Source: Norana najaformis (lineage: Eukaryota; Annelida; Clitellata; Crassiclitellata; Hormogastridae). Taken from it: a stretch of 64,000 nucleotides of DNA. The stretch lies in assembly GCA_964023275.1 (NCBI GenBank), contig OZ029918.1, positions 18,084,361 through 18,148,360 of the forward strand, read 5' to 3'. Below, piece by piece: positions 1 to 64,000 of the stretch. The number at the start of each line of letters is the position of its first letter. Position 1 is the stretch's first letter. The notes below the pieces were generated by a model. The model saw only the letters and a list, made by a program, of their open reading frames with translations. It did no database searches and had not been told where the DNA came from. The translations under genes and the position numbers were made by a program.

Positions 1-628
1 CAACCTGACCTGTCAACCAATCTCCACACCCTGACCTTGAAATCAACTAGATTGTGACTAGATTTTAATGGAAACCTGTTTGAAGCCTTGCTTACGAGTC
101 AAGTTGAACTGAACTGAGACGATTTGGATATCCAGCTAGGAAAGAAAGAACTGCATGGATGCTTTGATTTCAGTGCAGGGCCTCGCACTTGTACAAAATT
201 ATATGAAATCACCAAAACTGCAATTTTGGTGATTTCACATAATTCTATACAAGTGCACCCACTTCGTCAAAATGTAACAACTGTGCTTGTCTGGTGCAAT
301 GTTGCTGCATGTTTTCTGACTGTCATTTCGGAAAATTATTCATCTCGACATGGATTTTGTTCAATAATTCTTATATGTTTGGACTGTTACTGTTACTGAG
401 TTGGCAATTTGGATGTATCTTTTGATTCTGCATAAGACATTGGGTTTTTCCGATGTTATTTGGTCGCATATCATCAAAGCCTTGCAAAAATTGGACCAGT
501 TCACTTTTCAAGGGGTGAACAGGTTCTCAGCAAGACAGTTGAGCCTCAGATCTGCAAATCTACTCTGTGACTGGGAAATCTTGAATTCGGTGATAGAATG
601 GCAGGAAGAATCTTCAGAATGACGTTGC
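1..628. other. Non-coding stretch with a strong hairpin
   Basis: No recognisable gene is present. Two short plus-strand frames (91 and 73 codons) show no family motif and have atypical composition. The notable structure is the hairpin at 186-255, listed separately. Confidence 0.5.
186..255. repeat. Imperfect 32-nt-arm hairpin, pre-miRNA-like or MITE-like
   Basis: Bases 186-217 pair with 224-255 at 29 of 32 positions, around a six-base loop at 218-223. The 70-nt length, near-complete pairing and short loop are like an animal pre-miRNA, but the same shape could be a minimal MITE. No promoter, host transcript or second copy is visible in the window, so the role is open. Confidence 0.6.
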
Positions 629-780
629 CTAGATTGAGCCTTAAACCATACCGATATTATTTCCAGTTCACAATTTATTTTCTTTTCACGGGAATCGAAC
701 ACATGTTTACTCTAGATTGAGCCTTAAACCATACCGATATTATTTCCAGTTCACAATTTATTTTCTTTTCACGGGAATCG
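629..780. repeat. 69-bp direct tandem duplication
   Basis: Bases 629-697 are repeated at 712-780 with essentially no change, separated by 14 bases. The separator shares about 15 bases with 1020-1036, which suggests a local template switch or repair event rather than unequal crossover. It lies at the downstream edge of a minus-strand RT fragment. Confidence 0.75.
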
Positions 781-784
781 GCAG

Positions 785-1195
785 ATTTATCAGAGAAAGA
801 GATATTGCTATAATCAGCAATTAATAGAAATTCAGATTGATTAGCAATTAATGCTAAATCATTTATATAAACTAAGAACAATAATGGTCATAATATAGAG
901 CCTTGAGGAACTCCACATCGAATAGTTTTGTAGCCACACCAATGACCTTAAAGCGAACATACTGTACTCTATCACTCAGATAATGCAACAACCAAAATGT
1001 GCCACCCCTGTAATGCCATAGAACACATGTTTACTCAACAAAATATCATGATTCACAGTATCAAAACCCTCGGACAAATAGAAAGATTCCTAGGGCAAAT
1101 TCATTTTTATCCATAGACTAAGATACTTTGATCTGCATTTCAAGTAGAGCCATAAATGCGGAAAGCTGTTTGTGCAAACCAAATTGATGAGGTGA
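785..1195 (-). pseudogene. Reverse transcriptase fragment of a Jockey-group LINE
   Basis: Read on the minus strand, the segment gives SMDKNEFALGIFL, then a frame-broken equivalent of SKAFDTVNHDILL, then CGVPQGSIL-stop-PLLFLVYINDL, then a decayed FADD block (IADYSNISFSDKS). These are RT palm motifs in the correct order, interrupted by stops and frameshifts. FLVYINDL and the FFSDKS-like tail are typical of Jockey/CR1-group LINEs. Both ends are truncated and no endonuclease or 3' tail is visible. It is a dead fragment. Confidence 0.7.
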
Positions 1196-1532
1196 TTGTA
1201 GTGATCCTCCATTTTAATTCACATTTATTTTGATTAGTGTGTGTTATTAGTGTTAGCGTTACTTACCTAGATTTATATACATAAAGTAGTCTATTTTATG
1301 ATGTTTATTTGGTCTATGATAGTGTAAATATAATGATCTCGTAGACAGACCAACACTTAGGAAGATTGGTTAGTTATTGATAAAGACCAGCCTAGGTAGT
1401 TATTTAGGGTTAAAGTAGTACGTGGGATCTGCTGTATCATCATGGCGAATTTGTTACAACAAGATTTACAAAGACGAAAACCATGGATGATAAAGCGGAT
1501 TGGATGTCCGCCATTAAATTCTGCCATCTTGG
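1196..1532. other. Non-coding, AT-rich
   Basis: No motif-bearing frame and no repeat structure noticed. The sequence directly precedes a 5'-truncated LINE. Confidence 0.5.
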
Positions 1533-2415
1533 ATGGCAGCAAATAAACTCCTCCTTAACCCACAGAAGACTGAATTGCTAGTACTGGCCACTCCACAGCA
1601 ACTTAAGAAGTTTGAATGGCTAAAATCTTTAAAGCTGGGTGACTCACTTGTCGAGTTGACTGATGCTGCTCGTGAATTGGGTGTTGTTTTTGGTTCTACT
1701 GTGTCTCTCACAAACTATGTAAATGGTATTTGCAAATCATTATATGTGAATATTTGTGACATAATGCAGAATTAAGCATTATGTCCCCATCTCTTCTAGC
1801 ATATCCTTGGCTAACGCATTGGTCTCCAGTTGCCTTGACTACTTTAACTCAATTCTTGTTGGTATCACAAAGTCAAATACGCAGAAACTCCAAAGCCTTC
1901 AGAACTCCTTGGCTAGAGCCATAACAAATACTTCAAAATATGAGTATAGTATCCCTGTGCTTAAATCTTTGCATTGGCTTCCTGTTCAGCAAAGGATCTG
2001 TGTCAAATTGGGATTTACAGTTTATAAAACATTGAACTCCGGCCAACCACAATACTTAAAATCAATCCTTATTCCCAAGACTTACCATTATTCTGCAAAG
2101 TCTGATTGTCTTTTTCTGGTCATACCTTGGACTAGAACTGTTCTGGGTAAACGGGTTTTTTTGGTTGCTGGACCTAAATTTTGGAATACCCTCCCAGTGT
2201 CTGTTCATTCAGCTCAGTTGCTTCTGTCATTTTGTTCTCAACTTAAATAACTTATATCAAACTGCTTATCCACCGTAGGCTGCTTCTCTGTCTTGTGGAC
2301 TGACCTTCTAGATATTGACCAGATTGTGGCTTGGCTTTCGTGCACCATTGGTTAATGCCTTGTGCATTAGGCACTGGTGCATTAGAAGTTTATAACTATT
2401 ATTGTTATTTAATAA
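1533..2415 (+). mobile_element. 5'-truncated CR1/L2-like LINE, C-terminal RT region and 3' end
   Basis: The frame at 1533-1775 starts with LLLNPQKTELLV and RELGVVFGSTVSL, the RT region just after the catalytic YADD block. A frameshift leads to 1807-2250, with LDYFNSILVGI, LQSLQNSLARAI, LHWLPVQQRI and VYKTLN, the conserved C-terminal part of CR1/L2-group ORF2. The 3' end carries a diverged copy of the shared terminal motif near 2370-2390 and an AT-rich tail. The catalytic residues lie upstream of the truncation, so the copy is inactive. The fragment at 43546-43795 is a close relative. Confidence 0.8.
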
Positions 2416-2775
2416 ATTCCCAAACGATCGATTGCATGTTGAAATTGCAAGTTTGCATGAGAATAGACCATCGCCATCGGCAAGCAGATGATTTGCGGAA
2501 AGTATAAAGGTCGGTGAAAAGTCGACTGCAACAGTCTTACGCGGGTCACTAAAGGCGAGTTCGTTATAAAAGTCATCGTATTTCTCTCGTCGGATTGTAG
2601 TTCAAGTTATTCTGTTACTGTCCGATTCATTAGGAAGCTATTCCTTAAGTTGTGTTTTTAATGGTAAAAAAATTACCTAACTGTCGGATATCAAGTCCTT
2701 GGCAGCATGAAGTAATTAGAAGAAACATTGATAGTTGTCGCCAGGAGGCCAAGATGGAAACTCAAAAAGTTTATC
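2416..2775. other. Non-coding gap, possible remnant leader or promoter
   Basis: A TATA-like AGTATAAAGG lies near 2500 and a short frame starts at an ATG near 2754 (METQKVYLCLQS), just before the LINE tail. It could be the 5' part of an element cut by the minus-strand LINE. No domain can be identified. Confidence 0.3.
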
Positions 2776-2781
2776 TGTGTT

Positions 2782-4118
2782 TACAGTCTAATCTAATCTA
2801 ATCTAAAAACTTCTATAGCGCCACTGTAATAATGCTCAAGACATCAGTCGATGGTCGCTGCTAAACAAAATCATTGTCCGAAATAAAATTCCATGGCGAG
2901 TCCGGGTCGAAAAGCCAGAGAGGAGTCCAGAAGTCACAAACACAGCCTATGGAGGAAAAGATTTCAGGAAAAGATGCGTTTTTAGTCGAGATCTGAAGAC
3001 CGAAACAGACTTCGCTGAGCGAATATTTGCAGGAAGAGAGCTCCGGAGTATAGGGCCAGCGACAGAAAAGGCACGCCTGCCAAGAGCTGTTCTTGTCCAC
3101 GGAATAGTCAGATATAGACAGCTAGAAGACCTGGTCGACTGGAGATAAGTCTTGGGGACCAGTACAGAGTGAAGATAGTGAGGTTGGCTGAAATGTAGAG
3201 TCTTGTATATGATTAGTCCAGTCTTGAACATTATGCGCTTTTCTACGGGCAACCAATGCAACGATTTCAGGATAGGTGAGATGTGATCATATTTTGGAGT
3301 TTTAGTGATAGCTCTTGCAGTGTACTTTGAAGCTTCATCAAATTAACTTTAGAAATGCCAGTAAGAAGCGAGTTGCAGTAGTCAAGAAGGCTGGAGACTA
3401 GAGCATTATCTAAACAAACCAAGGAAGAGAAGAGAATGTGGCGCCTAATCCTACGGATATCACGAGTGTGGTAGTGGGCAGACCTATATATGGAATTAAA
3501 ATGTTCACTGAATGACAGATTGGAGTCAAATACAACACCCAAATTGCGGGATGAACTGTTGCATTGTATGACAGAGATGCCTAGATGGACAGAATTCAAA
3601 GATTTAAATTCACTCAGTTGCTGTGAGGTTCCAAAAAGGAGAAACTCAGTTTTTGATGGGTTTAAGAGCAGTCCATTTTCTGCCATCCATAACTGAACTT
3701 GATTAAAGACGTCAGATAATCGAGTGAGAGAGCTGGAAGAAGAGGAATTATCAAAGGAAATGTAGAGTTGAGTATCATCAGCATAAAGATGGTGCTTCAG
3801 ACCACTTTGACTTAGTAAAACACCTAGTGGAGTAGTGTACAATGAGAAAAGCACGGGGCCAAGAACAGAGCCTTGAGGGACACCACAGGTGAGTGGTATC
3901 CGGTCCGACATAGCACCACCGATGCAGACAGATTGATTACGAAAGGCAAGATATGATCTGAACCAGTTAAAGGCCAGACCTGATATACCAAACCAGTGCT
4001 CAAGGTGATGGAGCAATATAGCATGATCGACAGTGTCGAAGGTGGCATATAGGTCAAGAAGAGCAAGTGCAGTTACTTTGCCATTGTCCACGGAACATAT
4101 AATGTCATTGTGGACAGA
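2782..4118 (-). mobile_element. 5'-truncated CR1/L2-like LINE with (TTAGA)n tail
   Basis: The 3' end is at the low coordinate: a (TTAGA)n tail, then the terminal motif GGCGCTATAGAAG in minus orientation near 2810-2825. The RT frame at about 3280-4118 contains LDLYATFDTVDHAILL, CGVPQGSVLGPVLF, YADDTQLYISF, NGLLLNPSKTEFLLFG and RNLGVVFDSNLSF. A frameshift leads to 2947-3261 with HWLPVEKRI, VYKTLH-like and WTRTALGRRAFSVAGP. The catalytic YADD is intact. The endonuclease is missing and the match to family sequence ends near 4118. The 61229-61720 and 58355-59282 copies belong to the same family. Confidence 0.85.
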
Positions 4119-4790
4119 GGTAATTGTTAAAATTTTCAAGTTTATTTTGTATTTTATTTTGTAATTATATATCGGCACATTGGATTTATTCTTCTGTCTT
4201 CGTTAATGCAACGCATATTCAATTTCCTAAATACGGTAACTTTATTTCTACAAACCCATCCAGTCGTCTGTTGCCGTTAAGCATTCATTACGAACTCAAA
4301 ATGACGGATTGTTATCTAATCGTAATCGCGAGATTTCTACAGCGCCCAATGAAAGCTAAGTTGCGGGAACCAGCTTATTCACAGGCGCTGAGTCAAAACA
4401 AAATCCCTAGGCAAAAGGGTTCGGTTCCAGGTCCAGATCCAGGAGTCGGGCAGTCAGACAGTCGGACGGCTACGGTGGATGGTGTTTGAAATTGAAGCGA
4501 GAAGAGAGATAAGGGGAACAGGAAGAATCACAATAAGATTTTTGGAAGTGTTTTCAGTCTTGAGTGAAAGAGCTGCGCAGAAACTGAAAGAAGTGAAGCG
4601 TTGGTGAGTTCGTATGATTGACCAGACAACTGTCGCGATTCTGGCGGGAGTTTATTCCAGAGGGGTGGGGCAGCTATGGCTATGGAGCAATTTCCAAATT
4701 TTAAGGATGAGGTGAGGGGAGGGCAAAGAAGTGTTAGGACAGATGAGGAGTGGGTTGAACAGAGTGATTGGATAGTAAATAATTGACGAA
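3649..4790. repeat. About 1.1-kb composite block, duplicated at 61235-62345
   Basis: This block holds part of one LINE's RT (minus), a 200-bp spacer (4119-4320) and the 3' end of a second LINE (minus). The same three parts in the same order recur at 61235-62345 with a few percent divergence and a small deletion. The shared junctions mean the block was copied as a unit after the insertions, or belongs to a composite mobile unit. Confidence 0.8.
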
Positions 4791-5645
4791 GATAGGAGGG
4801 TTGGGAGGATTGAAGTGTGTTGTAGGTGAGGAATAAGACTTTGTACTCTATTCGTTCTGGTATTTTAAGCCAGTGCAGTGATTTGAGAACAGGGGTGATG
4901 TGATGGTGTTTGGGGGTTTTGGTGAAAGCACGAGCAGTCAGACAGTCGGACGGCTACGGTGGATGGTGTTTGAAATTGAAGCGAGAAGAGAGATAAGGGG
5001 AACAGGAAGAATCACGATAAGATTTTTGGAAGTGTTTTCAGTCTTGAGTGAAAGAGCTGCGCAGAAACTGAAAGAAGTGAAGCGTTGGTGAGTTCGTATG
5101 ATTGACCAGACAACTGTCGCGATTCTGGCGGGAGTTTATTCCAGAGGGGTGGGGCAGCTATGGCTATGGAGCAATTTCCAAATTTTAAGGATGAGGTGAG
5201 GGGAGGGCGAAGAAGTGTTAGGACAGATGAGGAGCGGGTTGAACAGAGTGATTGGATAGTAAATAATTGACGAAGATAGGAGGGTTGGGAGGATTGAAGT
5301 GTGTTGTAGGTGAGGAATAAGACTTTGTACTCTATTCGTTCTGGTATTTTAAGCCAGTGCAGTGATTTGAGAACAGGGGTGATGTGATGGTGTTTGGGGG
5401 TTTTGGTGACAGCACGAGCGAAAGCATTCTGGATAGCTTGTAGGCGGTTTATCTAGCTTGTGTCAATATTGAGGAAAAGTGAATTACAGTAATCAAGTTT
5501 TGCATGGACTATGGATGTGGCAATGATAGATGCGGTTTTGAAGTCAAGCATAGGACGGATTCTGCAAAGGTCACGGATATGCATAAAGCAAGAGCGGGAA
5601 AGATCGAACTTGGTTTGCTGATGATAGCGACTCCATTCGTTTAGA
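4321..5645 (-). mobile_element. 5'-truncated LINE 3' portion with internal tandem duplication
   Basis: The minus strand begins (at the low end) with a GATTACGATTA-type tail and GGGCGCTGTAGAAATCTCGCG. Further up it encodes the C-terminus of a CR1-group ORF2: FCAGLS.KTE.TSFPKI-like and PFWNKLPPELRQ-like segments and, at 5418-5640, LDYCNSLFLNIDTS and LQAIQNAFARA. A 484-bp stretch within it is duplicated in tandem. The same 3' end occurs at 38692-38985, 39349-39665, 61138-61228 and 61906-62345, so this is a common family here. Confidence 0.75.
4451..5418. repeat. 484-bp tandem duplication (2 copies)
   Basis: Copy 1 is 4451-4934 and copy 2 is 4935-5418, head to tail. By eye they differ at about four positions, so the event is recent. 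The junctions share GCACGAG. The unit lies wholly within the LINE 3' region, so it arose by unequal exchange or replication slippage rather than transposition. Confidence 0.9.
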
Positions 5646-5687
5646 AAACGCTTTTGATTATCACTGGTCGTCAGCTACACAGTTTCC

Positions 5688-6848
5688 TTGGCCAAGTCGA
5701 GGATGTATCACAATAAACCTGGCAACAACTCGAAGTGTTCTTCGACTTTGGGCCAATGCAGTCAGCTTACGCAAGCGTATTCTGGTCGCGTTAATCCTGA
5801 ACTTCATCACATCACAGGGGTCCTGCTATGGTCTCGTGCAGGTCGGCCTTTTCGCCCTCAGCACCGCCTTTCCTTGTTCTCTGCATTCGTTGCTCTTCTA
5901 CTGCTCATGTCGGGAGATGTTGAGAGCAACCCAGGCCCATCTTCCCACAGAGTCCAGACTAGGAAGATGACGTCGAAACAAGCGCCCATTAACTTCGGCA
6001 GCTTCAACATCTGGTCAGCAATCCGTAGTTCTGCCACTATTCATGACCTGATCATCGACGAACAGCTGGACTTCCTCGCACTTTGTGAGACATGGATTGG
6101 TGCTGACACACTCGATTGCATCAAGCGAGATATTGCACCGGATGGCTTCTCCGTTCTTCACGTTCGCCGTGGAACCCAAGGTCGCCCTCTAGCTGGTGGT
6201 GGCCTCGCTGTGATCTTCAGGTCCTTGCTGGACATCAATGTCCATCCTCGGGCAGAAATGCTCTGCTCTTCCTCATGTGAGGTTCAGCTGATACGAATCG
6301 GCAAATCGTCGACATCAATTACTCTCATCAACATCTACCATCCTCCTGGTGAAGTCGGCGATTTCTGTAACGACCTGTCGACTCTTCTATCATCTATTTA
6401 CGTTGAGGCTGGTGAAAGACTTCTACTCTGTGGCGATTTTAACTGTCCTGGGTCTAATGGTTACATCAGTGATGATCTAGCTGATATCTTCTCCAGCTAC
6501 GGCCCACGTCAGTACGTCGACGTTCCAACTCTCCTAGACGTCCTAGCTTCTGTTGACTGGACCACTGTGCACGACGTCCAGGTGAACAACGCTGGTCTTG
6601 TATCAGATCACAAACTTATACTGTGTAAGTTCACGACCTCCTGCCACTGCCGACCTGTTAGGCACAAGTATCGTAACATCAAAGCTGTAGATCCTGTACA
6701 GTTCAGTCAGTTGCTTGTTGATTCTGATCTGTTCACTGCACCAGCAAGCACTGCAGATGATTTTGCTGAACAGCTCAAGAGAACTGTGTCACATTGGATA
6801 AAGTCGCCCCTATTCACACCTGCTATCGGCGACCTTCTAAACCTATAA
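5688..6848 (+). CDS. 2A-led APE endonuclease part of LINE ORF2
   Basis: 386 codons. Residues 61-84 are a hydrophobic run (LSLFSAFVALLLLM) leading directly into GDVESNPGP (residues 76-84, bases 5913-5939), a perfect match to the 2A ribosome-skipping consensus. Skipping would release an 83-residue N-terminal peptide from the endonuclease-RT protein. The endonuclease follows, with N107 in SFNIWS, E134 in LCETW, GDFN at 249-252 and SDHKL at 306-310, the expected metal- and phosphate-binding residues. 2A-like sequences are known in LINEs of sea urchins, amphioxus and molluscs, and some act as secretion signals when not cleaved. The frame is lost at its end and the rest of ORF2 continues in another frame. 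Confidence 0.85.
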   Translation: MAKSRMYHNKPGNNSKCSSTLGQCSQLTQAYSGRVNPELHHITGVLLWSRAGRPFRPQHRLSLFSAFVALLLLMSGDVESNPGPSSHRVQTRKMTSKQAPINFGSFNIWSAIRSSATIHDLIIDEQLDFLALCETWIGADTLDCIKRDIAPDGFSVLHVRRGTQGRPLAGGGLAVIFRSLLDINVHPRAEMLCSSSCEVQLIRIGKSSTSITLINIYHPPGEVGDFCNDLSTLLSSIYVEAGERLLLCGDFNCPGSNGYISDDLADIFSSYGPRQYVDVPTLLDVLASVDWTTVHDVQVNNAGLVSDHKLILCKFTTSCHCRPVRHKYRNIKAVDPVQFSQLLVDSDLFTAPASTADDFAEQLKRTVSHWIKSPLFTPAIGDLLNL

Positions 6849-7048
6849 CAAGGTGGCTTTCCTTAGAGGCAATAGAGGCAAAGAGAGAACGTCGTCGACT
6901 AGGGCGAAGATGGAAAAGTTCAGGCCTTGAGGAGGACGAACAGCGTCACCGTGATCAGTCTCGCCTCACAAACAAGATCATAAATGGCTCTAGAAGCTCT
7001 TACTTCTCCAGCCAGCTGAAAAATGCTCAGACCTCTTGTGACCGATGA
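6794..7048 (+). pseudogene. Linker between endonuclease and RT of the 2A LINE
   Basis: The frame begins inside the endonuclease ORF and carries KRERRRLGRRWKSSG and LTNKIINGSRSSYFSSQL, the basic linker that follows the endonuclease in CR1-group ORF2. It ends in a double TGA. The RT frame at 7214 is in the same phase, so stops rather than a frameshift separate the two. Confidence 0.7.
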
Positions 7049-7213
7049 TGAATCTCTCAGCATCTTCTGCATTCAAAGGATTCTGTCACCAGCCAACGCT
7101 CAGAACAAGAAAACCAGAAACTGTGTACTGACTTCGCTTCATTAATTGCCAATCAAATTAACAATCTGAAATGTCAGATTGCTCAGTGTATTACTTATCT
7201 AATTTGGAATGAC

Positions 7214-8014
7214 TTGCTACTTGACTCTGACTTCTCTGATGCTGCCTTTAATGACATTCCACCTGTCACATACTTTGAAGTCCTGTCTCTTCTTAATCAC
7301 ATTGTTCCTAAGTGCTCTCCAGTGAACTTCATACCAACATCACTCATTGTCTCTTGCTCTGATGTTTTCTCACATCTGATCGCACACTTGGCCAACTTAT
7401 CTTTTGCTGAAGGCTGTTTTCCATCATGTTTTAAATCAGCATTAGTTATGCCTTTATTTAAAAAAGCTGACCTAGACACCAACAACCTCTCAAATTTTCG
7501 ACCCATCTCCAATCTCAATAACATTTCTAAGATTCTTGAACGTCTCTTCCTTGCATGGGTTACTTCATCTCCTAACGTCAGTCCTTACCAATCAGCTTAC
7601 AGTGAAGGCTACTCAACTGAAACTGCTTACCTTCACACACTGGACAACATCTTTTCATCTATCGATACTGGACAGGCATGCCTTTCAGTGTGTCTCGACC
7701 TTAGTGCTGCTTTTGACTCTGTCGACCACCATCTACTTCTTTCTAGAATCAGTAAAAGCTTTGGTGTGTCTGGGTCTGCCTTAAACTGGTTAGCTTCTTA
7801 CCTCTGTAGTAGGTCTCAGCAAGTGGGCATTGGTTCTGCTCAGTCTGATCCTTCTTTCTGCACTGCTGGTGTTCCACAGGGATCTGTCCTTGGCCCCTTA
7901 TTATTCACAATCTTCACATCACCAGTCAGCCGCACAGCCAACCACTTTGGAGTGAAGTTACAGCAGCATGCTGATGACACTCAGCTTTACATTGATTGCT
8001 CTGTCACCCACTGA
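7214..8014 (+). pseudogene. Reverse transcriptase core of the 2A LINE
   Basis: 266 codons with the RT fingers and palm: LPLFKK-like, LSNFRPISNLNNISKILERL, YQSAYSEGYSTET, LDLSAAFDSVDHHLLL (first catalytic Asp), GVPQGSVLGPLLF and HADDTQLY. The last is the YADD box with Tyr replaced by His. The frame then shifts and continues in pieces to the C-terminal segment at 8315. The lost Tyr, frameshifts and stops make the copy inactive. Confidence 0.85.
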
Positions 8015-8314
8015 TCTGTCAGGCAAAGCAACGCTTGAATTGTCTCTCTTCCATTCATGCATGGTTCTGTTTCAATGGTTTGGCCATAAATGCTGATAAA
8101 TCTGAAGCGATCATGTTTGGCTCATGCCAAAGTCTGCATTCTCTCCCTTCACATTCCAGCTGGCACTTCTTTTCTGCTATCAAACATGGTCAAAACACTT
8201 GGGGTAATTTTGGACAGCAATCTCACATTTTGACCTCACATAACAAACCTCTGCAAATCTTGTTTCTATCATATCAGGGCATTACATCACATCAGATCAG
8301 CTCTTACCAAAGAC

Positions 8315-8587
8315 ATGGCACAAACTCTAGCCTGTTTTCTAGTCTGCTCTCACCTCGATTATGCCAACGTGGTTTTTACAGGTATCTCAAATCTTGAACT
8401 CAAAATACTTCAATGCATCCAAAATTCTCTGGCTCGTGTGCTGCTGCATGCACCTCCTCACACAAATTCCTTAGCTCTGTTAAGCCAGCTGCATTGGCTT
8501 CCTGTGGGATTCCGGATAAGATTTAAACTAGCCTGTCTGACCTACAAAACTCTTACTATGAGCACTCCTACCTACCTTCAGTACTAG
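8315..8587 (+). pseudogene. C-terminal ORF2 region of the 2A LINE
   Basis: Contains LDYANVVFTGISNLELKILQ, QNSLARVLL, LHWLPVGFRIRFKLACLTYKTL, the conserved CR1/L2-group region after the RT. After the stop the reading continues in other frames with PRSLRSSG-like and FHTAAPKEWN-like residues up to about 8800. Confidence 0.75.
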
Positions 8588-8900
8588 TCTCTCCTTACAT
8601 CCCTCCTCGCAGCCTACGATCTTCAGGTACGGGTCTCTTGGCTGAGCCACGATGCAGACCTGTCCTGGGCTCTCGTGCATTCCACACCGCTGCCCCGAAG
8701 GAATGGAACCGTCTACCAATGTTTCTCCAAAGTTCGAACTCCTTTCCTTCTTTCAAGAAACGCCTGAAAACTCACTATTTCTCACTGACTTTCAAACATC
8801 TGGGTATCTAATTTTTTCACCTGGCCACTGACTATCTGTGCCTCCGATTCGCATTTTGGTGTGACTGCGCGCGTTACAAATTTTTGTAATAATAATAACA

Positions 8901-9301
8901 GTTCGGGAGGTTTCTTCTTGAATACCAACAACAACGTAAACTTTTCAAATCTTTTTTCGTGTTCCACTTCAAAGATCCAAGTCCGAAACAACCACACAAA
9001 AGTCAGTTTCGTTACAGAGTTTAACCACTGACGATATAGTCAGTGACAAGTCACTGCAGTTACTGCAAACTTAAACTTTGAATCAGCTATTACGCGCCAC
9101 AACGCGACAATAGAACTACGCCAAAATGCGGCTACTACTTTCCCCAAGAACAAAACCCTAAAAGCTCCACACACCATACCATCATTTCTTACTATTATGC
9201 CTATTTATACAGGGATCTCAGCCTACATGCCCAAAAGGGATCTCAGCCTACAGGCCCAAAAGGATCTCAGCCTACAGGCCCAGTAGCGATGCCTCACTAC
9301 A
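8901..9301 (-). mobile_element. Possible solo LTR, gypsy-type
   Basis: No coding frame. The right end reads CACTACA, like the CTACA ends of the three clearer minus-strand LTRs in this window. In minus orientation a TATA box (TGTATAAATAGG, about 9200-9212) lies downstream of a short tandem repeat, the same layout as the U3 of the LTR at 33972-34594. No second copy or clear left edge is seen. Confidence 0.35.
9213..9283. repeat. About 25-bp tandem repeat, 3 copies
   Basis: Three head-to-tail units built on GGATCTCAGCCTACAGGCCC with A-rich spacers. They lie where a U3 enhancer repeat would be if the surrounding sequence is a minus-strand LTR. Confidence 0.8.
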
Positions 9302-10061
9302 AAAGTAGGCCTATATAGTGAGTTGAAATGTCGATTGGTATTATCGGCTGTGTTTAAGCGAACTGCAAAGCGACTGCTTACGAGAAAACATCAAAAGATA
9401 TGAAAATTACATTTATTAAACTTGTCGTTGAACTTTGTTGACTGTTGACCGTAAAAAAAGATTTCATCGAAATAATTCTTCGAAAATCTAACGTCTTCTC
9501 AACGCATGCTATGTACCTCAACTTCATTGTTGAACTATACGCGGAAAGCTACATCATCTTCAGTATGGATCTACGGAGATGGTGGTTTGCCAGAAGAAAC
9601 TGACATCAGGGAAATTGGGTTCGGCTTGATCTATGTGGGAACGGAAGTTTAAATTCATAGATTAGATAACTTTAAGTAAGTAGAATCACCGCGGCGTGGC
9701 TTTCGTTGGGCGCTGTAGAAATATCGGAATTACGATTACGATTAGAATAGTTTAAGAGAACTTGGATTTTGCTTCATTGAACTCAGAACTTAGCTGTAAA
9801 TCATTTTTGTAATAAAACTTTATGAATCACATTGACAGTGATTGATACGAACCATCATATTATAAATTATCTGATTCTGTATTAAGTACTTAACAGAGTA
9901 ATTCTTGAGTTAAAGGTGGAAGGCATAGTAGATCACTTATTGCTGCAAAATTCAATTATTCTTTTATACATTATTTTCTCAAAAATATTGAAAAGTATGG
10001 AAGAATGGAAATTTGTCCACAATTGCTATTTCGCTTCTATCGCCAATTTTATAAATAGGCA
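9302..10061. other. Non-coding gap with a short LINE 3' end
   Basis: No gene is seen. Bases about 9690-9745 are a plus-strand LINE 3' end: GGCTTTCGTTGGGCGCTGTAGAAAT followed by an (ATTACG)n-type tail, the same family as 39349-39665. The rest is AT-rich and featureless. Confidence 0.6.
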
Positions 10062-10473
10062 TTGTGACGAATTGGGGCACCCGCGTTTGGCTTAGCCGGG
10101 TGGCCGAGGCGTTGGTCTGTCCGAAAACCCTACTAGGATGATCCACTACCAGCACCTACCTATTGCTAGTCCGCGAGATAATGCTCATGAGGTCCCCAAG
10201 AGACTGAACACCAAGTCGACAAAGGTCAATCACTTATTTTTATGCAACACTTTAACGACAACACTGCGATTTGCAGACGAACACTGATTATACGAAGGCA
10301 CTCACACATACACTTCCTACTTCTTCTCCCTCTTCTACACACGCTATCCCCTCCCTTATATAGTCCTGCGAGACCGAGGAGGGAAAGGCGAGACCCAGCC
10401 GGCCGACGAGACCGAGGGGTGAAGGCGAGACCCGACCCGCCGACGAGACCGAGAGGGAAGGCGTACCGCTACA
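10062..10473 (-). repeat. 3' LTR of the Gag-protease element
   Basis: About 411 bp, starting TGTAGC in minus orientation at 10473 and ending near 10062. It contains a TATA box (minus ACTATATAAGG, about 10354-10366) and an AATAA-type poly(A) signal near 10230. It is immediately preceded on the minus strand by a polypurine tract (TTTGGTGGGAGGAG). It differs from the other LTR by several substitutions and by an extra segment in the GC-rich part, so the insertion is not recent. Confidence 0.85.
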
Positions 10474-10664
10474 ACACTCCTCCCACCAAAGAGACCGAAA
10501 GTCCCCTTTTCGGAACCTAAAACAACCAAAGCAGCCTCCCTGCCAAGTCCCCACAAAAAGGTCAGATTCGCAAAACAAAACTAGCACAATAAAATAAACG
10601 GGTTCTGCCCAAAGTCCAACCATTCCACCGAACGGTCACGATTATTAATTACAGACAGTTTCAC

Positions 10665-10772
10665 TGTTCTCTTTCGCCGAGGTTGGTCTGGCAGCGCTTC
10701 TGGATAGTTTTCTTGAAGGGGCGCTATATAAGTGTTCTGTATAAATAAAAAATAAAATAAATAAAATACAAC
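10665..10772 (+). mobile_element. LINE 3' end inserted in the LTR element
   Basis: AGCGCTTCTGGATAGTTTTCTTGAAG followed by GGGCGCTATATAAGTGTTCTGTA and an A-rich (AATAAA)n tail. It matches the 3' end of the LINE at 15906-19316 and is severely 5'-truncated. It disrupts no recognised domain. Confidence 0.75.
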
Positions 10773-10951
10773 AATGGCCTTACGAAACAATCACAATCAT
10801 CCATCTAAACATAACGGACCGTTCAGGTCACTCGAGCAAACACTGCACTAATTAAGCACAAACGGCTTCATTATAACAGAACAGTTGCACCGAGCGGTTA
10901 TCAAAATGATCGAAACAAAAGGTTCACTCCTACCCATTTGGAGGCATGCCG

Positions 10952-11605
10952 CTAGTCCAACACAATGACGTCCCCGGCTTCCTCGAGCTCTTCTGCAGCA
11001 GCAGGGTACCAGAGGCGGACTTCCATCTGACGCCGAGGACGGACAGAACGATGTCTTCGGCAAATGCCCCGCATTACCCAATCAGGGCAGTGGGCCAATC
11101 GAGCCGTCAGAGTTTCGCGGAACTGGTCCCAATCGACTCGAAAGGCAGGTAGGCGGACACAGCAAGTGATCAGCAACGTCGTCTTCTGAGACTGAAAATG
11201 TACCCGGGCTGCGTTCACGTTCCGGCCGACTCGGCGGTATCGGCGCACGGAGAGCCTGGCCGGCCATCTCGAAACTGTTCGCACCCGTCGGCGGCGGAAG
11301 GTATCGGTCCTCTTCCGTTGGTGCGTTCGCAACTCCTTCACCGTTAGCGGGGGAGACGCTCGAGGCTGGGCGGTCGCGACGAAAGCGTTCGCGACGAAAG
11401 CGTCCGCAACAGACTGAAACGCGAAAAGATCTCCCTTGCGCAGGCCGGCGAGAATAGCGTCGACGGTGAAAGCGTCCGTAACAGGCGGAGCAGCGAAGAA
11501 ATCGTCTCCCTCCAGCTGGTCGGCGAGAATGGAGTCGTCCGCGACAGGCAGGTCCGGATCTGCTACCGCAAGATCATCGGTTTGCATCGAATCCAGGTAA
11601 TGCAA
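10952..11605 (-). CDS. Repeat-rich 3' ORF of the Gag-protease element, unknown function
   Basis: 217 codons in a frame different from gag-protease, overlapping its last 14 codons. The first 85 residues are acidic and Ala-rich with degenerate repeats (VADAFVANAFVATA-like). The rest is Arg-rich. I recognise no integrase or envelope domain. The related element at 43796-52501 has a repeat-rich Ala/Asp/Ser ORF in the same position (44724-45479), so the position is conserved even though the sequence is not obviously so. It could be accessory protein or drifting non-coding repeat. Confidence 0.4.
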   Translation of the reverse strand: MHYLDSMQTDDLAVADPDLPVADDSILADQLEGDDFFAAPPVTDAFTVDAILAGLRKGDLFAFQSVADAFVANAFVATAQPRASPPLTVKELRTHQRKRTDTFRRRRVRTVSRWPARLSVRRYRRVGRNVNAARVHFQSQKTTLLITCCVRLPAFRVDWDQFRETLTARLAHCPDWVMRGICRRHRSVRPRRQMEVRLWYPAAAEELEEAGDVIVLD

Positions 11606-12459
11606 TCATTGCTTACGGCGTGAGGGTCCAGAACACATGGAAAGAAATCCAATTCTCCGCGGCTCAGGCTTGCAGCTGGAGGATTCGCAACGAACGGAGC
11701 AACAGGAAGGTATATTTCTCCGTCGGTCGGGTTTTCAAGGAAAGTGTCGTCCTGTTCGTCGGCTTGGCGAATACGCGGTCCATGTTTCTGTCGGTGTCGG
11801 CGTTTCCTGTCGTTTGGAACGACGAATGTGGAACCACCTTCAGCTTCTGTAGGAGTCTCTGTTATCTCCTTCCCAATGACATCCGAGGCACCACTCTCAA
11901 CACCTCGAGGAGTCTCTGTTGCCTCCTTCACAATGGCGTCCATGGCGTCTTCTTCATCCCAAGGAGTCTCCGTTATCTCCTTCTTGAAGACAATAACTCG
12001 TCGGCACCACATAGAACCATTCCCCTTTGCAAGTGGAATGCGCTTACGGCCAACAAATAACGATTCCATGCCAAAACCCAAACGGCAACGGTGTTGTCGC
12101 AACCAATCCACGCCTAACATGGGCTCTAGAATCTGATCAGAAACCAGGAAGATGGTATCAATCTGGAACCCTGGCCGGATCCTAATCGGAACACATATCT
12201 CTCCCACGACATGGATCTCCGTTCCATAGGCTGCGTGCAGAACCCGTGTGCTGGGACGCAGTGCGAGGCCCTCCACAACAGAGAGTGGCACGAGGCTTAC
12301 CTTCGATCCGGTGTCGACCAGGCACATTTGCGACCGTCCATTGTTCAAGCCACGTATGTAGATTGCGTTATGGCTGGCCTCATTCAACGACCTCAGTCGA
12401 GTGGTGTGGTTGACGGTGGCGACTTCTTCCGACGACTGTTCCTCCGGACCATCCGCCAT
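11563..12459 (-). CDS. Retropepsin-like aspartic protease of the Gag-protease element
   Basis: 298 codons. Residues about 33-140 hold the fold: YIRGLNNGRSQMCLVDTGSKVSLVP, with the catalytic DTG in LVDTGSK, a flap-region YGTEIHVVGEI and the C-terminal ILEPMLGVDWLRQH signature. Downstream is a Lys/Glu/Thr-rich tail with repeated KEITETP-type units, ending at a stop where an RT would normally begin. It is in phase with the upstream Gag, so a Gag-Pro polyprotein is expected apart from intervening stops. Confidence 0.85.
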   Translation of the reverse strand: MADGPEEQSSEEVATVNHTTRLRSLNEASHNAIYIRGLNNGRSQMCLVDTGSKVSLVPLSVVEGLALRPSTRVLHAAYGTEIHVVGEICVPIRIRPGFQIDTIFLVSDQILEPMLGVDWLRQHRCRLGFGMESLFVGRKRIPLAKGNGSMWCRRVIVFKKEITETPWDEEDAMDAIVKEATETPRGVESGASDVIGKEITETPTEAEGGSTFVVPNDRKRRHRQKHGPRIRQADEQDDTFLENPTDGEIYLPVAPFVANPPAASLSRGELDFFPCVLDPHAVSNDCITWIRCKPMILR

Positions 12460-12498
12460 CGCCTCCTTGGTGCAGTTATGGAGCAGCCTGGGCTAACG

Positions 12499-12540
12499 GC
12501 ATCGGCGAGCGATGTGGCCTGTCCTCCCGCAGTTGTAGCA
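12499..12540 (-). pseudogene. Gag zinc knuckle (CX2CX4HX4C)
   Basis: Minus-strand CYNCGRTGHIARRC, a perfect retroviral-type CCHC knuckle that binds packaged RNA. It lies in the same frame as the Gag ORF 13206-12679 but after two stops, and a TAG follows it before the protease ORF. The frame is otherwise continuous. Confidence 0.85.
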
Positions 12541-12678
12541 GGTCACATACCGTCCTTGGTTCCACGACTGAGTCCTCGTATGATCATTGATTCGGTCGGC
12601 CTCCCCATCGGTTCTCTGGTTGTTTCGAAGCACCTCTAGTTGTCGGTCGATCTTTCGTTCCAGGTCCCGATGCTATTG

Positions 12679-13206
12679 CTATTGCGCTTTTCGTTGTGCC
12701 TTGAAGAATTGATCCAGTTGATTCTGTAGGGGCCCGTTTGGGTCGGCTTCTTGGATCCCACATACGCAGTTCAGTGGTCTCCATCGATTCTTAGCGTCTG
12801 CCATCCGTTGGTACGCCTCCAGCCGCAGCGCCATTCGGTACGCTTCTTCCAGTGTCCTTGGTTCCCGTTCCCGAACTTTCAACAACAGTTCCCGGTCCAG
12901 GATAGCTTCGAGAAATGTGTCTTGGGCGATAATCTCCGTTGTCTCATTGGAAGGCACCCGATAGGCGAACACAACCAACCTCCGAATGTCGTGCAGGAGA
13001 TCGCCCAAGTTATCATCAGCCCGTTGGCGTCTGCAGTACAGTTGCGCTTGGAAGGTCTCTGCTTGTCCCTCGCTCCCGTATTGTTGTCGCAACCTCTGCA
13101 TCAGCTCCTCGTACGTAACGTCTTGCCGAGCTCCAAAGTCCCACAGTAACTGTGTATCAGCCTTATCGAGAGCACAACTTAGAAAATCGACCTTGTTGGA
13201 GTTCAT
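12679..13206 (-). pseudogene. Gag capsid region
   Basis: 175 codons: DKADTQLLWDFGARQDVTYEEL, LRQQYGSEGQAETFQAQL, LGDLLHDIRRLVVFAYR and ETTEIIAQDTFLEAI, typical of Ty3/gypsy capsid. It ends at stop-Gln-stop produced by two tandem CAATAG hexamers near 12665-12680. The copy at 51678-52208 is clearly homologous. A frameshift separates it from the N-terminal Gag ORF. Confidence 0.85.
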
Positions 13207-13247
13207 CCACCCTTATATTTGGCACATACCCCGAATTGTGTCAGGAA

Positions 13248-13565
13248 TTATTCCAAAGATTCCGTTCCGTCGAACTTCCTCGGTTTCATCGGTGTCTTCT
13301 GGTAGATTGCATTTCTCAACAATGGTAGACTCGTGGCCGTTTCGCTCTCGCCTTGCATCGTTCTTCGTTTGCTGCCGCTCACTAACACCGGTCGTGAACT
13401 ATCAGAGTCCATGCTCTCCAGGAACTGGCTACGATTGAGCCTGAACACCTCCATTGCCACTTTTCGTGCACCGGGCGTCCAGCTACTTAGCTGGCAAGGC
13501 AACATGTCTGCAAGGTCCAGCAGTGCATAGGCAATAGTGTTGTCATCTTCCTCCGCGGCATCCAT
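13248..13565 (-). pseudogene. N-terminal Gag
   Basis: The open frame extends into the LTR, but the likely start is the ATG at 13565 (MDAAEEDDN), 40 bases after the primer-binding site. It contains AYALLDLADMLP and FLESMDSDS, then ends before the capsid frame (KPRKFDGTESLE). Equivalent N-terminal Gags (VYTVLDVVD, FLESMDFDGP) occur at about 33640-33932 and 52260-52501, so these three elements are one lineage. Confidence 0.75.
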
Positions 13566-13605
13566 ACTGAAATTGGTCCGGTCTCGACTTGAGTTGACTG
13601 GTACT

Positions 13606-13620
13606 CCACTTCTGGTACCA
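13606..13620 (-). promoter_or_regulatory. Primer-binding site, tRNA-Leu(UAA)-like
   Basis: Minus-strand TGGTACCAGAAGTGG, directly inside the 5' LTR. It is complementary to the 3' end expected for animal tRNA-Leu(UAA) with CCA added. The same site is at 33954-33969. Confidence 0.8.
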
Positions 13621-13621
13621 G

Positions 13622-13990
13622 TGGTAACGAATTGGGGCACCCGCGTTTGGCTTAGCCGGGTGGCCGAAGCATTGGTCTGTCTGTCCAAAAACTCTACCAG
13701 GATGACCCACTACCAGCGCCTACCTACTGCTAGTCCACGAGATAAGGCTTTTGAGGGCCCCAAGAGACTGAACACCAAGTCGACAAAGGTCAATCACTTT
13801 TATTTTTATGCAACACCTTAACGACAACACTGCGATTTGCAGACGAACACTGATTATATGAAGACACTCACACATACACTTCCTACTTCTTCTCCCTCTA
13901 TCCCCTCCATTATATAGTCCTACGAGACCGAGGAGGGGAAGGCGAGACCCGGCCGGCCGACGAGACCGAGGGGGAAGACGTAGTGCTACA
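13622..13990 (-). repeat. 5' LTR of the Gag-protease element
   Basis: About 369 bp. In minus orientation it starts TGTAGCACTACG at 13990 and ends at the primer-binding site. A TATA box (GACTATATAATGG, near 13908-13920) is retained. It is shorter than the 3' LTR by about 40 bp in the GC-rich repeat region. Confidence 0.85.
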
Positions 13991-15063
13991 GTATTACTTT
14001 AGCAACATTTATATAAACATAGACAATGCCAGTAGCAAAACTACAATTAACAGATGCAAATGCCTTAATGTTTCAATGACGCCTATTGAAGATGTTAAAG
14101 ACATACCAAGCAAAGATTCACATTTTCTACAGCTGTCCAAAATATTATATGCCAATACGGGGCCAATATTAACATGGTAATCATAAAATTTGCGCAAGTT
14201 TCCCTCTGTCTCTGGTTTTGATGCCCTCTGTTATAAATAAATTAATTGTTACAGAATTTCCACTAGTCAGCATTGCCTTAATAATCTTCCAAATCTTACC
14301 AAAGTCATATATACATTTAAGAAATTTGTCTTCATAATACATTTGTTCTGTTTCATTTCTAATCTGTTGAAATTTATTTCTGTATTTAACAAAAATCCCT
14401 GTGTTGATTTAAATAGGCATTTCATTCATCCACCATCATCCATCTCTAGCCTCCCTAGCTATTACTCCTCAGTATTCCATTCAAAACTGGTCTCACCTTT
14501 TTAAGAAATTCCACCCAGATCAATCGAATCCGCTGCCTTCCCATTTACGTCAACTTAAACACAGTCTAACAGCTCCTCTCCCGTTATCTCTGGTCTTCTG
14601 GCAACCGGACTTAGTTGTTGACATGGCATCTTTGGACAACTCCACTGACTTCACACAGTGTTAGCAAATAAGGTGGTGCTCTGCACTTAGCTTTTAATTA
14701 ATGCTTTAGAAATTTTGAGTTTACGATTGCAATTACGATTAAATTTTATCTGATCAGGATTTGTGGGACATGGAGCAGATATTACATTTCCAAAATCATA
14801 CTTGTTTTCAACATGGTTGAAGGGAGAATAGCTATGAAACTCTGTTTACAGTACCAATACGACTCGAGAGAATTTAAGTTGGAGCAAAATAAGTAATATC
14901 AAGATCCAAACATCTGTATGTGCTAACAAAACAGTAAACAGTAAGAACAACACTGAGATGAAAAATCCATCATAACATCAAGAAGAAAAGAGGAATGGCA
15001 TTGAATGAGGTTTAACATAATATTACACGTATCAGTTAGATATGTCACAGATTCCAAAGATTC
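13991..15063. other. Non-coding gap with a degraded LINE 3' end
   Basis: No gene is supported. Bases about 14640-14745 look like a diverged plus-strand LINE 3' end (GCTCTGCACTTAGCTTTT, GCTTTAGAAATTTTGAG, then an (ATTACG)n-like tail). The remainder is AT-rich. Confidence 0.5.
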
Positions 15064-15683
15064 TTAGAGCTTGTGAAGCTCCTTCAGGGTATTAATACAT
15101 ATTGGTTTCTCACCGGCTGATGAAATTCTTCTTACACACACATATCCTCCAGACGTCCAAGTGCCATTGATTTTCTTTTTCTTCAGAAACTGACAAGTCT
15201 CAGTGAAGCTTTGTGCATTTGTCTTTCTCAGATGTTCATTGACAAAGAGTGGGACTTTGGCATTATTTCCAGAGTAGAGGGCTCCAAGCTTTTTATATGC
15301 ATTTGTATACATCTCTGGTACAGCACGGTGTGAATCTCATGACGATGGGCTGATATTTGTTGTTTCTACCCCGGGGAAGCTGATGCATGAAGGAGATGTC
15401 ATTTGGGTTAACAGCAATGTTAACAGTTAAGTCTATCATTACAGAACTTGGTAGTGAGTTCCTCAGTACGGTAATGACTTTCAAAACCCAGACAGTTAGG
15501 TATGATATCTGAATGCAAAGTAGTTGTAGCTATATCAAATGGGGTTTCTGGAATTCTGTGAAGTACAAGGTTACCTAGGCGGGAATGATCCTCTGCCAAT
15601 TCCATCTGCACCTTTAACTCTGAATTTTCTTTATGTAGATCATCTTTCTTTACACAGTACAGTTGTGTCATGTTTTCAAGCAA
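15064..15683 (-). pseudogene. ORF1/FP25-like RNA-binding protein remnant
   Basis: Three overlapping minus-strand frames form one protein split by two frameshifts. 15683-15420 has a coiled-coil-like KKDDLHKENSELKVQMELAED, then NLVLHRIPETPFD, an L1-ORF1/RRM-type strand. 15484-15293 has QLPRGRNNKYQPIVMRFTPCCTRDVYK. 15312-15064 has VPLFVNEHLRKTNAQ, FLKKKKINGTWTSGGYVCVRR. The order coiled coil, NLVI..GIPE, INEHLT, TWTxxGxVxVR is that of the FP25/L1-type ORF1 proteins of invertebrate LINEs. No matching ORF2 lies next to it on this strand, so it may be an orphan ORF1 or a domesticated relative that decayed. Confidence 0.7.
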
Positions 15684-15905
15684 TCCAGTGACTAATTTCT
15701 TTACCAGGATTTTGACTATCAGTTAGTGTAGATGTGAATGTTGACAATTAAGCTGTGCGCATTTGTTCTACAGTTGATGTTAGATGTGTACTAAGACAAG
15801 AAACCAATGCCTGTATGCTGTGTACAGCACATTTGTGTGACACTGGACCAGGCATTTACCTTCTTTGCACATGCAAAGACAGTATGTCAAATATGCTTTT
15901 ATCAT
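15684..15905. other. Non-coding; last 65 bp repeated at 23095-23160
   Basis: The segment 15840-15905 recurs at 23095-23160 with about five mismatches. The match stops exactly where the LINE 5' sequence begins (about 15906), which helps place the LINE insertion point. Confidence 0.6.
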
Positions 15906-16108
15906 ATGACGTCATGTTTGCGCTTCGGCGTGTTGTTGCCGACCCGTTTGTATTTGAATTTTCATCGGATTTTCGTCAACTTCGGGCGTTTTTTGTGTTT
16001 TCTGTTGGATTATACCTACGCTATCTAACTTGTGGATTACTACGGCTTGTTTGTTCTTGGGTTAACGAGCGTAAGTTATCTTAATTTTGTTTGAATTAAG
16101 TTGACAAG

Positions 16109-17407
16109 ATGGCCGCTTCTTCCCCAACTCCTCCGACTCGTGTGTACACTTCCGCTGAGCTACGTACCTACAATCAACCCGCTCTCACCATTCGACGTTC
16201 CTTACATAAGACTCTATTCAAGCTTCATCTATGGCGACCGGCATCTTCACGGCCTGGATTATCATCTCCCTCCTGCCAATCTCAGCCTACACCATTGGAC
16301 TCTGCTCCGTCGCCTACCTCTCGGCTGCCCTCAGACCTGGGTGGCAGTGATGGACTTAGACTTGGGACACTGAACGCTCGGTCACTGGGAAATAAGTTTA
16401 TGGAGATCGCCAACTCTATCTCTCAGCATAATCTGGATATTCTCGTCGTCACGGAGTCTTGGCACTCCTCTTTCTCTGATGTTCCGGTTCGACGTGCTGC
16501 TCCTCCGGGCTACCTATTCCTCGATGCTCCTCGCCCGGTTGATCCCTCACGTGATTCGCATCCTCTTGCGCAAAATCATGGTGGCACTGTTGTCTACCAT
16601 CGAGAACATTTTCAGGTCAAAAAGATCCCTCTTCCTCTCCCTGTTTCCACGTTCGAAGCATTATGCCTCTCCTGCGCCACGACTCATGGTCCAGTCACCG
16701 TTCTTGCCCTCTACCGGCCAGGCTCCTCTCCTGTTACGTCGACCTTCTACACCGAGTTCTCCTCGCTTCTGGAAGTCTTCGCCACCTTCAACTGCCAGCT
16801 AATCATAACTGGGGACCTGAACATTCACCTCGAGAACCCAGATCTTCCAGAGTCTGTCCGCTTCAACGATCTGCTTTTCCAATTTGGCTTCATTCAGCAT
16901 GTCGCTGAATCTACTCATGTGCTGGGAGGCTGGCTTGATGTCATTATCACCCGTGATGACTGTAGCATCTCAGATGTTATAGTAGAACCTCCAGCTCTCT
17001 CAGACCATGGACTTCTTCTATACAAGGTTCCTTTTCTATGTACCCAGCCAACATACGCGCTTCGGCTTGTACGTGGTTGGAACAACTTGGACCGTGAGGC
17101 ATTCCGTGCTGGTCTGAACAATAGTCCTCTCTGCGGAGACCTCTCCTCCCTTGCTGGCCGCTCGTCTGAAGAGCTCTTTGCTCTCTTTGACTCTTCAGTT
17201 CGCCTCCACATCGATGACCTCCTTCCGCTTCGTCCGCAGCGGGCCCGTCGGAGACCGTTAGCACCTTGGTTTGACCGATCCTGCCGTACTTTACGTCGTG
17301 ATGTCAGGCGGCACGAGCGAAGGTATCAACGAACACGTGATCCTGCCGATCGTCTCGACTGGATCCACCATCTTTGCTTAATGCACCGGGAGTTTCGAGC
17401 CAAATAA
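16109..17407 (+). CDS. ORF2 part 1: APE-type endonuclease
   Basis: 432 codons from an ATG in ACAAGATGG context. After a Pro/Ser-rich N-terminus, the endonuclease spans about residues 84-310: N89 in LNARSLGNK, E116 in TESW, GDLN at 235-238 and SDH at 298-300. A basic linker follows with ARRRPLAPWFDRSCRTLRRDVRRHERR and ends HREFRAK-stop. The TAA is immediately followed by an in-frame ATG, so the RT is in the same frame. The endonuclease nicks target DNA for target-primed reverse transcription. Confidence 0.9.
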   Translation: MAASSPTPPTRVYTSAELRTYNQPALTIRRSLHKTLFKLHLWRPASSRPGLSSPSCQSQPTPLDSAPSPTSRLPSDLGGSDGLRLGTLNARSLGNKFMEIANSISQHNLDILVVTESWHSSFSDVPVRRAAPPGYLFLDAPRPVDPSRDSHPLAQNHGGTVVYHREHFQVKKIPLPLPVSTFEALCLSCATTHGPVTVLALYRPGSSPVTSTFYTEFSSLLEVFATFNCQLIITGDLNIHLENPDLPESVRFNDLLFQFGFIQHVAESTHVLGGWLDVIITRDDCSISDVIVEPPALSDHGLLLYKVPFLCTQPTYALRLVRGWNNLDREAFRAGLNNSPLCGDLSSLAGRSSEELFALFDSSVRLHIDDLLPLRPQRARRRPLAPWFDRSCRTLRRDVRRHERRYQRTRDPADRLDWIHHLCLMHREFRAK

Positions 17408-19249
17408 ATGGCATACTGGGAGTCATTGATTGAACGGGAGAGGAGCAATCCGCGTCGGCTCTGGTCTTCGCTCTCCGGTGTCCTCGGCCGTTCTACCGCT
17501 TCTAACTCTCCGGCCCAGCCTCCGTTCACAGCGAATGACTACCTCGACTACATGCGCGGGAAGATCGACTCGATCCGCCAATCCACTGATGGTTCTCCTC
17601 CTCCTTCCTTTCCTCCTACGTCATCTAGGCTTTCATGCTGGAAGGCTCTGCCTTTGGACGTCCTTCGTCGGCTCCTGCTGGAGTCACCTGCTAAGTCCTG
17701 TGAACTGGACTTATTACCACCATTTTTAATCAAGGATTTTATAGATGACTTAATTCTGTTCTTACACTTGCTATGTAATACCTACCTGGGTCAGGGTTCA
17801 CTCCCGGCTTCTCACAAACGTGCTGTAGTCTTTCCCTCTCTCAAGCGCCAGGGACTTGACCCCAATGATATCTCTAACTACCGACCTATCTCTAACCTTT
17901 CCTTCCTCTCTAAGCTTCTTGAAAGATGTGTGTCCGTCCAACTGGTCGACTACCTTGACTCTAACTCCCTCATGCATCCTCTTCAATCTGGATTTAGGAA
18001 GTTCCACTCTACTGAATCACTTATTACACGTCTCCTGGCTGACGTCTTTGGAGCTTTTGACCGTGGACATGTTACTCTTCTTGCCCTCTATGATGTTAGT
18101 GCTGCTTTTGACACTGTGGATCACTCTATCCTTTTGGAGCGTCTAGAAAAATCTTTTGGCATTACTGATACGGCCCTTCTTTGGTTTCAGTCTTTCCTCT
18201 CAGACCGCTCTCATTCTGTTATCTTTGGGCCTACACGTTCCGCCTGGTCCCTTATACCTTTTGGCCTTCCTCAGGGTTCTGTTCTGGCATCTCTCCTCTA
18301 CATTCTGTACACTGCCGACCTGGCACGGGTTCTCCTTCCTATGGGTGTTGCTGTCCATCAGTATGCAGACGACACTCGGGCCTTCGTTCATGGCCCAGCG
18401 GAAGCAGCTTCCTCTCTGGTTGAGAGTATTCTTGACGCAACATCTGCCCTTGGTCTCTGGATGTCCTCTAATCGCCTCCGACTGAACTCTGCTATGACCC
18501 AGTTCATCTGGCTTGGTGGTCGTGCTCAGCTGGCAAAGACTGATTCATCATCCTTACGCCAGAGGTTTCCGGACATTCTATTCTGTTCCAAAGTCCGTGA
18601 TCTTGGGGTTGTTCTGGACCGGGAACTCTCCTTGACCGATCATGTTAACAGTGTCTCCCGTTCATGCTTTTACCACCTTCGTCAGCTTCGTACCATCCAC
18701 TGTTCCCTCTCCTTTCATGCCGTTACTACTCTAATTCATGCCCTTATCTGCACTAGGGTGGACTTTGGTAACGCTATCTTTGCTGGACTCTCACTTGCCA
18801 ATATTTCCAAGCTTCAATCTGTTCTCAATGCTTCTGCCCGTCTTATTGGAGGCGTCCCCAGGTATGGCCATATAACTTCCTTTATACGGGACACTCTACA
18901 CTGGCTTCCCATTCAGCAGCGTGTCCAGTTCAAGATCCTAACGCTTATGCGTAATTGTCTCGTTGGCTCTGCTCCATCATATCTTAGGGACTTCTGCATT
19001 TCGGTCTCCTTGGTTCCAGGCAGTAGCACTCTCCGGTCGGCCTCCCTTGGACTTCTGACTGTCCCTCGTATGCGCACTGCTACAGCGCAGTCTAGAAGCT
19101 TTGCCTATGTTGGACCCAATAGCTGGAATCGCCTTTCCCGAGCGCTCCGGCTAATATTCCTCAGTTTGTCTCTTCCGCAGTTTCGCAAGCGCCTGAAGTC
19201 TGTATTATTTGCCAGTGGTCTCACTGGTTCGAGTCGGGAGCGCTTCTGA
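17408..19249 (+). CDS. ORF2 part 2: reverse transcriptase and C-terminal domain
   Basis: 613 codons, in phase with 16109-17407. It starts MAYWESLIERERSNPRRLW, which is normally internal in CR1-group ORF2. RT motifs: ISNYRPISNLSFLSKLLERC (155-174), LYDVSAAFDTVDHSILL (227-243), GLPQGSVLASLLY (286-298), YADD at 319-322, then MSSNRLRLNSAMTQ and LGVVLDRELSLTDHVN. The C-terminal part has RVDFGNAIFAGLS, LHWLPIQQRVQFKI and SRSFAYVGPNSWN. The catalytic Asps are intact. The only visible lesion in the protein is the upstream TAA. Confidence 0.92.
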   Translation: MAYWESLIERERSNPRRLWSSLSGVLGRSTASNSPAQPPFTANDYLDYMRGKIDSIRQSTDGSPPPSFPPTSSRLSCWKALPLDVLRRLLLESPAKSCELDLLPPFLIKDFIDDLILFLHLLCNTYLGQGSLPASHKRAVVFPSLKRQGLDPNDISNYRPISNLSFLSKLLERCVSVQLVDYLDSNSLMHPLQSGFRKFHSTESLITRLLADVFGAFDRGHVTLLALYDVSAAFDTVDHSILLERLEKSFGITDTALLWFQSFLSDRSHSVIFGPTRSAWSLIPFGLPQGSVLASLLYILYTADLARVLLPMGVAVHQYADDTRAFVHGPAEAASSLVESILDATSALGLWMSSNRLRLNSAMTQFIWLGGRAQLAKTDSSSLRQRFPDILFCSKVRDLGVVLDRELSLTDHVNSVSRSCFYHLRQLRTIHCSLSFHAVTTLIHALICTRVDFGNAIFAGLSLANISKLQSVLNASARLIGGVPRYGHITSFIRDTLHWLPIQQRVQFKILTLMRNCLVGSAPSYLRDFCISVSLVPGSSTLRSASLGLLTVPRMRTATAQSRSFAYVGPNSWNRLSRALRLIFLSLSLPQFRKRLKSVLFASGLTGSSRERF

Positions 19250-19316
19250 TGAGTCTATTCTTGAAGTGGCGCTTTATAAATGTCAGATTACAATTACAAT
19301 TACAAATTACAATTAG

Positions 19317-19619
19317 ATCTGTATTATGCATCACTTGCTCTTTGCCATTTTGAAGCGTCATCTACCTTCAAGTATGCTTTCATATGCACTATTGTCAACC
19401 ATGGTTATACCATCTATGTGAGCCTCCCTCTTTTGCACAGTCTGAGGATTATTTTTGAAAAGGTGCTGTATTAATGTATCTGGACACTTAACATAGTGCC
19501 TTTCAAATACCTCACAAAAGCTCTGCCTACACTATCTTAAGTGATGAGTTCAATAAAAAGAGTTCATCTGTAAGCAAATAATGCTCAGGTAACTAGAAGT
19601 GCCACCTCAGGCGAGCTCT
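19317..19619. other. Non-coding gap
   Basis: AT-rich sequence without motif-bearing frames. No repeat was noticed. Confidence 0.5.
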
Positions 19620-21557
19620 TGAAGGCATGTGGAGTCCATCCAGTGTATCCAGTGTGCTGTCTGCTGTCCTATCCAAAGGGAAAAAGGTATCGTCGGCGTC
19701 ATCTAGTGAATTGACTGCTTCTGACTTTTCTAGGGCATTTTGCGACAAAATTTAACAGGTTCGGTCTTCGACCTGTCAGTTGAGTAAGAAGCCAACCTTT
19801 GAGGATGACCACTGTTCTTCATCTTTTGATCAGTTCAACGTATTTGATGTTGCAACCATTCATCAGCTCATTTTGAATGCACCAAATAAGAATTGTGAAC
19901 TGGATCCTGCACCAACATGGATTGTAAAGCAGTTTGTTAATGAGATTGCACCCTTTATCACTCTTCTCCGCATTGCATCACTTCAACAAGGTATCTTTCC
20001 TTCAAGTCAGAAATGTGCAATAGTTACACCTGTTTTGAAAAAGACCAATCTGAATCCCCATAACCCTACTAACTAGGCCGATTTCGAACTTGTCATTTCT
20101 ATCGAAACTACTTGAACGGTGCGTCAATTCGCAGCTTAACACTTACCTTCTGCGTAACAACTTAATACCTGCTGAACAGTTTGCATATCGACACTTCCAC
20201 TCAACTGAGACTGCCATCTTGAACGTTTTATCAGACGTCTATACAGCCGCCGATAGAAAGAAGGTAACACTACTCGCCATGCTTGATTTAAGTTCAGCCT
20301 TCGATACCGTCGATCATCGGATTCTGCTTAAGAGGCTACAGCACAGATTTGGTCTGACAGGCACTGTGCTGCAATGGTTCGCTTCTTACTTAACTGACAG
20401 ATCGCAGCGAGTAGGGTATGGCGGACTGACCTCGGAAGTTGTGCACCTTACCTGTGGAGTACCCCAGGGCAGTGTACTTGGACCTGTACTATTTGTCCTG
20501 TATACCGCTGATGTCGTCACTCTCATCACGAATCTGGGGTTTTTGGTCCATGCATATGCTGACGATTTGCAGATTTATCAACATTCAGACCCTTCATCCA
20601 GTCGTGCGTTAGTACCTCGACTATCGATCTGTGTGCAGGAAGTAATGAAGCGGATGGCCAGGAACAGACTTTGTTTAAATCCATCAAAAACAGAAATAAT
20701 CTGGCTTGCCTCTCGACACTATCTTAAGGATTGCCCGCTTAATCCGGTGGTGCTATCTGATGTCCAGATTGCCTTGTCAACATGCGTTCGTGACCTCAGA
20801 GTTCTGGTTGACAACCATCTATCACTAACCTTGCATATCAATCACTTGACCAGCGTCTGCTACTACCATATTCGTCAACTACGTGCTGTTCGTCGCTCGC
20901 TTACTCAGGAGACTGCGCATGCCTTGGTGCGAGCTTTGGTTATGTGTTGACTTGATTACTGTAACAGTATTCTAGCAGGTTTACCCCGATACTTATACAA
21001 CAAACTTCAATCTGTCTTACGTACTGCTGCGCGACTTGTACTCCGTCTGCGAAGTTCAGCCAGTGTGTCAGATCTGATGAGGCAGCAATTACATTGGCTG
21101 TCTTTTCCACAAAGAGTCAACTATAAACTAGCTATGATTGCCTACAAATGCCAGCATGGACTGACTCCATCCTACCTAACCAGGTTCTGCATTCCGGTTG
21201 TGACAGTTCCTGGTCGATCTTGCTTACGTTCTGCAACCATTTGAAATCTCACAGTTCCAGAGATTTACACTGCATTTGGCTCTCATGGATTTTGTTACTC
21301 TTGCCCCACAGTGTGGAATGCTTTACCGACTACCATCAAAGATAACACTCTTCTGATAACAAGTTTTAAAAAGAGGCTTAAAACTTACATGTTTGATAGA
21401 TCTGCCTGAATTTCTGTGCATTCCTATTGATCTATAAACCATGATATTACTCGATATTACTCGGTAGGACTTTTATAGGGTTGTTGCACGTGCCTTTGAG
21501 GCTGTTGTTAATTGCGCGCGTTATAAATGTCTGTTTAATAATAATAATAATAATACA
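19620..21557 (+). mobile_element. 5'-truncated CR1/L2-like LINE with (TAA)n tail
   Basis: Begins within ORF2 before the RT (VLSKGKKVSSASSSELTASDFSRAF). It runs through the RT and C-terminal region to a 3' end, GCGCGCGTTATAAATGTCTG, and a (TAA)n tail at 21536-21557. The tail and terminal motif match those of the 2A LINE at 5646-8900. Lesions: a stop after FCDKI, a 2-nt deletion at the RPISNL motif near 20075, a TGA at 20948-20950 and a TGA near 21242. Confidence 0.85.
19780..20950 (+). pseudogene. LINE reverse transcriptase, frameshifted
   Basis: 19780-20076 encodes LILNAPNKNCELDPAPTWIVKQF and LKKTNLNPHNPTN. A 2-nt deletion then destroys RPISNL and moves the frame to 20090-20950. That frame has FLSKLLERCVNSQL, LAMLDLSSAFDTVDHRILL, CGVPQGSVLGPVLF, YADDLQIYQHS, NRLCLNPSKTEIIWL and RDLRVLVDNHLSL, and stops at a TGA where LDYCNS should follow Arg. 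The downstream C-terminal part (LDYCNSILAGLP, QLHWLSFPQRVNYKLAMIAYKC) is in the same frame. The YADD box is intact. Confidence 0.85.
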
Positions 21558-21740
21558 TCTAGAATTGACAGTTGACACCAAGTTCAGATGACTCCACCTT
21601 GCATTAAGGATGAGCCAAATTAAGTCTGCAGCATAGAGTAATATTAACCGACTGGCAGTCCTTCATAGATGACAGCATTTGCACATCCTTCAGGCCACCA
21701 GGCCTGTGCAGGACAGTCATTCATCAGTTCCCAGCTTATT

Positions 21741-22245
21741 GCAGAAGCTGTAGAAATCTCAAGTTTATGATTTTTTATGATTGGTCATAAAACTTTACTT
21801 GATGATGGTCAGTGCCACTACCAGCCTACCCCTAATTATAATAGGTCCAGTTATCTGAAATTGCGGATGGGCTGCAATGACATGAAACCATATACCATAA
21901 AAAATGCACAAAATCCAAAGCAAATCTCAAAAAATATCTCCAAAGCTCACATTCAGGCACAGTAGAAGTCCAAACATATTAAATTATTGAGCAAATTTTA
22001 CACACTATGAACTAATTTATTGAAATTAAAGGAAAGGCAAAACGATGGTCATCTTGGGCACATGCATGTGACCAAGATAGCTGTTTTTTACTGATCTGGG
22101 ATTGCAAAGCACCAGCCACAATTCTGTGCAACAGAAGAACTTTACATTGTTTATCTTTAGATGAGAACAAATGAGTAAAAATTAAAGAGGAAGGTGAAGT
22201 ATCAATCATCCATTTTAGAATCATGACAGGAAGCAGACAAATCTG
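21741..22245. repeat. Non-coding repeat block, copy 1
   Basis: Homologous, in direct orientation, to 24430-24985, with roughly 85 percent identity by eye. Copy 2 carries about 100 bp more. The start (GAAGCTGTAGAAATCTCAAG) resembles the shared LINE 3' motif, but the rest matches no coding sequence. The pair brackets the Ig exon and the gypsy gag remnant. Confidence 0.75.
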
Positions 22246-22492
22246 TTTAAACTGTTTGTGTAACCAAACATATGGTTTTGGGTATGGTTTGTCAAGTTCT
22301 TTATTGTGATTCAGTTTGACACAGGAAGATATGATGTAACCACACTGTCAACAGTAAAAAAAATGCATTTCAGTAATTTTATGAACCATTTTTAAACTGC
22401 AACAAGATGTAATCTTTTGGCTGCTCTTTTCTTTGTGCATAGAATACAGATGTTAAATAATTGAATTAAAAACGTATAATATTGTTATTCAG

Positions 22493-22670
22493 ATACAGTG
22501 GTTAAAAGCTGGTGAAGCACTGATGAATGGAGAGAAATACATCATAGTAAATTCCTTTGGAGTCTGTTCTCTCGAGATCATTTGTTGCCAACTGCATGAT
22601 AGAGGAAACTATGTCTGCAGAGCCACAAATGTCAAGGGATCTGTTGAAACATCATGTTTCGTTACTGTTG
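22493..22670 (+). CDS. Exon encoding part of an I-set immunoglobulin domain
   Basis: A 178-bp open segment between a good acceptor (TTGTTATTCAG, ending 22492) and a consensus donor (GTAAGC, from 22671). It reads IQWLKAGEALMNG, then LEIICCQLHDRGNYVCRATNVKG and a final SCFVTV strand. The W of strand C, the DxGxYxC box and the RATNxxG turn are diagnostic of I-set Ig domains in titin/obscurin-like, hemicentin-like and adhesion proteins. The exon starts mid-domain in phase 0 and ends in phase 1, so an upstream exon must carry strands A-B. No such exon is seen nearby; introns here are full of transposons. This is the only convincing host coding sequence in the window. It could belong to an inactive gene copy. 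Confidence 0.8.
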
Positions 22671-22904
22671 GTAAGCTTGAAAAAACCACTGCTCTAAAAA
22701 GTAAGGTGAAGGATGAATAACTATTATTTTATCACAAACTTCTATTAATGTTGTTTATAAAATGCAAAGTTTAGGAGTTTTTATGTCTCTTAGCTATTTT
22801 TAAAAACCATTTTCTCTGATGCATCACATTCGACCAGGCTTCTCCAACGCATTATGATATTGACTATGACTGTAATTAAGCAACCACTTATTGATGCTTT
22901 GTGC

Positions 22905-23000
22905 ATCATATGTAATGTAATGTATTCGAAAATTTATAAAGCGCCACTTCAAGATAGATTCCTTAGAGGCGCTCCCGGCCCAACTACCCAAAAACACTGG
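22905..23000 (-). mobile_element. LINE 3' end fragment
   Basis: Minus strand: GGGAGCGCCTCTAAGGAATC, TATCTTGAAGTGGCGCTTTATAAAT and a (CATTA)n-like tail. It is the 3' end of the 15906-19316 family, strongly 5'-truncated. Confidence 0.75.
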
Positions 23001-23094
23001 GAAATAGGAAGGTCTTCAAAAGATAGACTTACATAACTTCCAGCTTCACTTTCCAAATGCCTTCTTTTTCTCTTCTTTGTGTGACCTGGGTGTG

Positions 23095-23160
23095 ATAATG
23101 GACCAGGCATTTACCTTCTCTGCACTTGCAAAGACAGCATGTCAGATATGCTTTTATCAT
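23095..23160. repeat. 65-bp repeat shared with 15840-15905
   Basis: About 92 percent identical over 65 bases, in the same orientation. The two copies diverge abruptly at their right ends. Nature unknown. Confidence 0.6.
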
Positions 23161-23304
23161 TGGAATTGGAGTTATGCTTGGCCCATGAAACTTGGAGAGC
23201 AGAAAGTCATGAGAGTTTATCGAAGAGGAAATAAATGGAGTGAATAGGCCAGTTAATAATGCAAAATATGTGAAGATACCAGTTTTCAAAGAGGACAAAG
23301 ATGC

Positions 23305-23999
23305 CTCTAGATGCCTATCTATTGAGATTTGAACGTACCTATGCTGCAGACAGGGTACCAGAAGACATGTGGGGCATAATCTTGGAAGGTAGATCTTGCG
23401 GTTTATGAAACAATGGAAATTGAAGACTCACAGAATTATGAGAGTCTGAAGGAGCATTATTGAGACAATTCCAGTTAACCAAAGTTTGTTGCAGAAGGAA
23501 GTTCAAACAAAGTCATATGGAAGAAGGGGAGACTCCATCTCGTTGGAAAGGTTGTGGGAATACTTAAAACAATGGCTTCAAATGGCAGAATATGAAGAAA
23601 ATTTTGAAGGACTGGAGACACTAATTTTAAGAGACCAATTTTTTTATAACTATTCCCAGAGAACTGAGGAGCTTTCTTCAGGAAAAGGGTAAGCTTACAC
23701 TTAGTGAAATGTTTAAACAGGTTCAACCTTATGTGGAAGCACATGAAAACGATGGTCATAAGTGGAATAAAAAGTCTAAGCCTAAGTATGAAGGTTTTAA
23801 TAATGTTCAAGAGGAACATCACAATGAGAATAAGGAGAAGTTTATTGGCTCTGGGCAAAAAGGAAGAGTAGATGGAAATAATTTTCAGAACAAGTGTAAT
23901 TTAAGAGTGAATGTAGGTTTGAAGGTCAAAACAGAGAACAAAGCTCAGGTGAACACAAGATGGCCTGTGGGTCATTTAACCACAATGTCCAATATCTAA
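23305..23999 (+). pseudogene. Gypsy Gag remnant, related to the source of SCAN domains
   Basis: Broken frames give DAYLLRFERTYAADRVPEDMW, YESLKE-like, a stop-containing RRKFKQSHMEEGETPSRW, then EYLKQWLQMAEYEENFEGLETLILRDQF and LSEMFKQVQPYVEAHE. This series (LLRFER, FR.KFR....EEGES, F..L..LI.REQF, A..Y.EAH) is the capsid of the vertebrate/invertebrate gypsy group from which SCAN domains are thought to derive (Gmr1-like). A Lys/Asn-rich tail follows. Stops and frameshifts are numerous. Confidence 0.7.
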
Positions 24000-24189
24000 A
24001 GTGAGATAGAAATGCAAGGCCTCAGGCAGTAGCAGCAATTCATCTTGAAGACAGGACAGAAGGAGAGGTAGTGCAACATGATAGCACAGAACTAGAGGAG
24101 GCAGAAGTAATGGTAGTGTATTTTACGAGTATAGAACCTTTAAATTCAGCTAAATTATTTGAAGAAACTAAGTTATTTGAAGAAAAAGG

Positions 24190-24390
24190 AGAGGATGGAC
24201 TGGAGAAATGGGTGGATTGAGATGTCTGTGTGGGTGAAGAACTGGTAGATGGGCAGAAGATGAATTGTCTGCTTGATTCAGGAGCAATGTGTTTTGTTAA
24301 GGCTGAATTAGTGAAGTCCACACAATACACTGGTAACCATGTGAACTGTACTCATGGTTCAAGGAAGCTCGTATTAATATACAGAGTAGA
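24190..24390 (+). pseudogene. Gypsy aspartic protease remnant
   Basis: GEELVDGQKMNCLLDSGAMCFVKAELV contains the LLDSGA catalytic motif of retropepsins, about 200 bp downstream of the Gag remnant and in the expected order. The sequence then runs into the repeat at 24430. No RT or integrase is visible. Confidence 0.6.
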
Positions 24391-24429
24391 GTCTACACAG
24401 AGGAAGTGGAAGCAGTGGCCAGCTGATTG

Positions 24430-24985
24430 TGGGAGCTGTAAAAATCTCAAGTTTACAATTTTTATGATTGTTCATAAACCTTTCCTTGATGACAGACAGT
24501 CAATGCCACTCCCAAGACTCTGCCTTGCATTTCTTCACCAAATCCAAGATTTCCCAGTCACAGACAGCATATATAATAAGTCTTTAGCTCAAAACTGTCT
24601 GAATGAGAACCAGCCTACCCATAATTATAATAGGTAGAATGATCTGAAATATGATGACATGCAACCATATACCATCAAAAAAGCACAAACTGAAAAGCAA
24701 ATCTTGGAAAAATATCCAAAGCACATGCTCAGACACAATAGAAGTCCAAACATACTTAATTATTGAGCAAATATCATGCACTATGAACTAATTTATCAAA
24801 AATAAAGGAAGGCAAAACAATGGTCATCTTGGCCACAGACATGTGATGAAGACCAGCCACAATTCTGTGCAGAAGAACTTTACATTGTTTATCTTTAGAT
24901 GAGAACAAAAGAGTAAACATTAAAAAGTATGATGAAGTTCTATCAATCATCCATTTTAGGATCATAAGTGGAAGCAGACAAGAAT
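24430..24985. repeat. Non-coding repeat block, copy 2
   Basis: Direct repeat of 21741-22245 with an extra segment of about 100 bp near 24500-24600. It follows the gypsy remnant. It may be part of a segmental duplication or of an uncharacterised element. Confidence 0.75.
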
Positions 24986-25133
24986 AAGCCAAATCTTGTG
25001 GAAATAAATATATACATATGTTGAACCTATTGTTAGCTTCTATAATGTATTTTCTGCATGCATAAATATAGTAACTATTCAGTAAGAATCAGCTGGCTGA
25101 TTACTCTGAAAAGAGTAGCATTCACCTATTTGT

Positions 25134-26232
25134 CTCATATGGTCTCTGCTTGCTCCTCTTCTCTTAAGTTGTTATGGCAGGCAGTAAACAGGATACTACA
25201 CTGTGACAAATGCAATGTATTACTGAACTCTTCATCACTTTCCTCTCTTTCTTACAGGTTCTTGTGCTTCTTTTCTGACAAGAGCTGAGTCCTAGGACTT
25301 GGCTTTTTCAATGTTCTCTCATCCAAAAGCCTCTCATACCCTAAATTTCCTCCACCAATTGTCAGCTTGCTCCAACCATGTGACTTGATCTTGACTGAAA
25401 TTCGTAATCTCATTTTTTCATCCCCTGATAAACAACGTGCCTAGGACCTCATTCCTACTGCCCTTTATGTAGACTTAGTCTATGTATATATTCTCTTCAT
25501 GTGTAGCAATATTAATTGAATTTACTGTTGTATTATCAGTATGTATTTTGGACACATCTGCGTGTGTATTAGTGTAAGGTTTCAAGTTGACTAACGTGAT
25601 TACTAACTTTAAAGTTTGGCCGGCTTTAGGTATTTTTACTAATAAAAATAGCGTGGCCAGCATAGATGATAAAAATCTGTTAAGTTTGGGGAAAATAAGA
25701 TGATTGTTCGAACTTATTTTATGGGCGATCAACTTGGATGTCAATGGATTAATTTGATCACAATTTGCCATAGTTTGTGAGTCAATTTGGACTATGTTTT
25801 CGAACTGATGCTTGGATTGCCAACCAATAACGAATTAACGGTGTTGGATTTTTGATCAGTGGCGTCTTATCTCTCCATGAAGTGGTTAGCCAATGAGGTG
25901 GCACCGTAGTCGCGACTGTTTATCTACGGTGAGTAATGAAGCAGACGAGTCTTTGATAGGAGATATAGTAATCAACACAGAAAGAACGATAGAAATGGCA
26001 GATGACAATCTCAGCCAATCGCGAGGTGACAATGATGCCGAATCTTCGATGCGAAAACTGTTGTAGAGGGTCAGTTCACGGCTGGATGTTGGATGGGAAA
26101 GGTCCTTGTCTCATATGGTCTCTGCTTGCTCCTCTTCTCTTAAGTTTTTATGGCGAGCAGTAAACAGGATACTACACTGTGACAAATGCAATGTATTACT
26201 GAACTCTTCATCACTTTCTTCTCTTTCTTAGA
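25134..26232. repeat. Pair of 123-bp direct repeats bounding 850 bp
   Basis: 25134-25257 and 26109-26232 are about 96 percent identical and in the same orientation. Both contain a pyrimidine-rich stretch ending CTTTCTTA(C/G)AG. The region between them has no long frame. The arrangement resembles a small element with terminal direct repeats, or a duplicated intron edge. Confidence 0.7.
25820..26067 (+). other. Possible host promoter and first exon (weak)
   Basis: CCAAT-type boxes at about 25825 and 25890, a donor-like ACGGTGAGTAA near 25927-25937, and an ATG near 25995 opening a 23-codon frame (MADDNLSQSRGDNDAESS) that soon stops. Nothing else supports a gene, and there is no downstream exon evidence. 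Confidence 0.2.
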
Positions 26233-26239
26233 GCAATCT

Positions 26240-26972
26240 AGTGTAACTCCAAGAAAAGTTAGTCAGTTTTGGACTATTGTTGAGTCGAACAGCAGTCTTG
26301 TTTTATGAGCTGATGATAGTTCACGTTACAGAAGATAGCCTGTGTTTCGTGGTGAAAGGACATAGTTTGTGTCGAGAAACTATAGTCTGACAATCTTGGA
26401 TTTAGTCCATGAAACAGTGAAAATTCGGACTTGTCTACGTAAGCCGATAGTCAGTAAAGATCCATATCTTTGATTGCACCATATAACCATATGTCGTCGA
26501 GGAGTCGCACCTTTGGATGATCTTACGAACGAGTTGCATGAAGACAAAGATTCCTTTTCTTGGTCTGCAAGGAGCAAGCTGCAAGTGCCGAATTTGTAAG
26601 ACAGAGAACCATCTGGTCTTCGAGGTATGTCGACGTGCTGAGGGAAGTCGTTCGCTAGAGTCAAGAATTGGTGAGTGACAATTCGTCCAATCTTCGTGGA
26701 GACATAAAGACAGAGGTTACAATGTAAAACAATTACAGACTTCTTCAAAGAGTCAAGATATGTGGGATAAAAATGACCATCAAATTCTCTGGGTGGTTAG
26801 AACTATAGATATAGGCTTTATTAAGAAGCTGGCCTTAATTAAGGAATAATTAAGACTTTGATATTGCAATATATTGATTGATTTTCAACAAGAGACTGGT
26901 TACTTTATTCGGTCAGATATCATTGTACATAACGTTTTCTCCCAGCAGGTCTAGTTTTCGAGATATAGAACA
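26240..26972. other. Non-coding gap
   Basis: A 122-codon minus frame at 26380-26748 has no family motif. The only notable structure is the 20-bp motif at 26947-26966, which has an inverted partner at 28853-28872. Confidence 0.45.
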
Positions 26973-28374
26973 TTATGCCATATACCAGTCCTTGCCTCTG
27001 CTCGCCCATAAAACATTCTCTGGAAAGCGATCTAAGTGACTGTGGAGATAATGGACTTTAATGCTCATGTTGCAGCCAAGCTTGTTGAAATGAAGAAGCA
27101 TATCCTCTACTAGTTGTGCATAATTGTCTGCCTTCTTGTTGCCAAGAAAATTTTTAGTTACAAGAACAAAGGAAGACCAGGCACAAGATTCGATTTCATT
27201 CATTGATGGTATGAAAAGTGGGTCATTCATAAGTTGCCTGATCTGTGGACCATCGAAGATTCCAGCCTTCAATTTTTCCATTGTAATTCCTGGTAACTTG
27301 TGTACTATGTATTCGAAGCATGAACCTTCTTTATTCAAAGCCCTGACAAATTGTTTCATCAGGCCTAGCTTTATATGTAGTGGTGGCAGTATGATCCTAT
27401 CTCGTGCCACCAAAGATTCCTTGATTATACTGTCCCAAAGATATGTTCTTTGTATTTTATCTTTTCCAGTACTAAAGAGATGGCATTGTACTCTTCTTTC
27501 ATCCTGGTGGAGTGACCGATTGGAATAGAACCAAATTTGTTGCCATTATTTAAAAGCACACATTTCAGACTACGTTTTGAACTGTCGATAAAAAGACGCC
27601 GCTCATCTGGGCTGTAATCCGACAGACCAATTTTCTTCAATAAGTTGCTGATGTCATTACAGAATACTAGGTTGTTGTCTTCGGTAAAGAATGGCAGCAA
27701 ATCCTTTTCTCTGTTTCTATAAATTGTAATTTTCGTTCCAGGCTGAAGTGCATTCTTTTCCTTTAGTCTGGACGCAAGCAATTCAGAGGACTCTTTGGAA
27801 AGATTTAAGTCCCTGATCAGATCACTCAACTCTTTTTGGTCAAAACGTTCACTGTGTGAAGTTGATTGGAAATCACTGTCACTGCCCCACTTTCTTCACT
27901 TTCGTCATCTTGTCCGATATTGGACATGCAAGTCTCATCGTCTGAGAGCTGAGGTAGTTCGCGAAAAGGTGGAACTGGTACAATATCCGAATGCGGAACA
28001 GGTCTCCTGGCTGAAGGTATATCAGGGTAAGACAACTTGTGACGATTATTTCGATTGATGCCTATGATATTAACCATACAAAAGTAACAGTCGTCGAAGT
28101 GGTTTATCTGTTCCCTCCAAACCATCAGTACACCAAATTTCAGGCAGCTTCTCTTTCCAATTGTCCAGTGGCGCAATTGTTCAATACAAGTTTTGCATAC
28201 TGTATGAGGAGCCCATTGCTTATCTTGATCTCCAAGTTTGACACCAAAATAACCTACATATGCTCTTTTTACAAACTCAGAAATCGGTTTCCTGTTTGCT
28301 TTTAGTGTGTATTCCCCACAAATGTAGCAGAATATGTCTGGATGGTTAATGCAGCTCCGTCTGGAAGTAGCCAT
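26973..28374 (-). pseudogene. Unrecognised Cys/His-rich protein family, decayed copy
   Basis: Three minus-strand frames. 28374-27826 starts MATSRRSCINHPDIFCYICGEYTL and includes CYFC. 27829-27425 has DLNLSKESSELLASRLKE and DERRLFIDSSKRSLKCVLLNNG. 27413-26973 has LPPLHIKLGLMKQF, FLGNKKADNYAQLVEDML and HYLHSHLDRF. They align in order with the plus-strand protein at 29902-31569. Differences: a homopolymer frameshift near 27830, deletion of the block containing CADLK and CFLC, and loss of the C-terminus after HSHLD. It is therefore a dead relative in inverted orientation, about 1.5 kb from the other copy. Confidence 0.75.
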
Positions 28375-29240
28375 AACCTTAAGGATGTTCGCATCTGAGG
28401 AATTAAATGACTAACCTAAAAAATAGTAAGAACATGTAGTTATTTAATGCTCACATTCACAGATTGTTCTTGCGACCAACTCTTAATATGCCCTAAGACG
28501 ACTGCGGCTGCTCTAGCTTTCAGGAGGCGGTTTATATAGGCTATAAATGCTGACTTCAGCATAATCTATTTACATAGTTCGAAACCATGAAACGCTGTAT
28601 AAGCACAAATAAATTCTAAATGAGGCCATGAATTTAGTGCTGAGTAAGCTGTAGGCTACGGAATAGTTATTTCGTTGAATCAGCAATATCTCAGCACGCG
28701 GCAAGATATGCTGATTTTACATTATAAGGATGTAGGCATTATATGAATCAGCAAGAATTATAATTAGCCATAAATAAAGCTTATTATGACATTTTAGTTT
28801 TGCCAAAGACATCGTTTAAAGAGTGGACTGGGTTTTCTTTAGAAAATCGACGATATCTCAGAAACTAGACCTGATGCACTCAATCCAATGACATTTTCTG
28901 AATCAGCGCCCAAAATTACCCCAAGAACAGGTCTAAAACCGAAGGCAACAAGAAAAAAAATTTTTCTGTTGGCCAGTGTAATGGTTGTGGAAACAACGAG
29001 TCACTGTATCATCATTACAATTTCCACAAGATATTACATGCTGACTATATTTATCATATTAGGTGACTAACCCCGAGTAGCGTGTATATCTCCTTACTTG
29101 TCTAGCAACCAAGCAAGGACCAGCATGTAATGTAAAGTGACTGTGACAGCTAGTCAAACAATTACCTAGACACGAGAGAGTAGGATAGGGGTTACATATA
29201 AAAGAATGTTTCAACATCTTGGGCCCAATCATCACTTTTA
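28375..29240. other. Spacer between the two inverted copies
   Basis: A minus-strand TATA box (CCTATATAAACC) lies near 28530-28542, about 155 bp upstream of the decayed ORF, and may be its old promoter. The inverted 20-bp motif is at 28853-28872. No coding sequence is seen. Confidence 0.5.
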
Positions 29241-29244
29241 TAGT

Positions 29245-29525
29245 CAACCACTCTTTTGATGAAGGCTGCTTCCCTGCCAGTTTTGCTCATACCATGGTTT
29301 ACTCTCTTCTTAAAAAGCCATCTCTCCCTCCTGATAATTTATCAAGTGATCGCCCCTCTTAATTTTATTTTCAAAATTCTGGAAAAAGTATTTGCTAGTC
29401 GTCTGAGTAATGAACTTTCATCGAACAACCTGTACCTTCCCTTCCAATCTGCCTACTGTGTATACCATTCCACTTAAACTATACTACTTGCTATTCACAG
29501 TCATATAACACTGGATCACAACGAT
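29245..29525 (+). pseudogene. LINE reverse transcriptase fragment (fingers region)
   Basis: Frames give FDEGCFPASFAHTMVYSLLKKPSLPPDNLSS, FIFKILEKVFASRLSNEL and YLPFQSAYCVYHST. These correspond to LPxxFKxAxVxPLLKK, FKILEKV and PxQSAYRxxHST of CR1-group RTs. Both ends are truncated. Confidence 0.7.
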
Positions 29526-29801
29526 TTTGCTACTGAAAGTAATGCTTGTGCCTTATATTGATTCAAATGTGCTGATTCTAAATATGAAGTCAGAATCTGC
29601 CCAGCATGTCTAGATTTTAAGTTATGCATGCATTCAAGTAATGACGTAAGGACTCGTTTTCGGTTATGTCTGTACATTCTGTTGTACAGTATGTGTCTCC
29701 ATGATTGCTGCCAGTGATACGTGCATGCCTGCAAGTGTTGCCTGAAATATTCCTAACAGCAAGCCTGCAGCAGCTAGACATGACTGGGCATGTCAGCGAG
29801 C

Positions 29802-29831
29802 TGACGTCAGCATCAGTACCAGTATATAAGG
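29802..29831 (+). promoter_or_regulatory. CRE plus TATA core promoter
   Basis: A perfect cAMP-response palindrome TGACGTCA at 29802-29809 lies about 14 bp upstream of TATATAAGG at 29823-29831. A start site near 29850-29860 would give a leader of about 50 bases before the ATG at 29902. The spacing and motifs are those of a functional Pol II promoter for the downstream gene. Confidence 0.6.
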
Positions 29832-29901
29832 CGAGATTGCGTAGAACGAAGGTGAAGTTTTCTTATATAGCTGTAGCTAGTGTGTGAGATTTAATTTTGA
29901 A

Positions 29902-31569
29902 ATGAATAGGCGAGGCTGTGTTAACCATCCAGACAATTTTTTCTATGTTTGTGGTAAATATACTCTTTGTGACCAGCGCAAGAAGTTAACTAAGAGAGTG
30001 ATGATTGCTTACAAGTATTATTTTGGATGTCGAATCAGAGACCAGGATAAAAGTTGGGCACCTCATGTCTGCTGCACCGTGTGCTACTCTGGGCTTACAC
30101 AGTGGCTGAATGGCAAAAGGAATTCAATGCCGTTTGCTGTGCCTATGGTGTGGCGCGAGCCAAGAAATCATCATGCAGACTGTTATTTCTGCATTACTAA
30201 AGTTGCTGGATTTTCAAAGAAAAATAAGTCTAAAATCGTTTATCCTGATTGCGAGTCCGCTCTAAAGCCAGTGCCGCATGATGAAGAGAATCCAGTACCA
30301 TTTCCGCCTGCTGCGGGTGCTGATGAAATGGACAGTTCTGATGGTAATACAGAAGATGACGTTACTGTTTATGAATCCGGTGATCAAGATTTGGAAGAGG
30401 GTAGGCCGCACTTGATAAGGCAAGGTGAGTTAGATGATCTGGTGAGGGACCTATCTTTGTCAAAGGAGAAATCTGAACTGTTAGCCTCCAGACTAGGGGA
30501 GTGGAACTTGCTTCAAAAAGGTACCACAACATCACACTTCCATTATCGTCACAAACAGTTAGCTACATATTACAAACTGGAAAATGATATCTGTTTCTGT
30601 ACTGACGTGAACGGTCTCATGCTGAATTTAGGTTGCGAATACGTTCCTGATCAGTGGAGACTGTTCATAGATTCCAGCCAAGCGAGCTTGAAAGCTGTGT
30701 TGGTGCACAGTGGTAGCGAAAAGCCATCTGTTCCTATAGCCCACGCTGTAGGCCTCAAAGAGACATATGATTCAATGAAACTCATTTTGAAAGTGATCAA
30801 CTACTCAGACCACAAATGGAACATCTGTGCGGACCTCAAAATGGTAGCACTTATTCTAGGCCTACAGCTGGGGTACACAAAACATATGTGCTTTTTGTGC
30901 TTTTGGGACAGTCGTGATGACACCAACCATTACAAAGTGAAACTGTGGCCTCCTTGATCTGAGCACATTGTTGGTCGGCACAACGTGCAACACGAACCAT
31001 TGGTAGATCCATTGAAAGTGTACTTACCACCACTTCACATTAAACTGGGCCTCATGAGGAATTTCGTAGTGGCAATGGATCGTACTGGACAAGGCTTCCA
31101 GTATCTGAGAGATAAATTTGGAGCCGTCAAAGCTAAGCTGAAGGCTGGAATTTTTATTGGGCCAGAAATCCGCGAACTAATGCGTGATACTGTATTTAGA
31201 ACCAAGCTCAACCCACTGGAATTTGCCACTTGGGATGCATGTACGTTGGTGGTGCAAAACTTCCTTGGGAATCACCGAGCTGAGAACTATGCTGAACTCA
31301 TTAGCAACATGCTAACAGCATATAAGCAACTCGGCTGCCGGATGTCACTAAAAATACATTTCTTACATTCCCATCTGGATTTTTTCCCACCAAACTTGGG
31401 TGATGTAAGCGATGAGCATGGAGAGAGATTCCATCAAGACATCTCCACCTTTGAAGCAAGATATCAGGGCCACTGCAATTCCAACATGATGGGCGATTAC
31501 TGCTGGTTTCTGCAGCGGGCAACAGCGGCCACTCACAAGCGCAAGAGCAACTGTCTAAAGCACTTTTGA
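29902..31569 (+). CDS. Unrecognised Cys/His-rich protein, possible RNase H-fold transposase
   Basis: 555 codons with one internal TGA (30955-30957, most likely CGA by CpG decay); the frame is otherwise intact. The ATG at 29902 is chosen because the decayed copy also begins near this point. Residues 6-100 have paired Cys/His: CVNHPDNFFYVCGKYTLC, APHVCCTVC, HHADCYFC. An acidic linker (138-166) follows, then SKEKSELLASRL, FIDSSQASLKAVL (D257), ICADLKMVALILG (D311), CFLCFWDSR.DTNH, PLHIKLGLMRNFV, and near the end HFLHSHLDFFPPN and SDEHGERFHQDI. The spaced Asp, Asp, CxxC, His and Glu residues resemble a DDE/RNase H-fold nuclease, but this is inference. Similar hypothetical proteins are, to my recollection, scattered in invertebrate genomes. 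Confidence 0.6.
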
Positions 31570-32105
31570 ACTCGTATAGAGTTAAGCTAGAGACAAAATT
31601 TCGAAATGTATGCTTTCCTCTGAGTAACATACATATATTTATATTACATTTTAAAACATATTTTAATTTAAAGTTATAAAAGAATAACATTTTGTTTCTT
31701 GTTATGAATACTCTGAGTTTGCATAATTACACAGTTATAAGGAAATACTAGTTCTGTAAAGAGTTTGCATAATTATTAGCATGTATGCTGCATATACGGG
31801 AAATGCGAGAGGCGATAGACCTGGCCAGGGATCGACCGAAATGGAGAAGTTTTGTTAGACCCTCATCGTCGGTGAAAACTTGACGGAGGAGAAAAAGAAA
31901 AAAGATGCTGCATATCTTAAGATCCTGACGTGCTACACAAAATCTGACCAGATTTGGAATCAGCAGATTCGATTTAGTGTAGTGCACATAACATATGCTT
32001 AGTAGCAGGCGAAAATTTTTTTCGTGTGATCCAGTGTAATCAACTCCATGGGCCAAGGAAAAGTGACTGCTCTTATTCTCCTTAATATTTGCCACTTTTG
32101 ATACT
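31570..32105. other. Non-coding gap with RTE 3' end
   Basis: AT-rich sequence. Within it, about 31795-31905 on the plus strand encodes ARDRPKWRSFVRPSSSVKT followed by a stop and a purine-rich tail, the extreme C-terminus and 3' end of an RTE-type LINE like that at 57600-58066. Confidence 0.65.
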
Positions 32106-32109
32106 GATA

Positions 32110-33302
32110 ATCATGGTATACTCATTCACTGCCCTGAACATTGGTTTGGTCTTTGTGGTCCTGCTCTTTGTCGGTTTGCATATTACCTGAATCATCGTAC
32201 TCAGTCAGTCCATACCATTCAACTCACTTCTGCGCCAACTGTATTGACTTGTGGCATTCCACAAGGTTCTGTACTAGGCCTGATCCTGTTCACATTGTAC
32301 GTGACTCCACTAGGTTAACTAGTTGCTGATAGCTCTCTTGATTACCACTTGTATGCTGATGGTGCCCTGCTGTTCCTCTCATTTGACAGTTGCACATCTA
32401 ATCCTGCTCTCCAAATGCTAGTTTCAGTTTATGATGATATTCAGTCCTGGATGAACTTCTTCTGAATCCTTCAAAAACTGAATTCCTTCTTCTAGGCACA
32501 AGCCAACAACTGCGTAAATTTATCTATTGAGTTGGGCGGCTTGCTTGTCAATTGTACTGAATGTGTGCACAATCTGGGGCTAATATTTGATTCCACTGTC
32601 ATTTTCTAATCATGTTGGCAACATTTGCTAATCAGCTCAATTTCATGTATGGGATATTCATAGAATCAGATCTCTTTTGCCTCATATTGTCTTTATCCCT
32701 CTATCAAAAGCATTGGCTTCTTGTTGGCATCTCTAAGAGAGATCTGCACAAACTACAAATGGTTCAGAACTCTCTGGCCAAGCCATAAAAAATCTCCTAA
32801 GTATCAGCATATTACACCAATATTGCACTCGTTAAACTGGTTACCAATAGAGCACATAATCCAGTTTAAAATCTGTCTTATAGTTCACAAAGTACTACAT
32901 TTAAACCAGCCTACTATCTACATTCCATGCTCATCACTCATACCAACAAATATTGCACTTGATCAATGGACACTTTTACTCTTGCTGTGCCCCTTACCCA
33001 AACTGTATTGGGCTCTTGGACCTATTCTATTGCTCCTTGATGGCTTTGGAATTCACCGTCAAGTTCTATTCATTCTGTCAGTTCTTTGATGTCATGCAGG
33101 TCTAAACTCAGGACTCATCTGTTTCAACTTGCTTAGCCACCATAACCTAGCTTCTGGTTTCTCTGACCTATCAGAATTCGACCCAACTTCTCCAATGGAT
33201 AATGATGTTGGATTGCAATTTTGACTTGAAGCAACCATCGATTGATGCCTTGGGCATTATGAAAACAGTGCTATAAAAGTCATTAGATTATATTAGATTA
33301 AC
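32110..33302 (+). mobile_element. Degraded CR1/L2-like LINE, RT to 3' tail
   Basis: Read with frameshifts: HWFGLCGPALCRFAYYLNH, LTCGIPQGSVLGLILFTLY, a stop, DYHLYADGALLFLSF (YADD changed to YADG), NPSKTEFLLLGTSQQL, and at about 32800-33060 LHSLNWLPIEHIIQFKICLIVHKVLH. The 3' end has GCAGTGCTATAAAAGTCA-like sequence near 33266 and a (TTAGATTA)n tail. The lost catalytic Asp and many stops show an old copy. The family matches 39700-40552. Confidence 0.75.
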
Positions 33303-33336
33303 TAACTAATCACTATATACACAACATCACTCAGTC

Positions 33337-33535
33337 TTAATATAAGCCTCTACTTAAACAATCAGCCATTACGTTCTCACACCCTTCCACTGCACATTGG
33401 AAACTATTGTCGTTTCGTTTATCCAAAATCCTCATCAACCCTCTCACTTCCTCTCTATCCAGTGCTACAATTGATATCATCTTGATATCCATGTTGCTTG
33501 TCAAACTTTCCTCTCCTTTTCCTGTGAGTTCCATT
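33337..33535 (-). pseudogene. Gypsy RNase H end / linker fragment
   Basis: Ends of the frame read VALDREEVRGLMRILDKRND and GCENVMADCLSRGLY, matching the GxxNVVADALSR signature at the RNase H-integrase boundary of Ty3/gypsy Pol. It is separated from the Gag stump by a junction near 33600. The sequence differs from that of the element at 50-51 kb, so it is another lineage or a fusion. Confidence 0.55.
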
Positions 33536-33639
33536 CTCGATGAACTCTCCAGGATCAGGTATCACCTGGTCTTCACATTCATCCACCCTTTCCCATGTTG
33601 AACTCATCTGTTCACTCACCATAGTACAACTCTATGGTC

Positions 33640-33932
33640 TATTTTACCATCACCAGTGCTTTCCTGTAACTGATGAGATCTCCTGTTTTCCTCGCCTGCT
33701 GCGGAATTGGAGGCGTTTCTTCCTTTCCTCGCATTGTACTTTTCCGGTTAACAGGCATCTCGACCACTGAAGGACCGTCAAAATCCATGCTCTCCAAGAA
33801 ATGGCCAGAATCAAGCCGGGGCCCTTCCAACGTCATTCTTGTACCGGGCGTCGAACTCTACGGCGGTCGAGGCGAGTCCACAACGTCCAGCACCGTGTAG
33901 ACTATCGCGCTGGTGTTGTTGGCGGCATCCAT
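33640..33932 (-). pseudogene. N-terminal Gag stump
   Basis: Starts MDAANNTSAIVYTVLDVVDSPRPP, stops, then continues GPRLDSGHFLESMDFDGPSVVEMP and a basic tail. It is homologous to the Gag N-termini at 13248-13565 and 52260-52501. The capsid is missing. The primer-binding site at 33954-33969 and the LTR follow immediately. Confidence 0.75.
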
Positions 33933-33953
33933 GACTCTCTGACTTCACAGTAC

Positions 33954-33969
33954 CCTACTTCTGGTACCA
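33954..33969 (-). promoter_or_regulatory. Primer-binding site, tRNA-Leu(UAA)-like
   Basis: Minus-strand TGGTACCAGAAGTAGG, one base different from the site at 13606-13620, directly inside the LTR. Confidence 0.75.
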
Positions 33970-34255
33970 GTTGTAACGTTCTACCCCCGAGTGTTTCCTC
34001 AAGGCAGCTGGACTACACCAGGATGACCCAACCAGCGCCGTTCTGGGGTCGGTCCGTGGGGCAAGGCTCCCGTGGTATATCAGGAGGCTGAACAACAAAG
34101 TCTTCAAGTTCCAATCATGTATTGTTCGCAACTCAAAACGACAATCATGACAACTAAAGTACAATTACGACAATGACTTAACTTCTATTCCACTAAACTA
34201 GGTTAAAAACTCAACTGAGCCGACTAACTGGCTAAACCACGACTGCGGAGTTGAA

Positions 34256-34365
34256 CTCGAACACACACTGCGACTACTGCTGATAGTACTACTGCAGTAC
34301 TGCTGAGGTCTGCTGCTGACGACTGCTGACTGACGACTCTCTTCTGCTGCTGATACTGCTCCCTT
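34256..34365. repeat. CTG/CTGA-rich low-complexity run
   Basis: Irregular repeats of CTGCTGA, ACTGCTGAC and CTACTGC within the transcribed (R/U5) part of the LTR. They may form structured RNA. Confidence 0.6.
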
Positions 34366-34380
34366 TTATAGGCATCTTTA

Positions 34381-34577
34381 AAGGCTCAGAGGCAGTAGAG
34401 GCTAAAAGGCTTAAAAGCTTAGAGGCGGTAGAGGGTTAGAGGCACTAAGGGCTTAGAGCCAGTAAAGGCTGAGAGGCAGTAGAGGCAGTAGAGGCTTAGG
34501 GGCAGAGAGGCTTAGAGGCTGTAGAGGCAGTAGAGGCTTAAAGGCTTAGAGGCAGTAGAGGTTTAGAGGCAGTAAAG
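34381..34577. repeat. U3 minisatellite of GGCAGTAGAGGCTTA-like units
   Basis: About 12 degenerate units of 14-16 bp (GAGGCAGTAGAGGCTTA and variants) directly upstream, in minus orientation, of the LTR TATA box. Repeated U3 motifs often serve as enhancers. The unit is unrelated to the one at 9213-9283. Confidence 0.8.
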
Positions 34578-34689
34578 AACGTAATTTCTCTACAGTATGT
34601 TCTTTATTCACCAATCGCCTATCGGTTTACACATATTTAAGAACACAAGAAATACCTAACAGGCATGCAACATCCTAATAATTAAAGAT

Positions 34690-35050
34690 TTACTCGTTAA
34701 ACCATCAGCGGGAGGAATAATACGGTCTTGAGTGTGGGCTGTAGGGAATAACTGAGGGTTGTAACTGGCGGGAGTAGCTGTTGTAATATATGGTTTGGGT
34801 TGTTCAAGATTGCTTTAAAGAGTTGAGCATTAGCCATGCCACAAAGTTCATCAAACGTTGGGGAGTCCCCAAGAAGATAGTGGAGATGCACAAGTCTCCG
34901 CATCAAAGCCAGGAGCCTGTGCCCCAGCACAGCCCCACCATGCTGGAGAGGCATACAGCATCCTGGCCAGTGTTGTGGCTCGGACAACGTTGTAGAGCCG
35001 AGGGCCAGTGAGGCCATGTGCTACAAGAATTTGTATGGCATACAAAGACT
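34690..35050 (-). pseudogene. Jockey-type LINE RT C-terminus
   Basis: Two frames combine to QSLYAIQILVAHGLTGPRLYNVVRATTLARMLYASPAWWGCAG, LMRRLVHLHYL, FDELCGMANAQLFKAIL and PNHILQQLLPP, then a short RP-rich end. This is the conserved C-terminal part of the other LINE type here (a related LINE is at 59284-61137), with a frameshift near 34900. Confidence 0.75.
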
Positions 35051-35054
35051 GGTG

Positions 35055-35272
35055 CGCCTGACTATGTCTGGAGCTTTTGATCGTGGGCAGGTTACTCTTC
35101 TTGCCCTCTATGATGTTAGTGCTGCTTTTGACACTGTGGATCACTCTATCCTTTTGGAGCATCTAGACAAATCTTTTGGCATTACTGATACTGCCCTTCT
35201 TTCAGTCATTCCTCTCAGACCGCTCTCATTCTGTTATCTTTGGGCCTACACGTTCCGCCTGGTCCCTTCACA
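35055..35272 (+). pseudogene. RT fragment nearly identical to the 15906-19316 LINE
   Basis: SGAFDRGQVTLLALYDVSAAFDTVDHSILLEHLDKSFGITDTALL corresponds to residues 214-258 of the ORF at 17408, with a small deletion just after. Nucleotide identity to 18045-18250 is very high. Both ends are abrupt and there is no 3' tail. Confidence 0.85.
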
Positions 35273-36410
35273 GTATTCTCCTGAAGCGCCTTTAGAGGTC
35301 ATTTGGCATCTCTGGCCCTGTTCTCTCATGGTTCTCCTCATTTCTGTCGGACCACTCTCATTCTGTCATTTTTGACTCTACGCACCAGGTAGTCCTTGGT
35401 AACATTGGGTCTTCCACAGAGCTCAGTCTTGGCTCCACTCCTTTTCGTTCTGTATACATCTGACCTGAGTCTCATCCTGTCCTGAACTGGGGTGGTGATG
35501 ACACACAGGCTTACACTCATGGCCTGGCCTCTTGGGTGGTCTCGCTGGTTGGGAGGGTACTTGAGGCATCGGCGACTCTTGAGGCTTGGTTGATATCTTA
35601 TCGCCTTTGCCTAAATCCCAACAAGACATAATTTATCTGGCTTGGCAGTTCTGTCCAACTTTCAAAGATTGACAAGATGAGCTTACCTTTATCTTTTCTC
35701 AATGTCTTCTTTTCCTCTTCAGTATGCAATATGGGAGTGACTCTGGACCAAGAGCTCACACTGCGAGCGCACATAAAGAACGTCTGTCGCTCTTGCTTTT
35801 ATCATTTATGCCAAATTCACACCATCTGAGGCTCCCTTACAACCCAGTCTGCAGCTACCCTGGTTCATGCATTCATCTGCTTGAGAATTGATTTTGGCAA
35901 TGCAGTCTTCGTAGGCTTAGGATCCTCCTACAGTGCACAACTCCAATATGTCTTGAATGCTGGGGCTCACATGATTGGTAGCATTCCTAAGTTCGGCCAT
36001 ATTTCTTCATTAATGCTGGAACAATTGCATTGGCTCCCAATACAGGAGCGTATTCTCTTCAAATTTTTTACCCTAGTGCAGAACTGTCTTGTTGGCTGTG
36101 CTCCGCTTTATCTAAGGGAGCTCTGCATCCCTTTCTTCTATTCCTGGCCGTATACCACTGCATTGTTGGCTTAGGGCGATCTCTCCATCCCTCTAGCTCG
36201 AACTGCCACCACTCAGTGCTGCAGCTTTGTTATTGCTGGCCCTGCTTCCTGGAATTACTTAACTGCCGATTTTCGATGGGAGCTCTCCCCTTCCTCTTCC
36301 GTAAGCACTTGAAGACTGTATTATTCCCAAGTTCTGGGATGATGGGCCGGGAGCACCACTGACGAGACTATCTTGAAGCGGAGCTTTACAAATTTATGAT
36401 TACGATTAAG
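35273..36410 (+). mobile_element. Older CR1/L2-like LINE copy, RT to 3' tail
   Basis: Restarts at the same RT region as the preceding fragment (SILLKRL.RSFGISGPVLSWFSSFLSDHSHSVIF). It continues through WGGDDTQAYTHG (YADD lost), LCLNPNKT.FIWLG, CNMGVTLDQELTLRAHIKNVCRSCFYHL, LRIDFGNAVFVGLG and LHWLPIQERILFK, to a TCTTGAAGCGGAGCTTTACAAAT end and an (ATTACG)n tail. Many frameshifts. The abrupt switch from young to old copy at about 35272 is a chimeric junction. Confidence 0.8.
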
Positions 36411-36411
36411 A

Positions 36412-36672
36412 GCAGTTTCAGTTGAGTAGCCTTCACTACAAGCTGATTGATAAGGACTGACGTTAGAAGATGAAGTAATGTTTCTTAATCTGTGAAATCT
36501 GTGTAAGGAAGAGACAGAAATGTTATTGAGGTTGGAGACAGGTTTAAAATTTGAGAGGTTGTTGGTGTCCAGTTCAGGTTTTTAAAGTAAAGGCATAATT
36601 AATGGAGATTTAAAACATGATGGAAAACAGCTTTCAGCAAAAGACAAGTTGGCCAAGTGATTCCATTTTCTC
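36412..36672 (-). pseudogene. RT fragment of the 2A LINE family
   Basis: Minus strand: LANLSFAE.CFPSCFKS, DTNNLSNFKPVSNLNNIS and SPYQSACSEGYSTETA, the same as about 7390-7640 of the 2A LINE with deletions. It ends where the plus-strand RTE sequence begins. Confidence 0.75.
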
Positions 36673-36674
36673 CC

Positions 36675-38692
36675 ATTTGATTGGACGTGTAAGGAATCAA
36701 ATTGATTACGTCCTGATATCAAGCAGACTCCGGAAATGTGTTCTGAACGCGAGAGCGTATCCAGGGGCGGATTGTGGATCAGATCACAACATGGTAGGAA
36801 TCAATCTAAAGCTAAGGATTCGAAAGGATGGCAGAAGGGAAGACAGGATGTATTATAACCTTGATAAATTGCAGGACCATCAGACCATGGAAGAATACAC
36901 AATGGAGGTGAACAACAGATTTGAAGCGCTATTGACATGTGAGGAGGAAAGAACACCAAATGAGATGTGGGAGGACATAAAGAGGACAACGGCAGAGGCG
37001 GCTGAGAGGCATCTGGGAAGACAGAAAAGGAGTATTAACAGACCTTGGATATCTCTGGATACACTGAGTCTCATAGCAGCTAGAAGAAAACTGAAAACAA
37101 CAAAGAACGGAACAGAAAAAGAAAGACGAGCATATAGAGAGGCGGACAGTGCTGTTCAGAAACAAATACGGGAGGATAAGAAGAACTAGATGGAGAAACA
37201 ATGCGAGGATATAGAGGAAGGCATGAAGAGAGGAGACACCAAGCGAGCTTTCGAGGTGATTAAGAAATTGAGAAAACAATGGACATCACGAAATAGAGAC
37301 ATTCAGGATGAAGAAGGAAGACTGCTGACTGATATAGAAAGCATAAAAAAGAGATGGAAACAATACACGGAGAGTCTGTATACGGAAGATGACGTGGGTC
37401 TGGACATGAAGGACCTGGAACGAATAAAGAAGGAGGAAGATGAGGAATTTGCATCCATACTGGTTGATGAGATTAGAGACACAATCAGAAGACTCCCGAA
37501 AGGGAAATCTACAGGAATAGACGATCTTCCCGCGGAGTTATGGAAGATGGATAGTGATATGATTGCGACAACATTCTGTAGATTGTGTAATAAAGTAATG
37601 GAAACTTGAACGTGGCCAGAGGACTGGACCAAGTCAATATTTGTCGCCATACCGAAGGTCAAGGGAACGGAAAAGTGCAAAGAATACAGAACAATCGCTC
37701 TAATCAGCCACGCAAGCAAGATTCTACTCAGAGTGCTGCTCAACTGGATACAGGGGAGGGCGGATGAAGAACTAACTGACGTACAGATGGGATTCCGAAG
37801 AGGAGTGGGCACAAGAGACCAGATTTTTAATTTATGCATCATCATGGAGAAAGCAAGGGAATCATCAGTGCCTCTGTATATAGCTTTCATTGACTATAAG
37901 AAGGCTTTCGACTCGGTACAGCATGAGAAATTATGGTCTGTGCTGATAGCCATGGGTTTGAATGTACAGACTGTCGATGCATTGAGGAGTCTGTACAATA
38001 GTCAACAAGCAGTGGTTAGAGTGGAAAAAGAACTAACGGAGTGGTTCAGGATTGGTAAAGGAGTGCGCCAGGGTTGTCTGGTGTCACCGCTGTTCTACAA
38101 TTGCTACTCTGAGGTGGTAATGAGGGAGTCGGCAGATGAGCTCAGTTGGATCGGAGTTGCGGTTAGTGGACGCATGTTGAATAACCTAAGATATGCGGAT
38201 GATATCGTCCTCATCGCCACCTCGGCTGGCTCCTTGCAGCAGCTGATGGACAGGATCAATGTCGTGTCAAACAGATATGGACTGGAGATAAGTACAAAGA
38301 AGACAAAGGTGATGACCGTCGCTAAAACAAGGACAAGTATCTTCATCCTGTGTAATAAAATACAACTGGAGCAGGTTGAGTCTTTCCGATATCTGGGGGC
38401 TGTTATAGATGAAACTGGCGATGGCAGCAAAGAGATAAGATCAAGACTCGGCATGGCGAGGACGGCTATGGGTTCTCTTTCATACATCTGGAAGGATCGA
38501 TCTATGGGCCGAGACCTGAAGAGGAGGGTGGTGGAGACGATGGTGTGGTCGGTGGCGTTGTATGGCTGTGAGACATGGACTCTGAAGGCCATAGATAGAA
38601 AAAGAATCTCAGCTTTTGAAATGACAACATACAGGAAGTTACTGCGGGTTAGCTGGAGGGAACACAGAACAAATGCCTCAATATTGGAATCG
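36675..38692 (+). pseudogene. RTE endonuclease end and reverse transcriptase
   Basis: Motifs in order: SDHNMV (catalytic His of the endonuclease), WISLDTLSLIAARRKLK, EVIKKLRKQW, LPKGKSTGIDDLPAELWK, then after a TGA WPEDWTKSIFVAIPK, EYRTIALISHASKILL. The palm follows: IAFIDYKKAFDSVQHEKLW, GVRQGCLVSPLFYN, LRYADDIVLIA, STKKTKVM, FRYLGAVIDETGDG, VVETMVWSVALYGCETWTL. YADD and the first Asp are intact. The three open frames at 36617, 37190 and 37733 share one phase, so just two substitutions break it. Confidence 0.88.
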
Positions 38693-38985
38693 TAATCTCG
38701 AGATTTCTACAGCGCTCAACGAAAGCTAAGTTGTGGGAACCAGCTTATTCACAGGCGCTCAGTCAAAACAAAATCGATAGGCAAAAGGGTCAAGATTCAG
38801 GAGTCAGGCACTCAGACAGTCGGACGGCTATGGTGGATGCTGTTTGAAATTGAAGCGAGAAGAGAGATAAGAGGAAGAGGAAGAATCAGGATAAGATTTC
38901 TGGAAAAGAAGTGTTTTCAGTCTTGAGTGAAAGACCTGCGCAGAAACTGAAAGAGGTGAAGTGTCGGTGAGTTCGTAAAAACTGC
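38692..38985 (-). mobile_element. LINE 3' end inserted in the RTE element
   Basis: Minus-strand 3' end of the 4321-5645 family (GAGCGCTGTAGAAATCTCGAG and neighbours), about 290 bp, 5'-truncated. It separates RTE codons ...RTNASILES from KLLEVVKGRKLRYFGH. The bases CGTA occur at both edges and may be a short target duplication. Confidence 0.8.
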
Positions 38986-39236
38986 TGGAGGTAGTGAAGG
39001 GCAGGAAGTTGAGATATTTCGGCCACCTACTCCGCGAAAACAAACTCTCTGCATACCTACTACAGGGATATGTAGAGGAATCAAGACCAAGGGAAAGACC
39101 GAGGCGAAGATGGATGGACGACATCAAAGAATGGACTGGACTATCAGAAGCGGAATGCATCGGGAGCACATGGGACAGGACGGCATGGAGAGGGCTGATA
39201 TCGAGGACTCTGGTCTCCGACCTTCAGGAATGAGGA
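38986..39236 (+). pseudogene. RTE C-terminal domain
   Basis: KLLEVVKGRKLRYFGHLLRENKLSAYLLQG and RERPRRRWMDDIKEWTGLSEAECIG, then TAWRGLISRTLVSDLQE: the RYFGHLxR, RPRxRWxDDI and RxxWRxLI signatures of RTE-type LINE C-termini. It completes the protein split by the LINE insertion. Confidence 0.85.
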
Positions 39237-39335
39237 TGGACATATACGGATACGGTATATGGTCTGAGGTCCAGCGGAATCCCGTCCCTTTCCTGATACA
39301 GAATGTCACAATAACATGCAACATTAACCATCCAT

Positions 39336-39365
39336 TGATTGACCAGACAATTGTCTGGTCAATCA
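39336..39365. repeat. 30-bp perfect palindrome at a LINE 5' junction
   Basis: Fifteen-base arms (TGATTGACCAGACAA and its complement) with no spacer. The right arm belongs to the plus-strand LINE 3' segment that starts here. The left arm is an inverted extra copy of its first bases. Confidence 0.9.
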
Positions 39366-39665
39366 TACAAACTTGCCAACACTTCACCTCTTTCAGTTTC
39401 TGTGCAGGTCTTTCACTCAAGACTGAAAACACTTCTTTTCCAAAAATCTTATCCAGATTCTTCCTCTTCCCCTTATCTCTCTTCTCGCTTCAGTTTCAAA
39501 CACCATCCACCGTAGACTGTCTGACTGCCTGACTCCTGGATTTTGACCTGGAACTGAACCCTTTTGCCTAGCGATTTTGTTTTGACTGAGCACCTGTGAA
39601 TAAGCTGGTTCCCATGACTTAGCTTTTGTTGGGTGCTGTAGAAATCTCGAGATTATGATTATGAT
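39349..39665 (+). mobile_element. LINE 3' end, family of 4321-5645
   Basis: The same sequence as 4321-4620 in the opposite orientation, ending GGTGCTGTAGAAATCTCGAG and a (GATTAT)n tail near 39650-39665. It encodes the last residues of ORF2 (FCAGLSLKTENTSFPKIL). Confidence 0.8.
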
Positions 39666-39699
39666 CCATGATGTAGTAAGATCGCGTTGAACACGAGAA

Positions 39700-40552
39700 A
39701 TAATTCATGTTTAATCCTGCTCTCCAACTATTGTTTCAGTTTTCGGTGATGTTCAGTGATGGTTGGCTAGTAATAAACTTATTCTGAATCCTTCAAAAAC
39801 TGAATTTCTTCTTGGCCTACAACTCCTTAAATTTGATTGCTTTCCATTCAGCTGGGTGGCTTGCTGGTGAATCGGAGTAAATGCTCATGCAGTCTGAGCA
39901 TAATATTTTACTTCACTATTATTTTCTAATCGTGTTGGTGCCATATGCAAATCAGCATATTCTTAAAATCAGGTGTCTGTTGCCTCATACTGTCTTTTTC
40001 CCACCAGCTAATGCATTGGTTTCCAGCAGACTTACACCAATATGGCATTCATTACTCTGGTTGCCCATTGAACAAAGCAGTCCAGTTTAAAATCTGTCTT
40101 ATGGTTCACAAAGCAATACATGTAAATCCAGCCAACCTATCTCTGTTCCATGCTCAACCGTCATGCCAACAAATATTGTGCTCAGTCAAAAGACACTGTG
40201 ACTGTTGTTGTGCCGCGTACCAGGTCAACGTTGGGTTCTCGAGTGTTATCGGTGTCCTTTGGAGTTCACTGCCTTTGGAGTTCACTGCCTTTGGAGTTCA
40301 ATGCCGAGTTCTATTCATTCTGTCAGTTCTGTGATATGATTCTGGTCTAAACTTAAGATTCATCTATTTCAGCTTGCTTACCCATTGTAACCTAACTTCT
40401 GGTTTCTCTGACCTATAGGAATTTGACCTGGCTTCTCCAATGGATTATAATTTTGATTATGATTTCACTTGAAGCAACAATCAGTTTATGCCTTGGGCAT
40501 TGTAATAGCAGTGCTGTGGAAGTCATTAGATTATATTAGATTAGATTAGATT
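39700..40552 (+). mobile_element. Degraded CR1/L2-like LINE 3' region
   Basis: Fragments FNPALQLLFQF, NPSKTEF-like and LPIEQ..QFKICLMVHKAIH, then a 3' end with AGCAGTGCTGTGGAAGTCATTAG and a (TTAGA)n tail. The family is that of 32110-33302. A short triplication of TTTGGAGTTCACTGCC lies at about 40258-40305. Confidence 0.7.
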
Positions 40553-41030
40553 TGGATGCAGATTTAAATATATGAGGTGCAGGTTGTGCAAAAAGTTTAT
40601 TATATAAATGCAAATTGCTGCAGATTGTCTGGATGCAGATTGCAATACTGCAGTTTTGTAATTCCCCTTCCAACAGCTTAGAGGTTTTCAGGGCATTTAT
40701 ACACAAAATGTGAGTAATCATGTTTTTCAATCATATTGTCTGAGCTAAATATTAAAATAAAAGCTTGCTTTTTCAGTTGCATGATGAAAGAATCCTTTCA
40801 AGAAACTGAACACAAGTCGAGACCAGAGCAAGTGTGTACATAACATGGTTCTTTCCACAACTCAATAAACTGATTACTGTCTTCCACAACTATGTTTTGG
40901 TTGTAAAGACCTTGACTGCGTAATTTTGTGGACTCTCAGTCACATTACATGATAACAGTCAGATTTGTTTGACCAGCATATGCTGCACCTATCTGTTTAT
41001 TAACAAAGCATATTAGATTCTAGTAATTAT

Positions 41031-41150
41031 ATTGGGTGGCACATGACTGATAGCAAATGCCTTTGCCTTGAACCTCTGAGTCCAGGGTTTGAATCCTGGT
41101 GCATTAAGAAAGGGTATCCTGCAAGTTGTGATAGTGATAAATTTTATAAA
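41031..41150 (+). mobile_element. tRNA-derived SINE candidate
   Basis: A box-A-like GGTGGCACATGACTGATAGC is followed about 40 bases later by a box-B-like GGTTTGAATCC in a TCCAGG...CCTGGTGC context, at internal Pol III promoter spacing. A stretch with AGAAAGGGTATCCTGC follows. The tRNA-like head is degenerate and would not fold as a functional tRNA. Confidence 0.5.
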
Positions 41151-42068
41151 GGCATCTAGAAACAAATGATGAGAAGGAGATATTTAAGAGCTTAGAAAAC
41201 CAACAATTTTCAAATCTTTATATGACATTTTATGACAGAGATTTTCATTCACTGACTGTTAATTAATTTCCTTATTCATCATAGCCAAAAGACTCTCCAT
41301 AAGGGCTTTTCAGAGAAACAAATATGTTGCATCACTTGCAAAGATTTTTTAATAAGTTATTTTGATGTAGCTTGAATATTTTGTTTGTGAACGAGAGTGT
41401 AGTGCTTGGCGTCTGATTGATTTGTTGGAATTCTTCCCATCTCTTGTGTTACTACAAAATAGGTACTAAAGGAAAAGGCTTTTGGTTAGTCCAATTAATG
41501 TAATAACTTGTTGACGGTTGGCATTAATGGTGATTCCAGCATCAAATGTAAAGACACTGATTAAAAAACTTGGCTTAAAACTGACAAGCTTAGTGCTTTT
41601 GGATAGCAGTTGGACCACTGAGATATCTCAAATTGTTTTTGTAAAATGTAAGTGTGTAAGAGCTCATTTGGTTTGATATATTTTGTTTTCATTTAGTTTT
41701 GCATACAGCTATTTTATCAAATAATGTGTTGTCATCTCCTTACTTGTGTGTTTTTCAGTTAAATAACAAGCCAATAAGGAAAGTTTAAAGTAGTCAACAG
41801 TTAATTCAACTTACTTGCAGCATATTAACAAAATAGGTTTTGTATGCATGTGGGATTGTGTGGGATTGTTTTTTAATTCACAACTTTGTGCTCTGGTCCA
41901 ACATAAAACTTTTAACCTCCATTCAGCTCTTTTCTGAAAACGGAAACCTGGGACAAGTGTTGAAAGAAGTGTGTAATAAATAAGCAATTGTGAATGCCAA
42001 ACTGAGTGATTACCATACCACACAGTGACAGCAATGTGCAAAATAATATTTTAATATAGTATTTTTAT

Positions 42069-42108
42069 TTTTAAAATACAAAATATTATTTTATTTTGTA
42101 TTTTAAAA
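42069..42108. repeat. AT-only hairpin
   Basis: Seventeen-base arms (42069-42085 and 42092-42108), perfectly complementary, with a six-base loop. Confidence 0.8.
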
Positions 42109-42619
42109 TACTTTTATGGAGTATTTTATTTTAATTTCTCTGGAATGGCCTCATCCTGATCACACCTACTTTAAGATCTGCAGGTTTTATTGGCTTGTAA
42201 TTCGTTACCTAGTCACTTTGTAATTGTTTTCTCAGTTTTTATCCAAGTCCTACAGTTTTCTTCACACAGGTATTTTAAATTTTCTGGTTCCTATTTTTAA
42301 TGTTTTACGTTGCTTTTTTCGCACACTTTGCATGCGATAATTAATAGGAGTTGACAGCCATCCATCGTGATGTCCTCTCAGAAGGTAGGAAAATCCAGTG
42401 GTGTTTGTAGTCACTGTCTCACAAAAAAACTACTGCATCTCTGTGATGGAACAGTTCATCATCACAGTCTGCAAAACAGTCCCTGCCCTGGCTCTGACTA
42501 TCTCACCTCTGGGGGCATACACTGCAGAGTAAGGTGTTGACGAACCCAATCATTTCCCTAAGCTAAGCCGAGGAAGACTTACAGTGGTTGATAAGCTCGA
42601 AGGGGTGCTAGGGGCACAA

Positions 42620-43545
42620 CCCACCTGGTCCTCCGGCAGATCCTGATGAAAAAGAGCTTCTATGTCCAACTGCTGGTTGGACCACTTAATGAGGAAAGGG
42701 CTTGAATGCATCATCAACACTAGTTTGAACGACCGCCAAAGGATGCAGGCCTCTCTCCCCATTTGAGATGGTGGATTGGTTTGATACGAGTGTCACCGCT
42801 GGATTCTTCAGCCTGTATGGCCTCAGCTGCGACCACCCTGGAACTTCAGTCTACTATTTTGACCAAATACACCATGGCCCCAGACAGGTACTTCAAGGAA
42901 GTGCTGGTGGCATAATAAGATACTCTTCCAGCTGTCTTAGATCCTCTACCAGCTAAACAGGTACATGGGGCAGACCGTCAGAGATGAAGGATAAGCTGTC
43001 AGTTTGGGCCACCATCAGAAACCTCGTGGATTGAGCTACGTTGGCTGCTGTCTGTTTTCCTCATTCTGGTGAGTGCTCTCCCAATTCCATCTTATAGCCT
43101 CTGTTAGATAATGAGGCAGTGTAGGTGGCAGTTGGTCTTCATTTAGGCTTTGACCTTAACTGCCCCCATACATGTAGATGTGGAGATGCTGTTGGCCCAG
43201 ATGGACACCAAGAGTTAGTTTGTAAACTATCTAAGGGACACTTTATTCACCATCATGCCATAAACGATATCATATGGCACTCACTCCAGAGTGCAGATGT
43301 TCCAAGCACGAAGGAGCCAATGGGTCTTCCGCAGACTGACGGCAAGCGGCCTGATGGTGCTACACTTGTTCCTTGGGCTGCTGGTAAATATATGACCTGG
43401 GATGTTATAATGGTCCATATTCGTGTCACCTCCTACTTGCAGACAGCGATTTCAACAGTTTCCGCAGCTGAACAGGCAGCAGATCATAAGTCTGCTAAAT
43501 ATACACTGCTGCCTGCAACCCCCATGTTTGTTCACATTGCCTTTG
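42620..43545 (+). pseudogene. RT-linked C-terminal region with PD-(D/E)xK-like motif
   Basis: Frames give LECIINTSLNDRQRMQASLPI, SACMASAATTLELQSTILTKY, LPAVLDPLPAKQ, LSALPIPSYSLC-like, then 43125 onward VGLHLGFDLNCPHTCRCGDAVGPDGHQELVC, HHHAINDIIWHSLQSADVP and RPDGATLVPWAAGKYMTWDVIMV. I recall this order (LxDxxWxQASLPxRxGGLG, CRCG..VD..GxHGLxC, KRPDGxTLxPW..G..LxWDVT) from RT-containing proteins of marine invertebrates. PDG...WDV could be a PD-(D/E)xK nuclease core, as in restriction-like-endonuclease retroelements, but this is inference. The RT itself is absent and stops are frequent. Confidence 0.5.
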
Positions 43546-43795
43546 AGACCATTTGGTCCTGTTGCCTTGACTACTGTAACTTGCTTCCTGTTGGTATCAC
43601 AAAGTCAATGCATGCAGAAACTCCAGAGTTCAGAACTCCTTGGCTAGAGCCATAACAAATACATCAACATATGAGCATATATAGCCCCTGTGCTTAAATC
43701 ATTGCACTGGCTTCCTGTTCAGCAAAGGATTTGTTTCAAATTGCGACTTACAGTTCATAAAAAATGAACTCCCCAGACTTACCAAATGTTATTCT
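43546..43795 (+). pseudogene. CR1/L2-like LINE C-terminal fragment
   Basis: CCLDYCNLLPVGITKS joins in frame to the preceding FETIWS. Further pieces match LQSLQNSLARAI, PVLKSLHWLPVQQRIC and KLRLTVHK of the copy at 1807-2250. It ends at the LTR edge. Confidence 0.75.
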
Positions 43796-44166
43796 TGTAG
43801 TGGACTTGGCCTAGTGTGGTTGTCCGATCCTCGTAGGTAGGGCTCCCGTAGTCTGCAGGAGACGAAGTCAACTCAAGTCGAAGTTTCAACCGTTTTATTA
43901 CTTAAACACAATGATTCTGCACAGAGCCCGTAATTCTTGCTGGTCCGTAATTTCTGCCACGCTCACTGGCCGCGGTCGAGCCCTTATATAGACAGTCGGC
44001 CGTTACAGACAAGGTCATATTAGATACATTGCATCATAAAAATCAGGTACATGACCTTAAATACAATGCCTTATAAAAAATCATGAACATTAACTTTTTT
44101 TAAAAATCAGATCATGCATGTGAGACCACGCCGGTTTCTAAAGGCCGGAGGGGCAAAACTGTTACA
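43796..44166 (-). repeat. 3' LTR of the split gypsy element
   Basis: About 371 bp, TGTAACAG...CCACTACA in minus orientation. It contains a TATA box (GTCTATATAAGGG, about 43981-43993) and a poly(A) signal (TAATAAAACGG, about 43890-43902). The adjacent polypurine tract CTGGTGGGGGGAAGTG is at 44167-44182. It is followed inward by the CCAGAAAAACCCAAAGTCCC block that is also next to the LTR at 10473. Confidence 0.8.
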
Positions 44167-44723
44167 CACTTCCCCCCACCAGAAAAACCCAAAGTCCCCT
44201 TTTGGGTGTGGACAACTTAATCAATTACATATCAATCAATCCTTTATTAACAATATGTATGCTAATCACAATCATTAGTCTACTTTAAAGAAAGAGTCCC
44301 TGTTTGGGATCATTAATTATCATAAAGGCATGCAACACACTGCCAAAAACACTCAGGTCAATCTTAAATAGTTCCCTTTTACAAGGAAAATGACCATCAA
44401 GTAAGTAAGTAATGAATGCATTTGTTAACACGCTATATTCTAAAGAGCAATCTTAAGGGAGCGCCGCCAAAAGCAACCTGTGCCAATCTAAATGATCATT
44501 AGGTAAGTAACGCACTTGTCAGTCGCCATACCCTAGAGAACAATCTCTAGAAAATATAGTTAGGAGGAGTACCTAACGCCGTTCAGTCGAGGACAACAAC
44601 ATCGTGTTCTTCGTCTGTCGAAGTTTCAACCGTTTTATTACTCAAAGAACCGATTCCAGGTCGTCAGTAAGCGATTTCTGCGCAGGATCTCGGCCAAGTC
44701 TCATGGGAAAATCTCGGGTTGAT

Positions 44724-45479
44724 CTAGGCGCGAGACCGGGGAGTAGCTGGCGCCAGCTGAAGATGGTGCGAGTACTGTCGAGTCGAGTGAGCCGTTGCAG
44801 AGTTCGGATGGGCGAGAGTATATGGAAAGGCCGGGGCGTCATCGAGCACGAAAACTGACGTGTCGAACGTAAGTGCCTCCATCTCGTCATTGGCAGTCGC
44901 CGGGAACACAGGCGAGGAGCATGCAGCCTCGAGCGTAGCGTTGTCGGGCGTCACGAGTAAGGCCCCCGCGTCTTCTTCCTCCGTAACGTCTTCAACAAGC
45001 ACCGATGAGGTCAGGATCTCGGGCGTGGTGATCGGCGCGCTGTCGTCAGGCATCGTGGCAGACGCGACCGCGGCACTATACGAGCAGCCTGCCACTTCGA
45101 GCGATGTAGTCGCAGCGTCGAACGTCCGGATCGCGGCGTCAAACAGAGGGATTGCTGCATCAGGTGGACGTATCGCTGTATCAGATGGACGAAGCACTGT
45201 GTTAGACGGACGAATCGCAGCGTTGTCATCAGGTACTGTGGAAGACGAGACCGAGGCATTATACGAATGGCCTGCCACTCCGAACGAGGTAGTCGCAGCG
45301 TCAGACGAGAGGATGGTTGCGTCGGACAGAAAAATCGCTGCGTCAGACGGGCGAATCATTGCGCCAGACGGAAGAAACATTGCGTCAGATGGACGGATCC
45401 TTGCTTCAGACAGTTCACTAACTTTCCATACGAAGAGTTGATGTTTACATCGAGTGTCTACGAAGAGAAAAGGCGGCAA
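44724..45479 (-). CDS. Repeat-rich Ala/Ser/Asp 3' ORF, unknown function
   Basis: 251 codons made largely of degenerate repeats around IRPSDAxxxxSDAA, derived from a tandem DNA repeat of roughly 24-30 bp between about 45100 and 45420. The last third is acidic, then Pro/His-rich. No known domain. The opposite strand is also open over much of this region because of the repeat, so coding status is uncertain. Position between integrase and 3' LTR matches the ORF at 10952-11605. Confidence 0.4.
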   Translation of the reverse strand: MPPFLFVDTRCKHQLFVWKVSELSEARIRPSDAMFLPSGAMIRPSDAAIFLSDATILSSDAATTSFGVAGHSYNASVSSSTVPDDNAAIRPSNTVLRPSDTAIRPPDAAIPLFDAAIRTFDAATTSLEVAGCSYSAAVASATMPDDSAPITTPEILTSSVLVEDVTEEEDAGALLVTPDNATLEAACSSPVFPATANDEMEALTFDTSVFVLDDAPAFPYTLAHPNSATAHSTRQYSHHLQLAPATPRSRA

Positions 45480-45689
45480 ACAGGCCGTAGAACATTTTAT
45501 CGCACAGTTCGCAGAAAAGCGGAGGACGGTTTCCTATTGTGGCATTCGTAGCAGTGATTAATACGTTGCGTCGTTCGCGTATAAATAGCCATTGCAGTAG
45601 GTTTCCATGGCAACGCAAGTGTCTATCTGGGTGTTTTAACTATATCGAACCAGTTTCTGAATGGTCCGCCGCGGACGATCAGATATGGG

Positions 45690-46000
45690 TCCAGCATTCA
45701 TCGCTTCTGCTTCTTCTTGCAGTCTACTTTCCTGCCGATTCACACCCTCTTTTCAGACCCCTTTGGTTTGGCCGTAACAGGGTTGGAGCTTGTAGACGTG
45801 CACCACAAAGGGACTGGCTTTTGGCGACTTCTGCACGAGATAATTCACAAGTCCACACTGGCGCACGATCATTTAAGGTCCGGTGTACATTCGCTGCCAT
45901 TTCAGGCTACGGCCCTGGTATCTCCGAGGCGTGTAATACCATACCCAGTCTCCAACACCGTGAGGGTATAAATGTGCCCTCTCTTACTCCTCGGATGGGG
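45690..46000 (-). pseudogene. Integrase C-terminal domain, with start of the core
   Basis: Next to the Polinton the minus strand reads PHPRSKRGHIYTLTV, the beginning of the integrase core. It then jumps, in another frame, to GVGDWVWYYTPRRYQGRSLKWQRMYTGP, a stop, and VNYLVQKSPKASPFVVHVYKLQPCYG. The GDxVW...KWxxxYxGPY...V.Y.VQ...HVDKLK pattern is the GPY/F-type gypsy integrase C-terminus. Most of the catalytic core, including the later D and E, is missing, a deletion separate from the Polinton insertion. Confidence 0.8.
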
Positions 46001-46005
46001 ACCGG
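46000..46005. repeat. 6-bp target site duplication, left
   Basis: GACCGG, identical to 50116-50121. Removing the Polinton and one copy restores an in-frame integrase reading (ERLSIDITG joined to PHPRSKRG). Confidence 0.9.
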
Positions 46006-46606
46006 AGTAGTAAGGAGACCACAGATCCTGGCCCACCCCAAAACGACCGCAGATCCTGGCCCACGTCCAAACGCCCACAGATCCTGGCCCACTTCCAAAC
46101 GACCACAGATTCTGGCCCACTTCCAAACGACCACAGATTCTGGCCCACTTCCAAACGACAACAGGTTTAAACTCAGCTCCAAACGACCACGGGTTTAAAC
46201 TCAACTCCGAACGACCACGGGTTTCAACTCCAAAAGTTTATTCATTTATAATAATAAATATGATTTAATAAAATATTTTAATAAAAGATCTGCGGACATC
46301 GCTTAAATATAGTTCATTATAAGTTGTATATAGCGCTATAAACGCGACAAAGGCCCTATAAATGTAATTAGATGGAAGAATGGATTTTCTTTAGATTATC
46401 GGTCCGAAGCCATGGCGCCTTCAATTTCTTGGTCTTGGTCTATACACGTCTTATACTGACACGCGGACACGCATAGATAGGCGAATACGAGCAGACATAC
46501 ACACCCACGCACGCAAACGGACATTCATTGAGAGGTGCAGACACGCGTGTACGCACACAAATCCCCAGACACACACACAAACAAACATGCACACATACAA
46601 ACACAC
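46006..46606. repeat. Polinton left terminal inverted repeat
   Basis: About 601 bp. The outer part is a 28-bp tandem array (about seven units with a CCAAACGACCA core, of two subtypes). An AT-rich middle follows, then a CA-rich inner part with ACACGCGGACACGCATAGAT. It is longer than the right copy because of about three extra outer units. Confidence 0.88.
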
Positions 46607-46793
46607 TTAATCCCAACCGCTAATACTGACGCAGACACGCAAACAAACGCGAGGACACATTCGCAAGTACGCGTACACACACAAACTCAAATACGATATT
46701 GCGATTATAATTTACAACCCTATATTTGCGACAGAGATGAAAGACTGGAATTCTTATCCCTGACAACGTCCATTTAGCGTCAATTTATGACTC

Positions 46794-46895
46794 TCGCTCT
46801 CTCTCTCTGTCTCTCTCTCTCACTCTCTCTCTCTCTCTGTCTCTCTTTCACTCTCTCTGTCTCTCTTTCTCTCTCTCTCTGTCTCTTTCTCTATG
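46794..46895. repeat. (CT)n microsatellite
   Basis: About 100 bp of CTCTCT with occasional GT and TT interruptions, inside the Polinton. Confidence 0.9.
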
Positions 46896-47078
46896 GAAGG
46901 AGAAAGAAAAAAGGAATTGTATTCCAGTAGATTTAAAATTGTATAGATTTTATTGTTTTGAAGCTTCATTTGCTAAGAATTGTATTTCTTTAAATTTAAG
47001 TTTTATAGATTTTAGTTTACAAATTCTATACTCTCTAGATTTTGATCAATTTTGATCCTCTTTCTAACAAGAAGAATA

Positions 47079-47109
<31 letters not shown>

Positions 47110-48369
47110 AGAGGAGGAGGAGGAGGAGGAGGAAGAAGATTCACACACATACTCAAACGTACAGACAGGTGCAATCTCTTACAGGCAACCGACATCGTCT
47201 GAGAAACAAAGGCGTAGGCGATTATACGGGTCCGCACCCACACGAGTACACACGCATTCAATCACACACACACAAACACCACACACACACACACACACAC
47301 ACACGGACGACCACACGAGCAGACACGATTACCAGGACGACTATGCGTATATATATATTTATATCTCAGCCATTATATATGCGAAGAAGAATCGAGCTCC
47401 AGTAGATTTTAAATTATATAGATTTCATCGTTCCGAAGCTAGGAATCTGCCTAAACACGTCTTTCAATGACACGCGGACACGCATAGATAGGCGAATACG
47501 AACACACAAACAGAGACACACACGAGCAAACGGAAAAATCGACGAGAGATGCAGACGGACGAGTACGCAGACAAAGGAAGACGCACACGCTTAGACACAC
47601 ATACATACGGACAGACGTACGCGTTTACTCCTAACAGGCTAATACTGACGCAGACGCGCACACAAACCCACAGACACACACATACAAGCATACGCACAGA
47701 CAAATGCATAGGTTTACTCCTAACGGGTTAATACTGACGCAGACGCGCACACAAACCCACAGACACACACACACACACACAAACTCAAATACGTTGTAAC
47801 AATTACGATTAAAACGCTATACATTCGTCTAACTGACACGTATTCGCGTCGCGGATGAAAGAACAGATGTCGTTAGTCTGGCATACGAATTTATGACTCT
47901 CTCTCTCTCCCTCTCTCTCCTATCCATACGCGTATATCTCTCCGGATCAATACTATTGCATACGAGCAAACTGTGAAACAGACTTACAAGCGTATACATA
48001 CCCAAAATGGATAAGTTTTAAGTTGAGAACGATATGACGGGAGCGACAGAGCGTAACGAACAGACGCGGATATATTTGCGTCCGAGCCAAATATTGATCT
48101 AACGTGTTCAGACTCGAATTGTATAACGTAAAAGAAACGACACTATATAAATAAACATCGCGCATTTAGCCTGGCCTACAAATTTATATCTTGGACGAAT
48201 GAGTAGTATATATATTTGTCTAAGATTGGCATTAATTAATATCGGCAAGCATTCGTTTCTAATAAATCGTACCCAGCAAACGTGACTTTCATCCATTGAA
48301 TTTAAAGATTTAATAGCATTCCGAAATTTGCAATTATAATTGGCGTTCGAATGAGCGACTTCTTAAGAT
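46896..48369. other. Polinton interior: simple repeats, no gene
   Basis: Contains a (GAA/GAG)n run (about 47079-47141), a (CA)n run (about 47268-47304), a second CT run (about 47897-47923) and a partial copy of the inner inverted-repeat sequence at about 47455-47575. A 60-bp sequence is repeated at about 47627-47690 and 47711-47770. Open frames here follow from the repeats and are not genes. Confidence 0.75.
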
Positions 48370-49450
48370 ATCCCCCCCTTGCAGTCGTTGACATTTGCGA
48401 AGATTGACGGCTTTGATCCACCTCACCCTGAAAAGTTAGGTCTCAAACACGGAAACGACGTTAAAAAATTAGTGCCAAACTTTAACGGCAAGACAAACTA
48501 CGTCGTCCACTATCGGAATTTACCATTTTATTTGAAAATGGGAATGAAATTGACAAAAATTCACAAAATTTTGCAATTCGAACAATCAAAGTGGCTTAAG
48601 ACATATATAGATTTCAATACTAGCAAGTGTCAGGCTGCCACGTCTTCTTTCGAGAAAGATCTGTTTAAGCTTTTCAATAATTCGGTCTATGGAAAGACCC
48701 TCGAACAGACGCGCCATCATCCGAACGTGCGCATCATTACCAATGCAAGATCGGCAAAACGTTATATCGCTCGTCCGACTTTTATGTCGTTTCACATTAT
48801 AAACGATAGATGTAACGGTTATTTAGTTAACCAAGTCTTCCATCTTGCAAAATAAACCCGTATACGTTGGCATGTCTATTTTGGATATTTTAAAATTGCA
48901 AATGTACAGTTTTCATTACGAACATATCTTGAACGTGTACGGCGAAAGAGCAAAATTGTTGTTTACGGATACCGATAGTTTGTGCTACCACATTCGCACG
49001 GACGATGTCTATTCCGATATGAGAAATCATATTTACGATTACGACACGTCGGATTATCCTCCCGATCACATTCTTTACAGCCGCGATAACGCTAAAGTAA
49101 TTGGCAAATTTAAAGACGAAACCAATTCCGTACCTCCAATCGAATTTTTAGGCTTGCGCTCAAGAATGTATAGCCTGTTGCTTCCCGACAATAAGGAAAA
49201 GGAAACTGCAAAAGATATTAAGAAATCGTTTGGGAAGAAAAATATTCGTCGCGAACATTATAAGAGTTGTCTGTTCGACTAACAACCTACATCGTCTAGG
49301 TTTTTCGCCATTCGCAGTCGTAAACACGATTTGCACACTATAGAGATCCGCAAAACGGCTCTTTCGCCTTTCGACGATGAACGTTTTCTGCTTAACATAA
49401 TCGACTCTTTAGCTTACGGACACGTGCGTATACCCGTTGCCGAAGCTTAA
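48370..49450 (+). pseudogene. Polinton protein-primed DNA polymerase B, C-terminal half
   Basis: 48379-48855 holds LTKIHKILQFEQSKWLKTYIDFN and KLFNNSVYGKTLE (motif B, NSxYG). After a frameshift near 48845 the frame to 49282 holds VGMSILDILKLQMYSFHYE, LLFTDTDSLCYHI (motif C, catalytic DTD) and EFLGLRSRMYSL. A TAA at 49280 is followed in the same frame by SRKHDLHTIEIRKTALSPFDDERF and LAYGHVRIP, the usual C-terminus of these polymerases. The exonuclease domain and motif A are missing at the 5' end. This polymerase would copy the element from a terminal protein primer. It is dead here. Confidence 0.88.
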
Positions 49451-49601
49451 TCTTTAGTATTCGCTTTTGTCTGTTATTAACTTGAAGAATGTTTAGTTTG
49501 TCAACGTTAATTTGGTCATCGTTGCTGTTTCTCGAGTAATATATGCTTATTTTTACATTTCTGATGCTAATAACATCATCACAGTTTCAATACGTTTTGG
49601 T

Positions 49602-50115
49602 TGTGTGTTTGTATGTGTGCATGTTTGTTTGTGTGTGTCTGTGGATTTGTGTGCGTACACGAGTGTCTGCACCTCTCCGTGAATGTCCGTTTGCGTGCGT
49701 GGGTGTATGTCTGCTCGTATTCGCCTATCTGTGCGTGTCCGCGAGTCAGTATAAGACGTGTATAGACCAAGACCAAGAAATTGAAGGCGCCATAGCTTAG
49801 GACCGATAATCTAAAGAAAATCCATTCTTCCATCTAATTACATTTATAGGGCCTTTGTCGCGTTTATAGCGCTATATACAACTTATAAGGAACTATATTT
49901 AAGCGATGTCCGCGGATCTTTTATTAAAATATTTTATTAAATCATATTTATTATTATAAATGAATAAACTTTTGGAGTTGAAACCCGTGGTCGTTTGGAG
50001 CTGAGTTTAAACCCGTGGTCGTTTGGAGCTGAGTTTAAACCTGTTGTCGTTTGAAAGTGGGCCAGAATCTGTGGTCGTTTGGAAGTGGGCCAGGATCTGT
50101 GGTCTCCTTACTACT
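49602..50115. repeat. Polinton right terminal inverted repeat
   Basis: About 514 bp, inverted relative to 46006-46606, with the same inner CA-rich and middle AT-rich parts. The outer 28-bp array is about three units shorter. Confidence 0.88.
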
Positions 50116-50121
50116 GACCGG
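50116..50121. repeat. 6-bp target site duplication, right
   Basis: GACCGG, identical to 46000-46005. Confidence 0.9.
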
Positions 50122-50330
50122 TGATATCAATACTTAATCGTTCCCACGGTTTTCCACATGGGAGTGGCTGTAGTGGTCCTTGCCTGGGGGGCTGACCACG
50201 GCGATATTGACAGCATTGGGGACAGCGTTGGGAAAAGCGCCCAACTTCCTTTGACCATCCTACCCAATACTCCCTACGTCGTACCTGCAATTTGGTCCGT
50301 CGGATCCCCCGTATGTGCAAGTCTCAAGAA
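50122..50330 (-). pseudogene. Integrase zinc-binding domain and start of the core
   Basis: Minus strand: REYWVGWSKEVGRFSQRCPQC, then PLQPLPCGKPWERLSIDITG. This is the HHCC zinc finger (Cys pair intact, His pair unclear) and the first catalytic-strand Asp (SIDITG) of a gypsy integrase. The core is cut by the Polinton. Confidence 0.85.
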
Positions 50331-50360
50331 ATCTTCCCGTAAGGATTTCGGCAAAAGCAT

Positions 50361-51364
50361 CTATTCCACGCCACTGGGCAACTTCCTATAGGCCACGTCA
50401 TCTCGTAGGTACAAGTAATCCTTCTGATACCAGTATGTCCTTACGGTCTCGCTTTCGCACAAAACTCCTTGCAGGTCGGGGACGTCAGCGTTCGGGCTTA
50501 GCCATATTCTCACCAATAGCCAGGTCAGGATCCTTTTCTGTACCTCTGCCACAGGGTCTACGGAATCAGTTTCAGGGTCCCCAGAATTCTCTGTACTTTC
50601 CGTCACAGCGACATCGGTGGCATTATCCTGTGCTCCAGTTGTCTCCTTCGCGGCAGCCACCACGGAGATCTCTTCATCCCAACCGCACTGGCGGCACGGC
50701 TTCCAAGAAAGAGCGTCCGCATTGCCATGTTTCCGCCCAGACCAATGGACCACCTCAAAATCAAACTCGGCAAGGCGTTCGAGACAATAGGTTCATGAGT
50801 TCGTTGTAACCACTGCAGCGCGGCGTGGTCTGTCCGGAGAGTGAACCGTCGTCCCAGCAGATATTGCCGATAGAGCTTCGTGAAGTACACTATCTCCATC
50901 ACTTCCTTCCGGGTAACGCAGTAATTGCGTTCTGCCGTAGAAGGTAGGCGGCTACCATAAGTGACTACTCTTTCATTCCCGTCTATGCGCTCGGACAATA
51001 CTGCGCCAATCCCCGTATCCGACACGTAACAATCCAGCACATAAGTCCCTTCGTCAGTAGGTAAACCTAATACCGGTGCAGTCGTTAAAGCTGTATTCAA
51101 ATGGTCAAAGGCGTTCTGGCATTCATCATCCCATATAAACGGCTTGTTTTTCTTCGTAAGTGCAAACAAAGGGGACGCCACCAGCGAGAAGCTGCGGATA
51201 AACTTTCTATAGTATGCGCAGAACCCTAAGAAGGCGAGCACTTCCCTCAGCCGTTGAGGCGTAGGCCACATAGCCACCTCGTGCACCTTCGAGGGGCCAC
51301 CGCTATTCCTGTTGGGGTCACGACATGCCCCAGAAAACAAACCGTCCTGCGCAGCAAATGGCAT
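50361..51364 (-). pseudogene. Gypsy RT end and RNase H
   Basis: 50603-51364 contains LREVLAFLGFCAYYRKFIRSFS, PLFALTKKNKPFIWDDECQNAFD and TAPVLGLPTDEGTYVLDCYVSDTGIGAVLSE (catalytic region with the first Asp changed to Cys). Then come NYCVTRKEVMEIVYFTKLYRQYLLGRRFTLRTDHAALQWL and a frameshift. 50361-50753 continues with VHWSGRKHGNADALSWKPC (the HGNADALSR signature) and a linker to the integrase. Confidence 0.85.
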
Positions 51365-51535
51365 TTACTCGGCTTAAGATTAAGGTTGGCCTCCTGGAGA
51401 CGTTGAAACACTTGTCGCATTCTGTCGAGGTGTTGTCCTGGTGCGCTTCCAAATATTATCACGTCGTCTAGCTAGATATACCATACACAACTCAAAGTTT
51501 AGTCCCGACAAGACGATGTTCATTAGACGCTGGAA
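51365..51535 (-). pseudogene. Gypsy RT palm with disrupted YLDD
   Basis: Reads TFQRLMNIVLSGLNFELCMVYL, then DDVIIFGSAPGQHLDRMRQVFQRLQEANLNLKPSKC. The catalytic YLDD is split by a 4-bp duplication (CTAGCTAG at 51468-51475), shifting the frame inside the active site. Upstream RT (fingers), protease and zinc knuckle are missing, with the palm joined directly to Gag. Confidence 0.85.
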
Positions 51536-52240
51536 AGTGGCCAGCTGTCGTAGTCCCGGTTGGCTGCCGAGCCGACTCTGGGCTGTTCCCGGAGACTTGC
51601 CAACTGCCGACCGATCCTCTGCTCCATCTCGCGTTGCCACCGTTTTTGCTCTTCCCGCTGGGCCGCAAAGAACTGGTCTAGCTGGTTCTGGATCTGTCCG
51701 TTGATGTCCGTTCCTCGAGTTCCCCGAAACGGTCGGATGGCCTTCGCCGGTCTTCTGGATCCGCCATCCGCTGATAGGCCTCCAATCGCAGCGCCATTCG
51801 GTAGGCCTCGTCAAGCGTCTTCGGCTCCCACTCACGTACCTTCAAGGATAGCTCACGCTCTCGTATCGCCTCGAGGAAGGCATTCCGTGCGACAATCTCC
51901 GTCGTCTCGTTGGAAGGGACTGGATAGGCGAGTACAACTAACCTCCGGATGTCGTGTAGGAGGTCGCTCAAACTCTCGTCGGTTCGTTGTCGGCGGTAAT
52001 ACAGCTGTGCCCGGAAAGTCTCGGCTTGTCCTTCTGCACCGTATCTTTGCCGCAACCTTTCCGTGAGTTCCTCGTATGTGACGTCCGGTCGTGCCCCGAA
52101 GTCCCATAATAGCTGAGTGTGAGCCTTTTCGAGGGCACAGCGCAGAAAATCCGCTTTATCGGAAGCAGTCCACTTGTTGTGTTGGGCGCAGACTTCAAAT
52201 TGCGCCAAGAACGAGACCCAGTCCCGTCAAATTTTCCCGG
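51536..52240 (-). pseudogene. Gypsy Gag capsid region
   Basis: The frame 52208-51678 has AQFEVCAQHNKWTASDKADFL, LLWDFGARPDVTYEELTERL, LSDLLHDIRRLVVLAYPVPSNETTEIV and AYRMALRLEAYQRM. It is preceded, after a short shift, by MLKPGKFDGTGS. It is close to the Gag at 12679-13206. Downstream residues WQREMEQRIGRQLASLREQ lead into the deletion. Confidence 0.85.
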
Positions 52241-52259
52241 CTTCAGCATTTTCCTATAA

Positions 52260-52501
52260 CAGAAAACGTCAGGAATGTTTTCCGTCGATCTCGGATTCGA
52301 AAACGGTTTAGCCTATCCTCTTGTCATCTTCCACTCGCAACCGGTCATCTCTGCCGTCTGCGGACCATCGAAATCGATGCTTTCCAAAATCCGGCTTGGG
52401 TTGAACCGGGGCCCTTCCGACGTCGTTCTCCTCGGGCCAGGTGCCGAGCTATTCCGCTGAGAGGACGACGAAGTCACCGCGTCCAGCAGCGTATAGACGG
52501 A
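52260..52501 (-). pseudogene. N-terminal Gag, truncated at the 5' side
   Basis: YTLLDAVTSSSS, GPRFNPSRILESIDFDGPQTAEMT and a basic tail align with the N-terminal Gags at 13248 and 33640. The sequence stops abruptly at 52501, where plus-strand integrase sequence begins. No primer-binding site or LTR remains. Confidence 0.7.
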
Positions 52502-53374
52502 TCAGAAAGCTAGCACAATAGCAGATGTATTATATTCTCAGGTTTTTACTAGATATGGACCACCTGTGTCTCTTATATCAGACAGAGGTCAGAACTTTTT
52601 GTCTACCTTAGTCTCAGAACTTTGTAAACGTTTTAATGTTAAACGAACGCTAACTCCAAGCTACCATCCGCAGACTAATAGTCAGGTAGAGCGTTACTGG
52701 TCAGTTTTATGGCAAGCATTACGTCCGTATTGTACAAAACAGCAGGATTGGTATCAATACTTACCATCCATTCTGTATGCATTGAGAGGTTCACCATTTG
52801 CCAGTACTCAACTAACCCCCTACGCAGTACTCTTTGGAAGAGAATTAAAAATGCGCTTGGAAAGTGCTTTAATTCAACCATCTACAGGGAAAATGATGCC
52901 GATACTTATATCAAACATATGCTGCCTAAAATGGAAGTCACAAGAGAAGTGCCGAAACAGAATATTCTCAAAGCTCAAGAAAAATACAAAAAGTATTATG
53001 ATAAAGATCAAAGACCAGCAGACTTCGCTCCAGGTACTTATGTGTGGCTCTACAATCTTCAGATTCCTAAAGGTCAATGTCCAAAACTTCGACGAAAATT
53101 TGAAGGTCCATTCTATGTAGTGCTCAGGGGACCAAACGACACTTACCATCTTCGAGACGTAAAGTCTAACAAAAAGCATCCTATCCCAGTACACGTCAAC
53201 AGACTACGACTACATGTCGGCGGGCGTGACATGCTTCTCTCAAGATTCCAAAACCTGTTACTTTCAGCAGGTTCGACGACGGAACCATCAGATTCCCACT
53301 CCACGGATCCTATGCCTTCTTCGAGTGCCAAAGCCTCGACGGTGTCAGCGCTAAAACAATCCCTTCATTACTAA
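52502..53374 (+). pseudogene. Gypsy integrase core and C-terminus
   Basis: Frame 52566-52905 has VSLISDRGQNFLSTLVSELCKRF, TPSYHPQTNSQVERYW and LPSILYALRGSPFASTQLTPYAVLFGRE: the second catalytic Asp (SDRG) and the Glu region (QVER) of a Ty3/gypsy integrase. After a frameshift near 52900 the frame to 53374 has YYDKDQRPADFAPGTYVWLYN, CPKLRRKFEGPFYVV and HVNRLRLHV, the GPY/F C-terminal module, then a Ser-rich tail. It is a different lineage from the minus-strand element it abuts. The 5' part is cut at 52502. Confidence 0.88.
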
Positions 53375-53460
53375 TAGTATCACCACCTATTACTACACCA
53401 CTCCCTTCACTCTCGTCCTGGAACTCATAAATTCCCTCAGGACTCATCAGCTATTTAATT

Positions 53461-54110
53461 ATGGTTTTCATACTTTTTTGTATTTTCAAACATATTTGGA
53501 GTTGTTGTTTTCGTCAAACTACTTCGACCACTGATTTTGAAGTTTATTTGGAAATTAAAGCTAACAACAGTTGTATGTCTATTAAGCTGCAGTCCGTGAC
53601 AGGATGTCCTGCTGACTATATAGTCAATGGAGCAAATTTATACACCAAGATTTTTGTGTCGGGTTTTATTCGTCCATAACTGAATATAAAGTGGGCAGAT
53701 TTTAAACTAGTTAACAAACATACTGAGAGAGTGTTGCAATTGGGAACTACTTGCCGCATTTCGTGGCTAGAACGTATTAACTTGTCTTCCATGTTTATTA
53801 ACAATTATGTGTATTATTTGTTTTTCATTCACGGACGGCATGCCTTCTATGTATCGCTCTGAACGAAACGACACGGTTGACCACGAACTTCCGGTCAAGC
53901 CTAACAGCTGTCAAGAATACACAACAGCTCAAATTCGAAAAGCTTCTCTGTCAAAAAGCGTCAGCCAATATGGACGACATGTTTCTTTTACAATGTCGCC
54001 ATCGTCTTTATATTAATTGTATTTTAATCATATTCTTTTTACCAATCATATATCTATTAGTGATACATAGAAGTGTGCTGTGCCTTTTGACAATGAGTGT
54101 ATACGCTTAA
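53461..54110 (+). pseudogene. ORF remnant downstream of the integrase, membrane segment
   Basis: Fragments at 53461-53679 (FILFCIFKHIWSCC then CMSIKLQSVTGCPADYIVNG), 53807-54016 and 53877-54110 (CILIIFFLPIIYLLVIH) suggest a short protein with a C-terminal hydrophobic segment, in the position where some gypsy elements carry a third, envelope-like ORF. No specific family can be recognised and frames are broken, so this is only positional evidence. Confidence 0.3.
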
Positions 54111-54414
54111 TCATTTAACTTATGTAGCTTATATTGTCATTATTTTGCGTTCACTATCAGTGCTTTCATGTTTGTCTAAATATGTTAAATTAGCTTATAG
54201 TTGTACTCAGACATTAAAGTATATTCTTTCTCTAAACGTATATGCGCTTTTAAACTATCGCACATTAGTAGCATTTATTTAGTTGCTTTAAACGGACACG
54301 AACATTCATTTTCTTAGATGTTACTTTTACGGACTATTTTCTAGCTTAATGTTATATTTACTTTTGTATTAGCTTGGAACTGGACGTCCCAATTTTTCAG
54401 GACTGGACGGACTA

Positions 54415-55260
54415 TGACAGAAGAAATGCAGGCTCTATAGAAGCGATTCAACTAAGAGGTTAGGTAAAGTAATGAGTAAGGCTAGGCAATAAATATATTA
54501 GCAGAGACCAGATGTTCACAGTCAGAATTAGTCATTAATATCTGACACCAGCGAGATAGAGATGCCACCAGAAGCGAAGGGAAGGTAAGGATGTCCATTA
54601 TAAAGCCAAGACAAGTGATCCCGCAGACAGAAATAGCCGAGGATAAAACTCCACTCCCCTAACCACAGTCAAACAATATAGCCGAGGCTCCATTTCAAAG
54701 GGACGCCGACTTGACCATCTAATGAGAGACGAAGAACACATGGCAAGATAATGTAGTCCTCATAAACGCAAGCGGTCAGGCAAGCATACCAACAGACACA
54801 GATGGTAGAACACGATCCCTGATAACGACAGTGCGACTACCTTAGTCATAGTGAGTAAAGTAGTTGCTGCTAGTATTATTAATAAAGGTAACCACTAGTA
54901 AAGACGCACCTAGGCACTGACTGCAGGTAAGCGAAAGGTACAGTCATGGTAGCGCCAGCCAGGCCAGCTAAGAGCTCAGCCTAAGAAATCGCACTTACGC
55001 ATCAGACGATCCTAATAAGGAAACGCAAAACCTAGCTTAGGGAAGCAGGCAGAGATGGCTAGTCTCTGAAGCCTAGCCAACGCAACTGACGCCCCGTGAC
55101 CAGAAAACTTCTATAAACGCTGGAATAAGTAATTTGGACAGTCTCGTCTGAACTAAGCTCTTGCAGCAAGGTTTAGACGAAACTTGACTTTACTGTAGAC
55201 TCTGACAACGGACAACGTCTTGTTTCCTTGTCTGTCGTAAGTATTATCTTGTCCTTAAAT
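54415..55260 (+). repeat. Candidate LTR of the plus-strand gypsy remnant
   Basis: A purine-rich AGGACTGGACGGACTA precedes TGACAGAAGAAATG at about 54416. No coding follows for 850 bp. TATA-like CTTCTATAAACGC is near 55105-55118 and AATAAAGG near 54880. The right edge is undefined and there is no second copy. Confidence 0.3.
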
Positions 55261-55311
55261 CTCGTAGCAAGCGATTGACCTCTTCTCTCTAGTTTCCCCA
55301 TAGCTTCATTA

Positions 55312-56885
55312 CAGTACGGTGATCCTCGCAAGCCGTGACGTTTGGTTCATTTTTGAGTGGAATCATTATGTTCTGTAAAAAGTCTTCCGGCCGTATTCCA
55401 GTTGTGTGTATATCTTGGCAAAGCCTTACTAACTCCGTCGTTACTTTATCACCCAGATTTTTCAGCATTTCTGCCGGTATATTATCTAATCCTTCAGATT
55501 TGTTGTTTTTCAACTAATTAATGGCCGCCAGCACCTCGTGTTTCAACACCTCCGGTCCAATGTCTTCCGTATTGCCCAGGATGCAGTTCTCCATCATGTC
55601 TTTGGGTCTGCTTCTGCTCATATACAGGTTTTCCAAGTATTCTTTCCACCTGCCTTTCACTTCATTAGGTTCATGCAGAATTTTGCCTTGTCTATCTCTG
55701 ACTGTAATTCCTCCTCCTGCACTTGATTTCTTTATTATTTGCTTTACCCTTTCGTATACCAGATCGTATCTTCCACGCTGCTGCAATGATTCCAGGTCTT
55801 TACAATGCTCCTCCCACCATTTTTTCTCTGGCTTTATCTGTTGTTCTTCGTAATTTGTTGTTTAATCTTCTATACTACTGTCTTGCCTCTTCTGTGCTCT
55901 GATGTTTCCATTTTCTTCGCGCCTCTATATCCAAGAGCATCTCTCCAGTTATCATGGTTTTCGAGCAGGTTGTAGCCGATTAAAACCCACAATTTCTGTT
56001 GCATTCTTAATCATGGTGTTCTTCAACCTGTTCCGTCTTTCTTCTGTTGAGGTGCCATCATACTCTTCTAGATACTCTTCTAACTTCTTCGTTAGTTCTT
56101 CATTCTTCATTTTAAATTTTTCCTTGTTCCATTTTTGTCTTAGTTTCCTTATTTCTCTTAACAAATTTCTGTTCGAGGTGGACCTTCATGGCTACTAAGT
56201 TGTGGTCTGTGTCGGCATCAGCTCCTGCTATTGCTCTAGAGTTTTTGACGCTGTTTCTGAACCTGAGTCAAGCCACGATATAGTCCAGTTGGTAGCGTGC
56301 TACATCTCCCGGTGCTTTCCATGTGTATCTGCGTCTTTTCTCATGTTGGAACCAGGTGTTTGTCAAATAACTCCATTCGCCTGCAAAATTCCACTAGTTT
56401 GTCTCCTCTGCTGTTTCTTTTCCCCAGACCGTATTTTCCAATATATCTTCCGTCTGCACCCTCTCCCACAACTGCATTCCAGTCTGCCATTACAGTTGCA
56501 TAGTCTGTTCCTTTAGTTCCATCCAGTGCTTCCTCAATCATCTCATACATAGTGTCTATATCTTCCTCTTCATGTGTCATGGTGGGCATGTACACCTGTA
56601 TTATTACAATGTCCACTGGCTTGTCTGTACTGTTACCTTGAGCATCCTGTCTCCCTGACTTTCAATTTTGGATACACATTTGGCAATCTCCTTCAGCAGT
56701 ATGGAAATGCCATTTTGACTCTTTCCTCCTCCAGAGTGTATTATTCTTACTCCCTCGCTTATGAAATCTCCATCCTCCCTCGATCTCACTTCTGAAAGTC
56801 CCAAAATATCCAAGCCCGTCCTTCTCATCTCTTCGATCACATTTGCAAGCTTTCCAGGTCTTAACATAATTCGTACATTCCATGT
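55312..56885 (-). pseudogene. RTE-like LINE: endonuclease to RT fingers
   Basis: Minus strand in order. 56867-56604: MLRPGKLANVIEEMRRTGLDILGLSEVR, then GGGKSQNGISILL (endonuclease with the catalytic Glu). 56616-56341: VIIQVYMPT and VMADWNAVVGEGADG (GDWN changed to ADWN). Further on: RYQLDYI-like segments, 56164-55952 RRNRLKNTMIKNA, 55786-55514 IKKSSAGGGITVRDRQGKIL and RWKEYLENLY, 55513-55289 NNKSEGLDNIPAEMLKNLGDKV, FLQNIMIPL and TACEDHRTV. It then breaks off, so RT palm and 3' end are missing. The endonuclease type is shared with craniofacial development protein 2. Many frameshifts. Confidence 0.85.
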
Positions 56886-57310
56886 CCCTATTTAAATTGT
56901 CTCTTTACAAGGATTTCGCCGGTTTACGACCGAAAAGACCTTGTTCCCTCCCCTGCCGAACGCAACTCTCTCCGTCGAAGACCGGCTCGAGTCTTTCACG
57001 TTGTTATCGTGCTTTTCTAGTGACCTCATCATTCGTGTACTCGGGATTTGTAGACAGGTGGTCTCCTGTTGCCTTCCGCTCGGTGTTTTTAGCGTGACAC
57101 CATCTAGCGTTGATGAGCTCCATCATCCGTCCTTCGGGCACTTCGCCTTTGGGCACTCACATATACCGGCGAGGACTTGGTCGTCCACCACGCACTCTGT
57201 TCGAGAACAGGGGGACTTCGTGAAAGTGGCATGGTGGGCAGTTGAACAGCAGAGGTTTTTGGAGACGCTTACTGTCCCATTCCCTCTGTTGAATGATATT
57301 TATGTTAATA
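56886..57310. other. Probable 5' leader of the minus-strand RTE element
   Basis: GC-richer than its surroundings, with only shadow frames. It adjoins the endonuclease start and may be the 5' UTR of the element. Confidence 0.4.
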
Positions 57311-57445
57311 GGTGTTATCAGTGATTAGCGGGACTTGGTCCCTTTTGGGTAGACCTTTTGCATCCTAACAAGTATATTCTTTTTGTTATTTGCATTTTAT
57401 TCTGTTCTTTTTCTGGAGCAATAAACTACTTACTTACTTATCTCT
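57311..57445 (+). mobile_element. LINE 3' end with (TTAC)n tail
   Basis: Sequence ending GGAGCAATAAACTACTTACTTACTTATC. The AATAAA plus (CTTA)n tail matches that of the minus-strand LINE at 59284. Confidence 0.55.
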
Positions 57446-57600
57446 ATTTATATTAACTGGACAGCTATTTGGCAAGTTAAGTTTGGATTATCGCTCGGCA
57501 AGGGCAATATTTCTACAATCAATCAAACAGTGATTTCTAGATTAAAGTACTTTAATTATTTAAGTGTTTAAATTATTAAGCTATTTAAATTATTAGAGTA
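57446..57600. other. AT-rich spacer
   Basis: Repeated TTTAAATTATTA motifs near 57550-57600. No gene. Confidence 0.5.
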
Positions 57601-58066
57601 CTTTTGATAATTTCGCCTACTGACTTTACGCTCTGAGATGGTTGCTTCATGTTGTGCAGTGAACGGAAGGAGGATGCAAGGAGACTGCTAATGGCGGAAA
57701 TGAACTCGCTGAGGAGAATCATGGGTAGAAGCAGACGTGAGAGGATTCACAATGAGGTGATCAGAGAGGAGCTGGGACAGAGGAAGACATTGGTGGACAG
57801 GATTAGAGAAAGAAGACTGACTTGGTTTGGGCATGTAACAAGGATGGACAATGGAAGATTACCAGCCAGGGCACTCTGTGGCCATGTGGAAAGAACACGG
57901 AGCCGAGGAAGACAGTCAAAGAAATGGATGGACAATGTGACAGAAGACTTGGAAATCAAGGGATCGGACATGAGAACCGCCATTCACACAATCAAGGACA
58001 GAGCAAAGTGGAGACATCTTGTTCAGACCTCATCGTCGGCACAAACCTGACGTAAAAGAAGAAGAA
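57601..58066 (+). mobile_element. RTE-like LINE C-terminus and 3' end
   Basis: The frame 57649-58050 reads LLMAEMNSLRRIMGRSRRERIHNEVIREELG, LVDRIRERRLTWFGHVTRMD, RSRGRQSKKWMDNVTEDL and DRAKWRHLVQTSSSAQT, then a TGA and a short (GAA)n tail. This is the RTE C-terminal domain and 3' end, clean of stops over 134 codons, so relatively recent. It is 5'-truncated. Confidence 0.85.
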
Positions 58067-58354
58067 GGTAGAGTCGTATACCTAGGCACCGCGCATATAC
58101 ACCGCTCGCATTCAACACTAAATTCTCAGCAATAACCAATGAGTTATTTAAAACCCGCGTACGGATTGTGAGTTACGTGACATAGAAATCTATCGGCTTC
58201 ATTATATTTTGCAGTTACATAACGGAGTTCTTGACAGAAAACTGGAAAGTTGACGAATTTACGACTAGTTGCAATGCAAACAAACTCTTCCTGCCCTTAC
58301 CGGAAGTCTCGCCTGATTCGCAATCGGGTATAGCCCAATAGCCGAAGCTCTATC
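58067..58354. other. Non-coding gap
   Basis: No motif or repeat noticed. Confidence 0.5.
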
Positions 58355-59282
58355 AATCCAATCTAATCTAAGAACTTATATAGCGCCACTGTAAGTAATA
58401 ATGCTCAAGGCATCAGTCGATGGTCGCTGCTAAGCGAAATCATTGTCCGAGCCAGATTCTATGGTAAGTCCGGGTCGAAAAGCCTAAGAGGAGTCCAGAA
58501 GACACAGACAGCCTACAGAAGAAATGAGTTCAGGAAGAGGTGAGTTTTTTTAGTCGATATCTGAAGACCGAAACAGACTTTGCCGAGCGAACATTTACCA
58601 GAAGAGAGTTCCAGAGTCTAAGGCCAGCGCCTGCCAAGAGCTGTTCTTGTCCACGGAATAGTCAGATTTCGACAGCTAGAAGACCTGGTCGAGCAGACAT
58701 AAGTCTTGGGAGTCAGTACAGAGTGAAGATAGTGAGGTTGGCTGAAGTGTAGAGTCTTGTATACGATTAGTCCAGTCTTGAACATTTTGCGCTTTTGTAT
58801 GGGCAACCAATGCAACGATTTTAGGATTGGTGATTTATGATCATATTCTGGAGTTTTAGTGATAGCTATTGCCAACGTATTTTGAACTCTGAAGCTTCAT
58901 CAAATTAACTTTAGAAATGCCAGTAAGAAGCGAGTTGCAGTAGTCAAGACGGATAGAGACTAGGGCATTAGCCAAACAAACCAGGGCAGAGAAAGGAATG
59001 TGCCGCATAACCCTACGGATATCACGAATGCGGTAGGGGGGAGACCTAATATAGAATCAGTATGTTCATTGAATGACATGTTGGAGTCAAATACAACACC
59101 CAAATTGCGGGATAAACAGTTGCGTTGTACGACATTGGTGCCTAGGTGGACGGAATTCAAAGAGTTAAATTTAGTCAGTTGCTGTGAGGTTCCAAAAAGG
59201 AGAAACTCAGTTTTTGATGGGTTTAAGAGCAATCCATTCTCTGCCATCCAAGACTGAACTGGGTTAAAGACGTAAGATAATA
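58355..59282 (-). mobile_element. CR1/L2-like LINE 3' part with (TTAGA)n tail
   Basis: The same family as 2782-4118. A tail at 58355-58372 is followed by GGCGCTATATAAG in minus orientation. RT pieces: WMAENGLLLNPSKTEFLLFG, RNLGVVFDSNMSF and LKSLHWLPIQKRKMFKTGLIVYKTLHFSQPHYLHSVL. It is truncated at 59282 by the LINE tail that follows. It overlaps 61229-61720 in family sequence by about 60 bp, so the two are separate copies. Confidence 0.82.
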
Positions 59283-59500
59283 GAGTAAGTAAGTAAGTAA
59301 GTATTCTTTTATTAGCATGAGTCAAACGCCCGCACTTTACAACAGCAATGCACACAGCAATATAATAAATGACATGAACAATGTAAGATAGGGTCTGAAT
59401 GGCAACTTAATAAAAATAATTATGGTTAAATAGTTCAGAATACAGAGCCACAACTATTAGGACAATCTTGCAGAATTGATATACTGATCTACTGAAAAAG

Positions 59501-60100
59501 TTACAATTTTCTGTATTGATACAGTGATCGAACGACAAAGGATCTTTTATGGAGCAATGTGTGAAAGTTTGGCAATTCAAAATTATGTCCCCTCTCCCGC
59601 AAGGTGAAACCGTGTGAGAGCTTAGCTAGAAGTAACTGGTGAAGGCAGTGGTTAGGCTCCTGGATGCTTTTAAAGAATTTCAATTCAATTTTCTCGCAAT
59701 AATTTTCCAATTTTATACTATCACCATTCAAAAGGCCACTACGCACAGCGCAGCGTAAAAAGGAATCGATTCTACCAATTAATTCTATTGACAGGAAACC
59801 ACCCCAGGATGGGAGAGCGTAGGTAAGCCTGGAGACTACAAGAGCTTGGAAAATGCTTTGTAATTTATTGGAAGGCATTCCATGCGATCGAAGGACTTTT
59901 AGTGGGTAAAGGCGTTGACTGCAAATAGTCAAAACAGAAGACACATGGTCGTCAAATTTCAGATCTTCTCTAAACAAAACACCCAACAGTTTAACAAGTT
60001 TAACTCGTTCAACGCCAATAATAGGATCAGGGAAGAATAAGAATCTAGGGCTCGGTCTGCGAAATTTAATTTCTTTGCTCTTTGAGACATTAAGTATCAT
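59501..60100 (-). CDS. LINE ORF2 C-terminal region
   Basis: 199 codons: LNVSKSKEIKFRRP, VKLVKLLGVLFREDLKFDDHVSSVL, ICSQRLYPLKVLRSHGMP, IFQALVVSRLTYALPSWGGFLS, RIDSFLRCAVRSG and HCLHQLLLAKLSHGFTLRERGHNFELP. This is the Jockey-group region after the RT thumb. The preceding RT frame is offset by a frameshift near 60100-60137. Confidence 0.8.
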   Translation of the reverse strand: MILNVSKSKEIKFRRPSPRFLFFPDPIIGVERVKLVKLLGVLFREDLKFDDHVSSVLTICSQRLYPLKVLRSHGMPSNKLQSIFQALVVSRLTYALPSWGGFLSIELIGRIDSFLRCAVRSGLLNGDSIKLENYCEKIELKFFKSIQEPNHCLHQLLLAKLSHGFTLRERGHNFELPNFHTLLHKRSFVVRSLYQYRKL

Positions 60101-60136
60101 TTTATTCCAATAAGTCCAATCCTTAATATTAGCGAT

Positions 60137-61129
60137 TTAAATTTCAAGGCTAAGAGGAGAATTTTGTGGAACAAGTAGATTGGTGTCATCTGCAAACTTA
60201 AAGAGAATGTTAGCCGGAGAGACAGGCATTAGGTCACTTTCCATAAGAATGAAGAGGCTAGGTCCAACGCCAGACCCTTGAAAAACACTGCGATTGATGG
60301 AGGCAGGATCGGAAACTAAATTATCACATTTGAGGACTTGATATCGCCCAGATAAGAAGTCAACAATCCAGTTCGATATTTCAAGTTTCAGGTTTAGAGC
60401 CATAACTTTAGGAATTAAGACCACATCAAAAGTTTTGGAGAAGTCGACTAGCAAGCACCTCACATATGAGTTGCTTTCCGGCATCAGTGTGACGTGATGT
60501 AGGAAAAAAGTAAGGGCACTGGTACAACTGCCAGTGGGTTTAAACCCAGACTGGTCCTGCAAGGTTTCACAAGGAATATTAGGTCTAAGTCGCCTAAAGA
60601 CAACAATTTTTTCTGCAATTCTAGAGAGAATTGGAGTCACAGATATAGGCCTAAAGTCAGACAGGGAAGTTGGCTTGGAAATATTTGGCACAGGAGTAAC
60701 AACCGCAGTTCTCCAGTTCTCAGGAATGGTCCCAGATTTGAAGGAGGTATTAAAAACGTGAGTGACCAATTCCGCGAACTCACAAGAACATTTTTTTAAA
60801 ATCGAGGCAGGCAAATCGTCAAGCCCTGCGGCAGTGTTTGGCTGCTTGCACAAAAGTCTTTCGATTTCCAGGACATTCAAGTACGGTTTAATATTACTTG
60901 TGCGATCCACAATATTGTTTTTAAGACCAAGGATTTTCACAGATGAATAGTCCGAAGAAGTCGCTATGCTAGCAAAGAAATTGTTCGCTTGATTGATATT
61001 ACCAAGAAGGCAATTAGAATCAGAATATTCGGTTTTCACAGAGGACGAGTTACGTTTCTTGACCGCTTCCCACAACTGTTTAGGAGTAGCATCCTGCAGG
61101 AGAGAAAAATGCTTTTGAGAATTTTCCAA
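60137..61129 (-). CDS. LINE reverse transcriptase, Jockey group
   Basis: 330 codons: LWEAVKKRNSSSVKTEY, AGLDDLPASILKKCSCEFAELVTHVFN, IPENWRTAVVTPVPNISKP, DFRPISVTPILSRIAEKIV, DQSGFKPTGSCTSAL, CLLVDFSKTFDVV (first catalytic Asp), FQGSGVGPSLFILMESDL and KFADDTNLLVP. FADD is intact. PQGS is replaced by FQGS in the substrate-binding loop and SKAFD by SKTFD. Confidence 0.85.
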   Translation of the reverse strand: MENSQKHFSLLQDATPKQLWEAVKKRNSSSVKTEYSDSNCLLGNINQANNFFASIATSSDYSSVKILGLKNNIVDRTSNIKPYLNVLEIERLLCKQPNTAAGLDDLPASILKKCSCEFAELVTHVFNTSFKSGTIPENWRTAVVTPVPNISKPTSLSDFRPISVTPILSRIAEKIVVFRRLRPNIPCETLQDQSGFKPTGSCTSALTFFLHHVTLMPESNSYVRCLLVDFSKTFDVVLIPKVMALNLKLEISNWIVDFLSGRYQVLKCDNLVSDPASINRSVFQGSGVGPSLFILMESDLMPVSPANILFKFADDTNLLVPQNSPLSLEI

Positions 61130-61137
61130 AATTATTT

Positions 61138-61228
61138 CGTATCGTATCGTAATCTCCAGATTTCTACAGCGCCCAATGAAAGCTAAGTCGCGGGAACCAG
61201 CTTATTCACAAGCGCTCAGTCAAAACAA
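61138..61228 (-). mobile_element. LINE 3' end fragment
   Basis: About 90 bp of the 4321-5645 family 3' end (GGGCGCTGTAGAAATCTGG) with an ATTACGATACGATACGA tail in minus orientation. Confidence 0.75.
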
Positions 61229-61720
61229 GATCGCAGTTTTTGATGGGTTTAAGAGCAGTCCATTTTCTGCCATCCATAACTGAACTTGATTAAAGACGTC
61301 AGATAACCGAGTGAGAGAGCTGGAAGAAGAGGAATAATCAAAGGAAATGTAGAGTTGAGTATCATCAGCATAAAGATGGTGCTTCAGACCACTCTGACTT
61401 AGTAAAACACCTAGTAGAGTAGTGTACAATGAGAAAAGCACGGGGCCAAGAACAGAGCCTTGAGGGACACCGCAGGTGAGTGGTATCTGGTCCGACATAG
61501 CATCACCGATGCAGACAAACTGAGTACGAAAGGCAAGATATGATTTGAACCAGTTAAAGGCCAGACGTGATATACCAAACCAGTGCTCAAGGCGATGGAG
61601 CAATATAGCATGATCGACAGTGTCGAAGGTGGCATATAGGTCAAGAAGAGCAATTGCAGTTACTTTGCCATTGTCCATGGAACATATAATGTCATTGTGG
61701 ACAGAGATAATTGTTCAAAA
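61229..61720 (-). pseudogene. RT fragment, CR1/L2-like, copy of 3649-4118
   Basis: 152 open codons: MDNGKVTAIALLDLYATFDTVDHAILLHRLEHWFGIS, LTCGVPQGSVLGPVLFSLYTT, HLYADDTQLYISFDYS and LLLNPSKTAIL. Catalytic residues are intact but both ends are truncated. It is part of the block duplicated from or to 3649-4790. Confidence 0.85.
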
Positions 61721-62345
61721 CTTTCAAGTTTATTTTGTATTTTATTTTGTAATTATACATCGGCAAACTGGATTTATTCTTCTGTCTTCGTTAATGCAAT
61801 GGATATTCAATTTCCTAAATGCGGTAACTTTATTTCTACAAACCCATCCAGTCGACTGTTGCCGTTAAACGTTCGTTACGAACTCAAAATGGCGGATTGT
61901 TATCTAATCGCAATCGTAATCGTATTCGCGAGATTTCTACAGCGCTCAACGAAAGCTAAGTTGCGGGAACCAGCTTATTCACAGGCGCTGAGTCAAAACA
62001 AAATCGCTAGGCAAAAGGGTTCGGTTCCAGGTCCAGATCCAGAAGTCAGACAGTAAGACGGCTAAGGTGGATGGTGTTTGAAATTGAAGCGAGAAGAGAG
62101 ACAAGGGGAAGAGGAAGAATCAGGATAAGATTTTTGGAAAAGAAGTTTTTTCAGTCGTGAGTGAAAGACCTGCGCAGAAACTGAAAGGTGAAGTGTTGGT
62201 GAGTTCGTATGAATGACCAGACAACTGTCGCAATTCTGGCGGGAGTTTATTCCAAAAGGGTGGGGCAGCTATGGCTATGGAGCGATTTCCAAATTTTAAG
62301 AATGAGGTGAGGACAGATGAGGAGCGGGTTGAACGGAGTGGTTGG
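61721..62345 (-). mobile_element. Shared spacer plus LINE 3' end, second copy of the composite block
   Basis: 61721-61905 repeats the spacer at 4119-4320. 61906-62345 repeats the minus-strand LINE 3' end, encoding PFWNKLPPELRQL and SFCAGLSLTTEKTSFPKIL. The 484-bp tandem duplication seen at 4451-5418 is absent here, so it postdates the split. The LTR at 62346 interrupts it. Confidence 0.8.
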
Positions 62346-62520
62346 TGTATCATGAGTGGCTAGCACATAGGCCAATAGGGACACTGATATTAGGGTTGGA
62401 CATATAAGCCACGCCCTGTACATGGGTGCGCAACCCTCACTGATGCAAGGCCATCAGTCTGATAATATACATGTAGCTGAACACACGTGTCATAGTGTCT
62501 ATACCTATAGGCCAACCTGA
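62346..62520 (+). repeat. Short 5' LTR of an intact gypsy element
   Basis: Starts TGTATCATGAGTGG where the LINE match ends. It contains GACATATAAGCC as a TATA-like box near 62397 and no coding frame. The right edge is judged from the primer-binding site and is uncertain. Short LTRs are common in this group. The 3' LTR is beyond the window. Confidence 0.55.
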
Positions 62521-62524
62521 TATA

Positions 62525-62538
62525 TGGCGTCAGAAGTG
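62525..62538 (+). promoter_or_regulatory. Primer-binding site, tRNA-Leu-like
   Basis: TGGCGTCAGAAGTG, one mismatch from the complement expected for the 3' end of animal tRNA-Leu(CAA). It lies 20 bases before the Gag-Pol ATG. Confidence 0.55.
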
Positions 62539-62558
62539 TTGTATTACTAATCAACAAT

Positions 62559-64000
62559 ATGGCGACGACGACTTTACAAATTCCATTACCGGCGCCTCTG
62601 AAAGTAACGAATCTGGCTTTAGACTGGAAGCGTTTCAGAGGCCAGTGGTCCAATTATGTCAAAGCGGCAAAGCTAGATCGCGAAGACGGAGACCGACAGG
62701 CAGCTATCTTTCTAGCGTGCATTGGCTCGGACGCATATGAAATCTTTACTACGATGGAATTCGCTCGAGAGCAGGACAAAGAAGACCCGGCAAAGCTCCT
62801 TGAAGCCTTCGAAACCTACTGCGTCGGCGAAATCAATGAAGTATACGAACGTTATATTTTTCACCGCCGACAACAGGAGCCCGGTGAGACTTTTGATTCG
62901 TTTCTTGGTGACCTGCGTCGACTCGTCAGAACTTGTGATTACGGGACAGTCGAAGAATCTACGATCCGCGATCGAATAGTCCTGGGCGTTAGGGATGACG
63001 CCACGCGAAAGAAACTACTCCAGACGCGGAAACTCGACCTACCTCAGGCAATCGACATATGTCGCGCGTCGGAGGCGACTATGCGGCAGCTGAAGAGCAT
63101 CACTACGCCAGACGAAGTCCAGGCCATGACACAACAACCACGCCGACGCCCACCAGGTTCTTACGCACAACGGCAGACACGAAATTGGGAAAGCCCGGAC
63201 AAGCAAAAGGCGCATAACAACCACCCAAAGGATTCCCCGGGTCACTCCTGTCAATATTGTGGAGGCCTGCACAACCCGTCAAAGAGTGCGTGTCCGGCTT
63301 ATGGTAAAACCTGCAATTTTTGTCTGAAGCTGGGCCACTATAGTAGCGTCTGTAGGTCACGGCGAACCACAACTGATGTCCGAGAACTGCAAGAAGGGGA
63401 AGAAACGTTATACGCGCTAGACAACGCTGACAACCCCAGAGTCTACTCACACATCCTTGTCAACGGACATAAGGTGAGATTCTTATTAGACTGTGGTTCC
63501 TCCGTCAACATCTTGCCGGTAGCCCTCTATACCAAAATCACAACCAATACCCTTCGCCCGCCTAGAGCAACTTTACGCATGTTTGACCGGCAGGAGCTTA
63601 AAACTCTCGGAATGCTCACTGCCACAGTGAAGCACCCACACACACGCACGGAATTCGATGTAGATTTCTATGTTACACAGCGCGACAACCCTATCCTTGG
63701 CATCGACGCCTGCCGCCGTCTTGATCTGTTGCGCATAGTTGAAGAAAACATATGCGAAATACGGGAAGCCAGCACATCGGTGCCCCGTTGCGCGCAGGCA
63801 TCATCTCGCCTTGCAGAAGCTGAGATATTTGGCCGGTACGCCGATCTGTTCAACGGATCACTGGGCATGCTAAAAGGGAATGTAAGATTGGAAGTGGATA
63901 CCTTTGTCCCCCCAGTACGAATGCCACTGCGACGCCTTCCAGTAGCAGTACGGGATAAGGTCGAGATAGAACTGCAACGCATGGCAGCGGACAACATCAT
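62559..64000 (+). CDS. Intact Gag-Pol polyprotein, 5' part (runs off the window)
   Basis: I translated this frame from the ATG at 62559 to the window end: about 480 codons without a stop. Gag (1-230): LALDWKRFRGQWSNYVKAAKL, YEIFTTMEF, FETYCVGEINEVYERYIFHRR and FLGDLRRLVRTCDYG. Two zinc knuckles follow: CQYCGGLHNPSKSAC (CX2CX3HX6C) and CNFCLKLGHYSSVC (CX2CX4HX4C). Protease: VRFLLDCGSSVNILP, with DCG in place of the usual DTG/DSG, and NPILGIDACRRL. RT N-terminus: EIFGRYADLFNGSLG and VPPVRMPLRRLPVAVRDKVEIELQRM. Gag and Pol are one frame, as in the Mag-like Ty3/gypsy group. The absence of lesions suggests recent activity. Confidence 0.92.
   Translation, partial: MATTTLQIPLPAPLKVTNLALDWKRFRGQWSNYVKAAKLDREDGDRQAAIFLACIGSDAYEIFTTMEFAREQDKEDPAKLLEAFETYCVGEINEVYERYIFHRRQQEPGETFDSFLGDLRRLVRTCDYGTVEESTIRDRIVLGVRDDATRKKLLQTRKLDLPQAIDICRASEATMRQLKSITTPDEVQAMTQQPRRRPPGSYAQRQTRNWESPDKQKAHNNHPKDSPGHSCQYCGGLHNPSKSACPAYGKTCNFCLKLGHYSSVCRSRRTTTDVRELQEGEETLYALDNADNPRVYSHILVNGHKVRFLLDCGSSVNILPVALYTKITTNTLRPPRATLRMFDRQELKTLGMLTATVKHPHTRTEFDVDFYVTQRDNPILGIDACRRLDLLRIVEENICEIREASTSVPRCAQASSRLAEAEIFGRYADLFNGSLGMLKGNVRLEVDTFVPPVRMPLRRLPVAVRDKVEIELQRMAADNI

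Follow-up and report, generated by a model that had tools for sequence, protein, structure and literature searches.

The 4110-bp element at positions 46006-50115 of the window (the whole 64,000-nucleotide stretch of Norana najaformis DNA that was analysed) is probably an internally deleted copy of a P-class Polinton, from a family split into P and V classes of element, with machinery most likely supplied in trans. The unexpected part of this result is the split family, not the anatomy of the deleted copy.

The element is bordered by AGTAGTAAGGAG...CTCCTTACTACT, and its outermost bases, AGTAGT at the start and ACTACT at the end, form the exact (AGT)2//(ACT)2 motif. Perfect copies of the target duplication GACCGG lie to the left (46000..46005) and right (50116..50121); equal 6-mers at the same spacing occur at 14 of 59,600 positions. 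The terminal inverted repeats measure 601 bp on the left (46006..46606, + strand) and 513 bp on the right (49603..50115, - strand). Seven full 28-bp units, starting at 46017, and a partial eighth were counted in the left repeat, and four full units and a partial fifth in the right. With the left end's three additional 28-bp units omitted, the alignment of the two repeats covers 502 bases, 14 of them mismatched, and has 4 gap columns. A left subterminal non-coding region, parts of which are common to V and P elements of the genome, runs from the repeat up to a deletion junction (46607..48429). An old, degenerate direct copy of 46387-46837 lies at 47414..47942 (+ strand), with 80% identity outside gaps and a score of 252 versus at most 75 across 100 block shuffles. 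No integrase, ATPase, protease or capsid-like frames were found inside the element, which does not reach the Polinton/Maverick size of 12-25 kb, and Rfam and tRNA scans gave nothing informative. An earlier note on this DNA had described these ends, repeats and duplication, a PolB remnant and the lack of those genes, and all of these descriptions were confirmed.

The C-terminal third of a protein-primed PolB gene is retained with its frame broken, as three pieces on the + strand: 48428..48852, containing NNSVYGK; 48845..49279, in a different frame, containing LFTDTDSL and ending in an in-frame stop; and 49283..49450, the C-terminal end. The remnant, in which the DTDS motif is present, returned 1037 relatives at E ≤ 0.001, and fold comparison matched viral PolBs, including bidna- and densovirus-labelled ones. 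Pfam on the PolB pieces and searches of PDB (by sequence and by fold), IMG/VR and phage records gave nothing informative, and PHROGs picked up endonuclease VII-type stretches in a single PolB and nothing else. Species-named relatives in the protein searches include Helobdella robusta, a sponge and a frog. At the deletion junction (48428..48429), the left side corresponds to the left ends of other elements and the right side to the PolB of elements C6_19.4 and C3_16; window 48428-49613 is 92.2% identical to the PolB part of C6_19.4, and a somewhat shorter part of it reaches 92.5% with that of C3_16. The two segments joined at the junction are separated by ~5.7 kb in C6_19.4. The PolB lesions amount to at least one frameshift and one stop, and repeat divergence alone would lead to an expected 2.7, assuming that the repeats were identical at insertion; in the second piece, 2 of 30 invariant columns deviate (0-4 in 21 other sequences). 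Because decay is slight and the lesions fit this expectation, around the time of insertion the PolB frame was probably still open.

The insertion splits the integrase gene of a gypsy element lying on the - strand, with an RNase H-like domain at 50603..51364, the integrase zinc-binding domain and first core residues at 50120..50323 (PF17921, E 4.6e-6) and an Integrase_p58 C-terminal domain at 45756..45872 (PF22938, E 1.1e-5; at 25.9 bits, just below the curated Pfam cut-off of 27). An insertion later than the arrival of the gypsy element, as had been proposed, is supported. The accompanying claim that removal of the element restores an in-frame integrase holds in part: translations of both sides continue in frame across the insertion junction, and there only. 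The C-terminal domain starts ~130 bp past the insertion in a different frame, which leaves too little room for the rve core of 102 positions, and the interrupted integrase is itself defective, without a catalytic core.

Search of the 608-Mb genome yielded 13 further bounded elements with the same termini and 6-bp duplications, as the earlier note had anticipated; with the window element included, all 14 bounded elements of this kind are flanked by perfect duplications, and sizes range from 2.0 to 11.5 kb. The end motifs include one variant end, in C3_24. For C9, C2_39, C3_16, C5_30 and C5_22 the true end lies 43-124 bp past the match, and equal 6-mers helped to locate it. Assembly artefact was ruled out by the occurrence of the family on 17 contigs and by 14 bounded copies with matching duplications.

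Two main gene sets were found. V elements (8.4-11.5 kb) carry ATPase, integrase, capsid-like, protease and PC4 genes without PolB, and P elements (10.2-10.8 kb) carry PolB without integrase or a capsid-like gene; both have AGTAGT...ACTACT ends with repeats of 28 bp, and their left subterminal regions are related. PolB was absent from all six capsid-bearing elements (four read end to end, two as one 10-kb stretch each), and integrase, protease, PC4 and capsid-like genes were absent from the four PolB-bearing elements read, two of which include 1.1 kb inside PolB known only through a search match. ATPase, protease and capsid genes are present on the six V elements read and integrase on five of them (by Pfam for one copy, by tblastn for the rest); the capsid-like protein had no match in Pfam. 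C3_16 is a hybrid in which ATPase occurs together with PolB, so that the division between the gene sets is not absolute. Other members are short or carry ankyrin genes: the bounded elements C11_20 and C5_30, at different sites with different duplications, share ~5 kb of cargo at 85-89% and have neither PolB nor integrase, and C11_25, with one end unmapped, holds 2.1 kb of the same cargo. The best V-P end likeness is 86% over 296 bp (C6_18.9 versus C6_19.4), and the first 22 bases of the C2_39 and C1_51.5 ends are identical; the best listed end partner of C2_39 is the hybrid C3_16 (78% over 161 bp). Most V-P end pairs are less alike than the best pair, which weakens the case for cross-recognition of ends. 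The earlier description of the window element as a non-autonomous Polinton derivative is supported.

Genome-wide, PolB of the window subfamily occurs in at least 24 places (four read) and a capsid-like gene at ≥80% identity in at least 30 (six read), these lists being lower bounds from 104 of 427 PolB and 91 of 177 capsid candidates scored. Open PolB frames of 1107 aa were found at two listed places and open capsid-like frames of 466 aa at five. None of the 30 listed capsid-like places at ≥80% identity has a window-subfamily PolB within 11.7 kb; the members of the closest listed pair are 11.8 kb apart, and in the interval lies an ACTACT end motif next to a repeat match. The distance comparison took all 30 PolB matches at ≥66% identity, 74 of the 76 other PolB matches and 61 of 98 capsid matches, and its capsid places were the 30 of 46 at ≥80%. 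Of the 37 capsid matches left out, 22 belong to places counted above and 15 to ~10 new places. One of the new places exceeds 80% (C4, 88% over 41 residues) and lies at least ~160 kb from the nearest PolB; the other new places have, by eye, no listed PolB within 100 kb. One left-out match would raise a degenerate place on C1 (48.44 Mb) above 80%; this place is ~11 kb from a PolB of a second group and megabases from window-subfamily PolB. The second group occupies at least 73 places at 40-54% identity, with many open frames of ~1280 aa, and at the one locus examined its PolB adjoins a protease, ends not being found. On C17, 3 kb separate a capsid-like place (64% identity) from a second-group PolB, and the two are likely a combined relic. 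Genes of both sets occur together in 5 of 12 relatives from other sources.

The earlier note took clean ends to imply mobilisation in trans. This does not follow, because deletion after insertion leaves clean ends too: had a complete (monopartite) Polinton used its own integrase to insert and only afterwards lost its interior at that site, it would show the same ends and duplication, and the little-decayed PolB remnant, with lesions matching the repeat-divergence expectation, agrees with such a history. It is nevertheless unlikely, as the places listed include no complete member of the subfamily, and the closest PolB relatives read (C6_19.4, C1_0.96 and C1_51.5) are integrase-free with a related left region. 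The autonomous parent of 15-20 kb envisaged earlier was not found either, the nearest relatives being 10-11 kb and split. Mobilisation in trans finds other support in the integrase-free PolB relatives and in the ankyrin elements with common cargo at different sites.

A MITE-like expansion of the 4.1-kb form itself, also suggested earlier, is very improbable: perfect duplications do flank short elements of 2.0 and 2.3 kb, but the interiors of these differ and lack PolB, and the junction at 48428/48429 recurs in none of the 13 other bounded elements (two of which have a longer PolB), leaving the expansion unsupported. Foldback elements have long, internally repetitive inverted repeats, a duplication of another length and a P-type transposase; Foldback/Galileo was considered for its similar-looking repeats and rejected on the 6-bp duplication and the sisters with PolB and rve integrase. 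That an integrated bidnavirus-like or other PolB virus is present instead of a Polinton is scarcely credible, given the 6-bp duplications, the AGTAGT ends and sister elements with rve integrase, Peptidase_C5 and A32-like ATPase, even though bidna- and densovirus-labelled PolBs are among the fold matches and the available part of PMC4061559 proposes that bidnavirus PolB and ends were taken from Polintons.

For the window element as a deleted P-class copy, the integrase most likely acted in trans, because P elements lack integrase. PolB supplied in trans would copy elements starting from their ends, presumably by protein priming, and V-class integrase would insert them via a 6-bp staggered cut; with both supplied in trans, ankyrin-carrying and short elements would therefore ride along. 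The second PolB group could be an alternative source of polymerase. The classes would recognise each other's ends and depend on each other, and a multipartite Polinton, with PolB and the integration/virion genes on separate end-sharing elements that complement each other in trans and with ankyrin/SOCS-box cargo and short satellites, is a proposal for and against which we see the balance as even. There is no direct evidence of transposition, virions or trans action. Such a division of PolB from integrase and capsid-like genes, if true, would give multipartite viruses a chromosomal counterpart and demonstrate that polinton machinery acts in trans; it would also provide a context for the origin of polymerase-and-ends scaffolds (as proposed for bidnaviruses) and of gene-carrying polinton derivatives.

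Polintons are known as self-sufficient ('self-synthesizing') elements. The family shares with Polinton/Maverick elements (Polintoviruses) the AGTAGT...ACTACT ends, long inverted repeats, 6-bp duplications and, across its members, protein-primed PolB, rve integrase, A32-like ATPase and adenovirus-type protease, but here the genes are divided between ~10-kb elements. The available part of PMC8097293 describes Polinton ends, inverted repeats and duplication, and gives intact vertebrate elements as 12.7-24.6 kb with eight genes on one element (seven in Xenopus tropicalis) and inverted repeats of 46-1447 bp, within which the 601/513 bp of the window element fall. One survey, in its available part, discarded Polinton-like elements below 10 kb as incomplete (PMC4028283), and split families may have been overlooked by surveys. 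Mavericks of Mayetiola destructor, represented in the available part of PMC8504770 by consensus sequences of 600-4500 bp called fragmented copies, likewise include short elements with polymerase only or integrase only; unlike here, bounded ends or duplications are not mentioned in that part. A literature search at the level of titles and abstract openings, with most subscription journals and Repbase outside its scope, found no report of a split or non-autonomous Polinton family. Repbase may list short non-autonomous Polintons. Bidnaviridae have a genome in two parts with common ends, and we know of no integrase in them; they carry a parvovirus-type capsid, whereas the family described here resides in chromosomes and retains the polinton gene set.

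The element at 46006–50115 of the window starts with AGTAGT, ends with ACTACT and is flanked on both sides by a perfect 6-bp target duplication, GACCGG, in agreement with the earlier note. Units of 28 bp make up the outer part of both inverted repeats, the left end having three more than the right; with these three omitted, 14 mismatches separate the two arms over the 502 positions compared. The interrupted gypsy integrase has its zinc-binding domain (minus strand) on one side and its C-terminal domain (minus strand) on the other, ~130 bp past the insertion. The claim that removing the element restores in-frame integrase reading was true at the insertion junction only; beyond it the catalytic core cannot fit in the ~130 bp, so the gypsy copy was defective before the insertion or became so. 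Elsewhere in the window, long non-LTR retroelement frames were seen at 16109–19249 (+) and 5688–6848 (+), the latter with the string GDVESNPGP, which we take to resemble a 2A-type peptide. An unnamed repeat-borne gene is present in two copies, 27826–28374 (−) and 29884–31569 (+), the second with relatives in Helobdella, Oopsacas and a frog record.

The element holds ~340 residues from the C-terminus of a protein-primed PolB, as three collinear plus-strand pieces in two frames (piece 1, 48428–48852; piece 2, 48845–49279; piece 3, 49283–49450) with an in-frame stop at 49280–49282. The pieces match PolBs on misbinned metagenome contigs, and no other coding-looking sequence was found in the element; both the remnant and the lack of further genes had been reported from the sequence. 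The longest open frames of the subfamily in the host genome, among the matches listed, are of 1107 residues. Piece 2 gave 1037 protein matches (E ≤ 0.001), and its model (mean pLDDT 81) matched viral PolBs (best E 1.4e-7) and zero solved structures at E ≤ 0.001. Pfam returned no match on the pieces; the middle part of PolB in a close relative, C6_19.4 (elements are named by contig and Mb position), is DNA_pol_B_2 (E 2.1e-17). Such Polinton-type PolB was present on 12 contig records (L001–L012) binned into bacterial metagenome-assembled genomes, presumably as eukaryotic contamination.

The left part of the window element, up to 48429, resembles the left regions of other elements, and the right part, from 48428, matches PolB of C6_19.4 (92.2%) and of C3_16 (92.5%); ~5.7 kb of C6_19.4 separates the two matched segments. 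Judged by these alignments, the window element is a deletion derivative of the PolB-bearing (P) class. Piece 2 has decayed little (2 of 30 invariant columns deviate), and the remnant's lesions are consistent in number with what would have accrued since insertion (expectation 0.56 stops and 2.1 indels, assuming arms identical at insertion), so the deletion was recent or occurred in place; a 4-kb lineage of long standing behind the element is unlikely.

The host assembly (608 Mb, 17 contigs) was searched with the element's first 100 bp, giving at least 51 matches (40 of 48 candidates scored). Eleven inverted pairs besides the window's own were recognised among the listed matches and read, and all had AGT...ACT ends and perfect 6-bp duplications. 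In C9, C2_39, C3_16, C5_30 and C5_22 the true end lay 43–124 bp outside the match and was sought via end motifs and equal 6-mers, so that in these five the duplication itself helped to define the end. Two further elements were reached through PolB matches, with their ends set by motif only, and both turned out to have perfect duplications. In all, perfect duplications flank 14 of 14 bounded elements, the window's included. Short or unclassed members, with which the window element is grouped, are C5_28.5 (1997 bp, GTAGCC), C1_48.6 (2276 bp, AAGCAC) and C9 (6190 bp, CATAAA), which holds a fragment of PC4 and frames resembling those of retroelements. None of the family genes was seen at a single-ended place on C16 (L061).

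V elements carry an A32-like ATPase, a Peptidase_C5 protease, PC4, an integrase (except C2_39) and a 466-residue protein, here called capsid-like, which has no Pfam match and is related to a protein beside the protease on L010 and L011. They comprise C5_22 (9976 bp, GACGAG; integrase rve plus chromodomain by Pfam), C2_39 (8411 bp, GACGTG; integrase missing, rest 97–100% identical to C5_22), C3_24 (10,811 bp, GATATT; integrase broken), C6_18.9 (11,480 bp, TCTGTA), and C6_19.51 and C7_15.5 (one 10-kb stretch read each, ends unmapped). Between C2_39 (L047) and C5_22 (L048/L049) four of five aligned blocks exceed 99.5%, the integrase region being gone in C2_39; from this identity, the pair must have moved recently. 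A DDE_3 (mariner/Tc1-like) transposon sits within a V element (L059:2168–3285). Three PolB queries found no PolB in the six V elements at E ≤ 1e-5; at E ≤ 1e-3, short piece 1 matches appeared in four of six (17–18 residues in three; 54 residues, 39%, in C3_24), beginning within the portion of piece 1 left of the window element's junction (48428/48429).

The P elements C6_19.4 (10,318 bp, CCTACG), C1_0.96 (10,832 bp, CAGCAG) and C1_51.5 (10,237 bp, GTCTAG) contain PolB and two small unknown frames, and no virion or integrase gene was found in them; in the last two, ~1.1 kb within PolB was unread and is spanned by the genome-search PolB match. In C3_16 (10,832 bp, ATGGTG) an ATPase is joined to PolB. 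The ankyrin set comprises C11_20 (6545 bp; C11:20.15 Mb, L046), whose duplication GACCGA differs by one base from the window's, C5_30 (11,539 bp, AACGTT), which adds a SOCS box, and C11_25, for which no right end was found. The ankyrin-repeat genes lie at L046:4385–5251, L056:5046–5765 and L060:7437–8231, and no polinton genes were found in these Polinton-ended elements; a further copy of the unnamed gene (L060:8758–9501) adjoins one. The ankyrin cargo is common to three loci.

Genome-wide, the C6_19.4 PolB middle gave at least 106 matches (104 of 427 candidates scored), the rows used including at least 24 places of the subfamily (≥66% identity) and at least 73 others (40–54%). The latter, a second PolB group at ~73 places, has many open frames of ~1280 residues. 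The capsid-like protein gave at least 98 matches (91 of 177 candidates scored), with at least 30 places at ≥80% from 61 rows used. No subfamily PolB lay within 11.7 kb of the 30 listed capsid-like places at ≥80%; in the closest listed pair (11.8 kb, C11) the two are separated by an ACTACT end motif that adjoins a repeat match, and other PolBs among the matches listed were ≥20 kb from each. As controls, 12 contigs from other sources bearing this kind of PolB were used: five (L002, L008, L009, L010, L011) also had integrase, protease, ATPase or capsid-like genes, and seven had none at E ≤ 1e-3. In the one second-group member examined (C1:27.5 Mb; L073, L074) PolB adjoins protease. The method thus detects combined arrangements where present, and from the gene arrangements the split looks derived. 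Two places speak against a clean split: on C17 a capsid-like place (64% identity), probably an ancient combined copy, has a second-group PolB 3 kb away, and on C1 a degenerate one lies ~11 kb from another such PolB.

Since the P elements read have no integrase, one from elsewhere must insert a P element or derivative, most simply that of V elements with matching ends; likewise, V elements need an outside polymerase, which may come from P elements or the second PolB group. The ends of C6_18.9 and C6_19.4 are 86% alike over 296 bp, and C2_39 and C1_51.5 agree in all of their first 22 bases; the remaining V–P pairs are less alike. Movement in trans is best supported here by ~5 kb of ankyrin cargo common to two sites with different duplications, in elements without PolB or integrase. 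The whole trans mechanism for P, V and ankyrin elements is inferred from anatomy. No report of a split polinton family came up in the literature searched, which took in part of the journals and did not include Repbase. The ends can be compared with those of vertebrate Mavericks: according to PMC8097293, (AGT)2//(ACT)2 is the most frequent motif at their ends, their duplications are 6 bp long and their inverted repeats span 46–1447 bp, and the repetition within the motif is tied to jumping back during protein-primed replication.
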